Below, in pieces: positions 1 through 64,000 of a stretch of 64,000 bases of DNA; position 1 is the first letter of the stretch; each line of letters begins with the position of its first letter. The translations under genes and the position numbers were made by a program. The notes under the pieces were generated by a model that was given only the letters and a program-made list of their open reading frames with translations, did not search any database and was not told the origin of the DNA. The DNA is from Druceiella hillmani (lineage: Eukaryota; Arthropoda; Insecta; Lepidoptera; Hepialidae), in the NCBI GenBank assembly GCA_039881145.1, contig JAYKKI010000013.1, positions 39,513,501 through 39,577,500 on the forward strand, given 5' to 3'.

Positions 1-2085
1 CGAATTCTACTCGTGCTTGACAGAGTTTTTTTTTCAAACGAAAGATATTTTTAAAGTGTCTGGGCCCCAATATATATTTATGTAGATGTTAATATTTAGA
101 ACGGGTACTGTTTTCGTATGCTGTAGAGTATTGTCTTATTTGTTATCTAGTAAAGTTGTCAACTTTATAATTTTACTCATAATTTCATATTTTTTATTTC
201 TATAAATAAATCGATTTAACCTAATCAGCAATGGACAATCACGTTACATAAATAAGTGCAGAATTTTAAAATGTGTATCCTTAATATAATATGTAGTCTA
301 GTATTTTACTAGTATTTAATATTGTCACACGAAGCAGTTCAATACGAATGATCGAAGTGGATTAACTTTTCGACGTGGAGTAGTTTATGATATAGATATG
401 GTATTTATATTATTTAGCTATACGGTTTGAACGAATCTGTACAAAGGTGAAAGTAAGATTTGATTCCTCTTATATATTAAACTATTAAATTAAACCACAT
501 TTAGGCTTACAGTTTAAACGTCGTTTTGATTCAGCTCTATAAAAGAATACCTCTCAGTTATAAAGAATTATTTTTGCGATAAAATGTTTTTCAAGCTAGC
601 GTTATTAGAAATTTCTCCTGTAACTTTACTAAAATAATCCAATTAATTTATTGTGTAAATTACTAATTTAATATTGAATGGAATATATATCGCAAAGAAG
701 AAACGGAAAATATCTTTATTTTCGGATGTACAACTTGTATAATTTTACAGTCTCAACAAAGCAGAAAGTACCTTACATGCTTGACCTTTTTCGTTAAATT
801 ATATCGTTTCCAAATACTACTTTATTGGTCTCAGCAAGTCATTTTTATTGCTTTGATACTGATATGAACTGTGTGGGATAATATCACATTTCTTTTATTG
901 TCAACTGCAGGCACGCTCTTCATCGTAACAGCGGTCACGACGTCAGACAAATAGAATATTCCTTTTTGGATGATAATTATTTCTTATGTACTTTGCCAAA
1001 CTTTGCTTTCTTACCTTTTTTAATATTTGGCGAAACTTTAAAGTGAAAGAAAAATGTGAAAAAAAATTAGTAACAAAATGATGTCACATATAATTATAAA
1101 TCACTAGCATCGTAAGATATGATCCATTTGTTTTTGGCATCTTGTAAACTAAGCTGTCAGCTTGAAGTTCCTATAAATATCACATTTTGTTAACAAAATA
1201 AAAGTTATTTCTAATTACAATATTATTGTGTAAAATGATAACATATATAACTGATTACTACATACTTTTTAATAGCCCGATAGCCGCACCCTGTTACGTA
1301 ATACTACGTTTCTTTCTTCAATATTTAATTACCTGCAATTTTCCCTTTTATTTATCGTTTAACGATTTGATGTATCACGTAAACTTGTAGAGAATATGAA
1401 ACGATGCTTTTCCTTACGAAATGTGTAAACTCGTACATTTATTTTGATCAATTCATTGATTTTGTTTTCCCAAGGAAAATACTATAGAAAGCGTAAGTTA
1501 TATTTTAGTATTTAATAAAAACGATGGATGACGTACAAGTAAGTCATCCCGTAAATTACCTTAATGTGCGTACTTTAACGAACAACATTGGATATACAGT
1601 ATTAAGAACACGGGATCTTGTCCGAGAGACTATTTACTATACTTTACTATTTTTTACTATACTATATTTTATGTTTTATGTTTTAAACTAAAGCTGAGAC
1701 ATAGTAATTTGACTACGTTTTTTAATTTCTTTCTTTTTCACGAAGAAATGAAATTAATATTATTGCTCTTAAACCATATCAAAGTTTCTGTTTGTAAATC
1801 TGTACATAAAATATATACAAATTATATTGAAGATATTTAATAAAAAAAGTTATTTGGAAACATATATACTTTTATCGAAGAAGTAGAACACTAATATTTT
1901 TTTGAAATTTTTGTCGTTTGTTTCTTTTAAGTTACATAACCAATAACTCAGTTCACATGACTTTTAAAAAAAAATAGTGGTCGTCATAAAGTAACATTTA
2001 ATTCTTATTTAACCATAATAAGTTCGCCCCATGAAAAGATATAATAATTGAATACTTTCAAAAATTAACTTACAACATTTTAGTA
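1..2085. other. AT-rich intergenic DNA, nothing recognised
   Basis: This stretch is A+T-rich with homopolymer runs and no open frame of note on either strand. I see no transposon motif, tRNA box or gene-like GC rise. It runs up to the start of the degenerate tandem repeat near 2090. Confidence 0.6.
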
Positions 2086-2089
2086 CTAT

Positions 2090-3350
2090 AACAATATAAA
2101 GAAATATCTAGCTACACGACGCGTAATAATTTCGCAAATGTATATTGCATGTATAGATCAATAGATGGCGCTATGTGTATTTTAAATCGCTTAAACAATT
2201 TTTCTCACCGGATATACATTGGTAGAATGGGTATAGATACAATTAAAATATGGTATGGTATGGGAGTGATAAGCGTCTAAACAAGAAATATAAATGTGGG
2301 CAGATGCTGTTGTTGGTTGTCTTTCGCATTCATTTTTGGTTGTTGTATATATTCAACACAAGCTATTTCTCATGTTTTTTCCTCAATTTATTTAAAATAA
2401 TTTAAAAGTTGTCAACAATTATTTTATTCTTTGTGTAGGTTAAGTGATGGGTGGTAAAAATTTAATTGTCACATACTTTATTGCCTAGCCATAAAACAAA
2501 ACTGCAAAGTACTTACCGGAATCTAAAAAAAACTCATACAGTACGAAAATGTTTTTTGAAATATTTTTCTGTTTGTTTGTTTCTGTGTTTTTTGTACACA
2601 CATCACGTAAAATATTAAATAAATTCGAATGGTGAGAATATGAAAATTTACTAGAAGCAAGATATAGTTTTTATTCTGTTGCATTGGTTCACTCCATATG
2701 AAGATATACAAATTTAACATTTACAAAAATCGTTTAGATCACGTTAGTATAATACAACGTAGAAGCCCAGCAGACCGATACTTAGTAAAAACACAAATGT
2801 ATAGTGGACCTGTGTACACCAATACATAACGCTGTTTGTTTTTTAAACCGCGCAATGAAATTTTCCACTGTATATACATTGGCGAAATAGGCATGGCTAG
2901 AGGTAAAGTGTCGAGTGATACGGGTGGAGTTGGTGCTTCAGTAAGCAACTCTATTGCGGGGAGATACAAAAAGACATAGACAAATACATGGTATTCAGTT
3001 GTCTTCAGCACACATATTTTTTCGATGTTGTACGTTCTCGTTATACGCTTACCTTGCTTTCTAAATTTGCTTAAAATCGATTGTCAATATTTATATGTTA
3101 ATTACTTTAGTAAATGTAGTATTGAGCTGTATAAATTTGACGTTTTCGTATTTTATGTTTATACATATAATATAACTATGGAATTGGCATGGATATATAA
3201 CAAGATTAATAGAACCCAGAAATGTTATTGAAAGTTTGTTCGTTTCTCTGTGAGATTGTTTATTTGTTCGTACATCACGCAAGAGAGAACGAAGGAAATT
3301 CGGTGACGTTTTCACAGGTGGATTTTGTTGAGTTTTGGGTAACGTAGGTT
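2090..3350. repeat. Degenerate tandem repeat, about 0.66 kb units, locus 1
   Basis: About two diverged units. Landmarks recur in the same order: a TAGATGGCGC-like motif (2163-2173), an ATTGGTAGAATGGGTATAG-like motif (about 2218) recurring as a GGCGAAATAGGCATGG-like motif (about 2880), and a TTTGTTTGTACACA-like stretch ending in CATCACGTAAAAT (about 2595, again about 3262). The spacing of the second landmark is about 660 bp. The same landmarks recur at 44500-45760, so this is a dispersed family. I cannot assign it to a known class; a decayed satellite or the amplified end of a transposon are both possible. Short frames inside are not supported as genes. Confidence 0.6.
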
Positions 3351-3352
3351 TT

Positions 3353-3907
3353 GTTTTATCGCAATCGACTATTATAAAAGGATATATGACAATTTGATTT
3401 TTCAAAGTAAATATATACAATTACTTAAAAAGTTACTTGTATAGTTATCTTAATAGACGGGCTTAGGTATCCCAATCTGATAATTAAATTAATAGCATTT
3501 TTTAAAAGCCCACATACGAACGAATTCAAGTTCATTTGTTTTATCGCAATCGACTATTATAAAAGGAAATATGACAATTTCATTTTTCAAAGTAAATATA
3601 TACAATTACTTAAAAAGTTACTTGTATAATTATCTTAATAGACGGGCTTAGGTATCCCAATTTGATAATTAAATTAATAGCATTTTTTAAAAGCCCACAT
3701 ACGAACGAATTCAAGTTCATTTGTTTTATCGCAATCGACTATTATAAAAGGAAATATGACAATTTCATTTTTCAAAGTAAATATATACAATTACTTAAAA
3801 AGTTACTTGTATAATTATCTTAATAGACGGGCTTAGGTATCCCAATTTGATAATTAAATTAATAGCATTTTTTAAAAGCCCACATACGAACGAATTCAAG
3901 TTCATAG
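3353..3907. repeat. Three tandem copies of a 185 bp unit
   Basis: Copies start at 3353, 3538 and 3723, each opening with GTTTTATCGCAATCGACTA and closing with a GAATTCAAGTTCAT motif. Copies 2 and 3 look identical by eye. Copy 1 differs from them at about four positions, which implies a recent duplication of the last unit. The array abuts the degenerate 0.66 kb repeat. A start of the unit (ATGTTTTATCGAACTGACC) recurs after locus 2 near 45750, so the 185 bp unit seems to be a locally amplified part of the larger repeat. Confidence 0.9.
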
Positions 3908-6900
3908 CTAGTGTTGTGAATAAAAGTGTTTAATTTATCAAAATGTTGTAGTAAAAAAAATAATGATTTATTATATTTGCTTATTAAACTTTTAATAAAA
4001 TTATCTGTGTTGTAGTAATGCAGAGTACGTCACAATTAAGAAAGTGGTAATAACTGTAGATTATTTTATTTATTTTGTTAAGTATGATTTCAGTCTGCCC
4101 CACTGTGCCTAAGAAATAAGCATGCTTAATTTTTATGTGTTTACGTGGGAATACTACAACGAATAAGTTTTAAATTTGGGTGTTAATTTAAGTAGCATAA
4201 CACCTTAATGAGAGTTAATTTTAAAAAAATCAGAAAATAAAACATTGCTATCTAGAAGCAGAGTGTTGGAGTATTTCTTACGTATATTTAATTATATGTG
4301 TCATAGATGTTTACCAATGCATGCATCATTGGCCCATTCGCGCTACCAGCAGCCTAGTAGCGATCCCAGAACATGTGACTGCTAAGACGATGGCGCTAAT
4401 ATTCCTTACTATGGCATCAGAAATTTAAATTGATTGACTCCGTATTCATTCACGTTGTCCTATATAAACACAGAGACTTCCAAATTGCTGAAATATGAGG
4501 AAATATTAAAGTCTTCGAAAGTTCAAATACATATTTTTAAATAAAAGTTAGGAAGTCAGTTAATGTTTTGTATTTTTTCCATAAAATTTTTATGTGAAGC
4601 CAAACGTCTAAAAATTTTAAATAATTATTTAAGTTGAAATTATTGTTTTAAAAATTGAACATCTTTTCAACTATAATGTCGAAATATTTTTGTCCTTAGC
4701 AACCCACCACCTAATTAGTTGGCTGTCAAAAAAAACCTGGATTAACTTGTGAGCAATGTATTTTTTATGCAAATCATGGTATATAGATAATTTAATTATT
4801 CAAACATAAACACATTATGGAAATTTTTGGAGTGCAAGTTTATACCATTCCTTTGCGATTATCAATACCAAAAAAATGGCAGACCACAAATCTAGACACA
4901 ATCATAATACACACGTATTAAATGCAATTACATGCAATATAATTTCACTGGAAAAAAAAATTGAAATAAAATCAGTACGGAGTTTTACCATAAATACGCC
5001 CTATAATCATAACATATAAGGTATAAAGAAAATTAGAATTATATATATATATATATATATGTGTGTAATTTTCTTATCCAAACCTGTAGGTTTGGATAAA
5101 AAATCGTACTTTAATTTATTAATTTTCTTGGTATCAAAGTTGTTCAAAATCAACATGATTTTCACAATATTTTATATAAATTTACTTTTACTAGAATATA
5201 TTAGTGTTCTGTGGGACTTCAGGAACAGATAATTTTTAATCGAATATATCCCATTTTGAAAATAAAAATTATATTTGAATACAAAAATAAAAACCATTCA
5301 AATTTTTATCAAAACAGGAAAAAAGGGATCATCAAATTGTTGCAAAGATTAAAATGATTTCATGAATAGCTTTGACTTTGTAAGGAACGGTAACGGAAAG
5401 GAAAAATTTAGAAAATTTTCTGATGTGTTTAAACGACTATGCAACCAAGGTTTATATAAAATCTAATAAATGAATTTTATGGATCATACTTTCCTTCCTA
5501 ATTTGTTTTTTTTTTAATTATCATTCGATAATTTTTCACAAAGTTATTGACGATCAGAATAAAGATTTAAACGCATTAAATTCTCATAATAATGATCATA
5601 AAATATCGCAAAAAGTTTTGAAATGGAGAAAAAGTTTCAAAATAAATTTATTATTATAAGAAATTATGAGATTATTGGTGTACACTTTTTTGTGAAAAAA
5701 ATGTTTATAAAAGATATGCAAAAAAAATAGCTCACATTTTATATAAGGGTTTGTAACTGTTTAAAACTCCAGAATAATTTATAAAACTAAAAAGTCACCT
5801 GAAATTTTACCACATAATTTGCAGTCATTTCAAAATCGTTTGGAAAATTTGGTTGATTTCTTAATATTCTCTTCTAGTATCATTTAGTATAAGAAGTAGC
5901 TGACTACGTTTCGTGTATATACATATTTACATACAAGTAGCTGGCTATGTTGCATATATGTACATATGTACTTATAAGTAATAGATAAAAATATGACATG
6001 TGCAATATTAGATACAGTTTAGTGTAACATATAGTAGCGTAGTAATTTAAGCTATTATCGCTGGTATTTAAATTATTTCGATTATTGTCTAATGCTATGT
6101 TAAATTCTGACTACGATCTACGTTAACCTATAACAGAGGAAATAAATTACCGAAATTTCCAAGATTTACAAGTACATGTAAATTAGAAGCTTTTTTTTAC
6201 TCCTGCCTCACGACTATTCTGAAAGTGTTTGAAAAAAATATATATTATACGATAAGGTACCGTTGCAGAATTTTAAGATACACTTAACTAGGAAAGACTA
6301 ATTTAATATGAAATAATTTTTTTATTAAGAATTTCGACGAATTCTTATTACAAAATATTTAAATTTTTGGAAATCAGTAAAATGCTCTCATAGTGTGTAT
6401 TAAATGACTTCAGCAAAATATTGTGACAAACGTACACAAAAAAATAAATTAATATTTTATGGGTAATCGGTGAAAATTATTCAGGTAATTTATTACAAAG
6501 AATTGGTAAAGATAATGAAATTGTATGACGACTTACGTTTTAAGTCAATATTTTCCTTAAAAACTTTGAAATGTGATATTGGAAAAAAGCTACGGATGGA
6601 AATATGACACCTATTTTTCAGGTATAAAGGATAGTCGTATTGGTTGAAAATTGTAATAATTTTATAATTTTTTTTATTGCCTGAAGACAATTATTTATTT
6701 TAAATATTAATAATATTTCTTAAACGTATAATTCATCCGTATAATCAATGCCATCTGTATAATCAATGTCATTTTAAGACTTGGCGTCCGTCAAATGGAC
6801 ACATAATTTAATATTTATTATTGCAGTAAACAGCCTTTAAAGGGTGCTTACTTGTTTCAATTTATGTTTTAATATCGCTTGCAATGATTTTTCAATGACA

Positions 6901-7640
6901 GCAATGTTGCTCAAAATTTTAACTGTAAATATAAAATAATTTGTAAGGTGTAGAATTTTTTCGAAATAATATCTGTTTTATTTTGAAATTGTAAAATTGC
7001 CTTTTGTTATTTGCAAGAGAGAAATAGTCTCTCGTCAAAGTTCTCCGTTAGTGTTTTTGAAGCCCTTTACAAGTACACATTGTATACGTTTTTTAGATTA
7101 TTTCTTTACAAATTTTACCTTTTGCATAAATTAAATTCAGTGATCGGTCTTGATTAAGCTTTCAAAGTGCAATGATATTAACTTTATATCTTAGCGGTAA
7201 ATTTCTGACTCATATCCAGAAGTGGATAAGATATTTAATTGTACGTCTTTACCGTAGAAGAATTAATTAACATTTTTAAAGGATTTTTAATTGTACATGC
7301 TTGCCGTGAATTCTGGTGAACTCTGGTTAAATAATAATTGATAAATATATGAAGAACAAAATATGAAATATTCATTCTGGCTCAAGATTTTCGTTTTATA
7401 TCCCGGAGGAATCTCTAATCTGTGTTATAAAATTGCAAAGAATATTTCGAGAAAGTTCTCTAACCCATGAATTTGAGACAATAGACCAGTGTGAATAAGG
7501 AGCAGAGAATGAAGAATAATCAGTGATCCTAATCTTTTTATTTCCGAAATCAAAAGAAAGAAATATTTAATTGATATGACTGGATGTGAATGATCCTGTG
7601 GACGAGCATCGATTATCGTATTATGACTTCTCTTGACGTG
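3908..7640. other. AT-rich DNA with minor hairpins
   Basis: No gene recognised. It holds a short AT/GT microsatellite (5041-5066) followed at once by a perfect 11-bp-stem hairpin at 5074-5099 (TTATCCAAACC, loop TGTA, GGTTTGGATAA). Small open frames such as 6493-6690 and 7425-7643 lack any recognisable domain. Confidence 0.5.
5074..5099. repeat. Perfect 11-bp hairpin beside AT/GT microsatellite
   Basis: TTATCCAAACC and its exact complement GGTTTGGATAA are separated by TGTA. It lies just right of the (AT)n(GT)3 run at 5041-5066. No function can be assigned. Confidence 0.8.
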
Positions 7641-7659
7641 CAAAATCTTGACTCGAAGC

Positions 7660-7860
7660 CAACCGGCTTCGGGTCAGCATTCTGCACCCTTAAGTGCTTG
7701 TTCACATTGACTTGCAAGCGCGCAGGACGCATAGTGTAATATGCAAGTGTTCACGTACAAAACGCAGGTGAGGTGGAAGTAATAGCCCCTTCAGGTCATC
7801 AGCTGGTAGAGCTCTAGAGGACTACGAGATCAGTTTTCTGTAAAGTTGAGGTCAGTAAAT
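7660..7860 (+). repeat. GC-richer patch, possible tRNA-derived SINE relic
   Basis: A local rise in GC. At about 7798-7836, TCATCAGCTGGTAGAGCTC is like the D-arm/A-box region of a tRNA, followed by a GACTACGAGATC stretch in the position of an anticodon arm. A proper B box is not clear. It could be a worn tRNA-like SINE head or a coincidence. Confidence 0.25.
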
Positions 7861-8549
7861 GATTAGAACAAATAAAGAATTTTCCTCAGTCGCGAGAAAT
7901 TGTAAAAATAGATATTTCGTTTTCTTTAGTGAGCAACGATTATTTTGTTAAATATTTTTCTTTCCTAATTCATTTAAATAGGCAATATATTCTATCAGAT
8001 TTCAATATTATTTAAAAGTTAAGAATCAATTTATTCTAGTGACTTCCTATATTTATGCGGTTCTATAGACTTTTATTTCCATTTGAAAATTAAGGAGAAT
8101 AGCACTAACAGAAATCATATTTTTTTATTACGTTAGATTCCGGAAGGTTACACTGTAAAACCCGTCGCATCTAAATCGGACTCACTAGCACTAATAACAA
8201 TATCTTAGAGCAATATTAATAGTAATTAGATGTCTTGTGTATATATATATATATATAATTTCTTTTTGAATATAGCTATTGTAGATATTTAAAAGGACAG
8301 TATTTTTCTCCTATTTCATTTTTACACAATAAAGGATAATAAAAAATATATCGAGGATGAATTAGGCTGTACAATTTAGCACATGTTTTGCAAGAAGATT
8401 TCGCTGCACTGAAAGATTCCAGTTAGTCAAAAAACGAGTTCAATAAACTTAACTAAAAATTTAAACAATTAAATTTTTTCGAATTTATTAAGGTCAACTG
8501 TACTTATAGTAATTTACTAGTACTAAATAAATGAAATAAATAATTTGGG

Positions 8550-8685
8550 GCAAAATGGAAGAACTTCCGTATGGCCGTAAGTCTCGTAATCGCAAATTAC
8601 TCCGCTAGAAAGATTTCCATTCGTCTCTTACCCGGGGGTTTACCGCGAATATTAATGTTTATTTGAGTGGAAGTTCTTTTTCAAT
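8550..8685. repeat. Small inverted-repeat element candidate
   Basis: A GC-richer block of about 130 bp starts with AATGGAAGAACTTCC and ends with GGAAGTTCTTTTTC, giving a terminal inverted repeat of about 10-12 bp. The interior includes TCTTACCCGGGGGTTTACCGC. A clear target duplication was not found. It could be a MITE remnant. Confidence 0.35.
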
Positions 8686-9432
8686 TTGGTGTGGCTAGCA
8701 AATTTTGCGAATTTACTTTTTTCGATAAACAAAAGATTTTGAGTCGTTTTTTTACATCTGGAAGTTTTAGGGCGATTTGAGTTTCTTTTATTTGTCTGCT
8801 GCATATAAACATATTTATATACTTCCTCAACTTAATAATTCCTCAACGTAATATATAAATTAGCAGTTTCGAAGATAGAGGGCGGAGGACATATTTTTAT
8901 GGACATTTCCAATAATATCTCCGGAATTAATTTAATAATGTCTGAAATTAATATTTTGAAAAAAGTGGTTTTTGAGTCCTGTAGTATTTTTGAGTGGCAT
9001 TTAGTTATATATATTAGAATTAACTTGCTTTGTTATTTTGTTAATTTTCAATATTTTATATAATACAATTTCTGAGAAAAATTTTAGGAGTTTTGTTATG
9101 AACAGTTTTGAAATCTTTGTAAGTTACTCATCTAATCGATAACCAATAAAATAAAAACAAGTTTAAAACTTTAGTACTTTATTTAACTCCTCCAAAATTT
9201 CTGTGTTATTGTTTAAGTGTAGGCGGGTCAGTAACTTGCACATATCTGAACAAATACATGTGCTTTATTATAAAGTCAAATTTAAAGTTTTTTATGGAAC
9301 TAAACGACAGTGAGAGACGGAGGAATACGTGAGTAATATTCCAAGGATTCTATTATTTTCCTTCTGAAGTAAGAAACTCTGAAAAATAACTCATTGAGCT
9401 AAACGAAAGTAACTCAAGGAACTGAACGTACT

Positions 9433-9482
<50 letters not shown>
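9433..9482. repeat. ATC/CAT trinucleotide microsatellite
   Basis: About 16-17 uninterrupted ATC units. It directly precedes the Helitron-like element. A short ATC run stands in the same place beside the second copy (29340-29353). Confidence 0.95.
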
Positions 9483-9974
9483 ATATATTAATACGCTAAG
9501 GTTAAGATGTTACTCTCCCTTTTTAGAAAAAACCTCACAACTAATCCACATAAATTATATATCATTTTATAGATAATTGCTTGCTCTACCGGCATCCACA
9601 ACTAAAAAATTTATTATTGCTATTGTTTTTGTAAATTAATTAATTATTAAAATTATATACACAAAACAGCAATGCTGCCATCTAACGGCTCAACGTCAAT
9701 ATGATTGACGGTCGGTAAAATTTTTGTTTAATTTCAAATCCACTCACGTATAAATAAAGTGGCGCTTTAGCTCAATGCTTTTGATACTTGCGCCTCTATA
9801 TGTCAATTTTAGTAAAATATTTGTTTGATCTGTCATCTGAGCTTCATAATGGAATAAAAACGTAATAAGCAGTGTGCAAAATTAGAAATGAATTGAATAC
9901 CTGCAATCAATTTTGATTTATTAAATTGAGTTGAATAATTTATAATGCGGAGACTTCGCACGGGCCACGCTAGT
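9483..9974 (+). mobile_element. Non-autonomous Helitron/Helentron-like element, copy 1
   Basis: The copy begins ATATATTAATACGCTAAGG after an ATC microsatellite and ends with a short hairpin (TGCGGAG A CTTCGCA, 9946-9960) followed by GGGCCACGCTAGT. A hairpin about 10 bases before a CTAG-T end is the 3' signature of Helitron-type elements, and microsatellites next to the 5' end are known in Helentron-associated elements of insects. An internal perfect hairpin CGTCAAT-ATG-ATTGACG lies near 9691-9707. No coding sequence is present. A copy with near-identical sequence lies at 29355-29764; it lacks about 85 bp found here between a GGAATAAA motif and the end hairpin. Confidence 0.65.
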
Positions 9975-10039
9975 TTATTTTATTTATGTTGATCGTGACT
10001 CTCGAATGCTCTGAATGTATGACCATTACTGAATGGTAG

Positions 10040-10335
10040 GTTGCTTTTGTTACTAAATGATTAATTTTGGGCGCGATATGAATTCATCATCAAAAACCCG
10101 TCTCACCCTCCAAAGCGCGCAACTTGGAGGTAACCGCCACGCTGGCAGGCGGGTTGGCAATCACAGTGCGCAGCTTCTCGCATCAATGGCACTGCTGACT
10201 AACACTGAACTGTGGTATTTAAGCAAAGCGATTACTAACACCATGCCTGTTCCGCTTGACTAATCCGGAAATCGAGCTCAGGACCTCCCAATGCCGTCAA
10301 AGTCCAATGATCAAGGCAACATATCAAGACGTCAA
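10040..10335. repeat. GC-rich patch, possible retroelement or SINE relic
   Basis: About 270 bp with much higher GC than its surroundings, including a 68-codon frame (10057-10263) with no known domain. On the minus strand, GGTCCTGAGCTCGATTTCCGG (about 10264-10284) is loosely like a pol III B box, but no partner A box was found. The composition contrast suggests an inserted sequence. Class unknown. Confidence 0.3.
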
Positions 10336-12420
10336 TTATAAGCAATATGCATAATGCATAAAACATAATTTTTAAATACTCGTGTGTATCGATACCTAAT
10401 TGCACTGTTAATTACAGTGCTCTTTTTTATGGCTTATAAATGATTATGACGAGTTTCTTAGAAAGAAACTTAAAGTAGATAGAACATTTAAAATTAAAGA
10501 AGTTTGCTCTGACATTTGTAAGCTTTAAGTAGGAAGCAAGTATTAAATATTGAAAGGAAAATATTTTTCCAAGTCAAAATGACAATTAATATTTACTTCT
10601 GAACGAAATCAATTTTAAAACTATATTATATACTTGAGGCCTATTAAAATCAGTCTCATATTCGTGAATGATTATTAGCATGCGGTTATATTAGGTGAGC
10701 AACTCGACGCTTGTTTACTTTAATAATTAACCAAGGCATTAAAACGTCACCAGGTTAATTTGCTAAAAGTGCTTTGAGTCTGCATTTCAAATTAATTACT
10801 CCGTATCTTGACGTCGACATTATTTGCTGTTGTGAATGAATTTGCCTGGTAAACGATTGTGATAAGTATATTATTTTACTAAGTGCGCAATCAAATCGTG
10901 AAACTGAAGAGAAACACAAAATTGTGCGTTCATTACCATTGACAAAAGTCGTGTTTGAATGTTTTAAGCATATTGTTTGAGTGTCGCGTTATTTGAGTCA
11001 TCGTTTAAATTAGGTGTTCTTGTTTTCATCTTTAATTGCATTACATTTTAGGAGAAAATGAATTTCCAATGTTTGGAGAATAAAAATAAAATGAATATCA
11101 TTGAATGAGACTCTTTTGTTATAGTTCCCGTTGCTTTATGTTTGATCTTCATTATTTACGTCCGTCAATTGTTATTCCTTTAAATATATGTTATAAATTT
11201 ATCGATACATCAGAAGTTGCTAATAATTTAAGAATATAAAACCCACATAATAATGTAACCACAAAAATATACAAGATAAATTAATAAAATATCAACAATT
11301 GCCACCGTGCAAAGTAATACAAAGAAAATAAACCATAATTAGATGTAATCGTAATGATATAATTTGCGAGATTCACGCCAGGGAAAAAGTGTCAGTTTGT
11401 GATGTAATTTTCGTTTTGACATTTGAAATGGAAAATATTGAAGGCAGCTCAAAAATTTAAAGTACGCTGTACAACTTAGTCAACCACAACAAAACTTGCT
11501 TTAATCATGAGTGATCAACCTTAGTCATTCAGTTCAAATCTTTTCTAACTAACGCTATATATAATTTAGGGATAAGATACGTAGAAAAGGCGATTGTTTT
11601 TATGGCGATGATGACTATAATGCTCCGATGACGGATATAAAGAACAATGTGGTAGATGACCAACTCGGGCTTGCCGATATGGTCGATTGATAGTCGATTT
11701 GACAAGCCTATGTGTGTGTCAAAACAGAGGAAATTAATCCTCTGTTTTATTTATTAAGATTCGTAGTCCGTTCAATGGTGTATTACCTATTTAAATGTGT
11801 ATTTGATTTGATTTGGCGAATTTTTCTAGTGATTTTTTTCGGAAGAGGGATTATTCCAACAATCAAGATCTCCTTGCTATGCGTCTGTAGAATCATCTCT
11901 AGAACATTGACAAGACAGTTTTTCTTAATGTTATTAAATATGACCCTCTGCTTCTTTCGGTATAACCTGTGTTCATGCTTCATGCGCCTATACATTTCAT
12001 GTGTTATTACGAGCAATGAGTAATAAGTTTGTCTGTTTGTAAATAAAAAAACTTAATTCTTAAATTTTTAAGTTATTAATTTTTTTGTCAAATATCTTTA
12101 GACACAACTAACTCAGAGAAAATATCTATTATTTCCATTTTTTTGCTTTAATATTTCTTACAAGATATATCTTAAAATAATACTCTTAAGAGTTATAATA
12201 TCATGAAAGGCAGCATTTTTTACTCGTTTGTCTATTATTTAGAGTAAAAGCTATTTGCATTGTTATTTTCTCCAACGAATAATAAAATAATAAATAATTT
12301 TCAGGGAAAATTAAAAAAACTTTGAGAAGAGTATATTCCACTGTCGATTATCAATTTATTGTCATTAGGGTGGCCAATAAGTTATGACGGTTAGAAACTT
12401 TAGGAACAATTTACGATCGA
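10336..12420. other. AT-rich DNA; overlapping open frames on both strands, unassigned
   Basis: No recognised gene. At 11712-12023 a 103-codon plus-strand frame overlaps a 77-codon minus-strand frame (11783-12016). The minus frame is rich in Lys/Arg and would be the more protein-like, but neither shows a motif I recognise. The rest is AT-rich filler. Confidence 0.4.
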
Positions 12421-12650
12421 GTACGTATAAAGAGGGTACAACGTTCTACAACATCAGTTACAGTTTGACTATTGACGAGTCAACATTAAGAAAATATGGA
12501 AGATCTCTAAACGTACGTCAATCACTACTTGCTTTATAAATTTCAATCTAATAATTCGGTAATAAAAACCACACGCAGTCTATGATGCTATCTCAGAAGG
12601 TACTACAAGACCATAATTCCAGCAAATACGGGGGGACAACTACACGTTAT
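12420..12650 (+). repeat. Diverged dispersed repeat, copy 1 (LTR-like?)
   Basis: It shares an ordered set of motifs with 61650-61880: a TATAAAGAGGG start, then AAAATATGGAAGATCTCTAAA, then CACTACTTGCTTTATAAATTTC, then GATGCTATCTCAGAAGGTACT. The TATAAA-AGAGGG start followed by such a leader is reminiscent of an LTR promoter, but no LTR pair or target duplication was found. Identity between the copies is low. Confidence 0.4.
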
Positions 12651-12878
12651 GGTATTAACTCAGGTCTTATCGACCAGTTATCGACTCAACTCTTATTAAC
12701 AAGTATCAAAGTTTCAGTTATATTAAAACCATTAATTCAAAAAGAACTCCAAATTACAACGCAAATTTTGGCTACTTAATTTGAAAAACTAGCAAATTTA
12801 CACGAGTCAGCAAATTCAACAAATATATTGTCTACTTACGCAATCAATTCAGTATAAAAGTGACGCAATTGTCGTATA

Positions 12879-12881
<3 letters not shown>

Positions 12882-12950
<69 letters not shown>
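12882..12950. repeat. (TA)n microsatellite
   Basis: About 34 uninterrupted TA units in AT-rich DNA. Confidence 0.97.
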
Positions 12951-12951
<1 letters not shown>

Positions 12952-15900
12952 CTTTTGTCATTTCAGTATATATTAGAGGGTTGAATAACTTTAGTATTGG
13001 TAATAATAAATGGATTAGGTACGTGAATTATATCCGTAAATGACTGACATTTACTGCTGGGGTCAAAAATATGGTAAAAGAATGTCAAAGACTAGACACC
13101 AAAATAAATATTTAACATGTGTTTCGTGGGATATTCATGGACACATATATTGGAGAATATTACTTATTACTACAGTTATTACCCCAATAGTGCACTCTAG
13201 CTAGTTACCAATTTATGGACTTGAACTTCTTTAGAAACGTCAACAACAGGAGAAAGCTTTCTTTTTGAATGACTATACCCGCTTGTTCATTGTAAGAATA
13301 AATAGATCAAAATTATTGGAGCGATAACGGAAAATTATTCAACACGGCTTTATTAGTCAAATTTGGTGCATCCAATTTTTGTTTATTTAGGCTATTAAAT
13401 AATAATACGCTTGAAAAAACTTTCTTGAAAACAAGTGAGTTTCTATTTAGATATTGTATGTCTTTGCCAAATATAGATATAATTGGGTAGTCGTCAATTG
13501 TATTGTATATATGACTTATGATTAGTTAGAAAAACTAGATATACTTATATACTTTTTTCTTTGGAAAGGGTCATTATTTATTAGCAAAATTAGTATTTAT
13601 TTTCGGTTTGAATAATGAGCAGGTAAAGGTACAAGTTTCTGTATTTGGTTAAAATTTATTTTGTTGTGATTATATTATAATTAGAATTAATGAATAATTT
13701 ATAAAATCATATTAGAATCCCGTAAAGAAGTAACGTCGTGGCCACTAATAATTAATTTTCAGGAAAGAACCTCACCGACATAAGATATGCATATAACGAT
13801 TAAAAGAGAAATCTACTTCTACTTTAAGGTTTTCCCCTATTTCAGTTTTACATAACATACAATCAGTCTTAAGGGTATGTAAATATTAAATAACCTCGCA
13901 AACCCATAATCGATTTAATCAAATTCCAAAGAAGGGCTCATCCTTGTATAATTCGAAATGAGCTTAAATTTTATCATGCTTACCATTCTAATTTCATATT
14001 TATGTGACCTATACCAAGAATTAACAAAAATTCATTTAAAATAAAACTTTTTCTCATAGAAAATATTATTTGTGTTTAAGTTGCATTTGTTACGACGTAA
14101 AATAACATAAACAGTGTTTTTTTTACAAGTGCACTTTTAGGTAGTTACCAATAAATTTGAAAAAATAAGGAGATGCACATAAAGCTATATAATTTAAGTG
14201 CGTTCGGTCCAAGTTTTATAGAAAAAGAGAATTTAATTAATACTTATAATAATAAGTCAATGAAGGAAACGAATAGTTTATATCAAAGCAATATGAAGTA
14301 CCATTGTATTTCCATTGTTTACCTTAAATATAATCAGTTAACCGCAAAATGTTATTATATATTTAGACTACTTTTTTCCAAGTTGTGCAAATTATAATAC
14401 ATTTCGTAAAAAACTTCAGTCATCGTGTCACAAAATAGGGAAAACGGAAAAAAATGTTCCCCGTTCGCTAACTTAACACGACATTTATACTCTTAAATAA
14501 ATATGAGTCGAAAGGTCGAAAAGATATTTCATTCATAAAAATGCGTAGGAAGAACACAAAGTAAATCGCCAAATGTTGCCCAGATAATTTGATATGGAGA
14601 GTTTTCTTCCTTATTTTAGCGATTCCATTACTACGCTCTTTTATATTGATATATTAGTTTAAACTTGCGTAGAAATAATACCATTTCATTGAATTTTTAA
14701 TGAAAATTAAGTTATTTTCTACGTGGCCCTGGTGAAAATTAATTTAAACACCAGCTCAATAATTTGGAGGCAAGGTAAAATTAAATATAACCTGACTCAG
14801 CATGTCTAAACAAATTCCGTTTTATTCTTTTACAAGAGATGATAAGGTCACTTTCCTATTTGTCCTTTCTTATTTTCTAATGATATTTTTCTAAATATAT
14901 TACCATACTTTGAAGCAAAGAAGAGAAATCACATCGATAATATATATTTTCCGGTTTTTAAATGAAAAACAATTGGCGGTAGTTTTATTTGAAATGCTCT
15001 TCCATGACCGGATAACGTGAAAAATATCTCCTTTTCGCAAAATCACCAGCTAGAATCAAATTATTTAGGTATTCTCTACTTTTCTTCGGTGTACAATTGC
15101 TCAACCACCAGAGTGTGATTTGTTAGTGACTATAGCGAATAAATTTCTTGAAAATTGTATTCGTTGTGTATTGCAGTGCAAGTAAATTGATTATCTTTAC
15201 TGAAACGTATAGGTATTTAACTGTACTATTTCTCTCACTTTAGATAACTAAGTAAATGAAATTAGAAATAATTTTTAAACTTAAAATGAAATATAGCATG
15301 GATATCAAAAAATACTGAATATTTATCACTGCAGAAAAAGTAATTATCTGTAAACGGTAATCCATATGATAAAAGTATATATATGTCAAATAAAAAGATT
15401 ATCGTTTGTCGTAAAAATTTTAGAAATTGGCAATTACTCAATTTATATTCCATATCGATTACAAGTGATTAATTCTTTGGACTTATTTCGCTGGTCTAAT
15501 ATACATGTAGTTTTATTGAATTGTGTTAATAATATTTTCTTAAAATGCAAATAAGTTTCATTTCCTTGAAACCTTCTTACGTTTTGAGTAATGATTATAG
15601 TTTACATGCAGTTTTATTCTATTTTTCCCATTACAACGAACCAAAAATGAAAGTTAACGATATTAATATGCTACGAATATGCGTACGTATATATGGACAT
15701 AGGTACGTGGGTATGGATATTCCATAGTAGCTCTTAAACTTCCTGGCAATTTTTAATAAAAGATTGCCATTTAAGTTATCTGAAGCCAGGAGATCCATTT
15801 TGGGAACTGAAAACGGAGCTCCTGGTTTCGTAGGGGAAATTTCTAGTAGGTAAAATTAAACATCTTACTATGCTTTCCTTTAACCATATACTTACCTTAT

Positions 15901-16170
15901 TAAAAACATAGGTTAAAAGTTTGAAATAAAATAAAATATAAAAAATAAAACCTGATAAAGAAGATACCAAAAAAGCTTTCAGGACTTTTGCGTATAATAA
16001 ACAATTCAGCTATCTCAAATTAAAAACGATGAAATGAAAATATTTCCCACAGTGATGTTATTTTTTCGGTAACTATAGGTTTGACTAACTGTACTATAAT
16101 AAACTGAAGGTTCTATCTACACAATCCCTTTTTATTATTAATGTTTTAAGTTTACTAGGTTAATTTTGTT
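12951..16170. other. AT-rich DNA, no gene recognised
   Basis: Several 60-75 codon frames (for example 14173-14397, 15366-15554, 15776-15970) carry no recognisable domain and have AT-driven composition (Ile/Lys/Tyr/Asn). A short region near 14470-14650 is related to 44095-44260. Confidence 0.45.
14470..14650. repeat. Dispersed repeat fragment, partner at 44095-44260
   Basis: The motif TTTGATATGGAGAG, then a CTTCC/CATTC stretch, then TTTTAGC-ATTCCATTACTACG is shared in order with 44095-44260. A few hundred bases upstream also match weakly. Unclassified. Confidence 0.4.
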
Positions 16171-16173
16171 TAA

Positions 16174-16209
16174 TACACACACACACACACACACACATAT
16201 ATGTATACA

Positions 16210-16279
<70 letters not shown>
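16174..16279. repeat. Composite (AC)n-(AT)n-(GT)n microsatellite, palindromic
   Basis: A run of about 11 AC units, an AT core of about 60 bp with a few GT interruptions, and a run of about 9 GT units. Because AC and GT are complementary, the whole 106 bp block is an approximate palindrome able to form a cruciform. Confidence 0.95.
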
Positions 16280-18480
16280 AAATGATCAATTATATTCTTA
16301 ACAGAAACGATAATAGCAACTTGTCAATAAATTTGTACTAATAATATTGATTGCATATAACATAAGACAATTTTCCTTTTTTCGAAAAACCGATCTGGCA
16401 TATATTTTTTTAATATTTTTTTTAAAAAATCTACAAGGATTTCCCTTGACGATATATCACGCAAAATGAAAGAAAAAAGTAGAAATTGTATTTCTCCATT
16501 CCATGATAAAATACAGCGATTTTTCTTTTCAATTTTCCTCTAGGGTCCAAACTTTTATGAGCGCGTAACTTTTCCACGCTTTAATTATATTTGTTTTGTG
16601 TCCTTTCGAACTTTCTTACAGCTTAATCTTTTGGAATTATTACATTAAAGTAATTAAATTATTTGAAATGTATAGGGCGCCTTGCATACAAATGTATATG
16701 GGCGTTCAGAAATTTAATACGTTCTACATTGGGTCTATTAAATGCAACTTTCAATTAATAAATGTAATATTTTTTTCTGTATTTTAAAAATGTTATTCCT
16801 TTTTCCTGTTACGGGTTCATACAGTTTTCACCCTCTTCAGATGAAGCACTGAAAATAATGAGTTTAAGAAGAAATTCTTAGTCCATTTCGACTTTTGACT
16901 TTATATAGCCTAATTTGAAAATAATTTTGTTATTATAAGTATAAATTTAGCGTCAAATATAATCTGTTTCAAACCATTTTATATAACAGGCAAGAAAATG
17001 TATCAGTAACGTTATTTACTCAATTTTGTATAGTAATTCGAGGTACTCTGTATCTTACGACGCCATTTTTCCAAAATTCTTGTGAGTTGAATATTCAGAT
17101 ATAATTTCAACCTTTGCTGTGACTTGACCATTGTTATGTCCAAAGCAAAAAAATTTTATATATTGTTGCAATTTAAATATAATTACATTGCGGATTATTT
17201 TTTATCTATAATTACAAAAATATTATTCGAGTTTGGTTGTTTTCTAAGTAGATCATAAAATATATTTGGTTTATTGATACTTATAAACAGTAGAATTCAT
17301 TTTTCAAAAGTAGGTTGAGAATAATATGTACTTTATGACCTGTGTTAACTCAGTTAATAAAACGCGTGTATATCCATTCGTATAAAGAGGATATTTTATT
17401 AAAATGGTGAAGGTATGATGATATAATTGAAGATAAATACCAAAAAAAGTATGTTGAAATGTTTATATATGCCAATATATCATCAAAAGCTCATATTTTG
17501 CTACAATTGCCGTCTGACAATAGACATTTCTGGCTGTTAAAAATATTAAAACTACTCACTGGGAAACATTCTAGTGGGTCATAGCTAACAAACTTATAAA
17601 TACTATATATTTTTAACAATTAAATATGTAGGAAAAGCAGTGGGGATTACTTGCAAAACCTAATTCATGCATCAATTGTGGAGTAAGTGCCATACAAACT
17701 TGGGAACAATATTATCACAACCGATTTTAGACACTCCTTGGTATGAACTGTAAATCAAATTTGCTTTGTTCGTACAGAATTAGATACAGGCTGAGTATTA
17801 TCATGCTGCTTTCATTTTACTTCCAATATCATCGAAACTAACCAACCATGCACTGCCACCAAACACTGGCTATCGAGCGGTTCACTCGCTCATATTCAGA
17901 GCGTTCTCTTTGCCCTCAAGCATATTGTGGTATCCTCAGTCAAGGTCACTTCCCAACTACTGAGTTCTTGGGTTTTCCGGTAATAAGGATTCCTGCTCAT
18001 TGAACCACACCTGCACATATATCTCAATAAATACCTAAAGACAAAAAGAAAAGGGATAGAGGTTGGCGAAAAGTCGAAAGAAAATAAATATTTTCTTAGC
18101 AGATAGATATGACAATTTTTTTGTGATCGTAGTAACTTTTTCTTTACGCCATAAACTTATAAAATTATGCAATTCATTTACTAAATATTCTGAAACAGAT
18201 AAATATAATTAAGTAGTAAAAATCTTGATTAAATCTTTGCCTGCATAAGTTTTTTAATAATATTTTACTTTGTTCTAACAATTATTTTATTGTGATGGTA
18301 TTTAATTAAGGAAATATAGTCATACAAGAGCCACTTATTACAATTGAAATACTCATCGTTACAATTTAAAAAGTATTTCATCTAATAATTATTATTAGGA
18401 TATGAAAATTAAAAAAAATGTTTCCAAAAAAATTCGAATAGAAAAATAAATTAAAACAAAGAGGGAAGAAGAATTCATAT
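16280..18480. other. AT-rich DNA with one GC-richer patch (17820-18010)
   Basis: The patch at 17820-18010 has clearly higher GC. It may be a decayed coding relic of a retroelement, but I could not align it with confidence to any family. The rest is featureless AT-rich DNA. Confidence 0.4.
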
Positions 18481-18549
18481 ATTCTTCTTACGTATACAAT
18501 TCTTACGTGTACATACTTATATATATATATATATATATCTATACATATG

Positions 18550-18583
<34 letters not shown>

Positions 18584-18660
18584 ACCTTAAAATAACTATT
18601 AAAATACCTCTTACTACATCAAAGAATATTATTTTCTGTTTTATTCGCTTAGAATTATTA
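18480..18660. repeat. TA-rich microsatellite
   Basis: An interrupted TA run at about 18519-18582 with GTATG interruptions. The translated frame through it (Ile-Tyr repeats) is not a gene. Confidence 0.9.
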
Positions 18661-18790
18661 TAATTATGCCGCTTCCCCGTGGATAAATAAACGCCTCCGG
18701 TCCCTTCGCCGAAGTCGGCGGTATAACGGCGAAAATACTCATCATGATCATGAAACAAATAAGCAGGTATTTCACTACCTAGCATCGTTA
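18660..18790. repeat. GC-rich patch, unclassified
   Basis: About 130 bp with strong GC contrast (TGCCGCTTCCCCGTGG, CGCCTCCGGTCCCTTCGCC, CGGCGGTATAACGGCG). On the minus strand it is open for about 45 codons beginning at 18785 (MLGSEIPAYLF), then runs into the TA repeat. It may be a fragment of a transposon or a captured exon. I recognise no domain. Confidence 0.35.
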
Positions 18791-20690
18791 TAGTAGTATT
18801 ACTTGACTTTTATTACACTTTTAATCACCTCTCTGCTCGTATGAATTTTATTGGTTTAATATACCTAATGTACGAGTAAGTTATGATCTATAACAAAGTA
18901 TGGGCTTTCTGACACTGGAATCATTATTCAGATCAGATTTGTAGTTTCAGAAGTGCCAACTAACAAATAAAGAAACAAACTTTACTCCTTCACATATTAG
19001 TATACATAACAACAATAGTATTATTCAAAACGCTTTCCGCTGTTACCCATCGATAAACAAAATTAAATTTATATAATGTCTCCATTTTCATTATACAGAG
19101 TTGTGTTCTATATTATACAAGAGTATTGAAGCAAGTCGATGTACGAGTATAATAGCTACGTATAATATGTGTAAATAGGTTAATACGAAACCGAGAGCAA
19201 TACACTGCGGAAAAGTAGAGTGGAGTCGTCGGAGAACCGCATGAATAAGTGCATTTTTAAAGAGCATGTTACATGGATCAGCAAACAAAATATTTCCATT
19301 TCGTGTATACATTTTACAAAGAGGATATAAATTGGATTTTCTGTTAGGTATCAAATTATAATAATTCGTATTTATTTGAAATATTACATATGCATGTTTT
19401 TAAAAAAAATACAATATTTAAGCTATAAATCTGTCTACTTTCCGCTTGCATCCACAATTCAAAATATAATTTGTACCCAAAAATATAGAATATAATACCT
19501 TTGAAGTATATTTTAGGACGATAGAAGACTAATCGTTTAGCAATGTGATGGTACGATCTAATAATGCGTAAGTATTGTGTAACTTCATTATGTTGCTTTA
19601 TACTTCAGACACGTAAAAGACCAAAATTTTTTAATTTTGGATTCTCTAAATATCCTAAATGAGGTCTTTTATATATAGTTATTTAAGCTTACTAGTGAAG
19701 AAGGTCCTCTCTTCTTCACTAGTAAGCTTAAATAAAATATCAATTATTGATTAAGGAAATTCAAGAAATCTCTGGGTTAGAAAGTATACACTGATTTATA
19801 TTCAAAAATTTTCGAAGGGTTTATCCTGCAAAGTGTAAACACAATGCATCCCTATTTTTTAAACGGATAAACTTGCACTTAAGCCATAATTTTTTTTTAA
19901 TTCAGTGTCATCGGCTAGATATAAGTAATTCACTTACTCAATCAACAGATATGAACATGAATACAATTTAGTTTGGCTTAAAATTTTGGTCACTAGGGAA
20001 TGATGTATCGTTTTTACATTTCACGTAACTCTCTAATAATATTGTAAAACGTTACTTCATGAGCACTTGAATAATAAATAAAGAGTGGTGCAGAAATTAC
20101 AAAAAGAGTTTAATTTTTGTATTATATTATAGTTTCCTGCTTAGAGCAAGTCCAGAAAAAAAGACAAACAAAGTTTTACATTTTTCTTTTAATTACGGTT
20201 TAAGAACAATATTTCAGAGGTATATCATGGTTAGTTTTGTCTATACATATAATAAAATTGTAATAGTGAATTCTGTACATGGAAAATATTTTAAAAAGGG
20301 TGATTGATTTATAGCGTACAGAATGATAATTGAAGCCGGAAAACTTTCTTTTATAATTTTGTCCGAATATTTTTTGTGCGTTACTCATGCAAAATCTATT
20401 AGACGGAATTTAATGAAATTTAGTATGGTGTTAATTTATAACCTAGATCAATATGCAAGGGAGAAACAAATTTGTATTATTCCGAATTTCAAATGAGTGA
20501 AACCGTGGGGTACAGATAGTTTAAAATAAACCGTTGTTGGTGAAATGTAAAGAATCGATTCGTGGAGTAGATATATTTATTATTATTATATAATAATTTA
20601 TTGACTATTTTATAATAATAAAATAGACATAAAATATATAAATTGTTGTATATAGTTTCTATTTATTAAGTTTTTATGAGTTATTTTTTA
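18791..20690. other. AT-rich DNA with a perfect hairpin
   Basis: No gene recognised. The notable element is the perfect 24-bp hairpin at 19680-19734. A smaller hairpin (CCAAAATT-TTTT-AATTTTGG) sits at 19621-19640. Confidence 0.5.
19680..19734. repeat. Perfect 24-bp-stem hairpin
   Basis: TATTTAAGCTTACTAGTGAAGAAG (19680-19703, shown in part by TTACTAGTGAAGAAG) is followed by the 7-nt loop GTCCTCT and then its exact complement to 19734. No mismatch is seen. It could be a recent inverted microduplication, a tiny fold-back element, or a short hairpin RNA source. Confidence 0.9.
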
Positions 20691-20699
20691 TGTTTTATA

Positions 20700-21070
20700 T
20701 TTTAAATACGAATAAATTCCCGTCATATCGTCTATTCTTTTGCTGGGATAAAGAGTACTCCCCACGCTTATCGATTCTGTGTAGCACAAACTGATTCACT
20801 TCAAGTCTTACATATATTCTCTTCCCAAGTTTCAATTTAAAGCCTGTTTGGGGATATGGGGAGATTTTCTTATGTGCATGTGGATAATACTGTTCCATTT
20901 GCAGCGTTTCATTTGGTACTCAATCCAAACACCCCTCTATCTTTCCAGAATGTCTTCGTAAGACATCATATTGGGCCAAGATATTCGAAGAATACGTCTA
21001 AGGCAGCAAGTGATGAAGATTTGGCTCAGTTTTTGTTGCTTTTCACGTGTTGTGGTCACATAGCAGTACG
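20700..21070 (-). pseudogene. Non-LTR retrotransposon relic (C-terminal part of ORF2)
   Basis: On the minus strand a frame near 21010-20945 reads LRRILRISWPNMMSYEDILE. It matches the conserved C-terminal signature of CR1/RTE-type endonuclease-reverse transcriptase proteins (RxLRKILxIxWPxxISNxEL). After a frameshift the next frame (about 20920-20840) reads KRCKWNSIIHMHIRKSPHIP then KQALN, corresponding to the RRWxWIGHxLRKPxxxxxxQAL segment that follows in the same families. Order and spacing fit. The reverse-transcriptase core is not present nearby, so this is a truncated, frameshifted 3' remnant. The family is only loosely placed. Confidence 0.7.
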
Positions 21071-24000
21071 GTTTTGATGTTGTAACAGAATATTTTGATA
21101 TGCACCTTCCGTGTCTATTTCGGCGACAGTCACATGAGGTAGAGTTGCGCAAAATTAGATGATAAATTAATGTTATGTATGAATAATGTATGGCTACATT
21201 GTTTATCAAATAATTTCTTCAAAAGAATTTTCATAAAAACCGTTAAAATTTTTGTCCTTATCATCTATCTTTAAAAGCGATAGCAAAAAATGTTGAAAAT
21301 CTTGGTAAGTTAAAATGAAAATTAGCAAAATGAAAATTATGGTCAGTTTATTATAATACAAGTATTATATTTTATTACTGTACGTACAAAATATTTATAA
21401 TTTTTCCCATCGTAACATAACGCGCAGGACTACAAAATAAATATTATTCAATTTAATTTGAGTATTGTGGAAGTATGCAATGTTCTATTAAGTTTACCAG
21501 TTCCTGTTTCACTATCGATTGCAGATAAGTGCCGCTTAAATTTCGCAGCGCGACTGCTTTGTAACTCCCAGCAGCCGCATTATGATGTGCCAATACTTTC
21601 AACGATGTACCAATATTTTTTGCCTTTGGTTCATTACACCCTCATCGTTCACACACTTTCTACATGTCCACAAGTACTATGCAAGTGAATTTAATTAGAT
21701 TAAGCTAATATATTATACTGTCTACATTTGATTCAACAACATATTTAAGGCACTAGATTTGTTATTTACTCTGCAAATTTTTTTAAACTGAAATTTCATA
21801 GGTATTTTTTGTCTAGTGAACACAACGGAGATACATTATGTACTTCTCGGAGGTATGCGCTGCGTTATCGGTTAGGGCGAGGACCTCGAATTTGACCATA
21901 GGGGTTATTTTATGAATAATTAATTTTTATTATAAGTTTAAAAAAAATGGCCTTTTAAAAACAGTTTTATAATTTCTGAAAAGATTTATTATGATTTAAA
22001 TTTGGTTTTGAAGAATGACATGCCTCTCTGTTGGCCTGCACGTATGTACGTATGAGTGTAAATACGATGAGGATAACCTACTAGTCATAATTTATGACCA
22101 ATTTTAATAATACATTTATCGAATAGTTATTTGTCATCATAAAATCCTAATTATTTTCTAAAAGATTTTCCAAATAGTTTAATTGTTATTAAACAATTTC
22201 TGCAAAAATTCTTCTTCTGTTCGCGGCGACCGTTTTTGGCTCCCACTTTGTGCGGACCTCTTTGTCTCTTCTCTCTGCTCTTTGAAATTTTAAAATTTTA
22301 TTTATTTTATACTTTTAAAATTTTTTTATTACATATATATTATTAAATACGCACGACCAAAGGTGCAATTGATTACTATCATGATATTTTGCTTTGATTT
22401 CTGATCGACTGTCAATTATAATTAATTAAAAAATATATGGCTTTTTCCATAATAACATATTTTCAACAAAACAACAAAAACGCAGTCTTTGAACATTTAG
22501 TTTTAAGAAAGACCTTCAATATTTTATCGTATTTTCATGTAGCAAATTTTAGCACGTAAATTTTTAGTTGTAACTGAGTATTGCCAAATGTATTAGTCGT
22601 ATTTTATGTCCCGAATTTGATATCAAGTACAACTTACACATTTGACAATACTCTTTTTTTCAATTACCGACATATCCTCATGTATATTTGAATAATCTAT
22701 GTGACATATCCTTATGTATAAATGAAAATAACTTTGACAAAAAAAAACATCAAATTATAACTACTTTGACTTACATTCCGCCCCGTATAAAATTATGTAT
22801 CATTAAAAATTCTTAGTGTATATTACCTACTGACTGCAGGTATACATTACTAGAAATTTTTTTATAGAGTGTATATTGACTGCTCCGTTTGATGATAGTG
22901 TAATTGTATTTATTTGAAATTTTATTAAACTCCGTTAGGAAACTTAAACGTCAAAGAAAAAAACATGTAAAGGAACAAGCAGCCAAAAATTTACTTTTAT
23001 TATATTAGTAAACTGAACTTTCCATAGTTTATCTTTTAATATACATCTATATAAATGTTTTGCTGAAATCCATTGAATCGTTAAAGCGTGAAAAAATGGC
23101 AACAAAATATATAGATAAAGCATGACTTTGATTATATATATAATATTTCCATTATCATTGTTTCAGTTAATTGAAAGTATTTCTAAGTAGAATGAATATA
23201 TTTTCTTGATTCCTGTACTCTTTTACTTAAATTTACTGCATTTTTTTTCTATGCATGTTATTTTGATTTCTTTATATTTTCTCAGTTACAGTAAACAAAA
23301 AGCAGGGAGTTTAACAAATGTTTTTCAAATGAATAATTTAAAAATTATTTCTATTGAACATTTTATGGAATGACCTCTCGCGTGCACTTTTCTTTTGCAG
23401 CTACAAATTTATTTTATTTGCAACACAACTAACAAATGCCGAAATATTGCAAGTAACAAATTCCATTTCAACTAATATCAAAGTAATTAGTAATTTAGAT
23501 TGATCGTATTCCAATGCATTAAGTTGCATAACGCGGGAAACAATTGTGCAAAATCGTATAGTTCAAGAAAATTTACGTACTTGAAGTATAAATGACTCCG
23601 TCTTTTAAGTTTCAAAATAAATAATCATATTGCAATTTTATCGAAATCTCTTTGGCCGTTCTAGCATGATACGCTGACAAATAAATGGACTCACAGAAAA
23701 AACAGATATAGATACTAAAATTCCAAGATATATTATTTTTTTATGTTCCTTAAACCAGCTTCACGTAAATATTTTTAGTACGCAGACTCAATACTTTTAT
23801 AATTTTGTTACATGTGTAGATACGGATGAAGAAATTGGCACATTCTGAATTTATATTATTTCATTTTTCAAAATAAAACATAAACTCTATTGTTGAAACC
23901 CAGGGGCTAGATAACTCACTACCCGTAAAAGCAGAAGTCCCTTTGAAAAGGCAAATTAGTGTAAAGAAGCTTTAAGTTGAGGTGATATGTGACACTATCA

Positions 24001-25600
24001 TCTTATACTATTCGGAATTTGCGCAGAGGAGAATAAATTCTCTTTTGTGATATTTTAATAAAGTAAATGTTTGAAGAAACTTTATTAAAACATAGTAGTA
24101 ATGACAAAGTAAACGTTATATATTATTTTATTCAAGTCATTCAAATTGCATGAAGTCCATCAGCATATCTGTGCTTACGTACGATTGTCAACAATAGTGA
24201 AAAAAAGGAAGTTTTTTACTTGTTTATTGTAGTTTTGTGAAAGCCTACGTTTATGCTAGCAATGTCTATTGGCGAATACATAGAATTAGAATTGTTAGAA
24301 ATTTTACATCTTTGCAAATTTTTCTCTTTTGCAATTTCAATTAATATTTCCTAAATTTTTCATCACAACAATTTTTACAATATATTTTCCCTTAATTATT
24401 TAAGTGTATTGCTTAATAATACTATTCGCAATTAAATAATCCACAATGCATAATTCTTTATTAACACGTTTGAAAAAAATAATTGGAAAGTGTGGAAAAA
24501 GTAATAAAACTGTGACAATAACAGAACCAAAATTAACATTACTCTTTTGAGTGTATTTCCACAATTAACAGTTCCGTATCACTAACCGTTCTCCATAACT
24601 ACAATTAAAACAAAAAAAAATGAGAGAAATTGTTCCCACCATTTTCTTTGCTGTCGAGCATTACATGCTTTCGAAATTCGGTAAAAATAATTTTGTTAAA
24701 CACGTTTAATTTATTTGTGCTAAAAATGTATGATGAATATATGTTTATTATACAAAGTATATAAGATAAAATGGTTTGATTAACTCGTCTCTTACTAACT
24801 TTATTGCATTTGATAAATTAAACTATGAATATATAATAACGTTACTTAAACATGATAAAAGAATATAAAGGCGACACAAATTATCAGTCAGAAAACTAAA
24901 TTGCTTAGATTTTTCGTTAACCATATTAGTCATGTTCTTATGAAAATTTATTATTAATGAAGGAAGTGATATAGACAAGTATTTGTCATTTAAGTCAACC
25001 AAAAAGGCATGCTTGATTTGGCACTGTGATTTGCGAAAAAAAACCATTCACGAACCAGAAGTAGAAACAAAATATAGCGCGATATAACTGAGTTCTAATA
25101 TAATAGAAGCTTATTTAATAAAAACATTAAATTTTATTATTTAAATACCTAGAGCGCTCTCGTCTAGCAAAAAGTCGTCCATATAGAGATGGGAAATTTT
25201 TGTAATAGGCATAAATTAATAAACCCACAATAAACCACAAATAAACCCACGCCATTTGAGAAAAAGTAAATATTAGCTAGTTAATTTTTGACATTTTCTT
25301 TTAATAACTAAAATATAGAACAAAATATACTATTTTTCAAATAAATATTTAACAAAATGAAACGACGTTTTTATGAGAGGCACGAATATTAATGCGAGCA
25401 TAGATGGAAATATAGTTTAGGGAGTTTTCCTTTTATCTAATAAATGGTGGAACAATATTTTTTTCAAAAAAAGTTACAGAAAGTGTTGCAAAAGTTTTTT
25501 TAGCAATGTATAATTTATATACTTTGGCTTGAAATAAATCTTGATGATTTTTTACCATTTTAACTACTGTTATTTTAAATGATCCGAGTTAATTTTTTTC
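21071..25600. other. AT-rich DNA, no gene recognised
   Basis: A 76-codon plus-strand frame at 21458-21688 has more balanced composition than its neighbours (it includes LSLPVPVSLSIADKCRLNFA) but no domain I can name. It could be a relic or an unassigned exon. A short direct repeat of a GACATATCCTCATGTATA-like unit lies at 22668-22728. Elsewhere nothing is supported. Confidence 0.4.
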
Positions 25601-25670
25601 GTCCATGAATTTAACCTATACTTCATATTCATACATTTTACGTCAAGTCTTATCCCGGGCAACCATTAGT

Positions 25671-25675
<5 letters not shown>

Positions 25676-25703
<28 letters not shown>
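25676..25703. repeat. (TA)n microsatellite
   Basis: About 13 AT units. Confidence 0.9.
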
Positions 25704-25709
<6 letters not shown>

Positions 25710-28700
25710 TCGATCAGTGATTCAAATAAACTACGTTGTGTTCCGATATTTTTATTGCATCTCACCTTTATTACTCTGCATAGTAAGGTTGTGGAATTCC
25801 ATTATCCAATTTATATTAATGTCATCCACAGACGCGTTCTTCTTTGTGACCGGGGAAAATAGGTCAGGACAATAAAATAAATTTTCCGTATGACCACCGT
25901 TTGTGTTCAGCTTTGCAATTTCTTCTAAATAATTATTTTATGAACTATAAACTGAATAGTGCAATATCATTTCCAATTCTATGATGTATATATCAACTAA
26001 TAAGGAAAAAATAAATATTTGACTAATTAACATGGATCTCCACACTTATTTTATACGCTTTTTGTTTATAAATCATTATTTTGAAAAAATTTGCGTGATA
26101 TTTTTAGGATAAATTAAGAAGTATAAAGAGAAAATCTTAGGAAAAAATTAGAAATATAGAGAGAAATTAAAAAGAAAAATTAAGAATACTTTCATAAATT
26201 ATTCCTAAAAAAATTGTTGAATTATTCGCTTTCGAAGCCTCGAAAACAATTATTCAAATCAGATGGTAAATAACTATGAAGTGAGGAAATCCTTACAATG
26301 CACAACTTCCAAGCTTTGACATAACATATAATTAATACTCGGGTAATTTTAAAAGTATTCAATATTTAATGTAGTTTATTGGAAATAAGAGAAATTTCTC
26401 TGAAGAAAGATTTTCTTTTTATTTTTTTTTAAATTTTTGTTACGATTTATATTTCGTTATGAAAAATAACAACCTTCTTCGTCCATTAGCCACATGAGGA
26501 CACTCGCAATTTTTGACTGATTTTGGTGATTCTTTTATATGCGAATTGGTTAACTATCAAAATAGAAACTTATTTGATTTTAAAAATAACAATACATATA
26601 ATATTAAAAAGTAGTTTAACTTTATTAAATAATTTTCTACAAAACCTGTTTTTATGCTCGGCGGATGTTCTAGCCAACCATTTTGTGCGAATTTTCTTAC
26701 CCTCTCTTTCTCTCTGGTCCCCGTTATTTCTTGCTTTTTATATTTTCCAAAATTTCTTAAAGTATTAAACAACAAAAGTTAGCAGGGTACTCACTTTTGG
26801 TTTTTAATTATAATAATAAAAGAAATAAATGTTTAATTATAACCCTGAGTATAAAATTAGTTTCGAGATTTTACGGTAAGACAAGATTAATAATGTTTTT
26901 AAGACCTCAGCAAAAATTAATACGATATTCAATATTGCAGCATTATTTTACTGTCACAAATACTTCGAAAACTACAATATAATTATGTAAGCTGATAACG
27001 TTAATAATTAACAGCATTTTACTGGCGCCTGTCTGATGTTCCTTCAGTAATTTAATTACAGATCCAGATGTTCCTTCAATAATTTAATTATATATACGAA
27101 AGAACATTATAAAATCAATATGCAAACAGAGTTAAAAGAAATTAATTTGAACTTTTATTTTGTGATATTTTAACTCGCATTCAAGTATCTGCTTTAAGAA
27201 GAATCTCACATTACAGTAAGATTTTTCACCATGTGGAGAATATCTAAAGATTAGTCGGATGAGTTGCATATTTATTTGTAATTAAATCATTGTCTTAAAC
27301 ACTGCATATAATTTTTCTAGATATATCTCTTTATTTTTTTTATATATATATGAATTGGTGAGATTTGTAATAGAACTGCATGATTGTTTTCTTATAAATA
27401 TTTTAAGTAATTATTCTATCTATTCTATTCTATTTAGCAACGGAGGATCAATGAAGGATAAAATCAAAGACGCAGAAGAGAGTGAAGAGCGTTTGTTTTC
27501 GATGAAAATTTCTGAGATACTTTAAATGTGGTAAGAGACATGAACGGATGTGATTGATGTAACTTTTGTAGCGATGCCGAAAGTAATGGAAACGCTAGGG
27601 ACTTTTTAAGAAACATACATTCCTTAAAACGTCCCTACCTTGTAGGATATTTTTTTGAAAGACCAGTTAAAAATACCTAAAAAGATAAAATGTAAGCCAG
27701 CTCAATTAAAACGATTAAAATTTTCACATATTGTGAAAATTTCATCACTAAAAATGAATAGATGGTGAGGAACTTACGTAAAGTATTTTTGTGTAATTTT
27801 TGGCTAAACAATATTAAAGAGGAGTTTTAAAAAAATAATAACGCAAGATTCAAAAATAAATAAATGTGCCTGAAAAACTGTATGTTAATGAAAAAGCGAA
27901 CAAAGTTTGTAAGGACATTCGATAAGTACGCCGTCTCGATTTTTCTATATATAATGAATAACGGGACGATACGGGCTGAAATAAACTCATTTTTAGTTTC
28001 GGGTTCATGTTTTAAATAAAAAAAATGTTTTTTGTGCTTTATTTTTTATATAATAATTAATAGATTACTTGGCTAATCGTTGTATAATTTTGTATCGGTG
28101 TATCTATGATAAAAATCCAATAACATACCCTTAACAATTTACACAATAAACAGAATTCGACCTATGGAAATAAATCAATTGTTTTATACTGTCCTGCGGA
28201 ACATCTGGAAATATATAAATAAGTCCTTAGTGAAAAAATAACGGCTTTTTTTTCAACCGAAAAAACTAATAACCAAAGTAAATATCAAATCTTGATATTT
28301 ACAAAAAAACCTTAATAAAATTAATTTTTTACTAATTTTTAAACTTCACGCAGGAAAAGAGGAATTTTCTAATTATTTTATTTAAAGAATTAGGGCACAT
28401 GTGAACTAAAGAGGAAACCAACCCTTTTTTACACGTTGCTTCTTTCTAAAAATTGTCACTTAATTTTGATACCTTTTTTTATACCATTTTCACATTTGTT
28501 ATATAATATATTTAATTTCCGTAATTCCAACCTTTTATATCTTCGTAATATAAATGTGATCTCTGAGCCAATTACAAGTCACAAATTGCATTAAAAAATT
28601 GACTTAACTTCATTTGTATTCACTCAAATAAACAGCCATTAATTAAGTCCCAATTACTAGCATAGTCGGTAATAAGCGATAGACGAGAACGTTAACATGA

Positions 28701-29335
28701 TAATGAGCATTTTAAAAAAAATTAACGAGTTGGAGGTAATTTTGGTAGAATTGAGATAGTTTTAATACATACTTTAAACGGGAACGTGTATGATGTCAAA
28801 CCGTGCATACAAGCTAATTATTTCGCCCTGAAATACCTGAAGATAATTAAAAAGTCAATACTTCCGCTATTTTAGAATAAACTAATTGTTTGCTTCTAAT
28901 TTTTAAATATTTTAAATGTTAACTGAATTCCCTTAAAATTAAAATGCCAATACATTAAGTGATTTTATATTTTATTTGATATGTATACAAAGTGACATTA
29001 TCTTAACAAATTCAAATAGAAATTTTACTAAAACGGTGTGATTTATTTCAAAGACTGCTCACCTGCTACAGCTCACAATCTATTCCCAGATTATATTGGT
29101 TATGTAAGTTTAAAACTATCGTTAATAACTATGGATGTCTAAGCAAACAAGAAGTACAATAATATCATAATCGAATACTTTCTAATAATTAAAAAAAAAT
29201 ACATTTTCTTCATCTTTTCTCTCTCTTTATGTTGGTTCAGCTATAAAAATACGGTTTATGATTCTGTTCTCTTGAACATTTGGAGGTAAATGTTATTAAA
29301 TATTTCCAACTTTAATGTCTTTGAATGTATATGTT
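25704..29335. other. AT-rich DNA, no gene recognised
   Basis: It holds a short imperfect direct repeat (GATGTTCCTTCAGTAATTTAATTA and GATGTTCCTTCAATAATT, 27036-27090). Small frames at 26523-26982 lack domains. Confidence 0.45.
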
Positions 29336-29354
29336 GTATCATCATCATCATATC

Positions 29355-29764
29355 ATATATATTAATACGCTAAGGTTAAGATGTTACACTCCCTTTTTAG
29401 AAAAAACCTCACAACTAATCCACATAAATTATATATCATTTTATAGATAATTGCTTGCTCTACCGGCATCCATAACTAAAAAATTTATTATTGCTATTGT
29501 TTTTGCAAATTAATTAAATATTAAAATTATATACACAAAACAGCAATGCTGCCATCTAACGGCTCAACGTCAATATGATTGACGGTCGGTAAAATTTTTG
29601 TTTAATTTCAAATCCACTCACGTATAAATAAAGTGGCGCTTTAGCTCAATGCTTTTGATACTTGCGCCTCTATATCTCAATTTTAGTAAAATATTTGTTT
29701 GATCTGTCATCTGAGCTTCATAATGGAATAAATAATGCGAAGACTTCGCATGGGTCACGCTAGT
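29355..29764 (+). mobile_element. Non-autonomous Helitron/Helentron-like element, copy 2
   Basis: It matches copy 1 (9483-9974) almost base for base from ATATATATTAATACGCTAAGG to the GGAATAAA motif, then lacks about 85 bp and resumes at the end hairpin. Here the hairpin is perfect (TGCGAAG A CTTCGCA, 29736-29750), followed by TGGGTCACGCTAGT. A short ATC microsatellite precedes it. Same orientation as copy 1, about 19.9 kb away. Confidence 0.65.
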
Positions 29765-29769
29765 TATAT

Positions 29770-30745
29770 GATAATAGCTCAATGAGGAATATTATGGAAA
29801 ATTGAATGCTCTAATATTTATAAGATTTTGTTTACTAACACTAACGATTTGTTAGACCGTCAACTTAACAATATGACATTTTCTGAGAAATTGTGTGGGG
29901 GCGGTTTGGGCAACGTTATTTTTTTCCCTATGAATTTCAAAAATGTGTTTCAATTCTACTCAAAGTTTGTTGTTGAACTTATTTTAAATACATCTCAATA
30001 GAATAGAAGCAATTTCATTCACTCTTTTACTTTGAATAAAATTTGCACATCTTGTTTTTTCCCGTTGTACATGTAAGGACACCCCAAAAATAAATTAAAG
30101 AAAATATTTAATTAAATATTTATGTATGTATTGTGAATGAATTTAAGGCTCATAGTTTAGTATTTATTCGTGCTAGCTGCCTCTAATAGGTACAAAGATG
30201 GGAAAACAGACGATGAGAGTTTTACGAATTAGAGAAGACATAACAATATGATTCCATTTTGAGCCGTCAAGTATGAAACAGTAAAAATACTAGAGCTTTC
30301 AAAACACATGTTTGTAGTAAAACGCCTTGTCATCAAAACAAAAAACTTAATATTCCATTCGTGTATGACTTTCAATAAGAATGCACAATAAGTTCTCGGT
30401 ATCCAGTAAATGGCACATGAGTATATATTGAGAAACGGCACGTGATTGCTATATATTAACCCAGTGAGAAGCAAGGTCGATATTTATAAAGACAAACGCT
30501 GCTTCCATTAAGTAATCAATAAGTACAAAAATAACCTCCCTAAATCGTTGGTCTAAAATTAAGAATAATCGTGATTTTTCCTTTACAGTTTTATTCATTC
30601 TTGTGTGTAGAATTCATTCATTCTATTATTACAATAACATATTTCTGTTACTGTAACACCTTGTGTATTTCTGTTACTGTAACAAAAATAATTTACCTTC
30701 ACTTTACCCACAGATGTTGCCGTTACCCAGTTTCCACTACTCTTA
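29770..30745. other. AT-rich DNA, no gene recognised
   Basis: The 81-codon minus frame at 30229-30474 and the 69-codon plus frame at 30571-30780 show no domain. The second runs into the tail of the ribozyme-bearing repeat. A short direct repeat of TTTCTGTTACTGTAACA lies at about 30641-30683. Confidence 0.45.
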
Positions 30746-30760
30746 AGTTACTGATTGATA

Positions 30761-30951
30761 TTGAATATATTTGGCGTTAATTTTGTAGAAATTCATTATT
30801 AGCAATTAAATGAAACTACGTGATGTAGTATTAACATATAACAGCTAATAACCCACCTGAAGATGTTGTAATACAACGAAACCTAGGTCGTGGTAAAGAA
30901 CTTAAGGAAAGTAGAAATAATACTACATCACGTAGTGTCATTTAATTGTGA
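30761..30951 (+). mobile_element. Hammerhead-bearing fold-back repeat, copy A
   Basis: 191 bp between 13-bp direct repeats TTACTGATTGATA (30748-30760 and 30952-30964), a long target duplication. The left end is a tail (TTGAATATATTTGGCGTTAA onward) of about 42 bp, then the inverted-repeat body from CAATTAAATGAAACTACGTG to its complement ending TCATTTAATTG. The palindromic motif ACTACGTGATGTAGT marks both arms. The left arm is internally deleted; the right arm is whole and carries the hammerhead-like motif. No protein is encoded, so movement would need enzymes from elsewhere. Confidence 0.8.
30853..30893 (+). ncRNA. Hammerhead ribozyme-like motif, copy A (best preserved)
   Basis: The 41 nt fit a type I-like hammerhead: stem I CCAC (30853-30856) with GUGG (30890-30893); core CUGAAGA (30857-30863); stem II GUUGU/ACAAC closing a 3-nt loop (30865-30877); core GAAA (30878-30881); a minimal stem III ACC-UA-GGU (30881-30888) and C at 30889 as the cleavage nucleotide. 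All invariant core bases of the consensus CUGANGA...GAAA...UH are present. The odd point is one extra U (30864) between the CUGAAGA box and stem II, which would be bulged. The very short stem III resembles minimal hammerheads of Penelope-like elements and retrozymes, which may work as dimers. Activity is not proven. Confidence 0.65.
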
Positions 30952-30964
30952 TTACTGATTGATA

Positions 30965-33900
30965 AAAATTACGCGTTGTAATCTCAATTAGGTGACATAT
31001 CACAAAATTTTCAGTAAAATGTGCTCTCTATATCGGTGATTAACTAAGCTTATTGTACTCGCAGCTACATGTCCGTTTCAAAAGTCTGTGCTATGAAGGT
31101 GAATAAATAAAAATCAAATTCTGATAAAAAACCAAAATAAGGTTTTCTGTCAAAAATTGTATTTCTCGGAATAGTAGAATATTTTAAAAGTATCGAAAGA
31201 TGAAATAGCTTTTAGAAGATCGGTATGGAAAATTAATTATAAATGTTAAAAATCCATGTTGTCCCCAAGTATTAAAATGAAACAAAAACGTTAATTTTCC
31301 CTAAATATATATTAAAACTGATTCAAAGTAAATAAGCAAAGTTGATTAAGACAGCCTAGATAAGCCTACCATAAATATGAAAACTAATATAGGCGAGGAA
31401 GATATGCAGTATAATTTTATTAAAGAAATTTTTTATTTTTAATATTGGAACAGAAATAAAAATATATTAATGAAAATAGTGACGAGTTATTTCATATTTT
31501 CAGTAAATTAGCAAAGAAAATTATTTTATTAATAATTTGATTAATGCTAAGTATTATACTGATACAAACTTAGATTACGTTTGCTGCCCTTTGTTTCGTA
31601 TTTTTTTAATATTATTAAATACCATCTAATTGAATATTACGTATAGGTTCTTTTCAAATTGTCCTATAGAATAGACCTTCTTTTTTTACGCTCTTAGTCA
31701 ATATTTTCAGTTTTCACTATGTACCTAATGAAACAATTGTGAGTGTATTTATTTTCTGCTGTTGGTGATATTTTGTACAAATTGTGGATATTATTTGCGT
31801 CCATAGTTATCGGAAATATGATCAACTGATAATACTGTTTTTTAGTCTTATAATAATCCCATAATTTCCACTTTATTGGTTAAGCCTATTTACACCGCCT
31901 AAATACTTATTGCGTTATTTTTATCAACACCTACTTTATTATTACACCATCGGTTCACTTTTCTTATGGGTTGCAAGCCACTTTCAGTAGATACAATAAT
32001 TATGGTACCTTTTTAAATTTCTTTTACACCTTTGAGTGGAATATAGTTGTATGAGCTCAAACGTTATTTGTTTCATTTTGGATTAAATGACTAACCTTTG
32101 CCATTTTACCAAAGGGGAATCTTTGGTAAGATAATCCAAACGAGTACAAAGCGAAAACATCTTATTGCCGTGACATATTTGTTAACAAGAAACTGAAATC
32201 TTTTTTGCATAACTTATCGCAAGCTGCTTAAAATTGTTGCTTGGTATGAGACATTAAGAAAAAAGCTCCAGCAGTTGTCACCCATGCCCCATGCCGCTAT
32301 TATCCACAAAACCGCTGTCCATACCACATTTATTACAACGTATTCGTTCAAGTTAATTATGAGCCCGTAACTGCGGTAGTTACACGAATTTTGCATATAA
32401 ATTCTAGAAGAGGAATTGTGTCCATATCTTTAAGGTATTGAATTGAATGGTTTCACTAAAAACATCGGTAAACACCTATTACATCAAGACTTTTTTGATC
32501 TATCTTTTTTGCAATCACTTCACCACAAGAAAACGAACATCAAATTCCGGTGACAATTCAAATTAAAATGCAAAGTTTGTAAAGTAAGTTAGACGATAAT
32601 TAAAATACCGCCAGAGAGCGAGAGGGCTCCGTAAGCGTCTAATTTGCAATTTAACGCTTAGGTCTACTTCAACCGCTGTTTGAAGATTCTGTAGAGGCGA
32701 ATGACTTCTGTCGTTCGCCGGAGTAGAAATTAGATTAGATAAATACTGAATTATTTCGTAGAAATATTTTTTATGGCATACGTTTTGTGAAGGACTTCAT
32801 GATATTATGTTGGTGAAATATAAAAGTTATTAAGTTAAATCGTCTAGTTTGATCATAAAGAAATATGTTTCTCATTGGATTTTAAATGAAATTGATTTTA
32901 ATGGATTTTAAATGAAATAATTTATATGTAACTTAAAGGCGCAACATAAACACAGTTTACTAATTCAATAATATGAGCGATACGGGAATCAATCCAGGTT
33001 GTGTCCAGTTGTATCCAATTCAATAATATGAGTGATACGGGAATCAATACCAGGTTGTATCCAAGGTTGTAATCCAGGGATGAATGAGTTTTAGCAAAAT
33101 TAATATTATCTTAAAAAAACTGAATTTTTTCTCCAAATATTTTAGAATATTATCATAAAGAACAATCCAGTGTAAACACTTATCTCAACTGACATAAATA
33201 GAGATATGACTCTAGAGACTCACAGTAAAGAAATGTAATAAATTATTTAATTTGTTTAAAGGCCTCCAATGAAGTGGTGATAGAAGAAATAAATTTACTC
33301 CACACTAGAAATTAAAAGTATCAATTTAGTGTAAGGCACAAACTTTATGTTAACTTCCTTTGATTTAATACGATGTATTAAAAATATCTATATCTAAGTC
33401 GCATCGACCCAAATATAACTGTTTTATTTTTAAAATGTAAAAAATATGTATTAGTTAATATATAAAATAGAAAAATACTCACACAGAATTTGTATTAATT
33501 TTATAGGTTTTTAAATCTCAAAACCACAATACACCTGCAAGCTCTTCAAAGCAGCGACGCCTAAAAAAGCTGACAAAATCTTATTGTATGATTTGTAAGT
33601 GGATAATTGCATATTGTTATTGTACTGAACAATTTCTTAAACTTTTATAAGACTGCAATTATTCAAGAGAAATTTTAAGACATTCGAAATCCTTAAAAGA
33701 TGTTGAACACAGACGACGGACAGAGATGGAGAAAGAGGAGCATTTGATAAAAATTTAAATTCAAAATGAAAAAGGAAAATGCGTTAGGATCGAACAGGAA
33801 ATGCTACAAATGAAATTACAATATAAAAAAATATAGAAATAAACATTAAAAAACTCAATGTTAAAAATATAATTAAATGAATTTATGTTATATGTACATT

Positions 33901-33985
33901 GAGTTTGTTTTGTTTAGAAAATACAAAAGGTAATAAAAACAATTCTTTCAAATATTATCTTCAATAAATGCAGCCCGCACTGGAT
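30965..33985. other. AT-rich DNA, small direct repeats only
   Basis: No gene recognised. A 55-bp-period direct repeat (AATTCAATAATATGAG..GATACGGGAATCAAT, starts at 32962 and 33017) and a hairpin (GGCGAATGAC-TTCT-GTCGTTCGCC with one G-T pair, about 32697-32720) are the only structures of note. Confidence 0.45.
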
Positions 33986-34560
33986 TTCCACTACATTATT
34001 ATCTTTTACTGCTGAAGTTATTTCAATTTCTTCTATTCCAATATTTACTTCATCCAGAATATCTTTAGACTGCAATATTGTCGAGTACTGCCAGTGGTAA
34101 GATATATAATTTTGTATTTTCTAGGTTTGTGGTAAACCTCTAAAAAAACAGCAGAAACTTTGTTTCCAAACGCCAACACAGCATTCCACTCTATTGGTTG
34201 TACAAATGTGGCCAAAATTGTAAAACCCTTCCACCGCCGTAGATGGATTAAATATAGGAGTGAATAGATAGAGGGCATACGCGTCTCCAGAATCTTCAAA
34301 CATCAGTCCTCGAAATTCTTCTGATTCAAACCGCCTATTTAGCCTGCTGTCATTGAATATGCGAAAATCATGAGTGTTCCCTCTCCATCGAGCCACAATA
34401 TCGATAATTTTAAGTTTTGCATTACAAACCTGAAACGACAGTAATAAGTGATAAAAATATTTATTAATTACTTACATAATAAGAATAAAATCTATCCGCA
34501 TGTAGTGTATCAACATTAAATATTTTTAAAGGATCAAATATTTTACAATATAATATACAT

Positions 34561-34665
34561 ATGTGTATGTCTGCGTGCGTGCGTCCGTGCGTGCGTGCGT
34601 TCATGCGTAAGTGCCTGCGTGCATACGCGCGACCGTGCATGAGTGCGTGCGAGCGAACGTGCATA
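34561..34665. repeat. CGTG/TGCG tetranucleotide microsatellite inside the transposase relic
   Basis: Degenerate TGCG/TGCA/CGTGCG units on the plus strand, a striking GC-rich purine-pyrimidine alternation able to form Z-DNA. Open frames through it on both strands (Arg-Thr-His or Cys-Val-Arg repeats) are artefacts. It replaces the region just after the expected first catalytic Asp of the Harbinger relic. Confidence 0.85.
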
Positions 34666-35024
34666 CGCCATATTGGTGCAACCTGTTGCACCAATAAATT
34701 GTCTAAATCCACACATTGCATAAACATTTGTTATAATTTTGTTTTGTTCATCATTTCGTGGCATTTTAATAAATTCGGCCCTCCTTGCTACTAGAGCCAA
34801 AGCCACTTGCTTAAATATAATGAAAACTTGTAGCTGACTTATGCCTAACAAATCTCCTGCATCATCATGAACCTTTAGAGATAAAACAATTCGTGTTAGC
34901 ATGCACCGTTTATTGGAGAATAAACGTATAAGAGTACAATAATATGTATAATCGAAGTACAATATTTACCTTCCAGGAGCCTATGTAATAATAGCAATCA
35001 ACACTTGGAGATATGGTGGTATTG

Positions 35025-35040
35025 GGCCCCCCCCCCTTAC
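35025..35040. other. Poly-C run
   Basis: GGGCCCCCCCCCC lies in the Harbinger relic between blocks 1 and 2. It is a possible replication slippage or sequencing error site and may add to the frame loss. Confidence 0.7.
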
Positions 35041-35239
35041 ATCATGAGCTAAATACTTTTTTGTTAAATCAACTATGTAATGGCAGTAGCACTAAAATAT
35101 CGATTTTTTTCTCGAAAGGGTTCTGACGACATTTGTAAAATTTCACTTGTCTAATGGCGTATCGTTGATTGTCAATATCGTCTATCCCTTCAATAAATCT
35201 AAAATCGTGTAAATAATAGTCTCCGTCCATATTTACAAA

Positions 35240-36570
35240 CGATTTGATAAGACGAAAATTAAAGAAAAATTAATACGTCACACTAACAAATCAATACAAC
35301 TCACGCCAGTGTCCAAAAAAAAAATTTTCACTCGAACTCGGATTAAATTTGATTCCGAGACTATTCTCGTATTAACGTAAACTTTCTTTACTCCGTGTTT
35401 ATTAATGTAAATTTTTACTAAAACTGCAATTAACCTTATAATAAAATTACGATCGCGCTAAACCGTATTTATTAATAAGGCTCTTAGTATTGATATTTAA
35501 GAGAACACTGAACGTGTTAAGCATTAGGTGAAATATTAAAAACGTCGAGAACTTCACTGTTTTGTATAAAAACCTAATGAAAGGCTTATATACACATAGA
35601 CACACACACACAAAAAAATAAAAAAAATAAAACAAATGATAAACTTGATGGTTTAAATATGCGTGTATATCTGTAGTCGACGATAATAACGACGCAATAT
35701 GGGTATATAGGGTAAGTATATCCGTTATCTGAGGATTGATTTATTATGAATATTATATCAAGAAAAACAAATTCATTAGATTTATTGTGAATACATTTAT
35801 ATTTTGTAAATTGTTTGTTATTAATATGATATTTTCTTTCATTGACATACGTTATATAAATAAAAGTTTAAAAGAAAATATTCATAACATATTTGTTAAA
35901 TTTAAATGCATTTTAATTAAAAAATAACACATCGTTTAACTTTGCTTTTGATCCAAAGTTTGTTTTTTTTCATATATAGTGACATGAACATAAAAATAGT
36001 GTTCACATTTACATATTTAAAAAAAGGTATCACCAGTGCTCAACACCGACTGAATGAATAATAATATCTTATTTGGATATCTAGTTTACATAAAACTAAA
36101 CTGTTCGTTTCCTTTTCGCATTTTGTTTAGAGTATAACTAGATATTAAAAATAATATTTTAGAAAATTAATGCGATTGACCCTATTGGTCTAGATGTGTT
36201 TCCATTTGATGTGGTTCCATTTATCTTAAATGCGGTTGACCCTATTGGTCTAGATGTGTTTCCATTTGTTGTCGATACTGTAACCCTTGTCAAGATTAAC
36301 TATTTCAAAGTAGCTAAGGTGAAAAAAGAAAAGGCCGGCATAGGTTGTGTTTGTGAATTATTGATGGGATAATTTAACATTGAAACTTTTCCACTTATTT
36401 GGAAAAATCTAATATGTACAGGGTCATCGGTGTGCACGACGGTTTGCTATAGTTAACATAGAACAGTGTTTTCATTAAACTAATTCGACTGAAAAACAAT
36501 TGCGGCTCTACTTTGAAATAAATACAAAATGAAAGATACTGTAAACTCAAAGTTAAGTAATCGGTTTGAG
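35240..36570. other. AT-rich DNA with a 60-bp tandem duplication
   Basis: No gene recognised. At 36171-36272 a 60-bp unit (TGCGRTTGACCCTATTGGTC..TTTCCATTTG) occurs twice in tandem with about two differences. Confidence 0.6.
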
Positions 36571-36586
36571 TGAATACTTTTTTATA

Positions 36587-36801
36587 TATAATTAAATGAA
36601 ACTACGTGATGTAGTATTACTTCTACTTTCTTTAAGTTCTTTACCAATCGTTGCTAACAGCCCACATGAAGATATTGTAATACAACGAAACCTAGGACGT
36701 GGCAAAGAACTTTTAAAAAATAGAAATAATACTACATCACGTAGTTTTATTTAATTGTGAATAATGAATTTCAACAAAATTAACGATAAATATATTCAAT
36801 A
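36587..36801 (-). mobile_element. Hammerhead-bearing fold-back repeat, copy B
   Basis: Same family as copy A with the tail at the right end (complement of the TTGAATATATTTxxCGTTAATTTTG tail), so by that mark it is in reverse orientation. Direct repeats TTTTTTATA (36578-36586 and 36802-36810) flank it. The arms begin AATTAAATGAAACTACGTGA and end with the complement. The ribozyme-like arm (36662-36702, plus strand) is damaged: CUGAAGA is AUGAAGA and the U before the cleavage site is A, so it is predicted inactive. Confidence 0.75.
36662..36702 (+). ncRNA. Degenerate hammerhead-like motif, copy B
   Basis: CCAC and GUGG (stem I), GAAA and the CCUAGG stem III remain. The first base of the CUGAAGA core is A, stem II has a mismatch (AUUG against CAAC), and the UC cleavage dinucleotide reads AC. 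Expected to be inactive. Confidence 0.55.
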
Positions 36802-36810
36802 TTTTTTATA

Positions 36811-37888
36811 GCAAAACAGAAAATTAAAAAATTTATTGCTGCGAAACAGATACTTTTATGTATTTTTACATCGGTAGCAAAATTAGTTAATATCTCTGAG
36901 ATTATTAAATCGAAAGACGAGTAATATGTAGACATATTACTTCTAGTAAATTTCTGGATATTGCTTATAGGTAATGTTTATAAGAGCTGGTTTTCGGCCA
37001 ACACTAATATACTAAATCAATTATTGCTTTACTGTTAAAATCAAATTATAGATTGGCTTATATTATTTAAAACAAAATATTATCAAGTAAAAGAAATACG
37101 TGATAAAGTTTTGTTTCAAATTTTTATCACCTAAAATAATGAATAAATATTAGAATTTTACGGCTATAGGGTCAACGTAAAGGTCTGCATTAAACCTTTA
37201 AACCATTAAACATTTATTGTCTGCAATCTCTGCTGCTGACATGATTTTTGCACCATCCTGTGTGGATATTAAAGATAAATATTTATATTGCAAAAGCTTT
37301 TTTTAATATATTTTTCACTGGTGCGCAGAGAGCAATATTCAGTTAATTTTGTTCTTATAGTTCCATATCAAAAAAGGAAAAACGGAATCCTTGTAAGATC
37401 ACTCATCTGTCCGTCTGTCGCGACCATTTCTTCAGAAACAATTTGACATATAAACTTGAAACCCGCATATAATAATATAACACTTAAATATATCGTATTT
37501 GTAAATTAGTTTTCGTAGGAAATATTAACTACATTTTTTTACTTTTAATGTTAGTTATAAGAGTTTTAAAAATAGTTGTTCATAACATTTGGTAGAATAT
37601 TTTCAGGCATACACTGAAAAATAAGAAAATCGAAAATGTACAACCCTCTTTTTATTTGTAATAATATTAAACCTATAATTGTGAAAAGAACAGCGTTTTA
37701 GAAGCCAGCGCAAAGGTAAACTAAAACAACGGTTAAACAGGTAAACTAAAACAACGATTCTAAATGTCACAGTTTTTGAGATATTTACGACAATATATAT
37801 GCCCCCCTCTCCGCCTTCTCTATCTTCCTATTAGGCATTACAAAATGTTTATTAAAAAGGAAAGGATTAAAAATTTCACGTTAGTGAC
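36811..37888. other. AT-rich DNA, nothing recognised
   Basis: Only a small direct repeat (GTAAACTAAAACAACG, about 37717 and 37741) is visible. Confidence 0.5.
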
Positions 37889-37979
37889 AACTTACTATGA
37901 ATAAAGTAATTGCATGGTATAATTTATAATATTAGTTTTATAATGTTATAAAGTGTTAATTATTCGCGTATAAACTTAG

Positions 37980-37980
<1 letters not shown>

Positions 37981-38033
<53 letters not shown>

Positions 38034-38037
38034 ATAT
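37981..38037. repeat. (TA)n microsatellite
   Basis: About 23 TA units. The inverted counterpart is at 42679-42719. Confidence 0.95.
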
Positions 38038-38348
38038 GACTTATAAAAGTATTTATATTGTAGTGAATTTACTCCTGAGGGATACCAGTAAGAAAATCGT
38101 AAATTTTACACGCTAATATGAAATTCTTTGTCCTAAACAAATATTATTAATCCAAATGACCTAACACAAGGACAACAAAGTAGCGAGTCAAAAGTGACCT
38201 CTAACTTAAGCAGTACTGACCCTTTGTTGTTGAAACGCAAGTATATCAAGTCCTTGTCCACATTCTTTTCATCGATATTGACGAGAAGTTAGATATAAAT
38301 ATGGAATGACAACGACTCGGCAGTACCATTTCCTCTCACTCGGCAGTA

Positions 38349-38350
<2 letters not shown>

Positions 38351-38403
<53 letters not shown>

Positions 38404-38439
38404 TATATATATATATATGTATACATATATATATATATG
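38351..38439. repeat. (TA)n microsatellite
   Basis: A long interrupted TA run. The inverted counterpart, expanded differently with a GT section, is at 42238-42340. Confidence 0.95.
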
Positions 38440-39396
38440 CTTTCTTGCCAAGTTTTCAGTTTTTAATGCAAGCGGATTTTTCATTTTCCCCTTCATTTAT
38501 TTTCACTTATACCTCAACATCCCACGATTTGATTTTAATGCTTTACAGCTTTACAAAGGATAAAACAACAATTTTCTTAGTTGCAATAAACTCTTTAATT
38601 TAAAAAGAAGAACAAACGTCATTAATCTAAGAGATCCCCTTCTTGACACACTTTCTCGTTAGGCTAAAGTCGCCTATAAACTCGAGAGGCTGGTAAGTAA
38701 ATTAGCACAATAATTTGTCAGCAACTTTCTATTGCATGAAAGTCTCTCGGAGCTTTAAATCTTGAAACAAATTGAGCTTAGTAGAATACTGAGTAAATGC
38801 TACTATTTAATATGAAATATTACGTACAGTGCTAAATAATGTTGCACAATTCGATACAATTTAAGGAGATCGATGTATTGATTATTAGGTTATTTTTAGT
38901 ATGATTGAGCTAAAAGAAAAACTGCAAAAATAACTAAATTTGAGTAAAACTTGATTAACAGTTGAGACTGTCGCTTTGAACTTTTTTATTGCCAGTAGTC
39001 ATAAACTCAAATATTAAAAAATAATATATTCGGTTCTTTTTTTAAGTACACGGTGACAAAAATTTTGCCTAAATTTTATATCAAAATTGGATCAATTTTT
39101 TTTCTAATTTATACAAAAAATAAGATAATCGTTTAATAAAACAAATTTTAAAATATAAATTATTTCTCACAATAAGTAACCTATAATATTTTTAAATTAT
39201 TTCAAAATAAATATCGCTTCCTTTTACATGTGATCTATAATTTACTTAGATTAAGTTCGTGTTTTAAATAATTTAAATATTATAAATTAATACAATATAT
39301 TGAATATATTTGGCGTTCATCTTGTAGAAATTCATTATTCACAATTAAATGAAACTACGTGATGTAGTATTATTTCTACTTTCTTTAATTTCTTTA

Positions 39397-39437
39397 CCAC
39401 GACCTAGGTTTCGTTGTATTAAAACATCTTCAGATGG
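39397..39437 (-). ncRNA. Hammerhead-like motif, copy C left arm
   Basis: On the minus strand: CCAU-CUGAAGA-U-GUUU..CAAC-GAAA-CCUAGG-UC-GUGG. The core is intact, stem I has one G-U pair, and stem II has one mismatch. Confidence 0.55.
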
Positions 39438-39486
39438 GCTATTAGCAGAGGTGGTCTATTAGCAAAGATTAGCAATCTTTGCTAAT

Positions 39487-39527
39487 AGCCCTGAAGATGT
39501 TGTAATACAACGAAACCAAGGTTGTGG
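39487..39527 (+). ncRNA. Hammerhead-like motif, copy C right arm
   Basis: CUGAAGA, GUUG/CAAC stem II, GAAA and a CCAAGG stem III are present. The cleavage dinucleotide is UU, and stem I (AGCC against GUGG) is poor. Probably weak or inactive. Confidence 0.5.
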
Positions 39528-39658
39528 TAAAGAACTTAAAGAAAGTAGAAATAATATTATATCACTTATTTTCATTTAATTGTAATACAATTTACTAACA
39601 ACAAATTATCATTAAATGTGGATCGAAAAAATGGGGAACATTTTTGTACCAAATAAGG

Positions 39659-40682
39659 TCTATTCTTCGTCATCTATTAAATATAAAAGGAATTTAAACG
39701 TTTTTTTAAATTTTCAAAATTTATTTTTCTGTCGTTGAGTAATTTCACTTGTTTATTCACTTCTGTAACTACTTTTCTATAAATGTTTTACCAAGTTAAG
39801 AAAATTGTTACTTTCTTAGAAATTGTTAACTAAATTTGAGAGCTTTTCTTTAATAATCATTTGTATTACTCGAATACATGCGTAGATATAATGTAACATA
39901 GAGAAAGCTGATTAACTTAACAAAATAATAAATAACGTACTACAGCGACATAAGTTATAGTTTTACTAATATAAATAGCCCTACAGTCGTATATAATCGT
40001 ACATTTATTCAGTGTAAGATATATAAATGGTGTGTAAAATTTCAACTGATAATTCAAACAAAAGCTATTAACTATAAAAGTTACTTGAGAGAACGAATGA
40101 TTTATGTGAGGAATAATTTAATATAATTTTTATTTTAACTGTTTTAGCTTACTTTGAGTCACGATCTTTATTTTAATTTATTTAGACAACGGCCTCACAT
40201 TTATGAAATGATATGTGTGTGCGTGTGTCTGTGTGTGCGTGTGTGCGTATATGTGTGTGTGTGTCTGTGTGCGTGCGTATGTATGTGTTTATGAGCGCGC
40301 GTATACCTATTTGTGCGTGCACGTTTATGTGTGTGTGTGTGTGTACCATCTATTCCACAAGACAAAAGGCGAGATTTTTTCCAAAGTTATCAAGATAATT
40401 ATTACAATTTTTTTTACATTGAAATACAAGTAAAATCGTATGGGACAAAAGAATTATTAATAAACAATAAAATAACTTCAGCATTGAAAACCGTCTGGCA
40501 CCTCCGGAACATACCCTGGACGAGATCTGTAGCACGGGAACAGCACGGGAAATCATTCGATTTACCCTTAAAATTTGATCTAAATTACGAACACACTTTC
40601 CCGCACGCTGGCACTTCATAGTGGTTCGCACGCTTTTGATAAAGGTTGTGTCGGGAGATTTAGAGGTTCAATCTATCGGCTT
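39659..40682. other. Spacer between the inverted arms, with (TG)n array
   Basis: About 1.0 kb of single-copy DNA. It holds a TG-rich microsatellite (40211-40345) and a GC-richer segment (about 40490-40680) open in more than one frame, without a recognisable domain. Confidence 0.6.
40211..40345. repeat. (TG)n microsatellite with CG/CA interruptions
   Basis: A TGTGTG-type run of about 135 bp with C interruptions. The Cys-Val-Arg frames through it are artefacts. Confidence 0.9.
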
Positions 40683-40832
40683 ATATTCCAGCGAATATGT
40701 TACTTACGATCATAGAGATCGTAAGTAACATATTCCAGCAAATATGGATCACGACTGATTTGAATTCCGTCAAAATGCTCAGCATTTGTAAACGTTTTAA
40801 ACGCGATGTTTGAACCATATAACCAAAATTGG
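40683..40832 (+). repeat. Left terminal inverted repeat around the right arm
   Basis: 150 bp matching the complement of 42812-42951 (for example GATCACGACTGATTTGAATT, AAATGCTCAGCATTTGTAAACG, ATAACCAAAATTGG). The outer part is a perfect hairpin: 19-bp stem GAATATGTTACTTACGATC (40693-40711), loop ATAGA, complement to 40735. Together with the right copy it brackets the arm at 40873-42811 like the ends of a fold-back transposon. Confidence 0.8.
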
Positions 40833-41001
40833 GTCTTACACGAGAGCAATAAGCCGAAGCATTGTCACCAAGCCTATTTTGTACAAAAATGTTCCATATT
40901 TTTCGATCCACATTTAATGATGATTTGTTGTTAGTAAATTGTATTACAATTAAATGAAACTAAGTGATATAATATTATTTCTACTTTCTTTAAGTTCTTT
41001 A

Positions 41002-41042
41002 CCACAACCTTGGTTTCGTTGTATTACAACATCTTCAGGGCT
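41002..41042 (-). ncRNA. Hammerhead-like motif, copy D left arm
   Basis: Equivalent to the copy C right-arm motif: core CUGAAGA and GAAA intact, stem III CCAAGG, UU before the cleavage site, weak stem I. Confidence 0.5.
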
Positions 41043-41091
41043 ATTAGCAAAGATTGGTAATCTTTGCTAATAGACCACCTCTGCTAATAGT

Positions 41092-41132
41092 CCATCTGAA
41101 GATTTCTTAATACAACGAAACCTAGGTCGTGG
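41092..41132 (+). ncRNA. Degenerate hammerhead-like motif, copy D right arm
   Basis: CCAU/GUGG stem I, CUGAAGA, GAAA, CCUAGG and UC are kept. The 5' side of stem II reads UUCU, not GUUG, so stem II cannot form. Confidence 0.5.
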
Positions 41133-42236
41133 TAAAGAAATTAAAGAAAGTAGAAATAATACTAAATCACATAGTTTCATTTATATGTGTATAATGGATT
41201 GCTACAAAATTAACGTCAAATATATTCAATAAATTGTATTAGTTTATATTATTTAAATCACGAACTTAATCTTAGTAAATTATAGATCACATGTAAAAGG
41301 AAGCGATATTTATTTTGAAATAATTTAAAAATATTATAGGTTACTTATTATGATATATAATTTATATTTTAAATTTTATTCCTGCTATTATTAAATACAT
41401 GTAGTAAAACAACGTCTTTTAAATGGTTTGCTTGTCCTTGTACTATATACATTTGGTTGTTGTAAAGGAAATGAAGATAATGGATACCTTAAATCGCCGC
41501 CGTTGCGGTAATAAAAACTAAGCGTTTGACTTACAAAACAGTGAAATGATTATCTTATTTTTTCTATTAATTGGAAATAAATTTATCCAAATGTGATATA
41601 AAATTTAGGCAAAATATTTATCATCGGGTACTCAAAAAAAGAACCGAATATATTATTTTTTAATATTTGAGTTTATGACTACTGGCAATAAAAAAGTTCA
41701 AAGCGACAGTCTCAACTATTAATCAAATTTTACTCAAATTTAGTTATTTTTGCAGTTTTTCTTTTAGCTCAATCATACTAAAAATAACCTAATAATTAAT
41801 ACATCGATGTCCTTAAATTGTATCGAATTGCGCAACATTATTTAGCACTGTACGTAATATTTCATATTAAATAGTAGCATTTACTCAGTATTCTACTAAG
41901 CTCAATTTGTTTCAAAATTTAAAGCTCCGAGAGACTTTCATGCAATAGAAAGTTGCTGACAAATTATTGTGCTAATTTACTTACCAGCCTCTCGAGTTTA
42001 TAGGCGACTTTAGCCTAACGAGAAAGTGTGTCAAGGAGGGGACCTCCCTTAGATTAATGACGTTTGTTCTTCTTTTTAAATTAAAGAGCTTATTGCAAGT
42101 AAGAAAATTGTTGTTTTATCCTTTGTAAAGCTGTAAAGCATTAAAATCAAATCGGGGGACGTTGAAGTATAAGTGAAAATAAATGAAGGGGAAAATGAAA
42201 AATCCATTAAAAGCGAACTGAAAACTTGGCAAGATA

Positions 42237-42237
<1 letters not shown>

Positions 42238-42290
<53 letters not shown>

Positions 42291-42303
42291 GTGTGTGTGT
42301 GTC

Positions 42304-42340
<37 letters not shown>
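42238..42340. repeat. (TA)n-(GT)n-(TA)n microsatellite
   Basis: TA run, then about 13 GT units with one C, then TA again. It is the counterpart of 38351-38439 with an extra GT part. Confidence 0.95.
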
Positions 42341-42675
42341 ATAAAATATAAATCTCAAGGTGGGAAGTAAATTTGTTTATGGAAATGGTACTGCCGAGTC
42401 GTTGTCATTCCATATTTATATCTAACTTCTCGTCAATATCGATGAAAAGAATGTGGACAAGGACTTGATATATTTGCGTTTCAACAACAAAGGGTCAATA
42501 CTGCTCAAGTTAGAGGTTACTTTTGACTCGCTGCTTTGTTGTCCTTGTGTAAGGTAATTTCGATTAATAATATTTGTTTAGGACAAAGAATTTCATATTA
42601 GCGTGTAAAATTTACGATTTTCTTACTGGTATCCCTCAGGAGTAAATTCACTACAAAATAAATACATTTTAAAAG

Positions 42676-42678
<3 letters not shown>

Positions 42679-42719
<41 letters not shown>
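42679..42719. repeat. (TA)n microsatellite
   Basis: About 20 TA units, the counterpart of 37981-38037. Confidence 0.95.
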
Positions 42720-42722
<3 letters not shown>

Positions 42723-42811
42723 CTTTGTTGCCAAGTTTATACGTGAAAAATTAACACTATAAAACTAATATTACAAATTATACCATGGAATTACTTTATT
42801 CATAGTAAGTT

Positions 42812-42983
42812 CCAATTTTGGTTATAGGATTCAAACATCGCGTTAAAAACGTTTACAAATGCTGAGCATTTTGACGAAATTCAAATCAGTCGTGATCCAT
42901 ATTCGCTGGAATATGTCACTTACGATCTCTATGATCGTAAGTAACATATTCCAGCGAATATGTTACTTACGATCATAGAGATC
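42812..42983 (-). repeat. Right terminal inverted repeat with perfect 28-bp hairpin
   Basis: 42812-42951 is the complement of the left terminal repeat. The end forms a perfect hairpin: 28-bp stem from GATCTCTATGATCG (42924-42951), loop CAGC, exact complement to 42983. Nested within is a 9-bp hairpin (CTTACGATC-TCTAT-GATCGTAAG). Such long perfect terminal stems are typical of fold-back elements. No transposase is seen. Confidence 0.85.
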
Positions 42984-44500
42984 TTGATTCAAAGAGTTGT
43001 ATCAAAAATATTTAATTTTTATAAAACACAAAAATTACTCCTACGTGTTAAGACATTTTAGGTGAGATTAAAATTATACGAGGTATTTCAAACTTTTAAA
43101 ATTCCAAAAAGTTGAAAAGTTTTAAAGGTTTTCATTATGAACTAATATAGAATAACACAAAATAATTTGCAAACTTATCTCCACCAAAGAACAACTTCCT
43201 TGTTTTCAACTTAAACAACGACAAAGAAACTCTTTACTTGATTCGAAAAATGTTAAAAAAATCCTTAAAAATAAATAAAAAAAATGTATGGTTAATCATT
43301 TCAAAACTTCATTTGCATTGAAATTAATTCTGAATAATTTTTTCTAATGAATTTGACAATATTATTATGATAAAAAATCTATTGCAAATTAATCAAATTT
43401 AATAAAGAGAATATCCTCACCTCGAATTTTAATTTTTTTATTAAGCAGTGAGCGAAAAATATATGTTAAAAATATATGATTAAATTTCTAAAATATATGA
43501 TTATATAATGAAAAATTTTCCGCAGAGCGTACGTGGCAATTTTGACGGAGGCAAAAAGGCATGAACGGAAATAAATTGAAGTCCAGTATGGCACAGTGGC
43601 TACAACGATATTATGTTTTCAATATTTTGTAGTTGACTCCAAAACATGATTTTTGAATTAAGTTCCTAAAACTTTCTAATTAAATGCTACTTTTATGCCC
43701 ATCTCTCTTGAATAATTAAAAGTAATACTTCGTATTTTTCAGTCAATATATATTTTTGCAATACGTGATAATTGCGCATTGTTTCTAACGCTCTTTTTTT
43801 TGAGTTTATTTAAACTTTTAAATACTCTTTTTTTAATTTGAAGAGGAATTTGAATTAATATTTTCAGTAAGAGATCGACGAAGAAAACAAGTGATTTTTG
43901 TAAAAGAAAGACCACATGGTGGTGCGTTTTCACTGCTTATTTAAAATCGCTATACTTTAACAATAACACCGTTGCACTATTAATACGCAGGTAATTAAAA
44001 TAGTTTTCTATCACGTGAAAATCTTCCATTGTCAGGTTACAAAAATGTAAAAAAAAAGAAAAAAAATTGTGCTTCTGCTAAATAACTACAATATTAATGG
44101 TCGCAAATAAATTTGAGTGAATATACGCAAAAGGAATTTCGTTTATCAAAGCGAGCAGCAAAACTAAGAAGTAATCCGACAAAGGTTATCCAAATCCTTT
44201 GATATGGAGAGCTCCATTCTTTTACATTTCAGCTACCGTATTACTACGTTTTTTTGTAGGTACACAAAATGAAAGACTTGTAGCAATAACACGATTTTGT
44301 GTAATTTTGTATTAAATGATTTTTGTTTATCTAATGAAATGTTATAATGATTAATTTTTACATATAATAAAAATACAGAAATCCTCTCTGTGTATTGAAG
44401 ATAATTAGGAAATTAATGTTTAGGGACACGTAATAACTTAAATAGGACACAAAAATATTGGCCTTTGAATTTTTGTTTTCTATATATAAAGGTTTACTTG
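42984..44500. other. AT-rich DNA, no gene recognised
   Basis: It includes the dispersed repeat partner at 44095-44260. The small frame at 43739-43933 is Lys/Leu-rich and not recognisable. Confidence 0.45.
44095..44260. repeat. Dispersed repeat fragment, partner at 14470-14650
   Basis: It shares TTTGATATGGAGAG and the following TTTCAGCTACCGTATTACTACG-like block in order with the first locus. Unclassified. Confidence 0.4.
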
Positions 44501-45760
44501 AAGTAATGTTGATTTTTCATTTCAATTCACCCAATGAAAAGATATGCCAATTTCATATTTTCAAAATTTCATTTACGTGGCATTTATACGAAAAAAAATT
44601 GTATTTTTGCTCAACGTGTAGTAATAACACCAATGTATATAATGTATATATGTCAAAAGATGGTTGTGCGTGTATTTTATTCAAATCGTATGAAGAAATA
44701 TTCCACAAATACTTACCTTGACGAAATGGGCATGGCCGGAAGTGAAGTATGTTTTAGTGCGGGAGGAGCAGGTGCTTAAGTAAGCAATATAAATGCAAAC
44801 TGATGCATAAGGGTAAACTTTGTGGTTGGTCGTCTTTCTAATATAAAATATTTCAATGTTTTATGTATTATATACAAGTGTGAAAATCTGAATCTCTTGT
44901 CAATTTTGTGGATTAATATTAGGCTATGTAAATTTTATTGTTACGTACTAATTTTTTATATACATTTTATTGTTACGTTAACAATACATATAATAAAGAT
45001 TATAAATTAAACAGCAGTCCTCAAAGGAAGTAAGTTCTATGTATATTCAAAGTATTAACGAAAAAATTATTTAGTGTATTTATTTTTGGAATTTTTGCCT
45101 GACTGTGTGTTTGTTTGTGCACGCATCACGTAAAATATAATAAACCAATTTGGATAGAAGTTAAAAAAAGATAAGTGTAAACTGAAAGTAATATTATATT
45201 TTTATTTAATTACAATTGTTTCATTTTTACAAATTTAACATTTAAAAAAAAATGAATAGTCACTGCATTAATACCATAACTACAAAGAAATGCCTAGCTA
45301 TCTGACGCGTAGTAATTACAAAAATGTAAAATATATCTACGTTCTTCAGTAGATGGCGCTGCATATATTTTAAATTGCGTAATGACGTTTTCAACCAGGT
45401 CATATATTAGTGTAATGAGCGTAGCAAGAACTGAAATGTGGAGAAATGCGCAAAAGGTAAGGTGCTTGAATAATGCAGGCAAATGTAAATTTGACTGTTA
45501 CACAATATATTGTCTGTGCATATATTTAAGCTGTAGAATTGGCATATTCGTACCTGGAAGATATTTACTAAAAAAAAGGGTTTAGGGCGTAATAAATTAA
45601 GTAAATATATCCAAAAATATTGTTTTGAGATGATCATATATTGACCTGTGAGCCTATTTATTTGTTGTCGTATCATCCAAGAACATCTACAGGAATTTAA
45701 ATAAAGTTTTCACCGGTTTATTCTTTTGGATTCGCGATAACATAAACTATGTTTTATCGA
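44500..45760. repeat. Degenerate tandem repeat, about 0.69 kb units, locus 2
   Basis: Landmarks of the 2090-3350 repeat recur here twice: GACGAAATGGGCATGGC (about 44721) and GTGTAATGAGCGTAGCA (about 45411), 0.69 kb apart; TTGTGCACGCATCACGTAAAAT (about 45115) and TTGTTGTCGTATCATCCAAG (about 45662); TAGATGGCGCT (45352-45362). Same order, same approximate period and same repeat content as locus 1, so these are two copies of a multi-unit block. Open frames at 44458-44779 and 45294-45676 lie within it and are not supported as genes. Confidence 0.6.
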
Positions 45761-47480
45761 ACTGACCACTAAGAGAAGAAGATATGGCAACTTGAATTTC
45801 CAAGACAATTTGTGTGTTCTTAAAAAAAAAATTTACATTTTGTATAATTTTTTAATGCAAATTAGGTAATGAATAATTACACACGTTATTTATGCAAATG
45901 GGTTAAGGTAGTTATAGTAGGTAATTACAGGTGGATCCATAAAATATTGCTTCTTTAAATTGACTGACAAATTAATTAAGAATATTCCAAGAACATCGAC
46001 CCAAGTGTAGTCCCAAAAGTTTATTTGAAGTAATGAAACGATATGATTTAGCTCATCATTCCATATGTTGTTGATTCCAATGTTGCCTTCGATTTTTCAA
46101 CTACTTCCACTTAACCTAATCTTTTAAAAATTTGCACGTATTGATTCCTCATGTCATGATTATGATTGTTTCAATATTTGATCCTAAAATATAAATGCTA
46201 TAAGAGTACTACCTATCTATACCTTACGATTTAATGAAAACTTCTCGATCGGAAAGCTGTGGAAATACAGCTTAGTAAACGGTGAAACTTTAGGAAACGC
46301 TGGTATATATTATTGTCATGGAATATCAAGCGAAAAACTTGTGTTCTAACTTCAGGTTTGAACTCATCTCTTTTAGTGTTGTAGTTGTACGGCCTGCCCA
46401 ATTAACAAGGCTTGACGACCTTCTTGGATTAAAATTGATTAAAAAAGCCCCAAAAATAACTCCAGTTATTAAAAAAATGTTATAATATTAATGTACTAAA
46501 AATTTAAAAATATAATAAAAGTAAAAGAACTTTTAAAATGTAATATTTGTTTGCCCAATCCGTGATGTAGTAAAAGTTAAAAAATAATCATGGATCACCA
46601 ATCTGGGGTTTTAGTTAGATAAGAATAAAACCTTGGAGTGTATATATTCCCATATTAGGTATATAAATCTTTTTTTGTAATGTAACCCTATTAGAAAGGA
46701 TGTGACTAGAGTACGAGTAACAAAGTAAAAAAAGATAGTCTGAAGCAAGATGTTACTTCTCATCTCCAGCAAATAATAGTTTTCTGCAAAATATACCACT
46801 TAATATTAATCTGATAATGTTTTATAGTTAATATTCATCTAATGATAGTCCCAAATTAGTGATCCATTATTATTTTCTAGTTTTTGTATATAATTTCTTG
46901 CAAAATAAAATCGTTCAATTAAAAATTTCATTACTTATATCTTATTTTGTGGTTCAAACTAACATACTTGCATACTTCTTCCTTTTATTCAAAAATAGAA
47001 ATATTTTAACGTAATAAATTCGGCGTTTTATGTCACGAATTGTAAAATCTGTATCGAGTGCACTCTTAACCACACCGAGAATATACCATCACCATAATGA
47101 AGTTTAATGGAACCGAGCAATGAAAACATTCCATCAAAGTTTCACATTAAATTTCGTTCGTGAAATTCTTCATACCAAAAATTCTCGATCAAAACAAAAT
47201 AATTGGCGCATCCCTTTGAGTTTATTTCATTTTTTATATTTTCATTGCACGTTACAACATAACGACTTGAAACGCAACAGGCTCTTTAAATTATACTACT
47301 GTAATATTTAATGTACTATAAAAATTTAATAAAAATTGTAGAATTTTTTACGCCAGTCCAACATTAAGACGTTAGTTGGTTGATTTTGTAAAGTTTACCA
47401 CGAGCATACAGCATTGCTCATTGCATTAAATTCAATATGTAGATGGTAATTGGAGTGAGTTAGAATTATTTTAATTATGG
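45761..47480. other. AT-rich DNA, no gene recognised
   Basis: No structure or domain seen. Frames at 46611-46799 and 47120-47311 are unassigned. Confidence 0.45.
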
Positions 47481-47960
47481 GTCAGTCACCGCGCCATGCT
47501 CCCGGATAGGCCACTTTTCTCGCTTATGATTGGCTGGTTCGGCTAAGTGGAGCTGATGACTCTGTCTTTCACAGTGGCGTGAACCTGCTCTGTGCCTGAC
47601 AATGCTCTAGGGGGGGGGGGGGATGCAATCATTGTTCCGATGCTGCTGCTAGTTTTGGAGTCACCGACCATTATTGCCGGAAACTTGTTGTGTCCCGCAG
47701 TTCCGCCAATTATCCGCTGCTCTATCTGACCCCGAAATATTTTAATCCTTTTTTGGGCTCTTATTTGGTTTTTGAAGCTTAGGGATAATAGCTGAGAAAA
47801 GTGGAGTGAAAAGAGTGAGTGAACGGAAATTAAGTGCAACCTCTATCTGCAAGGAAAGTGTTTGAAACTCCTCATAAGTTTAATAAGCATTGACCATAAT
47901 TTGTTCTAGATGGTGGCCAACTGACTTTATACCCACCTCTCTCGACTCTATTCTCCACCT
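47480..47960. other. GC-rich island with poly-G run
   Basis: About 480 bp with clear GC contrast. It includes GATTGGCTGG (an inverted CCAAT-type box, 47528-47537) and a run of about 12 G (47611-47622). A 98-codon minus-strand frame (47839-47543) crosses the run. It contains RIIGGTAG, which resembles a protease activation site only by chance, with no further protease domain. It may be a transposon fragment, a promoter-like island or a lost exon. Function unknown. Confidence 0.4.
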
Positions 47961-50900
47961 GTCATGGAGAAATAAGGTGGAATAAGGGTAGAGTTAATGC
48001 TTTCTTCTGAAACGAAAGTTCATATGCCTGAAGTGGAACACCTGAGTATTCTGATTAATTCATTATTTGACTCTTCGAAAGTACTTCCATTATAAAAATA
48101 GAAAGTGTGAGATTTACCACGATATGGTATAAATATAAACAAACATAACCCAAATGCATCTAAAATAAGATTCCTGATCAATTCTAAATACGAAAAAATA
48201 TATACAAACTATGATTACCTTCGGCGAGAAGATATTTACAAACTATGGTTACATTTTGGGAATTTAGTAAAGGCGAATTTTAATTTAACGTTTTCACGTA
48301 CAATCAATTTTAATTCATACGAAAACAAATCTCGTTGAATATTTTAATGACTTATATTTCAACATCAAGAATATCATTAAGGGACAAATGTATGTTTAGT
48401 ATGATATACATTTGTTCACAATTATTTATTAATTAATATTCATGCAAGAGTTTAATTTTCAGCATTTGGTATGAACGCGAATAGTAAAAATAATTCTCTT
48501 TTCAATAGAGAGCTATTGAAAACAGAATTATTTTTTAATATGTATATTTGATTAATCGTTTTCTTTCTTTTTTAAATTTCAAGTCTATAAATATTTGAAA
48601 GTAATCATGAGTCATGTCTATGTCTACAGATTCAACAAGATCATTGGATATGACATTGTAATTAGTTATGTCTCCTTCGAGGAAAACTCAAACATAAATT
48701 TAATTCCTTTTTTTAATTTAAATTTCAAGTGTATAAATATTTGAAAGTAATCATGAGTCATACCTATGTCTACAGATTCAAGAAGATCATTGGATATGAC
48801 ATTGTAATTAGTTATGTCTCCTTCGAGGAAAACTCAAACATAAACTTAATTCCTTTTTTGAATTTAAAAATTTATATTTAATATATTCGACTATTCTGTG
48901 TCCTTCTTTTCTGAATGTACGTGCGGAATGTGTGGAAATTAATTGTCACTTTATTACGCAAAATATAGAGATAGTTTAGCTTGAACATAATTTTTAATAT
49001 TTTTGAAATGAACCCAATTAAATAAGGACATTTAATTGGGTCAGGTTCCTTTATATTTTATTTAAGTTTTTCCAATTTGAAACAAATTACAGTTTTTTAT
49101 TTATTGTAAACCGTAAATATTATTAATTCAATCCAATGTATATAAGATTGACCTAATAAATTTAAAGACTTCATTTTTTTAATATAATCTGCAATGAAAC
49201 AATATCTTTTATGAGGCTCAAGTTTAAAAGATTCGTTGCTCAAAAATTAATCTAAGCGGTTATTAATGAGCACGTAAAATTATTGTTTCGTTCACAAATG
49301 AGATTTATATATCATATTAGCTACAATACATTTTGCTTCTAAAATATTCCAATAATTATTTTACTACTAACCGAAAACGTGGTAAAAATTAATTTATTCA
49401 CAAAATTTAATAAGGCGAAATATGAATTCAGTACTTTCAAATTAAGACTCCAGCGCTTTGTCGCTATGTAAACGACCGAGTAAAATTGATGATGAGATAA
49501 CTATGCGTTCACTACATGAGCAATCATTTACATAGGTATTTAAATACCTTTTATTTACCATATCTAATCAATAATTTCAAAGGTGATAAGTATTATTGAA
49601 ACTTAACACAAAATGTTTTTCATTCATTGAACATCGTTAAGAAATTATGTTACGAAAAATTATAAACGATCTATAAGAAAATTCACATAAAAAGTAGATA
49701 GCCGAGGACAGATAATTACTAACTTGCAACCATTTTTCAATAGTCAATCGGTATTTAATTGTAATGAAAAATAAGTTTTCAATATTCTGGATATAATCAA
49801 TATCAATTAAGTTTCTCAACGAGGAATTTGTTTCAATTTCTTAACGGACTTGTAACAAGGACCTATTATTTGATCGAATTAAGCCCCACGTTTTAAGGTT
49901 CGGTGGCACTTTAAATGGAACACGGATATTTTTCATACAAACTGTTTAAAATTTGGAATTATTGATCCTTCAAAGCCATCAAACAAATGATAATATTTTT
50001 ATATCTTTAATTACATTCCTTCATCTTTCTTAGATTACTTTCGAAAATTTTAATGATTTCAAAATGTTTGCTCTCGTCAGACTTTTAGTCTCAAAAAAGA
50101 CACTCAAATGTCTTAACAAAAAGTATAATTCAAATTGATGCTAATCGGTAAATGGTATCATTTAAATATGCTTATATTTCTATAGAATAATTTAAATAAT
50201 CCAAATTGTTGTCAAAGCAAATTCAATTTCTTACCTGGACTACACTTTGGCAACCAACTCCTTTTTCTCAAACACAACGACTACTTACTTTAAAAAGTTT
50301 TTCTCACAAAGCGCGAAGAATTTGGCATCAAATGGATTCCTCAAATTTGTACTTATTTGTACTTAATGAAATACCATGCCTTTCATTTAATTAAACGATG
50401 TCGCAATTTCATGAACATGAAAAATTTATAAAAACGTTTTGAAGAAAACCATATTGCCGTATGTTGCTCCCATATATGTGCAGTGATTTAAGCAGCTTAC
50501 GCCTTGTGTGCAGCGAAGGCTTTTTGACGACTTTATCGTGTTCATATTCCTAGGCTATATAATTTTCACACGATTTTAATAAATAAATACTTAGCCATCC
50601 TCGTGAGTCAATGTCTTATCGATTAATGAAAACCGAAAAATAAATCCGTTCGGTAGACACTTAGAAAATCGTATACATACGTACAAACAGGTGCACAATG
50701 GGACCTTATTTTATAATATGTATTCTTATTAAATAATATAAATGAAGTATGTAAATGCTAAAACTACGTACCAATGTTAAGTTCATTATAAAGAGTATGT
50801 AACCATTACCTTTGGTGAATAAATCATAAATTTATGTCGTCAGAACAAAATGCTAATTGCATTGAAAAGTGCGAGATTTTCCAATGCAATCGAAATAATC

Positions 50901-50990
50901 GTTGAGTTAATTTAATGCAAATTACATAATCTAAAATTTATTAAAACATGTTGTATTTATTAAATTTAAATTGTTTTATACATACAGAAT
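47961..50990. other. AT-rich DNA with a 146-bp tandem duplication
   Basis: Only the duplication at 48574-48864 stands out. The remainder shows no gene or element. Confidence 0.45.
48574..48864. repeat. Two tandem copies of a 146-bp unit
   Basis: Units start at 48574 and 48720 with AAATTTCAAG and end with CAAACATAAA and TTAATTCC motifs. About 6 differences separate them. Both copies keep a plus-strand open stretch of about 40 codons (YKYLKVIMSH, then IIGYDIVISYV) preceded by a pyrimidine-rich tract and CAG/AAG, which looks exon-like. I cannot tie it to a protein. 146 is not a multiple of 3. Confidence 0.85.
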
Positions 50991-50997
50991 GTGGGTT

Positions 50998-51002
50998 AAT
51001 TC
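50998..51002. repeat. Target-site duplication (AATTC), left
   Basis: The 5 bp AATTC next to the 3' LTR matches 55177-55181 next to the 5' LTR. This is the usual length for Ty1/copia. Confidence 0.9.
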
Positions 51003-51091
51003 TAATAAAACGTGTACGGTAGTTACAAATGATACCACATAGAAGGCGTTAGTAGTACATTAAATACATTATTTTGATATTAATTCTAACA
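51003..51091 (-). repeat. 3' LTR (89 bp)
   Basis: On the minus strand it begins TGTTAGAATTAATATC, as copia-type LTRs do, and ends CACGTTTTATTA. It ends in TA and not the usual CA. Identical in length to the 5' LTR. Confidence 0.92.
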
Positions 51092-51100
51092 TCTCCACTT
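51092..51100 (-). other. Polypurine tract
   Basis: AAGTGGAGA on the minus strand lies directly before the 3' LTR, the place where plus-strand DNA synthesis is primed. Confidence 0.75.
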
Positions 51101-51190
51101 ATCAAAATAATCTGAACTTTGTAACATATAAATTATTTTTAACAAACTAATAAAAGCAGAAAATGTTATTAATTTACAGATAGTCACCTA

Positions 51191-51685
51191 TTAAACAATG
51201 TTTTGAATACCTGACTTTTTTAAAAAATAGTTATGTTTAACACTATCTAAACCCTTGGTCAGCAAGTCTGCTGGCATTTCAGATGTTGGCATGTAGACTA
51301 TCTTTATAAGATTGTTAGCAACTGCTTTTCTAACAAAATGATGACGCACATCTATGTGTTTAGTTCTTTTATAAAATAAAGAATTTTCAGACAGCTTCTG
51401 AGCGCCTTGATTGTCATTATACAATATAATTACATAATCACAACTGTTTACAATTTCAGAAAACAAGTTTTTTAAATAAAAAGCCTCTTTACAGGCTTCG
51501 GCAATTGCCATATATTCTGCCTCTGTACTTGATAAGGCTATAGTACGTTGTTTTTTACATTCATATGAAATAACAGTTCCAGAAAGTTTAAAGTAGAAAC
51601 CTGTATAGGATCTCCTATCTAGTGTGTTTGAAGCCCAATCTGCATCAACGAAACCCTCTAATTTACAATTATCTTTGATAAACAT
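51191..51685 (-). pseudogene. Copia RNase H block
   Basis: A 164-codon open block. It holds EGFVDADWASN with the first catalytic Asp of RNase H, then ALSSTEAEYMAIAEA with the Glu, YNDNQGAQKLSEN with the next Asp, and HIDVRHHFVR, then a PADLLTKGL end typical of the copia C terminus. It degrades the RNA strand of the RNA-DNA hybrid in the virus-like particle. The catalytic residues look intact, but the block is out of frame with the reverse transcriptase before it. The stop at 51191 looks like the natural end of pol. Confidence 0.9.
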
Positions 51686-52622
51686 TAGGCCATAAGAGTT
51701 TAAGTTTTAGTTTTACATAAGTATCTTAGGATGCGTTTCGCATGCTTCAATGAGTATAGGAATATGAATTATTAAATTGGCTCAAATAACTCACACTATA
51801 GGAAATATCTGGGCGAGTCAAAACACTTAAATACATTAAGCTTCCTATTAGTTGTTGGAATGGATATTGTTTACAAACATCTACACTTTTCCCTAGTTTT
51901 AAATTTTTCTCAATAGGGGTACCAACAACTTTACAGTTTGTCATATTAAATTTACTTAAAATACGGTCTACAAACTTTTCTTGATCTAAGGAAATATTGC
52001 CATTCTGATACATTTTTACTCTCATACCCAAACATTGTTTTAATTGCCCCAAATCCTTCATTTTAAATTTTGACATTAAATTTGTTTTTAACTCCTTAAC
52101 CATATTACTACTGTTTGAAAAAATGAAAAAATCATCAACAAAAATTGCTATTATGATCTGCTCCTTTTCACAATTTTTTATATACAGACATGGTTCTAAC
52201 TTTGACTTAACAAAATTTAATTTTAATAAAGAATCATTTACTCTTTCGTTCCAAGCCCTGGCTGATTGTTTTAGACCATAAATTGCACGATTTAATTTAA
52301 GAACACTATTTTCTTTACAATCTAAATTAGGGGGAACTTGCATATACACTTTTTCATTTAAGTAACCATTTAGGAATGCTGTAGTTACATCTAAGCGAGT
52401 AATTTCAAGGTTAAGTTTGACACTTAAAGCAAATAGAAACCTTAGTGTAGAGTAACGAAGCATTGGTGAGTATGTGTCAGCGTAATCTACACCTTATTTT
52501 TGGGTAAAACCTTTTGCCACAAGTCTTGCTCTATATCGCACACTATTATCACTTTCGTACTTTTTCTTGAATACCCACTTACACTGTATCACTCTATCAG
52601 CTTCTTTCCTATCTACAAACGT
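51686..52622 (-). pseudogene. Copia reverse transcriptase block
   Basis: Copies the element RNA into DNA. Open from 52463 to 51747 with upstream sequence in the same frame beyond a TAA at 52494-52496. Landmarks: VTTAFLNGYLNEKVYMQVP, then AIYGLKQSARAWNERV, then the catalytic box IFVDDFFIF (Phe-Val-Asp-Asp, both Asp present), then LGMRVK and IGSLMYLSVLTRPDI. The frame is lost near 51750 by a frameshift, and a second shift near 51700 precedes the RNase H block. Catalytic residues survive, so decay is by scattered lesions and not by deletion. Confidence 0.9.
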
Positions 52623-53148
52623 TCATGCTCGATTATCGTCGAAAGCTTTCAGTTCATCTTCCATCGCTTGTCTCCACTGTTCCTTGTCTGGTCCATTTAT
52701 TGCTGCTTCATAACTGAGTTCTTCATCACATGATTCCAGATTATCCAGAAGACAGAGATTGGTCATCCCATATCTTTCTACTTTTCGGCTTTCTTTTACG
52801 CTTAGCTTCAATTTGAACTTCATTCTCTGCAAAAGACTCTTCTTCAGTAACAGATTGATACGAGTCATCTTGGGAAGACGATGATTCACAAATATATGTT
52901 GAATCATTTGGATCTGAACCTGGATTTTCTATTAAACTTTCATCTTCTTCTAAGTTTTCATCTTTCTTTGACTTATTTTCACAATCGTTTACTACAATCT
53001 GAGCTTCGTCCAACTCCATTTTCTCCATAATGATGACATCTCTGCTCGTAGTAATTTTTTTAGTTCTTGGGTTACACAATCTGTATCCTTTCACATTCTC
53101 TGGATACCCAACTAAAATTAATCTGTCAGCCTTCTTATCCTATTTTTG
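52623..53148 (-). pseudogene. Copia integrase tail and reverse transcriptase N-terminal region
   Basis: It joins integrase to reverse transcriptase. The frame from 53094 starts KGYRLCNPRTKKI and includes an acidic linker (KKDENLEEDESL, then PNDSTYICESSSS), ending at 52741. A frameshift in about 52760-52830 moves homology to another frame, which continues AAINGPDKEQWRQAMEDEL, the start of the reverse transcriptase domain, to a TGA at 52623-52625. Another stop (53140-53142) lies upstream of 53094. Confidence 0.85.
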
Positions 53149-54618
53149 TCATTGTATTTTGGGAACATGCACCATTACTTTACTGCCAAAAATTCTAACA
53201 TGGCTGAGGTCTGTTTTCTCACCTGTCCACCTCTCAAATGGTGTCATCATGCCTAAACTGGCGGTTGGTGTTCTGTTCTTTAGGTAAACTACAGTATTAA
53301 CTGCTTCAGCCCAAAAACTTTTGTCGAGACCTGCTTCAAACAATAAACATCTTGCCCGTTCAACTATAGTTCTGTTGAACCTCTCTGAGAGTCCATTCTG
53401 CTCTGGAGTGTGAGGATTGGTCTTCTGATGGACAATACCTACTTGTTTTAAGTAACTTTCCATCTCACGTGAACAAAATTCACCTCCATTGTCGGTTCTC
53501 AGTATTTTTATCTTGTTTCCAGTTTGATTCTCAACTAAACTTCGAAATTCTTTGAAATGCTGGAACACCTGGTTCTTTTCCTTCAAGAAGTAAACAAAAG
53601 TCATTCTGCTGGCATCATCCACAAATAGAAGAAAGTTCTTCGCCAGACCAATTGACTTGGTCTCCATCTGCCCACATAAATCTGAGTGTACTACATCCAG
53701 TAATATTTCACTTCTATGGTTTGCTGATGGGAAAGGGAAACGTGATTGTTTTCCCTCACAGCACACTTGACAATTCTGTATCTGTATGTCAGCTTTCTTG
53801 TGAAAAGAAACTCCTTCTACTGATCCTTCTTTAATTTTTTGTAAGGACTTACTATTTATATGTCCTAACCTTTTATGCCATGTTGACATTGCTGATAACG
53901 AGTTATCGAATTTTTTTGTGTTTAACTTGTACACTCCATTTATCAAATTTGCTGTACCAATAAGCTCATTCACTTGGTTGTATATCAAACAGGTATCTTT
54001 TTTGAATACAACTTTATTTCCTTTAGCTATAAGTTGGCTTACGGATAATAAGTTTGCCGTGTGATTCGGTATATACAATACGTCCTTCACAATCACGTCA
54101 TACTGAGAAATGTTCACGCATGTCGTTATCTGTGATTTACCAACACTAACTACAGGCACCGTCATTTGATTTGCCACTACGATTTCTTTAGGTTCGTGTA
54201 CTAGTCGAGTTCGGAGTAAACATTTTTGGTTTGACGTCATATGCGCGCTTGCGCCTGAGTCGATGTACGAATCTTCTGTGTTATAATAACCGTTGAAAAA
54301 CGCCGCGCTAAAAGCATTCAATTGTTTATTTGCTCTTAATTCAGGACACTTATTTTTGTAGTGGCCGATCTTCTTGCAATTATAACACTTTATTTGTTTA
54401 CTGCTGGTTGACTTTGACATTTGCTTGTCAGTGTTGCCTTTTTTATTTCGCTGTTTTGACCAAAAGGCAGAGTCGATTCCAGTAGTGCCAACCTCCGAAC
54501 ACATATCAAGTAACTTTGTTTCAATGACGTCAGCGCTAATGGCTATTCCAGAGTGTTATATTGCCATTATCATCGGTGAATACTTATCTGGAAGTCCCGC
54601 CAAAAGTAATGACCCAAT
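53149..54618 (-). pseudogene. Copia Gag end, protease and integrase block
   Basis: The longest surviving frame (451 codons from the Met at 54504, open upstream to 54618). In order: zinc knuckle CYNCKKIGHYKNKC (54387-54346, CX2CX4HX4C) that binds the RNA; protease YIDSGASAHMT with its single active-site Asp at about 54261; integrase zinc-binding WHKRLGHIN and NCQVCC; integrase core with D, D and E in HSDLCG, TDNGGEF and GLSERFNR, spaced 62 and 35 residues as expected. This part looks intact. It ends at a TGA (53149-53151), just before the integrase tail. Confidence 0.95.
54346..54387 (-). other. Gag zinc knuckle (CCHC)
   Basis: CYNCKKIGHYKNKC: Cys, Cys, His and Cys with spacing 2-4-4, the standard retroelement nucleocapsid motif. 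Confidence 0.95.
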
Positions 54619-55026
54619 CTATTCGTCTGTGATTTCGAAACCTGTCCCTTTCAATTTATGTGCTGTCTCAACCACTTGAGATACATAGGATGTCATGGAT
54701 TCGCAGTTATCGAGGCGTATTGAAATCAATGTACGAAGCAAACTTATTTTTCGTTGATACCCCGTGTCGTCAAATAACTGTTTTAATTTCTTCCACACAC
54801 CGTTCACTGTAGTTTCACTTTTTATATGCACATATAATGAACAGTCAATTGTCATAACGAGTTTTGCTTTAGCTTTTTTCTTCTCAGATTCACTGATAGT
54901 TGTCGGTACATTTTCAATGTCAATGCCTTCAAGTAACAAGAAATTACTTGTTGCAAACGCCCAATCGTCGTAATTCTCGCGTCCTTTGAGTTTCGGCACA
55001 TTTACTAAATACCCCGACGTCGACAT
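54619..55026 (-). pseudogene. Copia Gag N-terminal block
   Basis: Capsid-like Gag protein. The likely start is the ATG at 55024-55026 (MSTSGYLVNVPKL), not the upstream ATG at 55083, because that one lies inside the primer-binding site. The early Trp in ENYDDWAF is characteristic of copia Gag (DUF4219/UBN2 type), followed by TVNGVWKKLKQLFDD and LISIRLDNCESMTSYV. A TAG at 54619-54621 stops the frame; homologous sequence carries on in the same frame downstream, so a single nonsense change separates this from the next block. Confidence 0.9.
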
Positions 55027-55073
55027 AGTTACTTTCGCACGAGAAAATAAAAAAGATTTTAGCAAATGTGGGT

Positions 55074-55087
55074 CTGGGCTCATAACC
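55074..55087 (-). other. Primer-binding site (initiator tRNA-Met internal half)
   Basis: On the minus strand GGTTATGAGCCCAG follows the 5' LTR directly. It differs at one base from GGTTATGGGCCCAG, the site in Drosophila copia that pairs with the anticodon arm of initiator tRNA-Met and not its 3' end. Priming from an internal tRNA fragment is inferred. Confidence 0.85.
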
Positions 55088-55176
55088 TAATAAAACGTGT
55101 ACGGTAGTTACAAATGATACCACATAGAAGGCGCTAGTAGTACATTAAATACATTATTTTGATATTAATTCTAACA
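55088..55176 (-). repeat. 5' LTR (89 bp)
   Basis: Same as the 3' LTR but for one base. TG start and TA end. Confidence 0.92.
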
Positions 55177-55181
55177 AATTC
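55177..55181. repeat. Target-site duplication (AATTC), right
   Basis: Matches 50998-51002. Confidence 0.9.
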
Positions 55182-56311
<1,130 letters not shown>

Positions 56312-56699
56312 AGGAGGTGTATATATTAAATAAGTATATTGTAATTTCTCATAGTAAATAATATCAGAACTGGACATAACGACATACATATTATAATGCA
56401 GCTTCAGACTTTGAACGTGTCTAAACCTGCATGACAAGCAGCAACACTCTATGATGTTCACTAAGTTTTGAATCAGCATATGTTTTTTTGCAGTTAAAAA
56501 ACGTGTCAATGTAAAATTTGATACACTATCCATTTCAGTAATCCAACGATTGGAAAACACTATCATCACTAAAAATGAACAAGCTCGTCCAAGCAAGTCA
56601 AAATTCAAAGCTGTGCCCGTTGTGTCTCTCAATATCAAGGGTAAACTTTTGGATAAGGGAGCTTTAATAAAGCTGAGAGAAAAATTCTAAAAAATTACC

Positions 56700-56985
56700 G
56701 CACCGGTGTAAAAATGGATTTTAGCCACGAACACATTTGCACACTTAAAAATTCTCCATATTTGTCCGATTTAGCACTTTTCGACTTTTGTCTCTACACA
56801 AAACATAAACTAGTGATTGAATGAACACAATTTGGTTTAGTTCATGCTTTAAGAAGACGGTGAATGCCTTGAAATACCTGACAGAAATTGATTTCTTCCT
56901 TGCCTTCGACCAGTAAGAAACAAGGCTAAAGCAATGTGTTAATGCAAGTGTGGAGTATATTGAAGAGGACAATCATTAAATTATT
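56700..56985 (+). pseudogene. Mariner transposase 3' relic
   Basis: The plus-strand frame from 56714 reads HEHICTLKNSPYLSDLALFDFCLYTKHKL, matching the mariner segment around the third catalytic Asp (SPDLAPxDFxLFxxLK). That Asp is kept in LFDF; the HDNARPH box before it is degraded. After stops at 56821 and beyond, and a frameshift, the next frame (from 56881) reads LAFDQ, a stop, ETRLKQCVNASVEYIEEDN, matching the family end (WxxRxxxCIxxxGxYFEGD). The 5' part of the gene was not recognised; 56400-56690 may hold more remnants. Strongly decayed. Confidence 0.75.
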
Positions 56986-57975
56986 AATATACATAAATGA
57001 AAGTAACTTGTTTAATGAGCCTCATTATTTAATCGACACACTTTCTATATAAATAGAAATATTTTGATAAAGCAGAATAACTGTAAAAGTTCTATTGACT
57101 ATAATAACTGTATGAAAATACATAGCAAAAGTTAAAAATAATGATACAATTTCATTGCATATTCTTTACATAATAATAATTTCTCATTATCATTTTCATA
57201 CAATTCACAGTAGACACGAAATCCCTTACAAAATCAGTACTAACAATTTTATGCACTGTTGCTTCATGGTATGTAAAATTTATTTACCAAATTTAGTAGT
57301 GTACTGCTGAACTATTGTTAAAAGAACTGTTAATTATAAAGAAAAACTGACAGTTTTGTTGCTTCTTATTTTGTCAGAAGTTTGTTTAGTTGCTACGTTT
57401 ATTTTGAATACATTAAGTTAATAATTTTTTGCATCAGGAAAGGGTCAGCAAACACTTGTTGGTTCCGTATTACTCAGTCTTTGATTTTTGAGTGTAGCAA
57501 ATCGATTTGTGTTAGGACTAATTTTAGATCGGTATCTAGTATTAAATTATTAGATACACGTAGCCTCTGTCAAATTGTTTGAAATATCTTTTACGAGTGT
57601 AAATAACTCCCTATGAGCGACACTACCACCGCTCATGATTTTACTCTCCAATTCGTCAAAATTCCTCGCATAAAAGGTAACTGAATTTTTGATCACACAT
57701 GTGACAACTTAGATGAACCCCAGATGTATTTGGCATCCTTAATCAATGTATTTGGCTTCTCTCTCACACACTATTTTAATTCGTTGATCATTATCAATAT
57801 ATTCAGATTATACGCTTTATTCACTTCTTGTGATTAATTCGATATTTAAGTCAACGTGATATCAAAAGATGGTCCTTCACTGAAGGATCATGGCTTCCTT
57901 TTTGTAATAGGTTTTTTTATATGATAATCCGCTATTATTTTTTGTTTTTGACGCGTGTAGCGCATTATATAACAC
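56986..57975. other. AT-rich DNA, no gene recognised
   Basis: A 66-codon plus frame (57382-57582) is unassigned. No element found. Confidence 0.4.
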
Positions 57976-57979
57976 AGAC

Positions 57980-58610
57980 ATTTGGCTCTGTAGGGGTTGA
58001 TTCATTTGTAACCCAACCAAAGTATTAGAAGCTCTTCATAGATAAATTGTGGACAATCCCGCTTTATTTCCAAGCTCTTTCAAAATCAATACGTTATTTC
58101 TAAATTCAATCCGTGAAATATTGAGCATACTTCTCCAATCAAATCTTTGACAATCGACCATATGCAGTATCTATCACTTGACATCGTAAAATAATATGGA
58201 AAAGTTAAGGCTCATATCAAATGCGACTTTGTATATCTAGTCACCTTTCTCTCTTTACATACTTTATTTAAAAGAGTTATTGCACTTTTCATCCTGTGGC
58301 ACTGATGTGTTGTACGGGGTATCCGTCGTGGTACTTTCTCAATGCAAATATTTTTATTGGATTTGCGGGAACCCCAGCAACCATAAAGTTTTCAGTATTT
58401 TCTAGTTTGTAAAATGTTTATAGTTTATTATTTTTGAGGTCAGTCTACTATCATAAATTTTATTTTATACTTATTAATGGATAGTCCCAGATCAGCGAGG
58501 TTTACTTCCATTCTTTCAGGAGTGGTACTATATTCGACTCTTTCGATGCTAGTAAGTTTATGCCACCAGTATAATTACAATTTTGACTAAACATTTAAAG
58601 CAATAGTTTA
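57980..58610 (-). pseudogene. Non-LTR retrotransposon reverse-transcriptase relic
   Basis: On the minus strand one frame (58573-58505) reads YTGGINLLASKESNIVPLLK, aligning with the YADDINLLAxSxxxLxxLL catalytic segment of non-LTR reverse transcriptases. The two catalytic Asp are Gly-Gly here. A frameshift follows, and the next frame reads NLADLGLSINKYKIKFMIV, like the xxxGLxINxxKTKxMxV segment next in order. Further downstream, about 58140-58060, FDWRSMLNISRIEFRNNVL is weakly like the C-terminal MLxISWxxRxxNxEVL signature. The family seems CR1/RTE-like. Dead by both mutation and frameshift. Confidence 0.65.
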
Positions 58611-59114
58611 CTCTTGTACACATACCTTGTTAAATAATGTAAAATAATAATAAAAAATTAATCTTAAAATGGCTAGTTATTCTAAGCATTGATTCATTTC
58701 TACTTAATATCAAAAACATAGCGGTATTTTTTTAATTATCCCGTAAATTGTACAACCAGGAACATTGAACGTAGTCCAAATCAAATGTTAATTGAATAAT
58801 AAGACCTCGAAAACGCCAGGCTATCGGCGTATCATCATTAACACTCAATCCCCACTATCAAAGCTATCTGTATAATGTAATATCCCAAGTACGTTACGGC
58901 TTTTCTGCTCCCCGTTAAGGATCAAAAAGCGGATGTTTGCACTATCTTTCGGAAGCACTCTAAGTGCACGCATTCGGTGGGTTTTCAAAAAGCTTTTAAT
59001 CACCCCTACAGCGTCAAATGATTGTGTGTGGTATCCTTATATGTAAGTATGTTTGAAGATACCACACTGTTATTTGATGAGGTAGCGGCAATTAAAAATT
59101 ATGTGTGGTTTTCA
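58611..59114. other. Mixed-composition DNA, no gene recognised
   Basis: 58800-59000 is GC-richer (for example AGTACGTTACGGCTTTTCTG) and may belong to the same retroelement relic, but no motif could be assigned. Confidence 0.35.

Positions 59115-59182
<68 letters not shown>
59115..59182. repeat. (TA)n microsatellite
   Basis: About 33 TA units. Confidence 0.97.
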
Positions 59183-59183
<1 letters not shown>

Positions 59184-59437
59184 GCGTACACTTATAATGA
59201 TTCCTTAATAATACAATTTTAAGATAGACAAAAGACAACAGATAAGTTATAGTTGGAATTATTATTAAAATGAAAAAAAATTACTTTGTTTTAAAAACGT
59301 TTTATATACTTCTTTACATCCACAATCATATTTAAGTAAAAACAATTGCAAGTGCTAGTATGAAATATTAATTTCTTAAAATTTTCGAGCCCTTTTCTCA
59401 TTGGAATCATTATGGAAAAATAAAGATATGTAATGAT

Positions 59438-59500
59438 AAGGCCCCTCCCCCTTACCGCAGCCCCCTGTACCCTTACGGTAAGGAACCCGTACCCCCCACC
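59438..59500 (-). other. C-rich island, possible G-quadruplex on the minus strand
   Basis: Runs CCCC, CCCCC, CCCCC and CCC within about 35 bp, then CCCCCC. The minus strand has four G runs with loops of about 4, 9 and 1. The hairpin CCTTACCG..CGGTAAGG overlaps (to 59483). Very unlike its surroundings. Confidence 0.5.
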
Positions 59501-60298
59501 GACTTTTACAAATAGAAATATTTTTTATTTAAATAATTTCTCTAAAATAATATAGGGCTACGCAGCTGATTCTTTCATAAATTTACTTATAACTTTATTG
59601 ATTGAAGGTTAATTTTGTATTATATTTCCTGTATATTTTTATTTTAGGTGGCTTAACTGCCTACGTCATATGAAAAAAAATTTAACTAATAACGCACTCT
59701 CAAGACTTCATTAATGATTTCTCAAAATATGTTTATTAAAATGAAATTAATTTTTAACGAGATATCGCAAACATCGTGGGTTAATGCACTTAAATAGAAT
59801 TTAAACTGTTCTTTTTTTAATAAAACGATGGTGAAAGCTTTCTAAAGAAAAGTTATAGTATTTTAATGTTTTTTTCGTACGTTTGTAATAATATTCATTT
59901 TTGAAAAAAAAAATTGTGCTTTGAACCCACACACTGCTATTTTGAGACTATTAGTGTAGACTTTATATAAACGTTCAAAATTATATTGTATTTGGTATTT
60001 GGGGCCATAATCAATGAAGATATTTTGAAATGATCTCTAAATTCAAAAGTCGAGATCTCGGCTATGGGTGTATTGCTACGAAAGTTATTTACTAACCACT
60101 ACGTTTAAGACAACTAACGAAACGAGTAAAGAAATATCGGAAAGATTAGAATTAAAAGAATTATTAATTTTTTCGAACAATTCTCTTAACCAAATGTTTA
60201 TATTTTGTACGTAATGGCTAATTTCGGAAAACGAAAAAAAGTGGAATGTTATGACAGTAAGTGAAAAATGCAGCAAAGTGAATAATTTAGTACGAAAT
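59501..60298. other. AT-rich DNA, no gene recognised
   Basis: An 83-codon minus frame (60085-60336) runs into the ribozyme repeat tail and has no domain. Confidence 0.45.
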
Positions 60299-60310
60299 CT
60301 CAAATATGAT

Positions 60311-60519
60311 ATTGAATATATTTTGTAGAAATTCATTATTCACAATTAAATGAAACTACGTGATGTAGTATTATTTCTACTTTCTTTAATTTCTTTACCA
60401 CGATTTAGGCAAACTTTGCTAATATCCCACCTGAAGATGTTGTAATACAATGAAACCTAGGTCGTGGTAAAGAAATTAAAGAAAGTAGAAATAATACTAC
60501 ATCACGTAGTTTCATTTAA
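60311..60519 (+). mobile_element. Hammerhead-bearing fold-back repeat, copy E
   Basis: 209 bp flanked by CTCAAATATGAT (60299-60310) and CTCGAATATGAT (60520-60531), a 12-bp target repeat with one change. Tail ATTGAATATATTTTGTAG, left arm with ACTACGTGATGTAGT, internal deletion through the left ribozyme arm, complete right arm ending TTTCATTTAA. Same orientation as copy A. Confidence 0.8.
60427..60467 (+). ncRNA. Hammerhead ribozyme-like motif, copy E
   Basis: CCAC/GUGG stem I, CUGAAGA, GUUGU/ACAAU stem II with a terminal G-U pair, GAAA, ACCUAGGU stem III and the UC cleavage site are all kept. It has the same extra U before stem II as copy A. Second-best copy. Confidence 0.6.
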
Positions 60520-60531
60520 CTCGAATATGAT

Positions 60532-61430
60532 GTTACCTATGAATTAAAATTTTATGATTTTTCCGTTTTTATGAAACAATTTTGTATATTTGTATTGTTG
60601 TTTTAACCTGTCAAGTACAAATTAAACTCGCACTAAGAGGTTTACATACACATTTAGTATATAATATTTAAGTCTACAAAGTATTGAATCATTTGCCGAT
60701 ATTAATTGCTCACATTGTAAATATATATTTCACAGCCTTAAAAATATGTATATTATATGTATATATTACATATTTCCAAAACTAAAAGACATGTAATAAT
60801 TTCTATATTATTCTTGTAATCTTTTAGTCAGGTTTTTTTTTCTATAATAAAATAGGTTAATAGGAAATTATGAATATGAAAATAGGGAATTATGCCTTAT
60901 TTTTGTAGATTTTTTTTCGTCTTTTTAAATACACAATTGAAAATAAGGATAAAAAATGGATGTATAGAAGAAAACGATAACGAATAGGGATTAAAAATGG
61001 AGATATAGAAGGAAACTATAACGAACCTTCCTAAATTATGCCGACGTAGTTAAGATGAATAGTATGACTAATGATATAAGACTCGATATAAAAATTAAAA
61101 CAATGGGAGAATAAAAATTATATTTGGAAACGAGATTTGAAATTTTCGAATATTTCTGAAATTAAGTCGTAGTGAAATTTTATGAAAAATTTAACAATTT
61201 TATTACAATTTTAATTTGAAGGAAATTTAAACTATTATAAGTTTACTGTTGCTTAAGAATAAATTTAAACATTGACTTAAAAATCAGCTTAAAACTTACA
61301 TTTTTAGGATACCTTTTATGCCCTTAACATAAAAGAAATCAAATTATATCAAAATTGAGATATACACAAACTATGTATTCGAAGAATTGATGGACTGTTT
61401 CAAGCATGAGAAATCCAATGTCAAACGAGC
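60532..61430. other. AT-rich DNA, nothing recognised
   Basis: No structure beyond a loosely repeated AATAGGGATTAAAAATGGA-type stretch (60950-61010). Confidence 0.45.
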
Positions 61431-61432
61431 GA

Positions 61433-61436
<4 letters not shown>

Positions 61437-61480
<44 letters not shown>

Positions 61481-61563
61481 CTCTTAAATTAACCGAAGTA
61501 GGTGACGAGTACAATGAAATATGTCGGGCAGGCTAATTAGTAATACGTGTGTGTATATGTGTT

Positions 61564-61623
<60 letters not shown>

Positions 61624-61635
61624 TATATATATATA
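61437..61635. repeat. Two (TA)n microsatellites
   Basis: Pure or nearly pure TA at 61437-61477 and 61569-61635, separated by about 90 bp of ordinary sequence. Confidence 0.95.
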
Positions 61636-61649
61636 AAGGTTTTACGAAC

Positions 61650-61880
61650 TTTTTAGACCATATATAAAAAGAGGGACGCATTCTTTAAAATCATTTATTG
61701 GGTGACTATATAAGCATCGAGAAAATATGGACGACATTTAAATCGATATGCATCATTACTTGTTTTATGAATTCCATTTTGCTCTTCTTCAGACGAAACT
61801 ACACGTAGCATATGTCAAAAAGTAGCTCCGATGGTGTCTTTGAAGCTACTGCAAAACGATGATTCTAGCCACTCCAGAGC
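61650..61880 (+). repeat. Diverged dispersed repeat, copy 2 (LTR-like?)
   Basis: It matches 12420-12650 in order (TATAAAAAGAGGG, AAAATATGGACGACATTTAAA, CATTACTTGTTTTATGAATTCC, GATGGTGTCTTTGAAGCTACT). Downstream AGTGCAATAAAAGATTTC (about 62000) could be a polyadenylation region of an LTR. Not proven. Confidence 0.4.
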
Positions 61881-62370
61881 GGCAATTGCACGTTAAGGTA
61901 GTTCTCGTGTAAAACTCGACTGATTTTTTGATATATTATTCAAACTATATATATCTAACTTATTTTAAAATAAATGAATTATTTGTGGTTTAGTATTGTG
62001 AGTGCAATAAAAGATTTCATTACAAATTTTAAAACGTTTAATCCATTTATACAGCGTTTTTTCCAGTTATTCAAAAGTATATTGACCCTTGAACAACTGG
62101 AAAATGTTAGTGTTTCTAAGAGAAACAAGAAACATATCTGCTGACATTTTCTTTAACAATGATTGAAACTAATTTTATAATAATAAAATATTTGTGACGA
62201 TAACCGTATTTTCAAAGTTCATTTGAAATGATACGTAATTTAATCCCAATTTTATCTGTCATTTAATGTATAATGTAATCTGCCATTCAAAAGTATTACC
62301 AGTTCACAATATTGTAATTGCAAAGTTCAAACTAAGGTTAATTCAGATTCGTCCAAACTGATTTCGATAA

Positions 62371-62583
62371 AATGTAAAGACTCTCGAAAACTTTAAGGTA
62401 AAATGTAATCTTGTTCTAAACTTAAGACATAAAAAACATTTTTACAAATTTAGAAACGTGCCACCCGAGATTAAAGAGGTATTGGCTTGGGGAGAAAAGA
62501 GGGTCATCCTTTCTCAAAAAGGAGCAAATTTCAAAAAGTTAAAGGATGAAATATGTAGAAAGAAATGTAAAAAAAAATTATAA
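62371..62583 (+). pseudogene. Open stretch with possible retroelement similarity
   Basis: A 70-codon open frame without a start Met, ending in TAA. It includes KFRNVPPEIKEVLAWGEKRV and GANFKKLKDEICRK. The P-E-I-x-x-V-L-x-x-G-x-K pattern is loosely like a segment upstream of the reverse transcriptase in Penelope-like proteins (PxxVxxLLxLGPKF). It could instead be an unassigned exon. No flanking domain supports either view. Confidence 0.3.
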
Positions 62584-62932
62584 TTAATCCAATAGTGCTT
62601 TTGAAAGTAAAGCTGAAATTTTATCTAAAACACAAATAACAAAATCCACGTTAGATTGGAATCCTTTTCCGATAATAAGTTTTCATTTCCACACGTGGTA
62701 GGGAAGGGTAAAAACGAAAACCCGGTCTAAACGCACGCTAATTCGTAGCCAAATCCGTTTGCGCATCGTATGTATATTTACATGAAATATTTCGAGCCAC
62801 ATTCGATACCTCTCTAACCTAAGGCATATCCAATATACATACAAAGTTAAGAATTACACAATAATGAAATACGCTACTATGCATTACAAATTTCATAGGC
62901 ATTCGTAGGTCTTGAGATAAAGTTTTCATTAC

Positions 62933-62933
<1 letters not shown>

Positions 62934-63002
<69 letters not shown>

Positions 63003-63012
63003 ATGTATGTAG
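62934..63012. repeat. (TA)n-(TG)n microsatellite
   Basis: TA run with a CA interruption, then about 9 TG/GT units and a TATG tail. Confidence 0.95.
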
Positions 63013-64000
63013 GTATATATATAATATTGGCCCTAATTGCCTATTTTTAATTGAGTTACAAACTTGAAATTCGATAATTAAGTAAGGTCTTACACATAAA
63101 TTACGGGAAAAGTCAGAAACTAGCAAAGAGCCAGTTGAATTCTTTTACAATATTAGAAGGAAATTAAGAGTAAAACACTTCATGCTTGATCAAATTTTAA
63201 GTATTTTAATTTAGGTTTAAAAATATAGATTACTCTCAAGCTATATACTAGAGGCATAACACTTTTTCTTATTTTATACTTTGCATTTTTTTAACTAATT
63301 AATCCTGATCTTTATTCTGCTAGTCGTCTACAAAAAAATTACCATTATTTACCAATAATTGCAATATATATAAATAATATCAATGATAATTGAAAGCATG
63401 GCAATATTCATATATATTTAAGGCACAAATGCACTTTTTCGATAGATGGCGTTACTTGTGTTTTATATAATCGTAATATTTTGTTGTCATAAAAACTACA
63501 TAAAGCCTACGTATGAAAAAGCACGTAAATTAATATACGTTAAAAGTAAATTGATACAATTCGTGTATTCTTGAATCGGGATGATTAGATTATATTAATA
63601 GCATTATTACTAATAATTGGAACTTCAGGTTTTTATCGAATATAAAAATAAATACGTATAAACTCGTATCCATTAAGAGTTTCATTAGAATCTAAAACCA
63701 TTCAATCATTTTATTATTCCCAATAATCGGTGATATATTGAATACAAATTTCTTATTAAAATAATATCTGCACACGTTCACAGAATACAAAAAACTATTC
63801 CTTTGTAATATATCTGGTTAAGTACGAATGAAATTCCCGTTACGATGAATCCGTACACATTCCAATATGTATGAACATTAAAGAGTATGCAGTATTTTTT
63901 TGAATCTGTTTATAAATATTTTTATTATTTATTATAATATAACATGTTGAATAGTACATATTTCATTGTCTTCACAACCTGTTTCAGCCCACGATTGGAC
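63013..64000. other. AT-rich DNA with a fragment of the 0.67 kb repeat
   Basis: CGATAGATGGCGTTACTTGTGT (about 63439-63460) is like the TAGATGGCGC landmark of the tandem repeats at 2090 and 44500. Nothing else is recognised to the window end. Confidence 0.4.

Follow-up and report, generated by a model that had tools for sequence, protein, structure and literature searches.

The stretch analysed here, called the window, comprises 64,000 nucleotides of contig JAYKKI010000013.1 from Druceiella hillmani and holds several short fold-back insertions bearing a hammerhead-like motif. At 30853-30893 on the plus strand the motif reads CCAC-CTGAAGA-T-GTTGTAATACAAC-GAAA-CCTAGG-TC-GTGG (41 nt) and has all invariant core letters, as the sequence-only reading had claimed. 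It is built from stem I (30853-30856 paired with 30890-30893), the CTGAAGA segment (30857-30863), a single extra T between A9 and stem II (30864), stem II (30865-30877), GAAA (30878-30881), CCTAGG (30882-30887), and TC (30888-30889), with the predicted cut after 30889. The same layout does recur at 60427-60467 on the plus strand, one letter apart from the first copy (C11.1 to T, which makes the first stem II pair G-U). The altered forms that had been listed are likewise present: a decayed copy at 36662-36702 (plus strand; C3, the first stem II G, and U16.1 changed), copies at 39397-39437 (minus strand; mismatch in stem II) and 39487-39527 (plus strand; stem I partly gone), and copies at 41002-41042 (minus strand) and 41092-41132 (plus strand; decayed stem II). 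The copies near 39 kb and 41 kb are not independent since they lie in the two arms of one inverted duplication (38045-42669). All copies in the window sit inside fold-backs, in agreement with the earlier description of their setting as a dispersed fold-back repeat.

Insertion A (30760-30951, plus strand) is a short head-to-head insertion of a Penelope-like element (PLE), flanked by a 12-bp target duplication, TTACTGATTGAT, at 30748-30759 and 30952-30963. It consists of a tail at the left end (30760-30802, minus strand), a remnant of the left pLTR arm (30803-30833, minus strand), and the right pLTR arm from the leader to the arm end (30844-30951, plus strand). Insertion B (60311-60519, plus strand) is also short and head to head, has its tail on the left only, and is bounded by the 12-bp duplication CTCRAATATGAT with one mismatch (60299-60310 and 60520-60531). 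The short insertion C (36587-36801, minus strand) has its tail on the right and an approximate 9-bp duplication, TTTTTTATA, at 36578 and 36802, and insertion D (39297-39582, plus strand) retains both arms nearly full, with the approximate duplication TAATACAAT at 39288 and 39583. A mirror copy of D, whose ends are approximate, lies at 40940-41230 on the minus strand. The two arms of the inverted duplication around D share 94-97% identity in segments spanning about 1.6 kb and enclose a 1.27-kb centre; each arm holds one of the short PLE insertions. Other repeats of the window include a Copia-like retrotransposon on the minus strand (51002-55176; integrase and RT-like frames judged by eye) bounded by direct repeats of 90 nt each, which match at 99%, a 300-nt direct repeat, 99% identical, at 9478-9777 and 29352-29651 (19.9 kb apart), and tandem repeats at 3350-3905 (185 nt, three copies) and 48564-48855 (146 nt, two copies).

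How often such a motif would arise by chance was estimated with a descriptor that allowed one inserted letter and was written after the motif had been seen. Among 700 simulated 64-kb windows it produced a single match, and none in which stem III was palindromic; a looser descriptor gave 0.02 matches per window (150 simulations). The real window holds two matches, both with a palindromic stem III, which belong to one family and are thus counted as one event.

The host genome (2.586 Gb in 181 contigs) was searched with the repeat, yielding 1061 first-look candidates, of which 40 were scored and all 40 matched. An alignment of 30 copies showed inverted arms joined head to head, with a tail of about 45 nt on one outer end in most of them. 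When tails were scored by alignment in 42 paired elements, mostly drawn by one query that did not include the tail and counting three similar, perhaps not independent elements (L027, L042, and L043), the tail was found on the left only in 24, on the right only in 15, on neither side in 3, and on both sides in none. A looser pattern test had flagged both ends in four of 30 copies (L002, L013, L014, and L027); alignment scoring of these four placed the tail on one side in three and on neither side in L014. Target duplications, 10-18 bp long and most often 12 bp, border 26 of the 39 elements that have one tail, vs 14 of 780 control pairs of mismatched flanks. Blind sampling found units in two of six 10-kb stretches, or about one per 30 kb, which puts the copy number roughly, as estimated from two events, in the order of 10,000 to 300,000. 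Solo pLTR arms with no partner were seen at 2329-2490 of L004 and 2470-2644 of L014, their inner ends lying near the predicted RNA start (-28 and -19). An exact 27-mer search of viral contigs gave no match.

The link to protein-coding genes comes from a Pfam GIY-YIG search of the host genome, which returned two matches: an endonuclease fragment in locus L032 (34.5 bits, above the cut-off of 22.6) and a second gene that we take to be SLX1-like. Both L032 and L033 combine the endonuclease with arms of the window type, and in L032 the arms are inverted upstream of the endonuclease and direct, with the motif, downstream of it. A protein search with the L032 endonuclease gave matches at all 150 scored places, the best of 6151 candidates; a protein homologue search with the same endonuclease found none. 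Downstream of the endonuclease, 29 of 30 fetched loci (the exception being L058) have a pLTR in which the motif stands either unchanged or altered. Of the loci concerned, L050 and L032 are one and the same place, and L077 has its downstream flank in common with L078. The 37 nt from C3 onward are identical in 21 of these 29. A 623-aa frame in L076 matches RVT_1 (8.6e-15) and, at its C-terminal end, GIY-YIG (19.4 bits, below the 22.6 cut-off), and L081 forms a direct unit of a pLTR with the motif, a tail, a 781-codon frame (the longest read inside one unit), and another pLTR with the motif; an ATG in its tail meets a stop after 25 codons, immediately ahead of the long frame. An 864-aa open frame, the longest listed in the endonuclease search, was rejected as an intact gene because it spans a head-to-head junction.

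The gene-bearing copies have the same architecture as the short ones. The pLTRs are arrayed directly in L081 and inverted in L033, L080, and L082; L080 is a 5.4-kb head-to-head insertion whose 2.35-kb arms are 99.6% identical. Neighbouring pairs less than 8 kb apart among the 150 best endonuclease matches are head to head in 25 of 25 cases, and exactly one tailed end is present in L033, L080, and L082 as well as in the pairs for which both loci were fetched (L052/L053, L062/L063, L069/L070, and L076/L077). As the same arms flank RT and GIY-YIG genes, the earlier inference of a retroposon was right, and the repeat is the pLTR of a PLE. In the proposal of a ribozyme-bearing retroposon, the retroposon half stands on these genes, the inverted pLTRs, the one-sided tail, and the target duplications; the ribozyme half met with Rfam scores below cut-off.

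These scores come from a comparison with 4227 Rfam families. The best match of the copy in L081 was Hammerhead_1 (16.6 bits; cut-off, 34; E 0.11), and that of the window copy was HH9 (14.9 bits; cut-off, 52; E 0.15). The scan of the whole 64-kb window listed no hammerhead at E <= 5; miRNA-family matches in the window all fell below their cut-offs, were located in microsatellites or fold-backs, and were rejected. None of the Rfam hammerhead covariance models reached its gathering score in the window scan, the window copy, or the L081 copy, which counts against the ribozyme. The lowest-energy fold predicted for the monomer is another structure, favouring an ACCU/AGGU pairing (-8.8 vs -4.4 to -4.8 kcal/mol for the hammerhead), and stem III of a monomer has at most 3 pairs and a 2-nt loop. 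In its common form, stem III contains a perfect 8-bp palindrome, ACCUAGGU, which suits action as a dimer; the unconstrained prediction for the dimer is a long duplex and is uninformative on the hammerhead fold. Reviews, in their accessible parts, describe PLE hammerheads as being without helix III and possibly working as dimers (PMC7761336, PMC6155905).

The extra nucleotide, flagged beforehand as a departure from the consensus, turned out to characterise the family that carries the genes and is not the decay of a single copy. Of 29 endonuclease loci, 28 have it after A9 and ahead of stem II (T in 27, C in 1), and L067 has a 3-nt deletion instead. A descriptor allowing zero or one extra letter matched 24 places in 244 kb of sequence, all with one (L001 and window position 60431 being one place), and the direct joining of A9 to stem II that is expected of a hammerhead is not seen in them. 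The A9, the extra U, and the following G make up an ATG, which meets a stop two codons on; the cut falls after position +27 of that ATG. The extra U may therefore be ancient and linked to a start codon. In excerpts on other hammerheads, an inserted core letter is associated with lower activity or thought tolerable if it points outward (PMC3088659). Our literature search found no insertion after A9 described for PLE hammerheads, which is no proof of absence as the primary papers of 2014 and 2017 were outside its reach.

Conservation was assessed in 35 motif copies from the gene loci and 45 from elsewhere, all ungapped and with at most 8 mismatches; the counts therefore exclude indel-bearing copies, for instance those with 3 nt deleted from stem II. 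The invariant core (C3 U4 G5 A6 N7 G8 A9, G12 A13 A14, A15.1-U16.1, and H17) is kept in 33/35 copies at the gene loci and 29/45 elsewhere, and stems I and II are both fully paired in 31/35 and 31/45, respectively. Core sites changed at 3/385 positions vs 17/1050 for the other sites in the gene loci, and at 16/495 vs 64/1350 elsewhere; the core sites are only slightly quieter. No recurrent compensatory change was observed in the stems, the sole change on both sides to a standard pair being T-A at pair 2-40, and the copies are very alike. The 3-nt deletion in stem II, which turns ATGTTGTAA into ATGTAA, recurs in four of the 30 aligned copies (L018, L020, L026, and L030) in addition to L067, and these copies possibly form a lineage of their own with a broken hammerhead.

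The explanation that we consider highly probable is that the repeat is the pLTR of an abundant, recently active PLE with a two-site route of insertion and that the motif is a minimal type I hammerhead belonging to this element, with an additional nucleotide at position 9a. Whether it works is a separate matter, and the chance that the motif would cleave under some natural condition is put at about one half. The strongest rival keeps the pLTR of a PLE and holds that the hammerhead is dead, the extra nucleotide having inactivated it and the motif persisting by descent and copying only. This reading is a serious one, although we place it somewhat below an even chance. It draws on the extra core letter itself, the Rfam scores, the competing fold of the monomer, and the missing covariation with its little-slowed core sites. 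Many arms run through an uncut motif, so uncut RNA must often serve as template, and hammerhead mutants of the anole PLE were unaffected in their insertion in vitro, according to the accessible text (PMC11167929). Against it, core and stems I and II are intact together in 30 of the 35 gene-locus copies (loci L050-L080; 21 of 45 elsewhere), and the common form of stem III is the perfect 8-bp palindrome that action as a dimer would require.

Other readings fare far worse. The repeat might be a metazoan retrozyme, that is, a non-LTR tandem element with type I hammerheads and circular RNA, instead of a by-product of a PLE. Its size and low GC content resemble those of animal retrozymes as described in the accessible part of one paper (PMC7229834), but the copies are head to head and not tandem, and both the repeat and its tail are common to gene-bearing PLE copies, so that we regard this as very unlikely. 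Conservation of the stretch as protein-coding sequence, in the frame reading PPEDVVIQRNLGRGKE.., is even less probable: about 30 codons are open by eye in several window copies (one window copy has a stop where CGA became TGA), but peptides of either strand had no Pfam match, the single PDB match is chance-like (16 residues, E 0.0049), and the PLE frame stops about 600 nt upstream of the pLTR with the next frame opening in the tail; this reading was rejected. The least probable of all, a DNA transposon or MITE of the foldback or Mutator type with the motif as a chance resemblance, would fit the long inverted arms, the target duplications of about 12 bp, and the many dispersed copies but is rejected by the asymmetric ends, with a single tail, on one side or the other, in 39 of 42 elements, and decisively by the RT and GIY-YIG genes between the same arms.

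Within the preferred reading, the arm ends bear on how the PLE inserts. A TATAAA lies at -50 relative to C3, and among 19 arms not drawn by the hairpin query (from the window, the blind stretches, and the flanks) eight end at -20/-19, or 6 of 15 once the query element and its mirror copy are removed. In the query-drawn set, 35 of 79 arms end between -22 and -17, and at the endonuclease loci 36 of 46 arms extend to the end of the 300-nt upstream reference. The simplest reading is that the short arms would be reverse transcripts that reached the RNA 5' end about 30 nt past the TATA box. Also among the 79 query-drawn arms, 17 stop at +31, which is two bases short of the predicted cut. At the centres of L001-L030, 20 of 30 copies read CCACGATT in one arm where the pLTR has CCACGACC, the other arm being without it, and these centres sit at a break near the predicted hammerhead cut. 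As the query itself carries CCACGATT, both the +31 ends and these centres may be due to sampling; in the blind set of 19 arms the +31 cluster is not clear, with one arm at +34, and the +31 ends are not counted as evidence of cleavage.

The outer ends, which lie about 45 nt apart, would match the pair of RT start sites that delimit the tail of the anole PLE, and the one-tail rule suggests that, within an insertion, each strand has its own start site. In the route proposed here, the RNA would start about 30 nt after TATAAA, with its 5' end about 20 nt ahead of C3. The PLE protein would open the target on both strands, and reverse transcription would begin inside the RNA at two sites about 45 nt apart, one strand using the upstream site and the other the downstream one. 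Short hairpins with arms back to the RNA 5' end, like the copies in the window, would arise from a start at the 5' copy of the signal, and the long head-to-head insertions that bear genes from a start at a 3' copy. As for the hammerhead, it would cut at C17^G1.1, poorly as a monomer; it would likelier be active as a dimer through ACCUAGGU or with the help of protein as in the anole PLE. A stricter version, in which PLE integration is obligately asymmetric (the strands priming at different sites and leaving exactly one tail), most insertions are short because they run from the 5'-signal start to the RNA cap, and the extra-nucleotide hammerhead, as a dimer or with protein, sets which RNAs stay full length, is offered tentatively, as rather more apt to fail than to hold.

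Both the mode of Penelope insertion and the purpose of the hammerhead are still open questions in the field. In the host genome, short insertions number perhaps in the tens of thousands, and their ends, target duplications, and inner ends are readable, which suffices for testing the rule on start sites and for asking if cDNAs end where the hammerhead would cut. Furthermore, a natural hammerhead with a core insertion that is kept by a young, gene-bearing family provides a clean test of core tolerance. Hammerheads in PLE pLTRs are already known, having reportedly been described by Cervera and De la Pena in 2014 and by Lunse, Weinberg and Breaker in 2017; what is added here are the core variant, the clustering of arm ends about 30 nt after the TATA box, and the one-tail rule.

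Compared through the accessible parts of the reviews that cite them, the published PLE hammerheads resemble the present one in being minimal type I motifs in pLTRs with a weak or absent stem III and a proposed action as dimers, and may differ from it in the extra nucleotide between A9 and stem II. The closest parallels come from PAc, the Poseidon element of Anolis carolinensis, as far as the available sections of its description go (PMC11167929): both elements combine RT and GIY-YIG, both have, at about the same position, a hammerhead in which an AUG lies where stem II begins, and both have the tail structure, which in PAc is ascribed to two internal RT start sites. According to these sections, cutting by the anole hammerhead depended on protein, and insertion in vitro could do without the hammerhead. 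Both target strands were extended in the same in vitro system with no difference in RT start between them, whereas here the tail is on one end only in 39 of 42 elements. Moreover, unlike in PAc, the AUG of the motif here runs into a stop two codons on, and the long frame is found further downstream, extending from the tail.

Metazoan retrozymes are likewise short repeats with type I hammerheads, but the accessible text describes tandem units and circular RNAs (PMC7229834), whereas here no tandem short units were seen among the copies analysed, which are known from DNA. In anatomy, the insertions are similar to Penelope of Adineta vaga, for which the part of the report at hand gives inverted pLTRs, palindromic junctions, and one tail, of 31 bp there (PMC3846280). 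No strict one-tail rule was described in the literature that our search reached, the main 2014 and 2017 papers lying beyond it; the accessible part of that same report does describe inverted pLTRs of which one has a tail (PMC3846280). The target duplications of the Adineta element are given there as 8-10 bp, compared with mostly about 12 bp here, and its copies as few, in contrast to the very numerous short pLTR-only hairpins of the present genome (PMC3846280).
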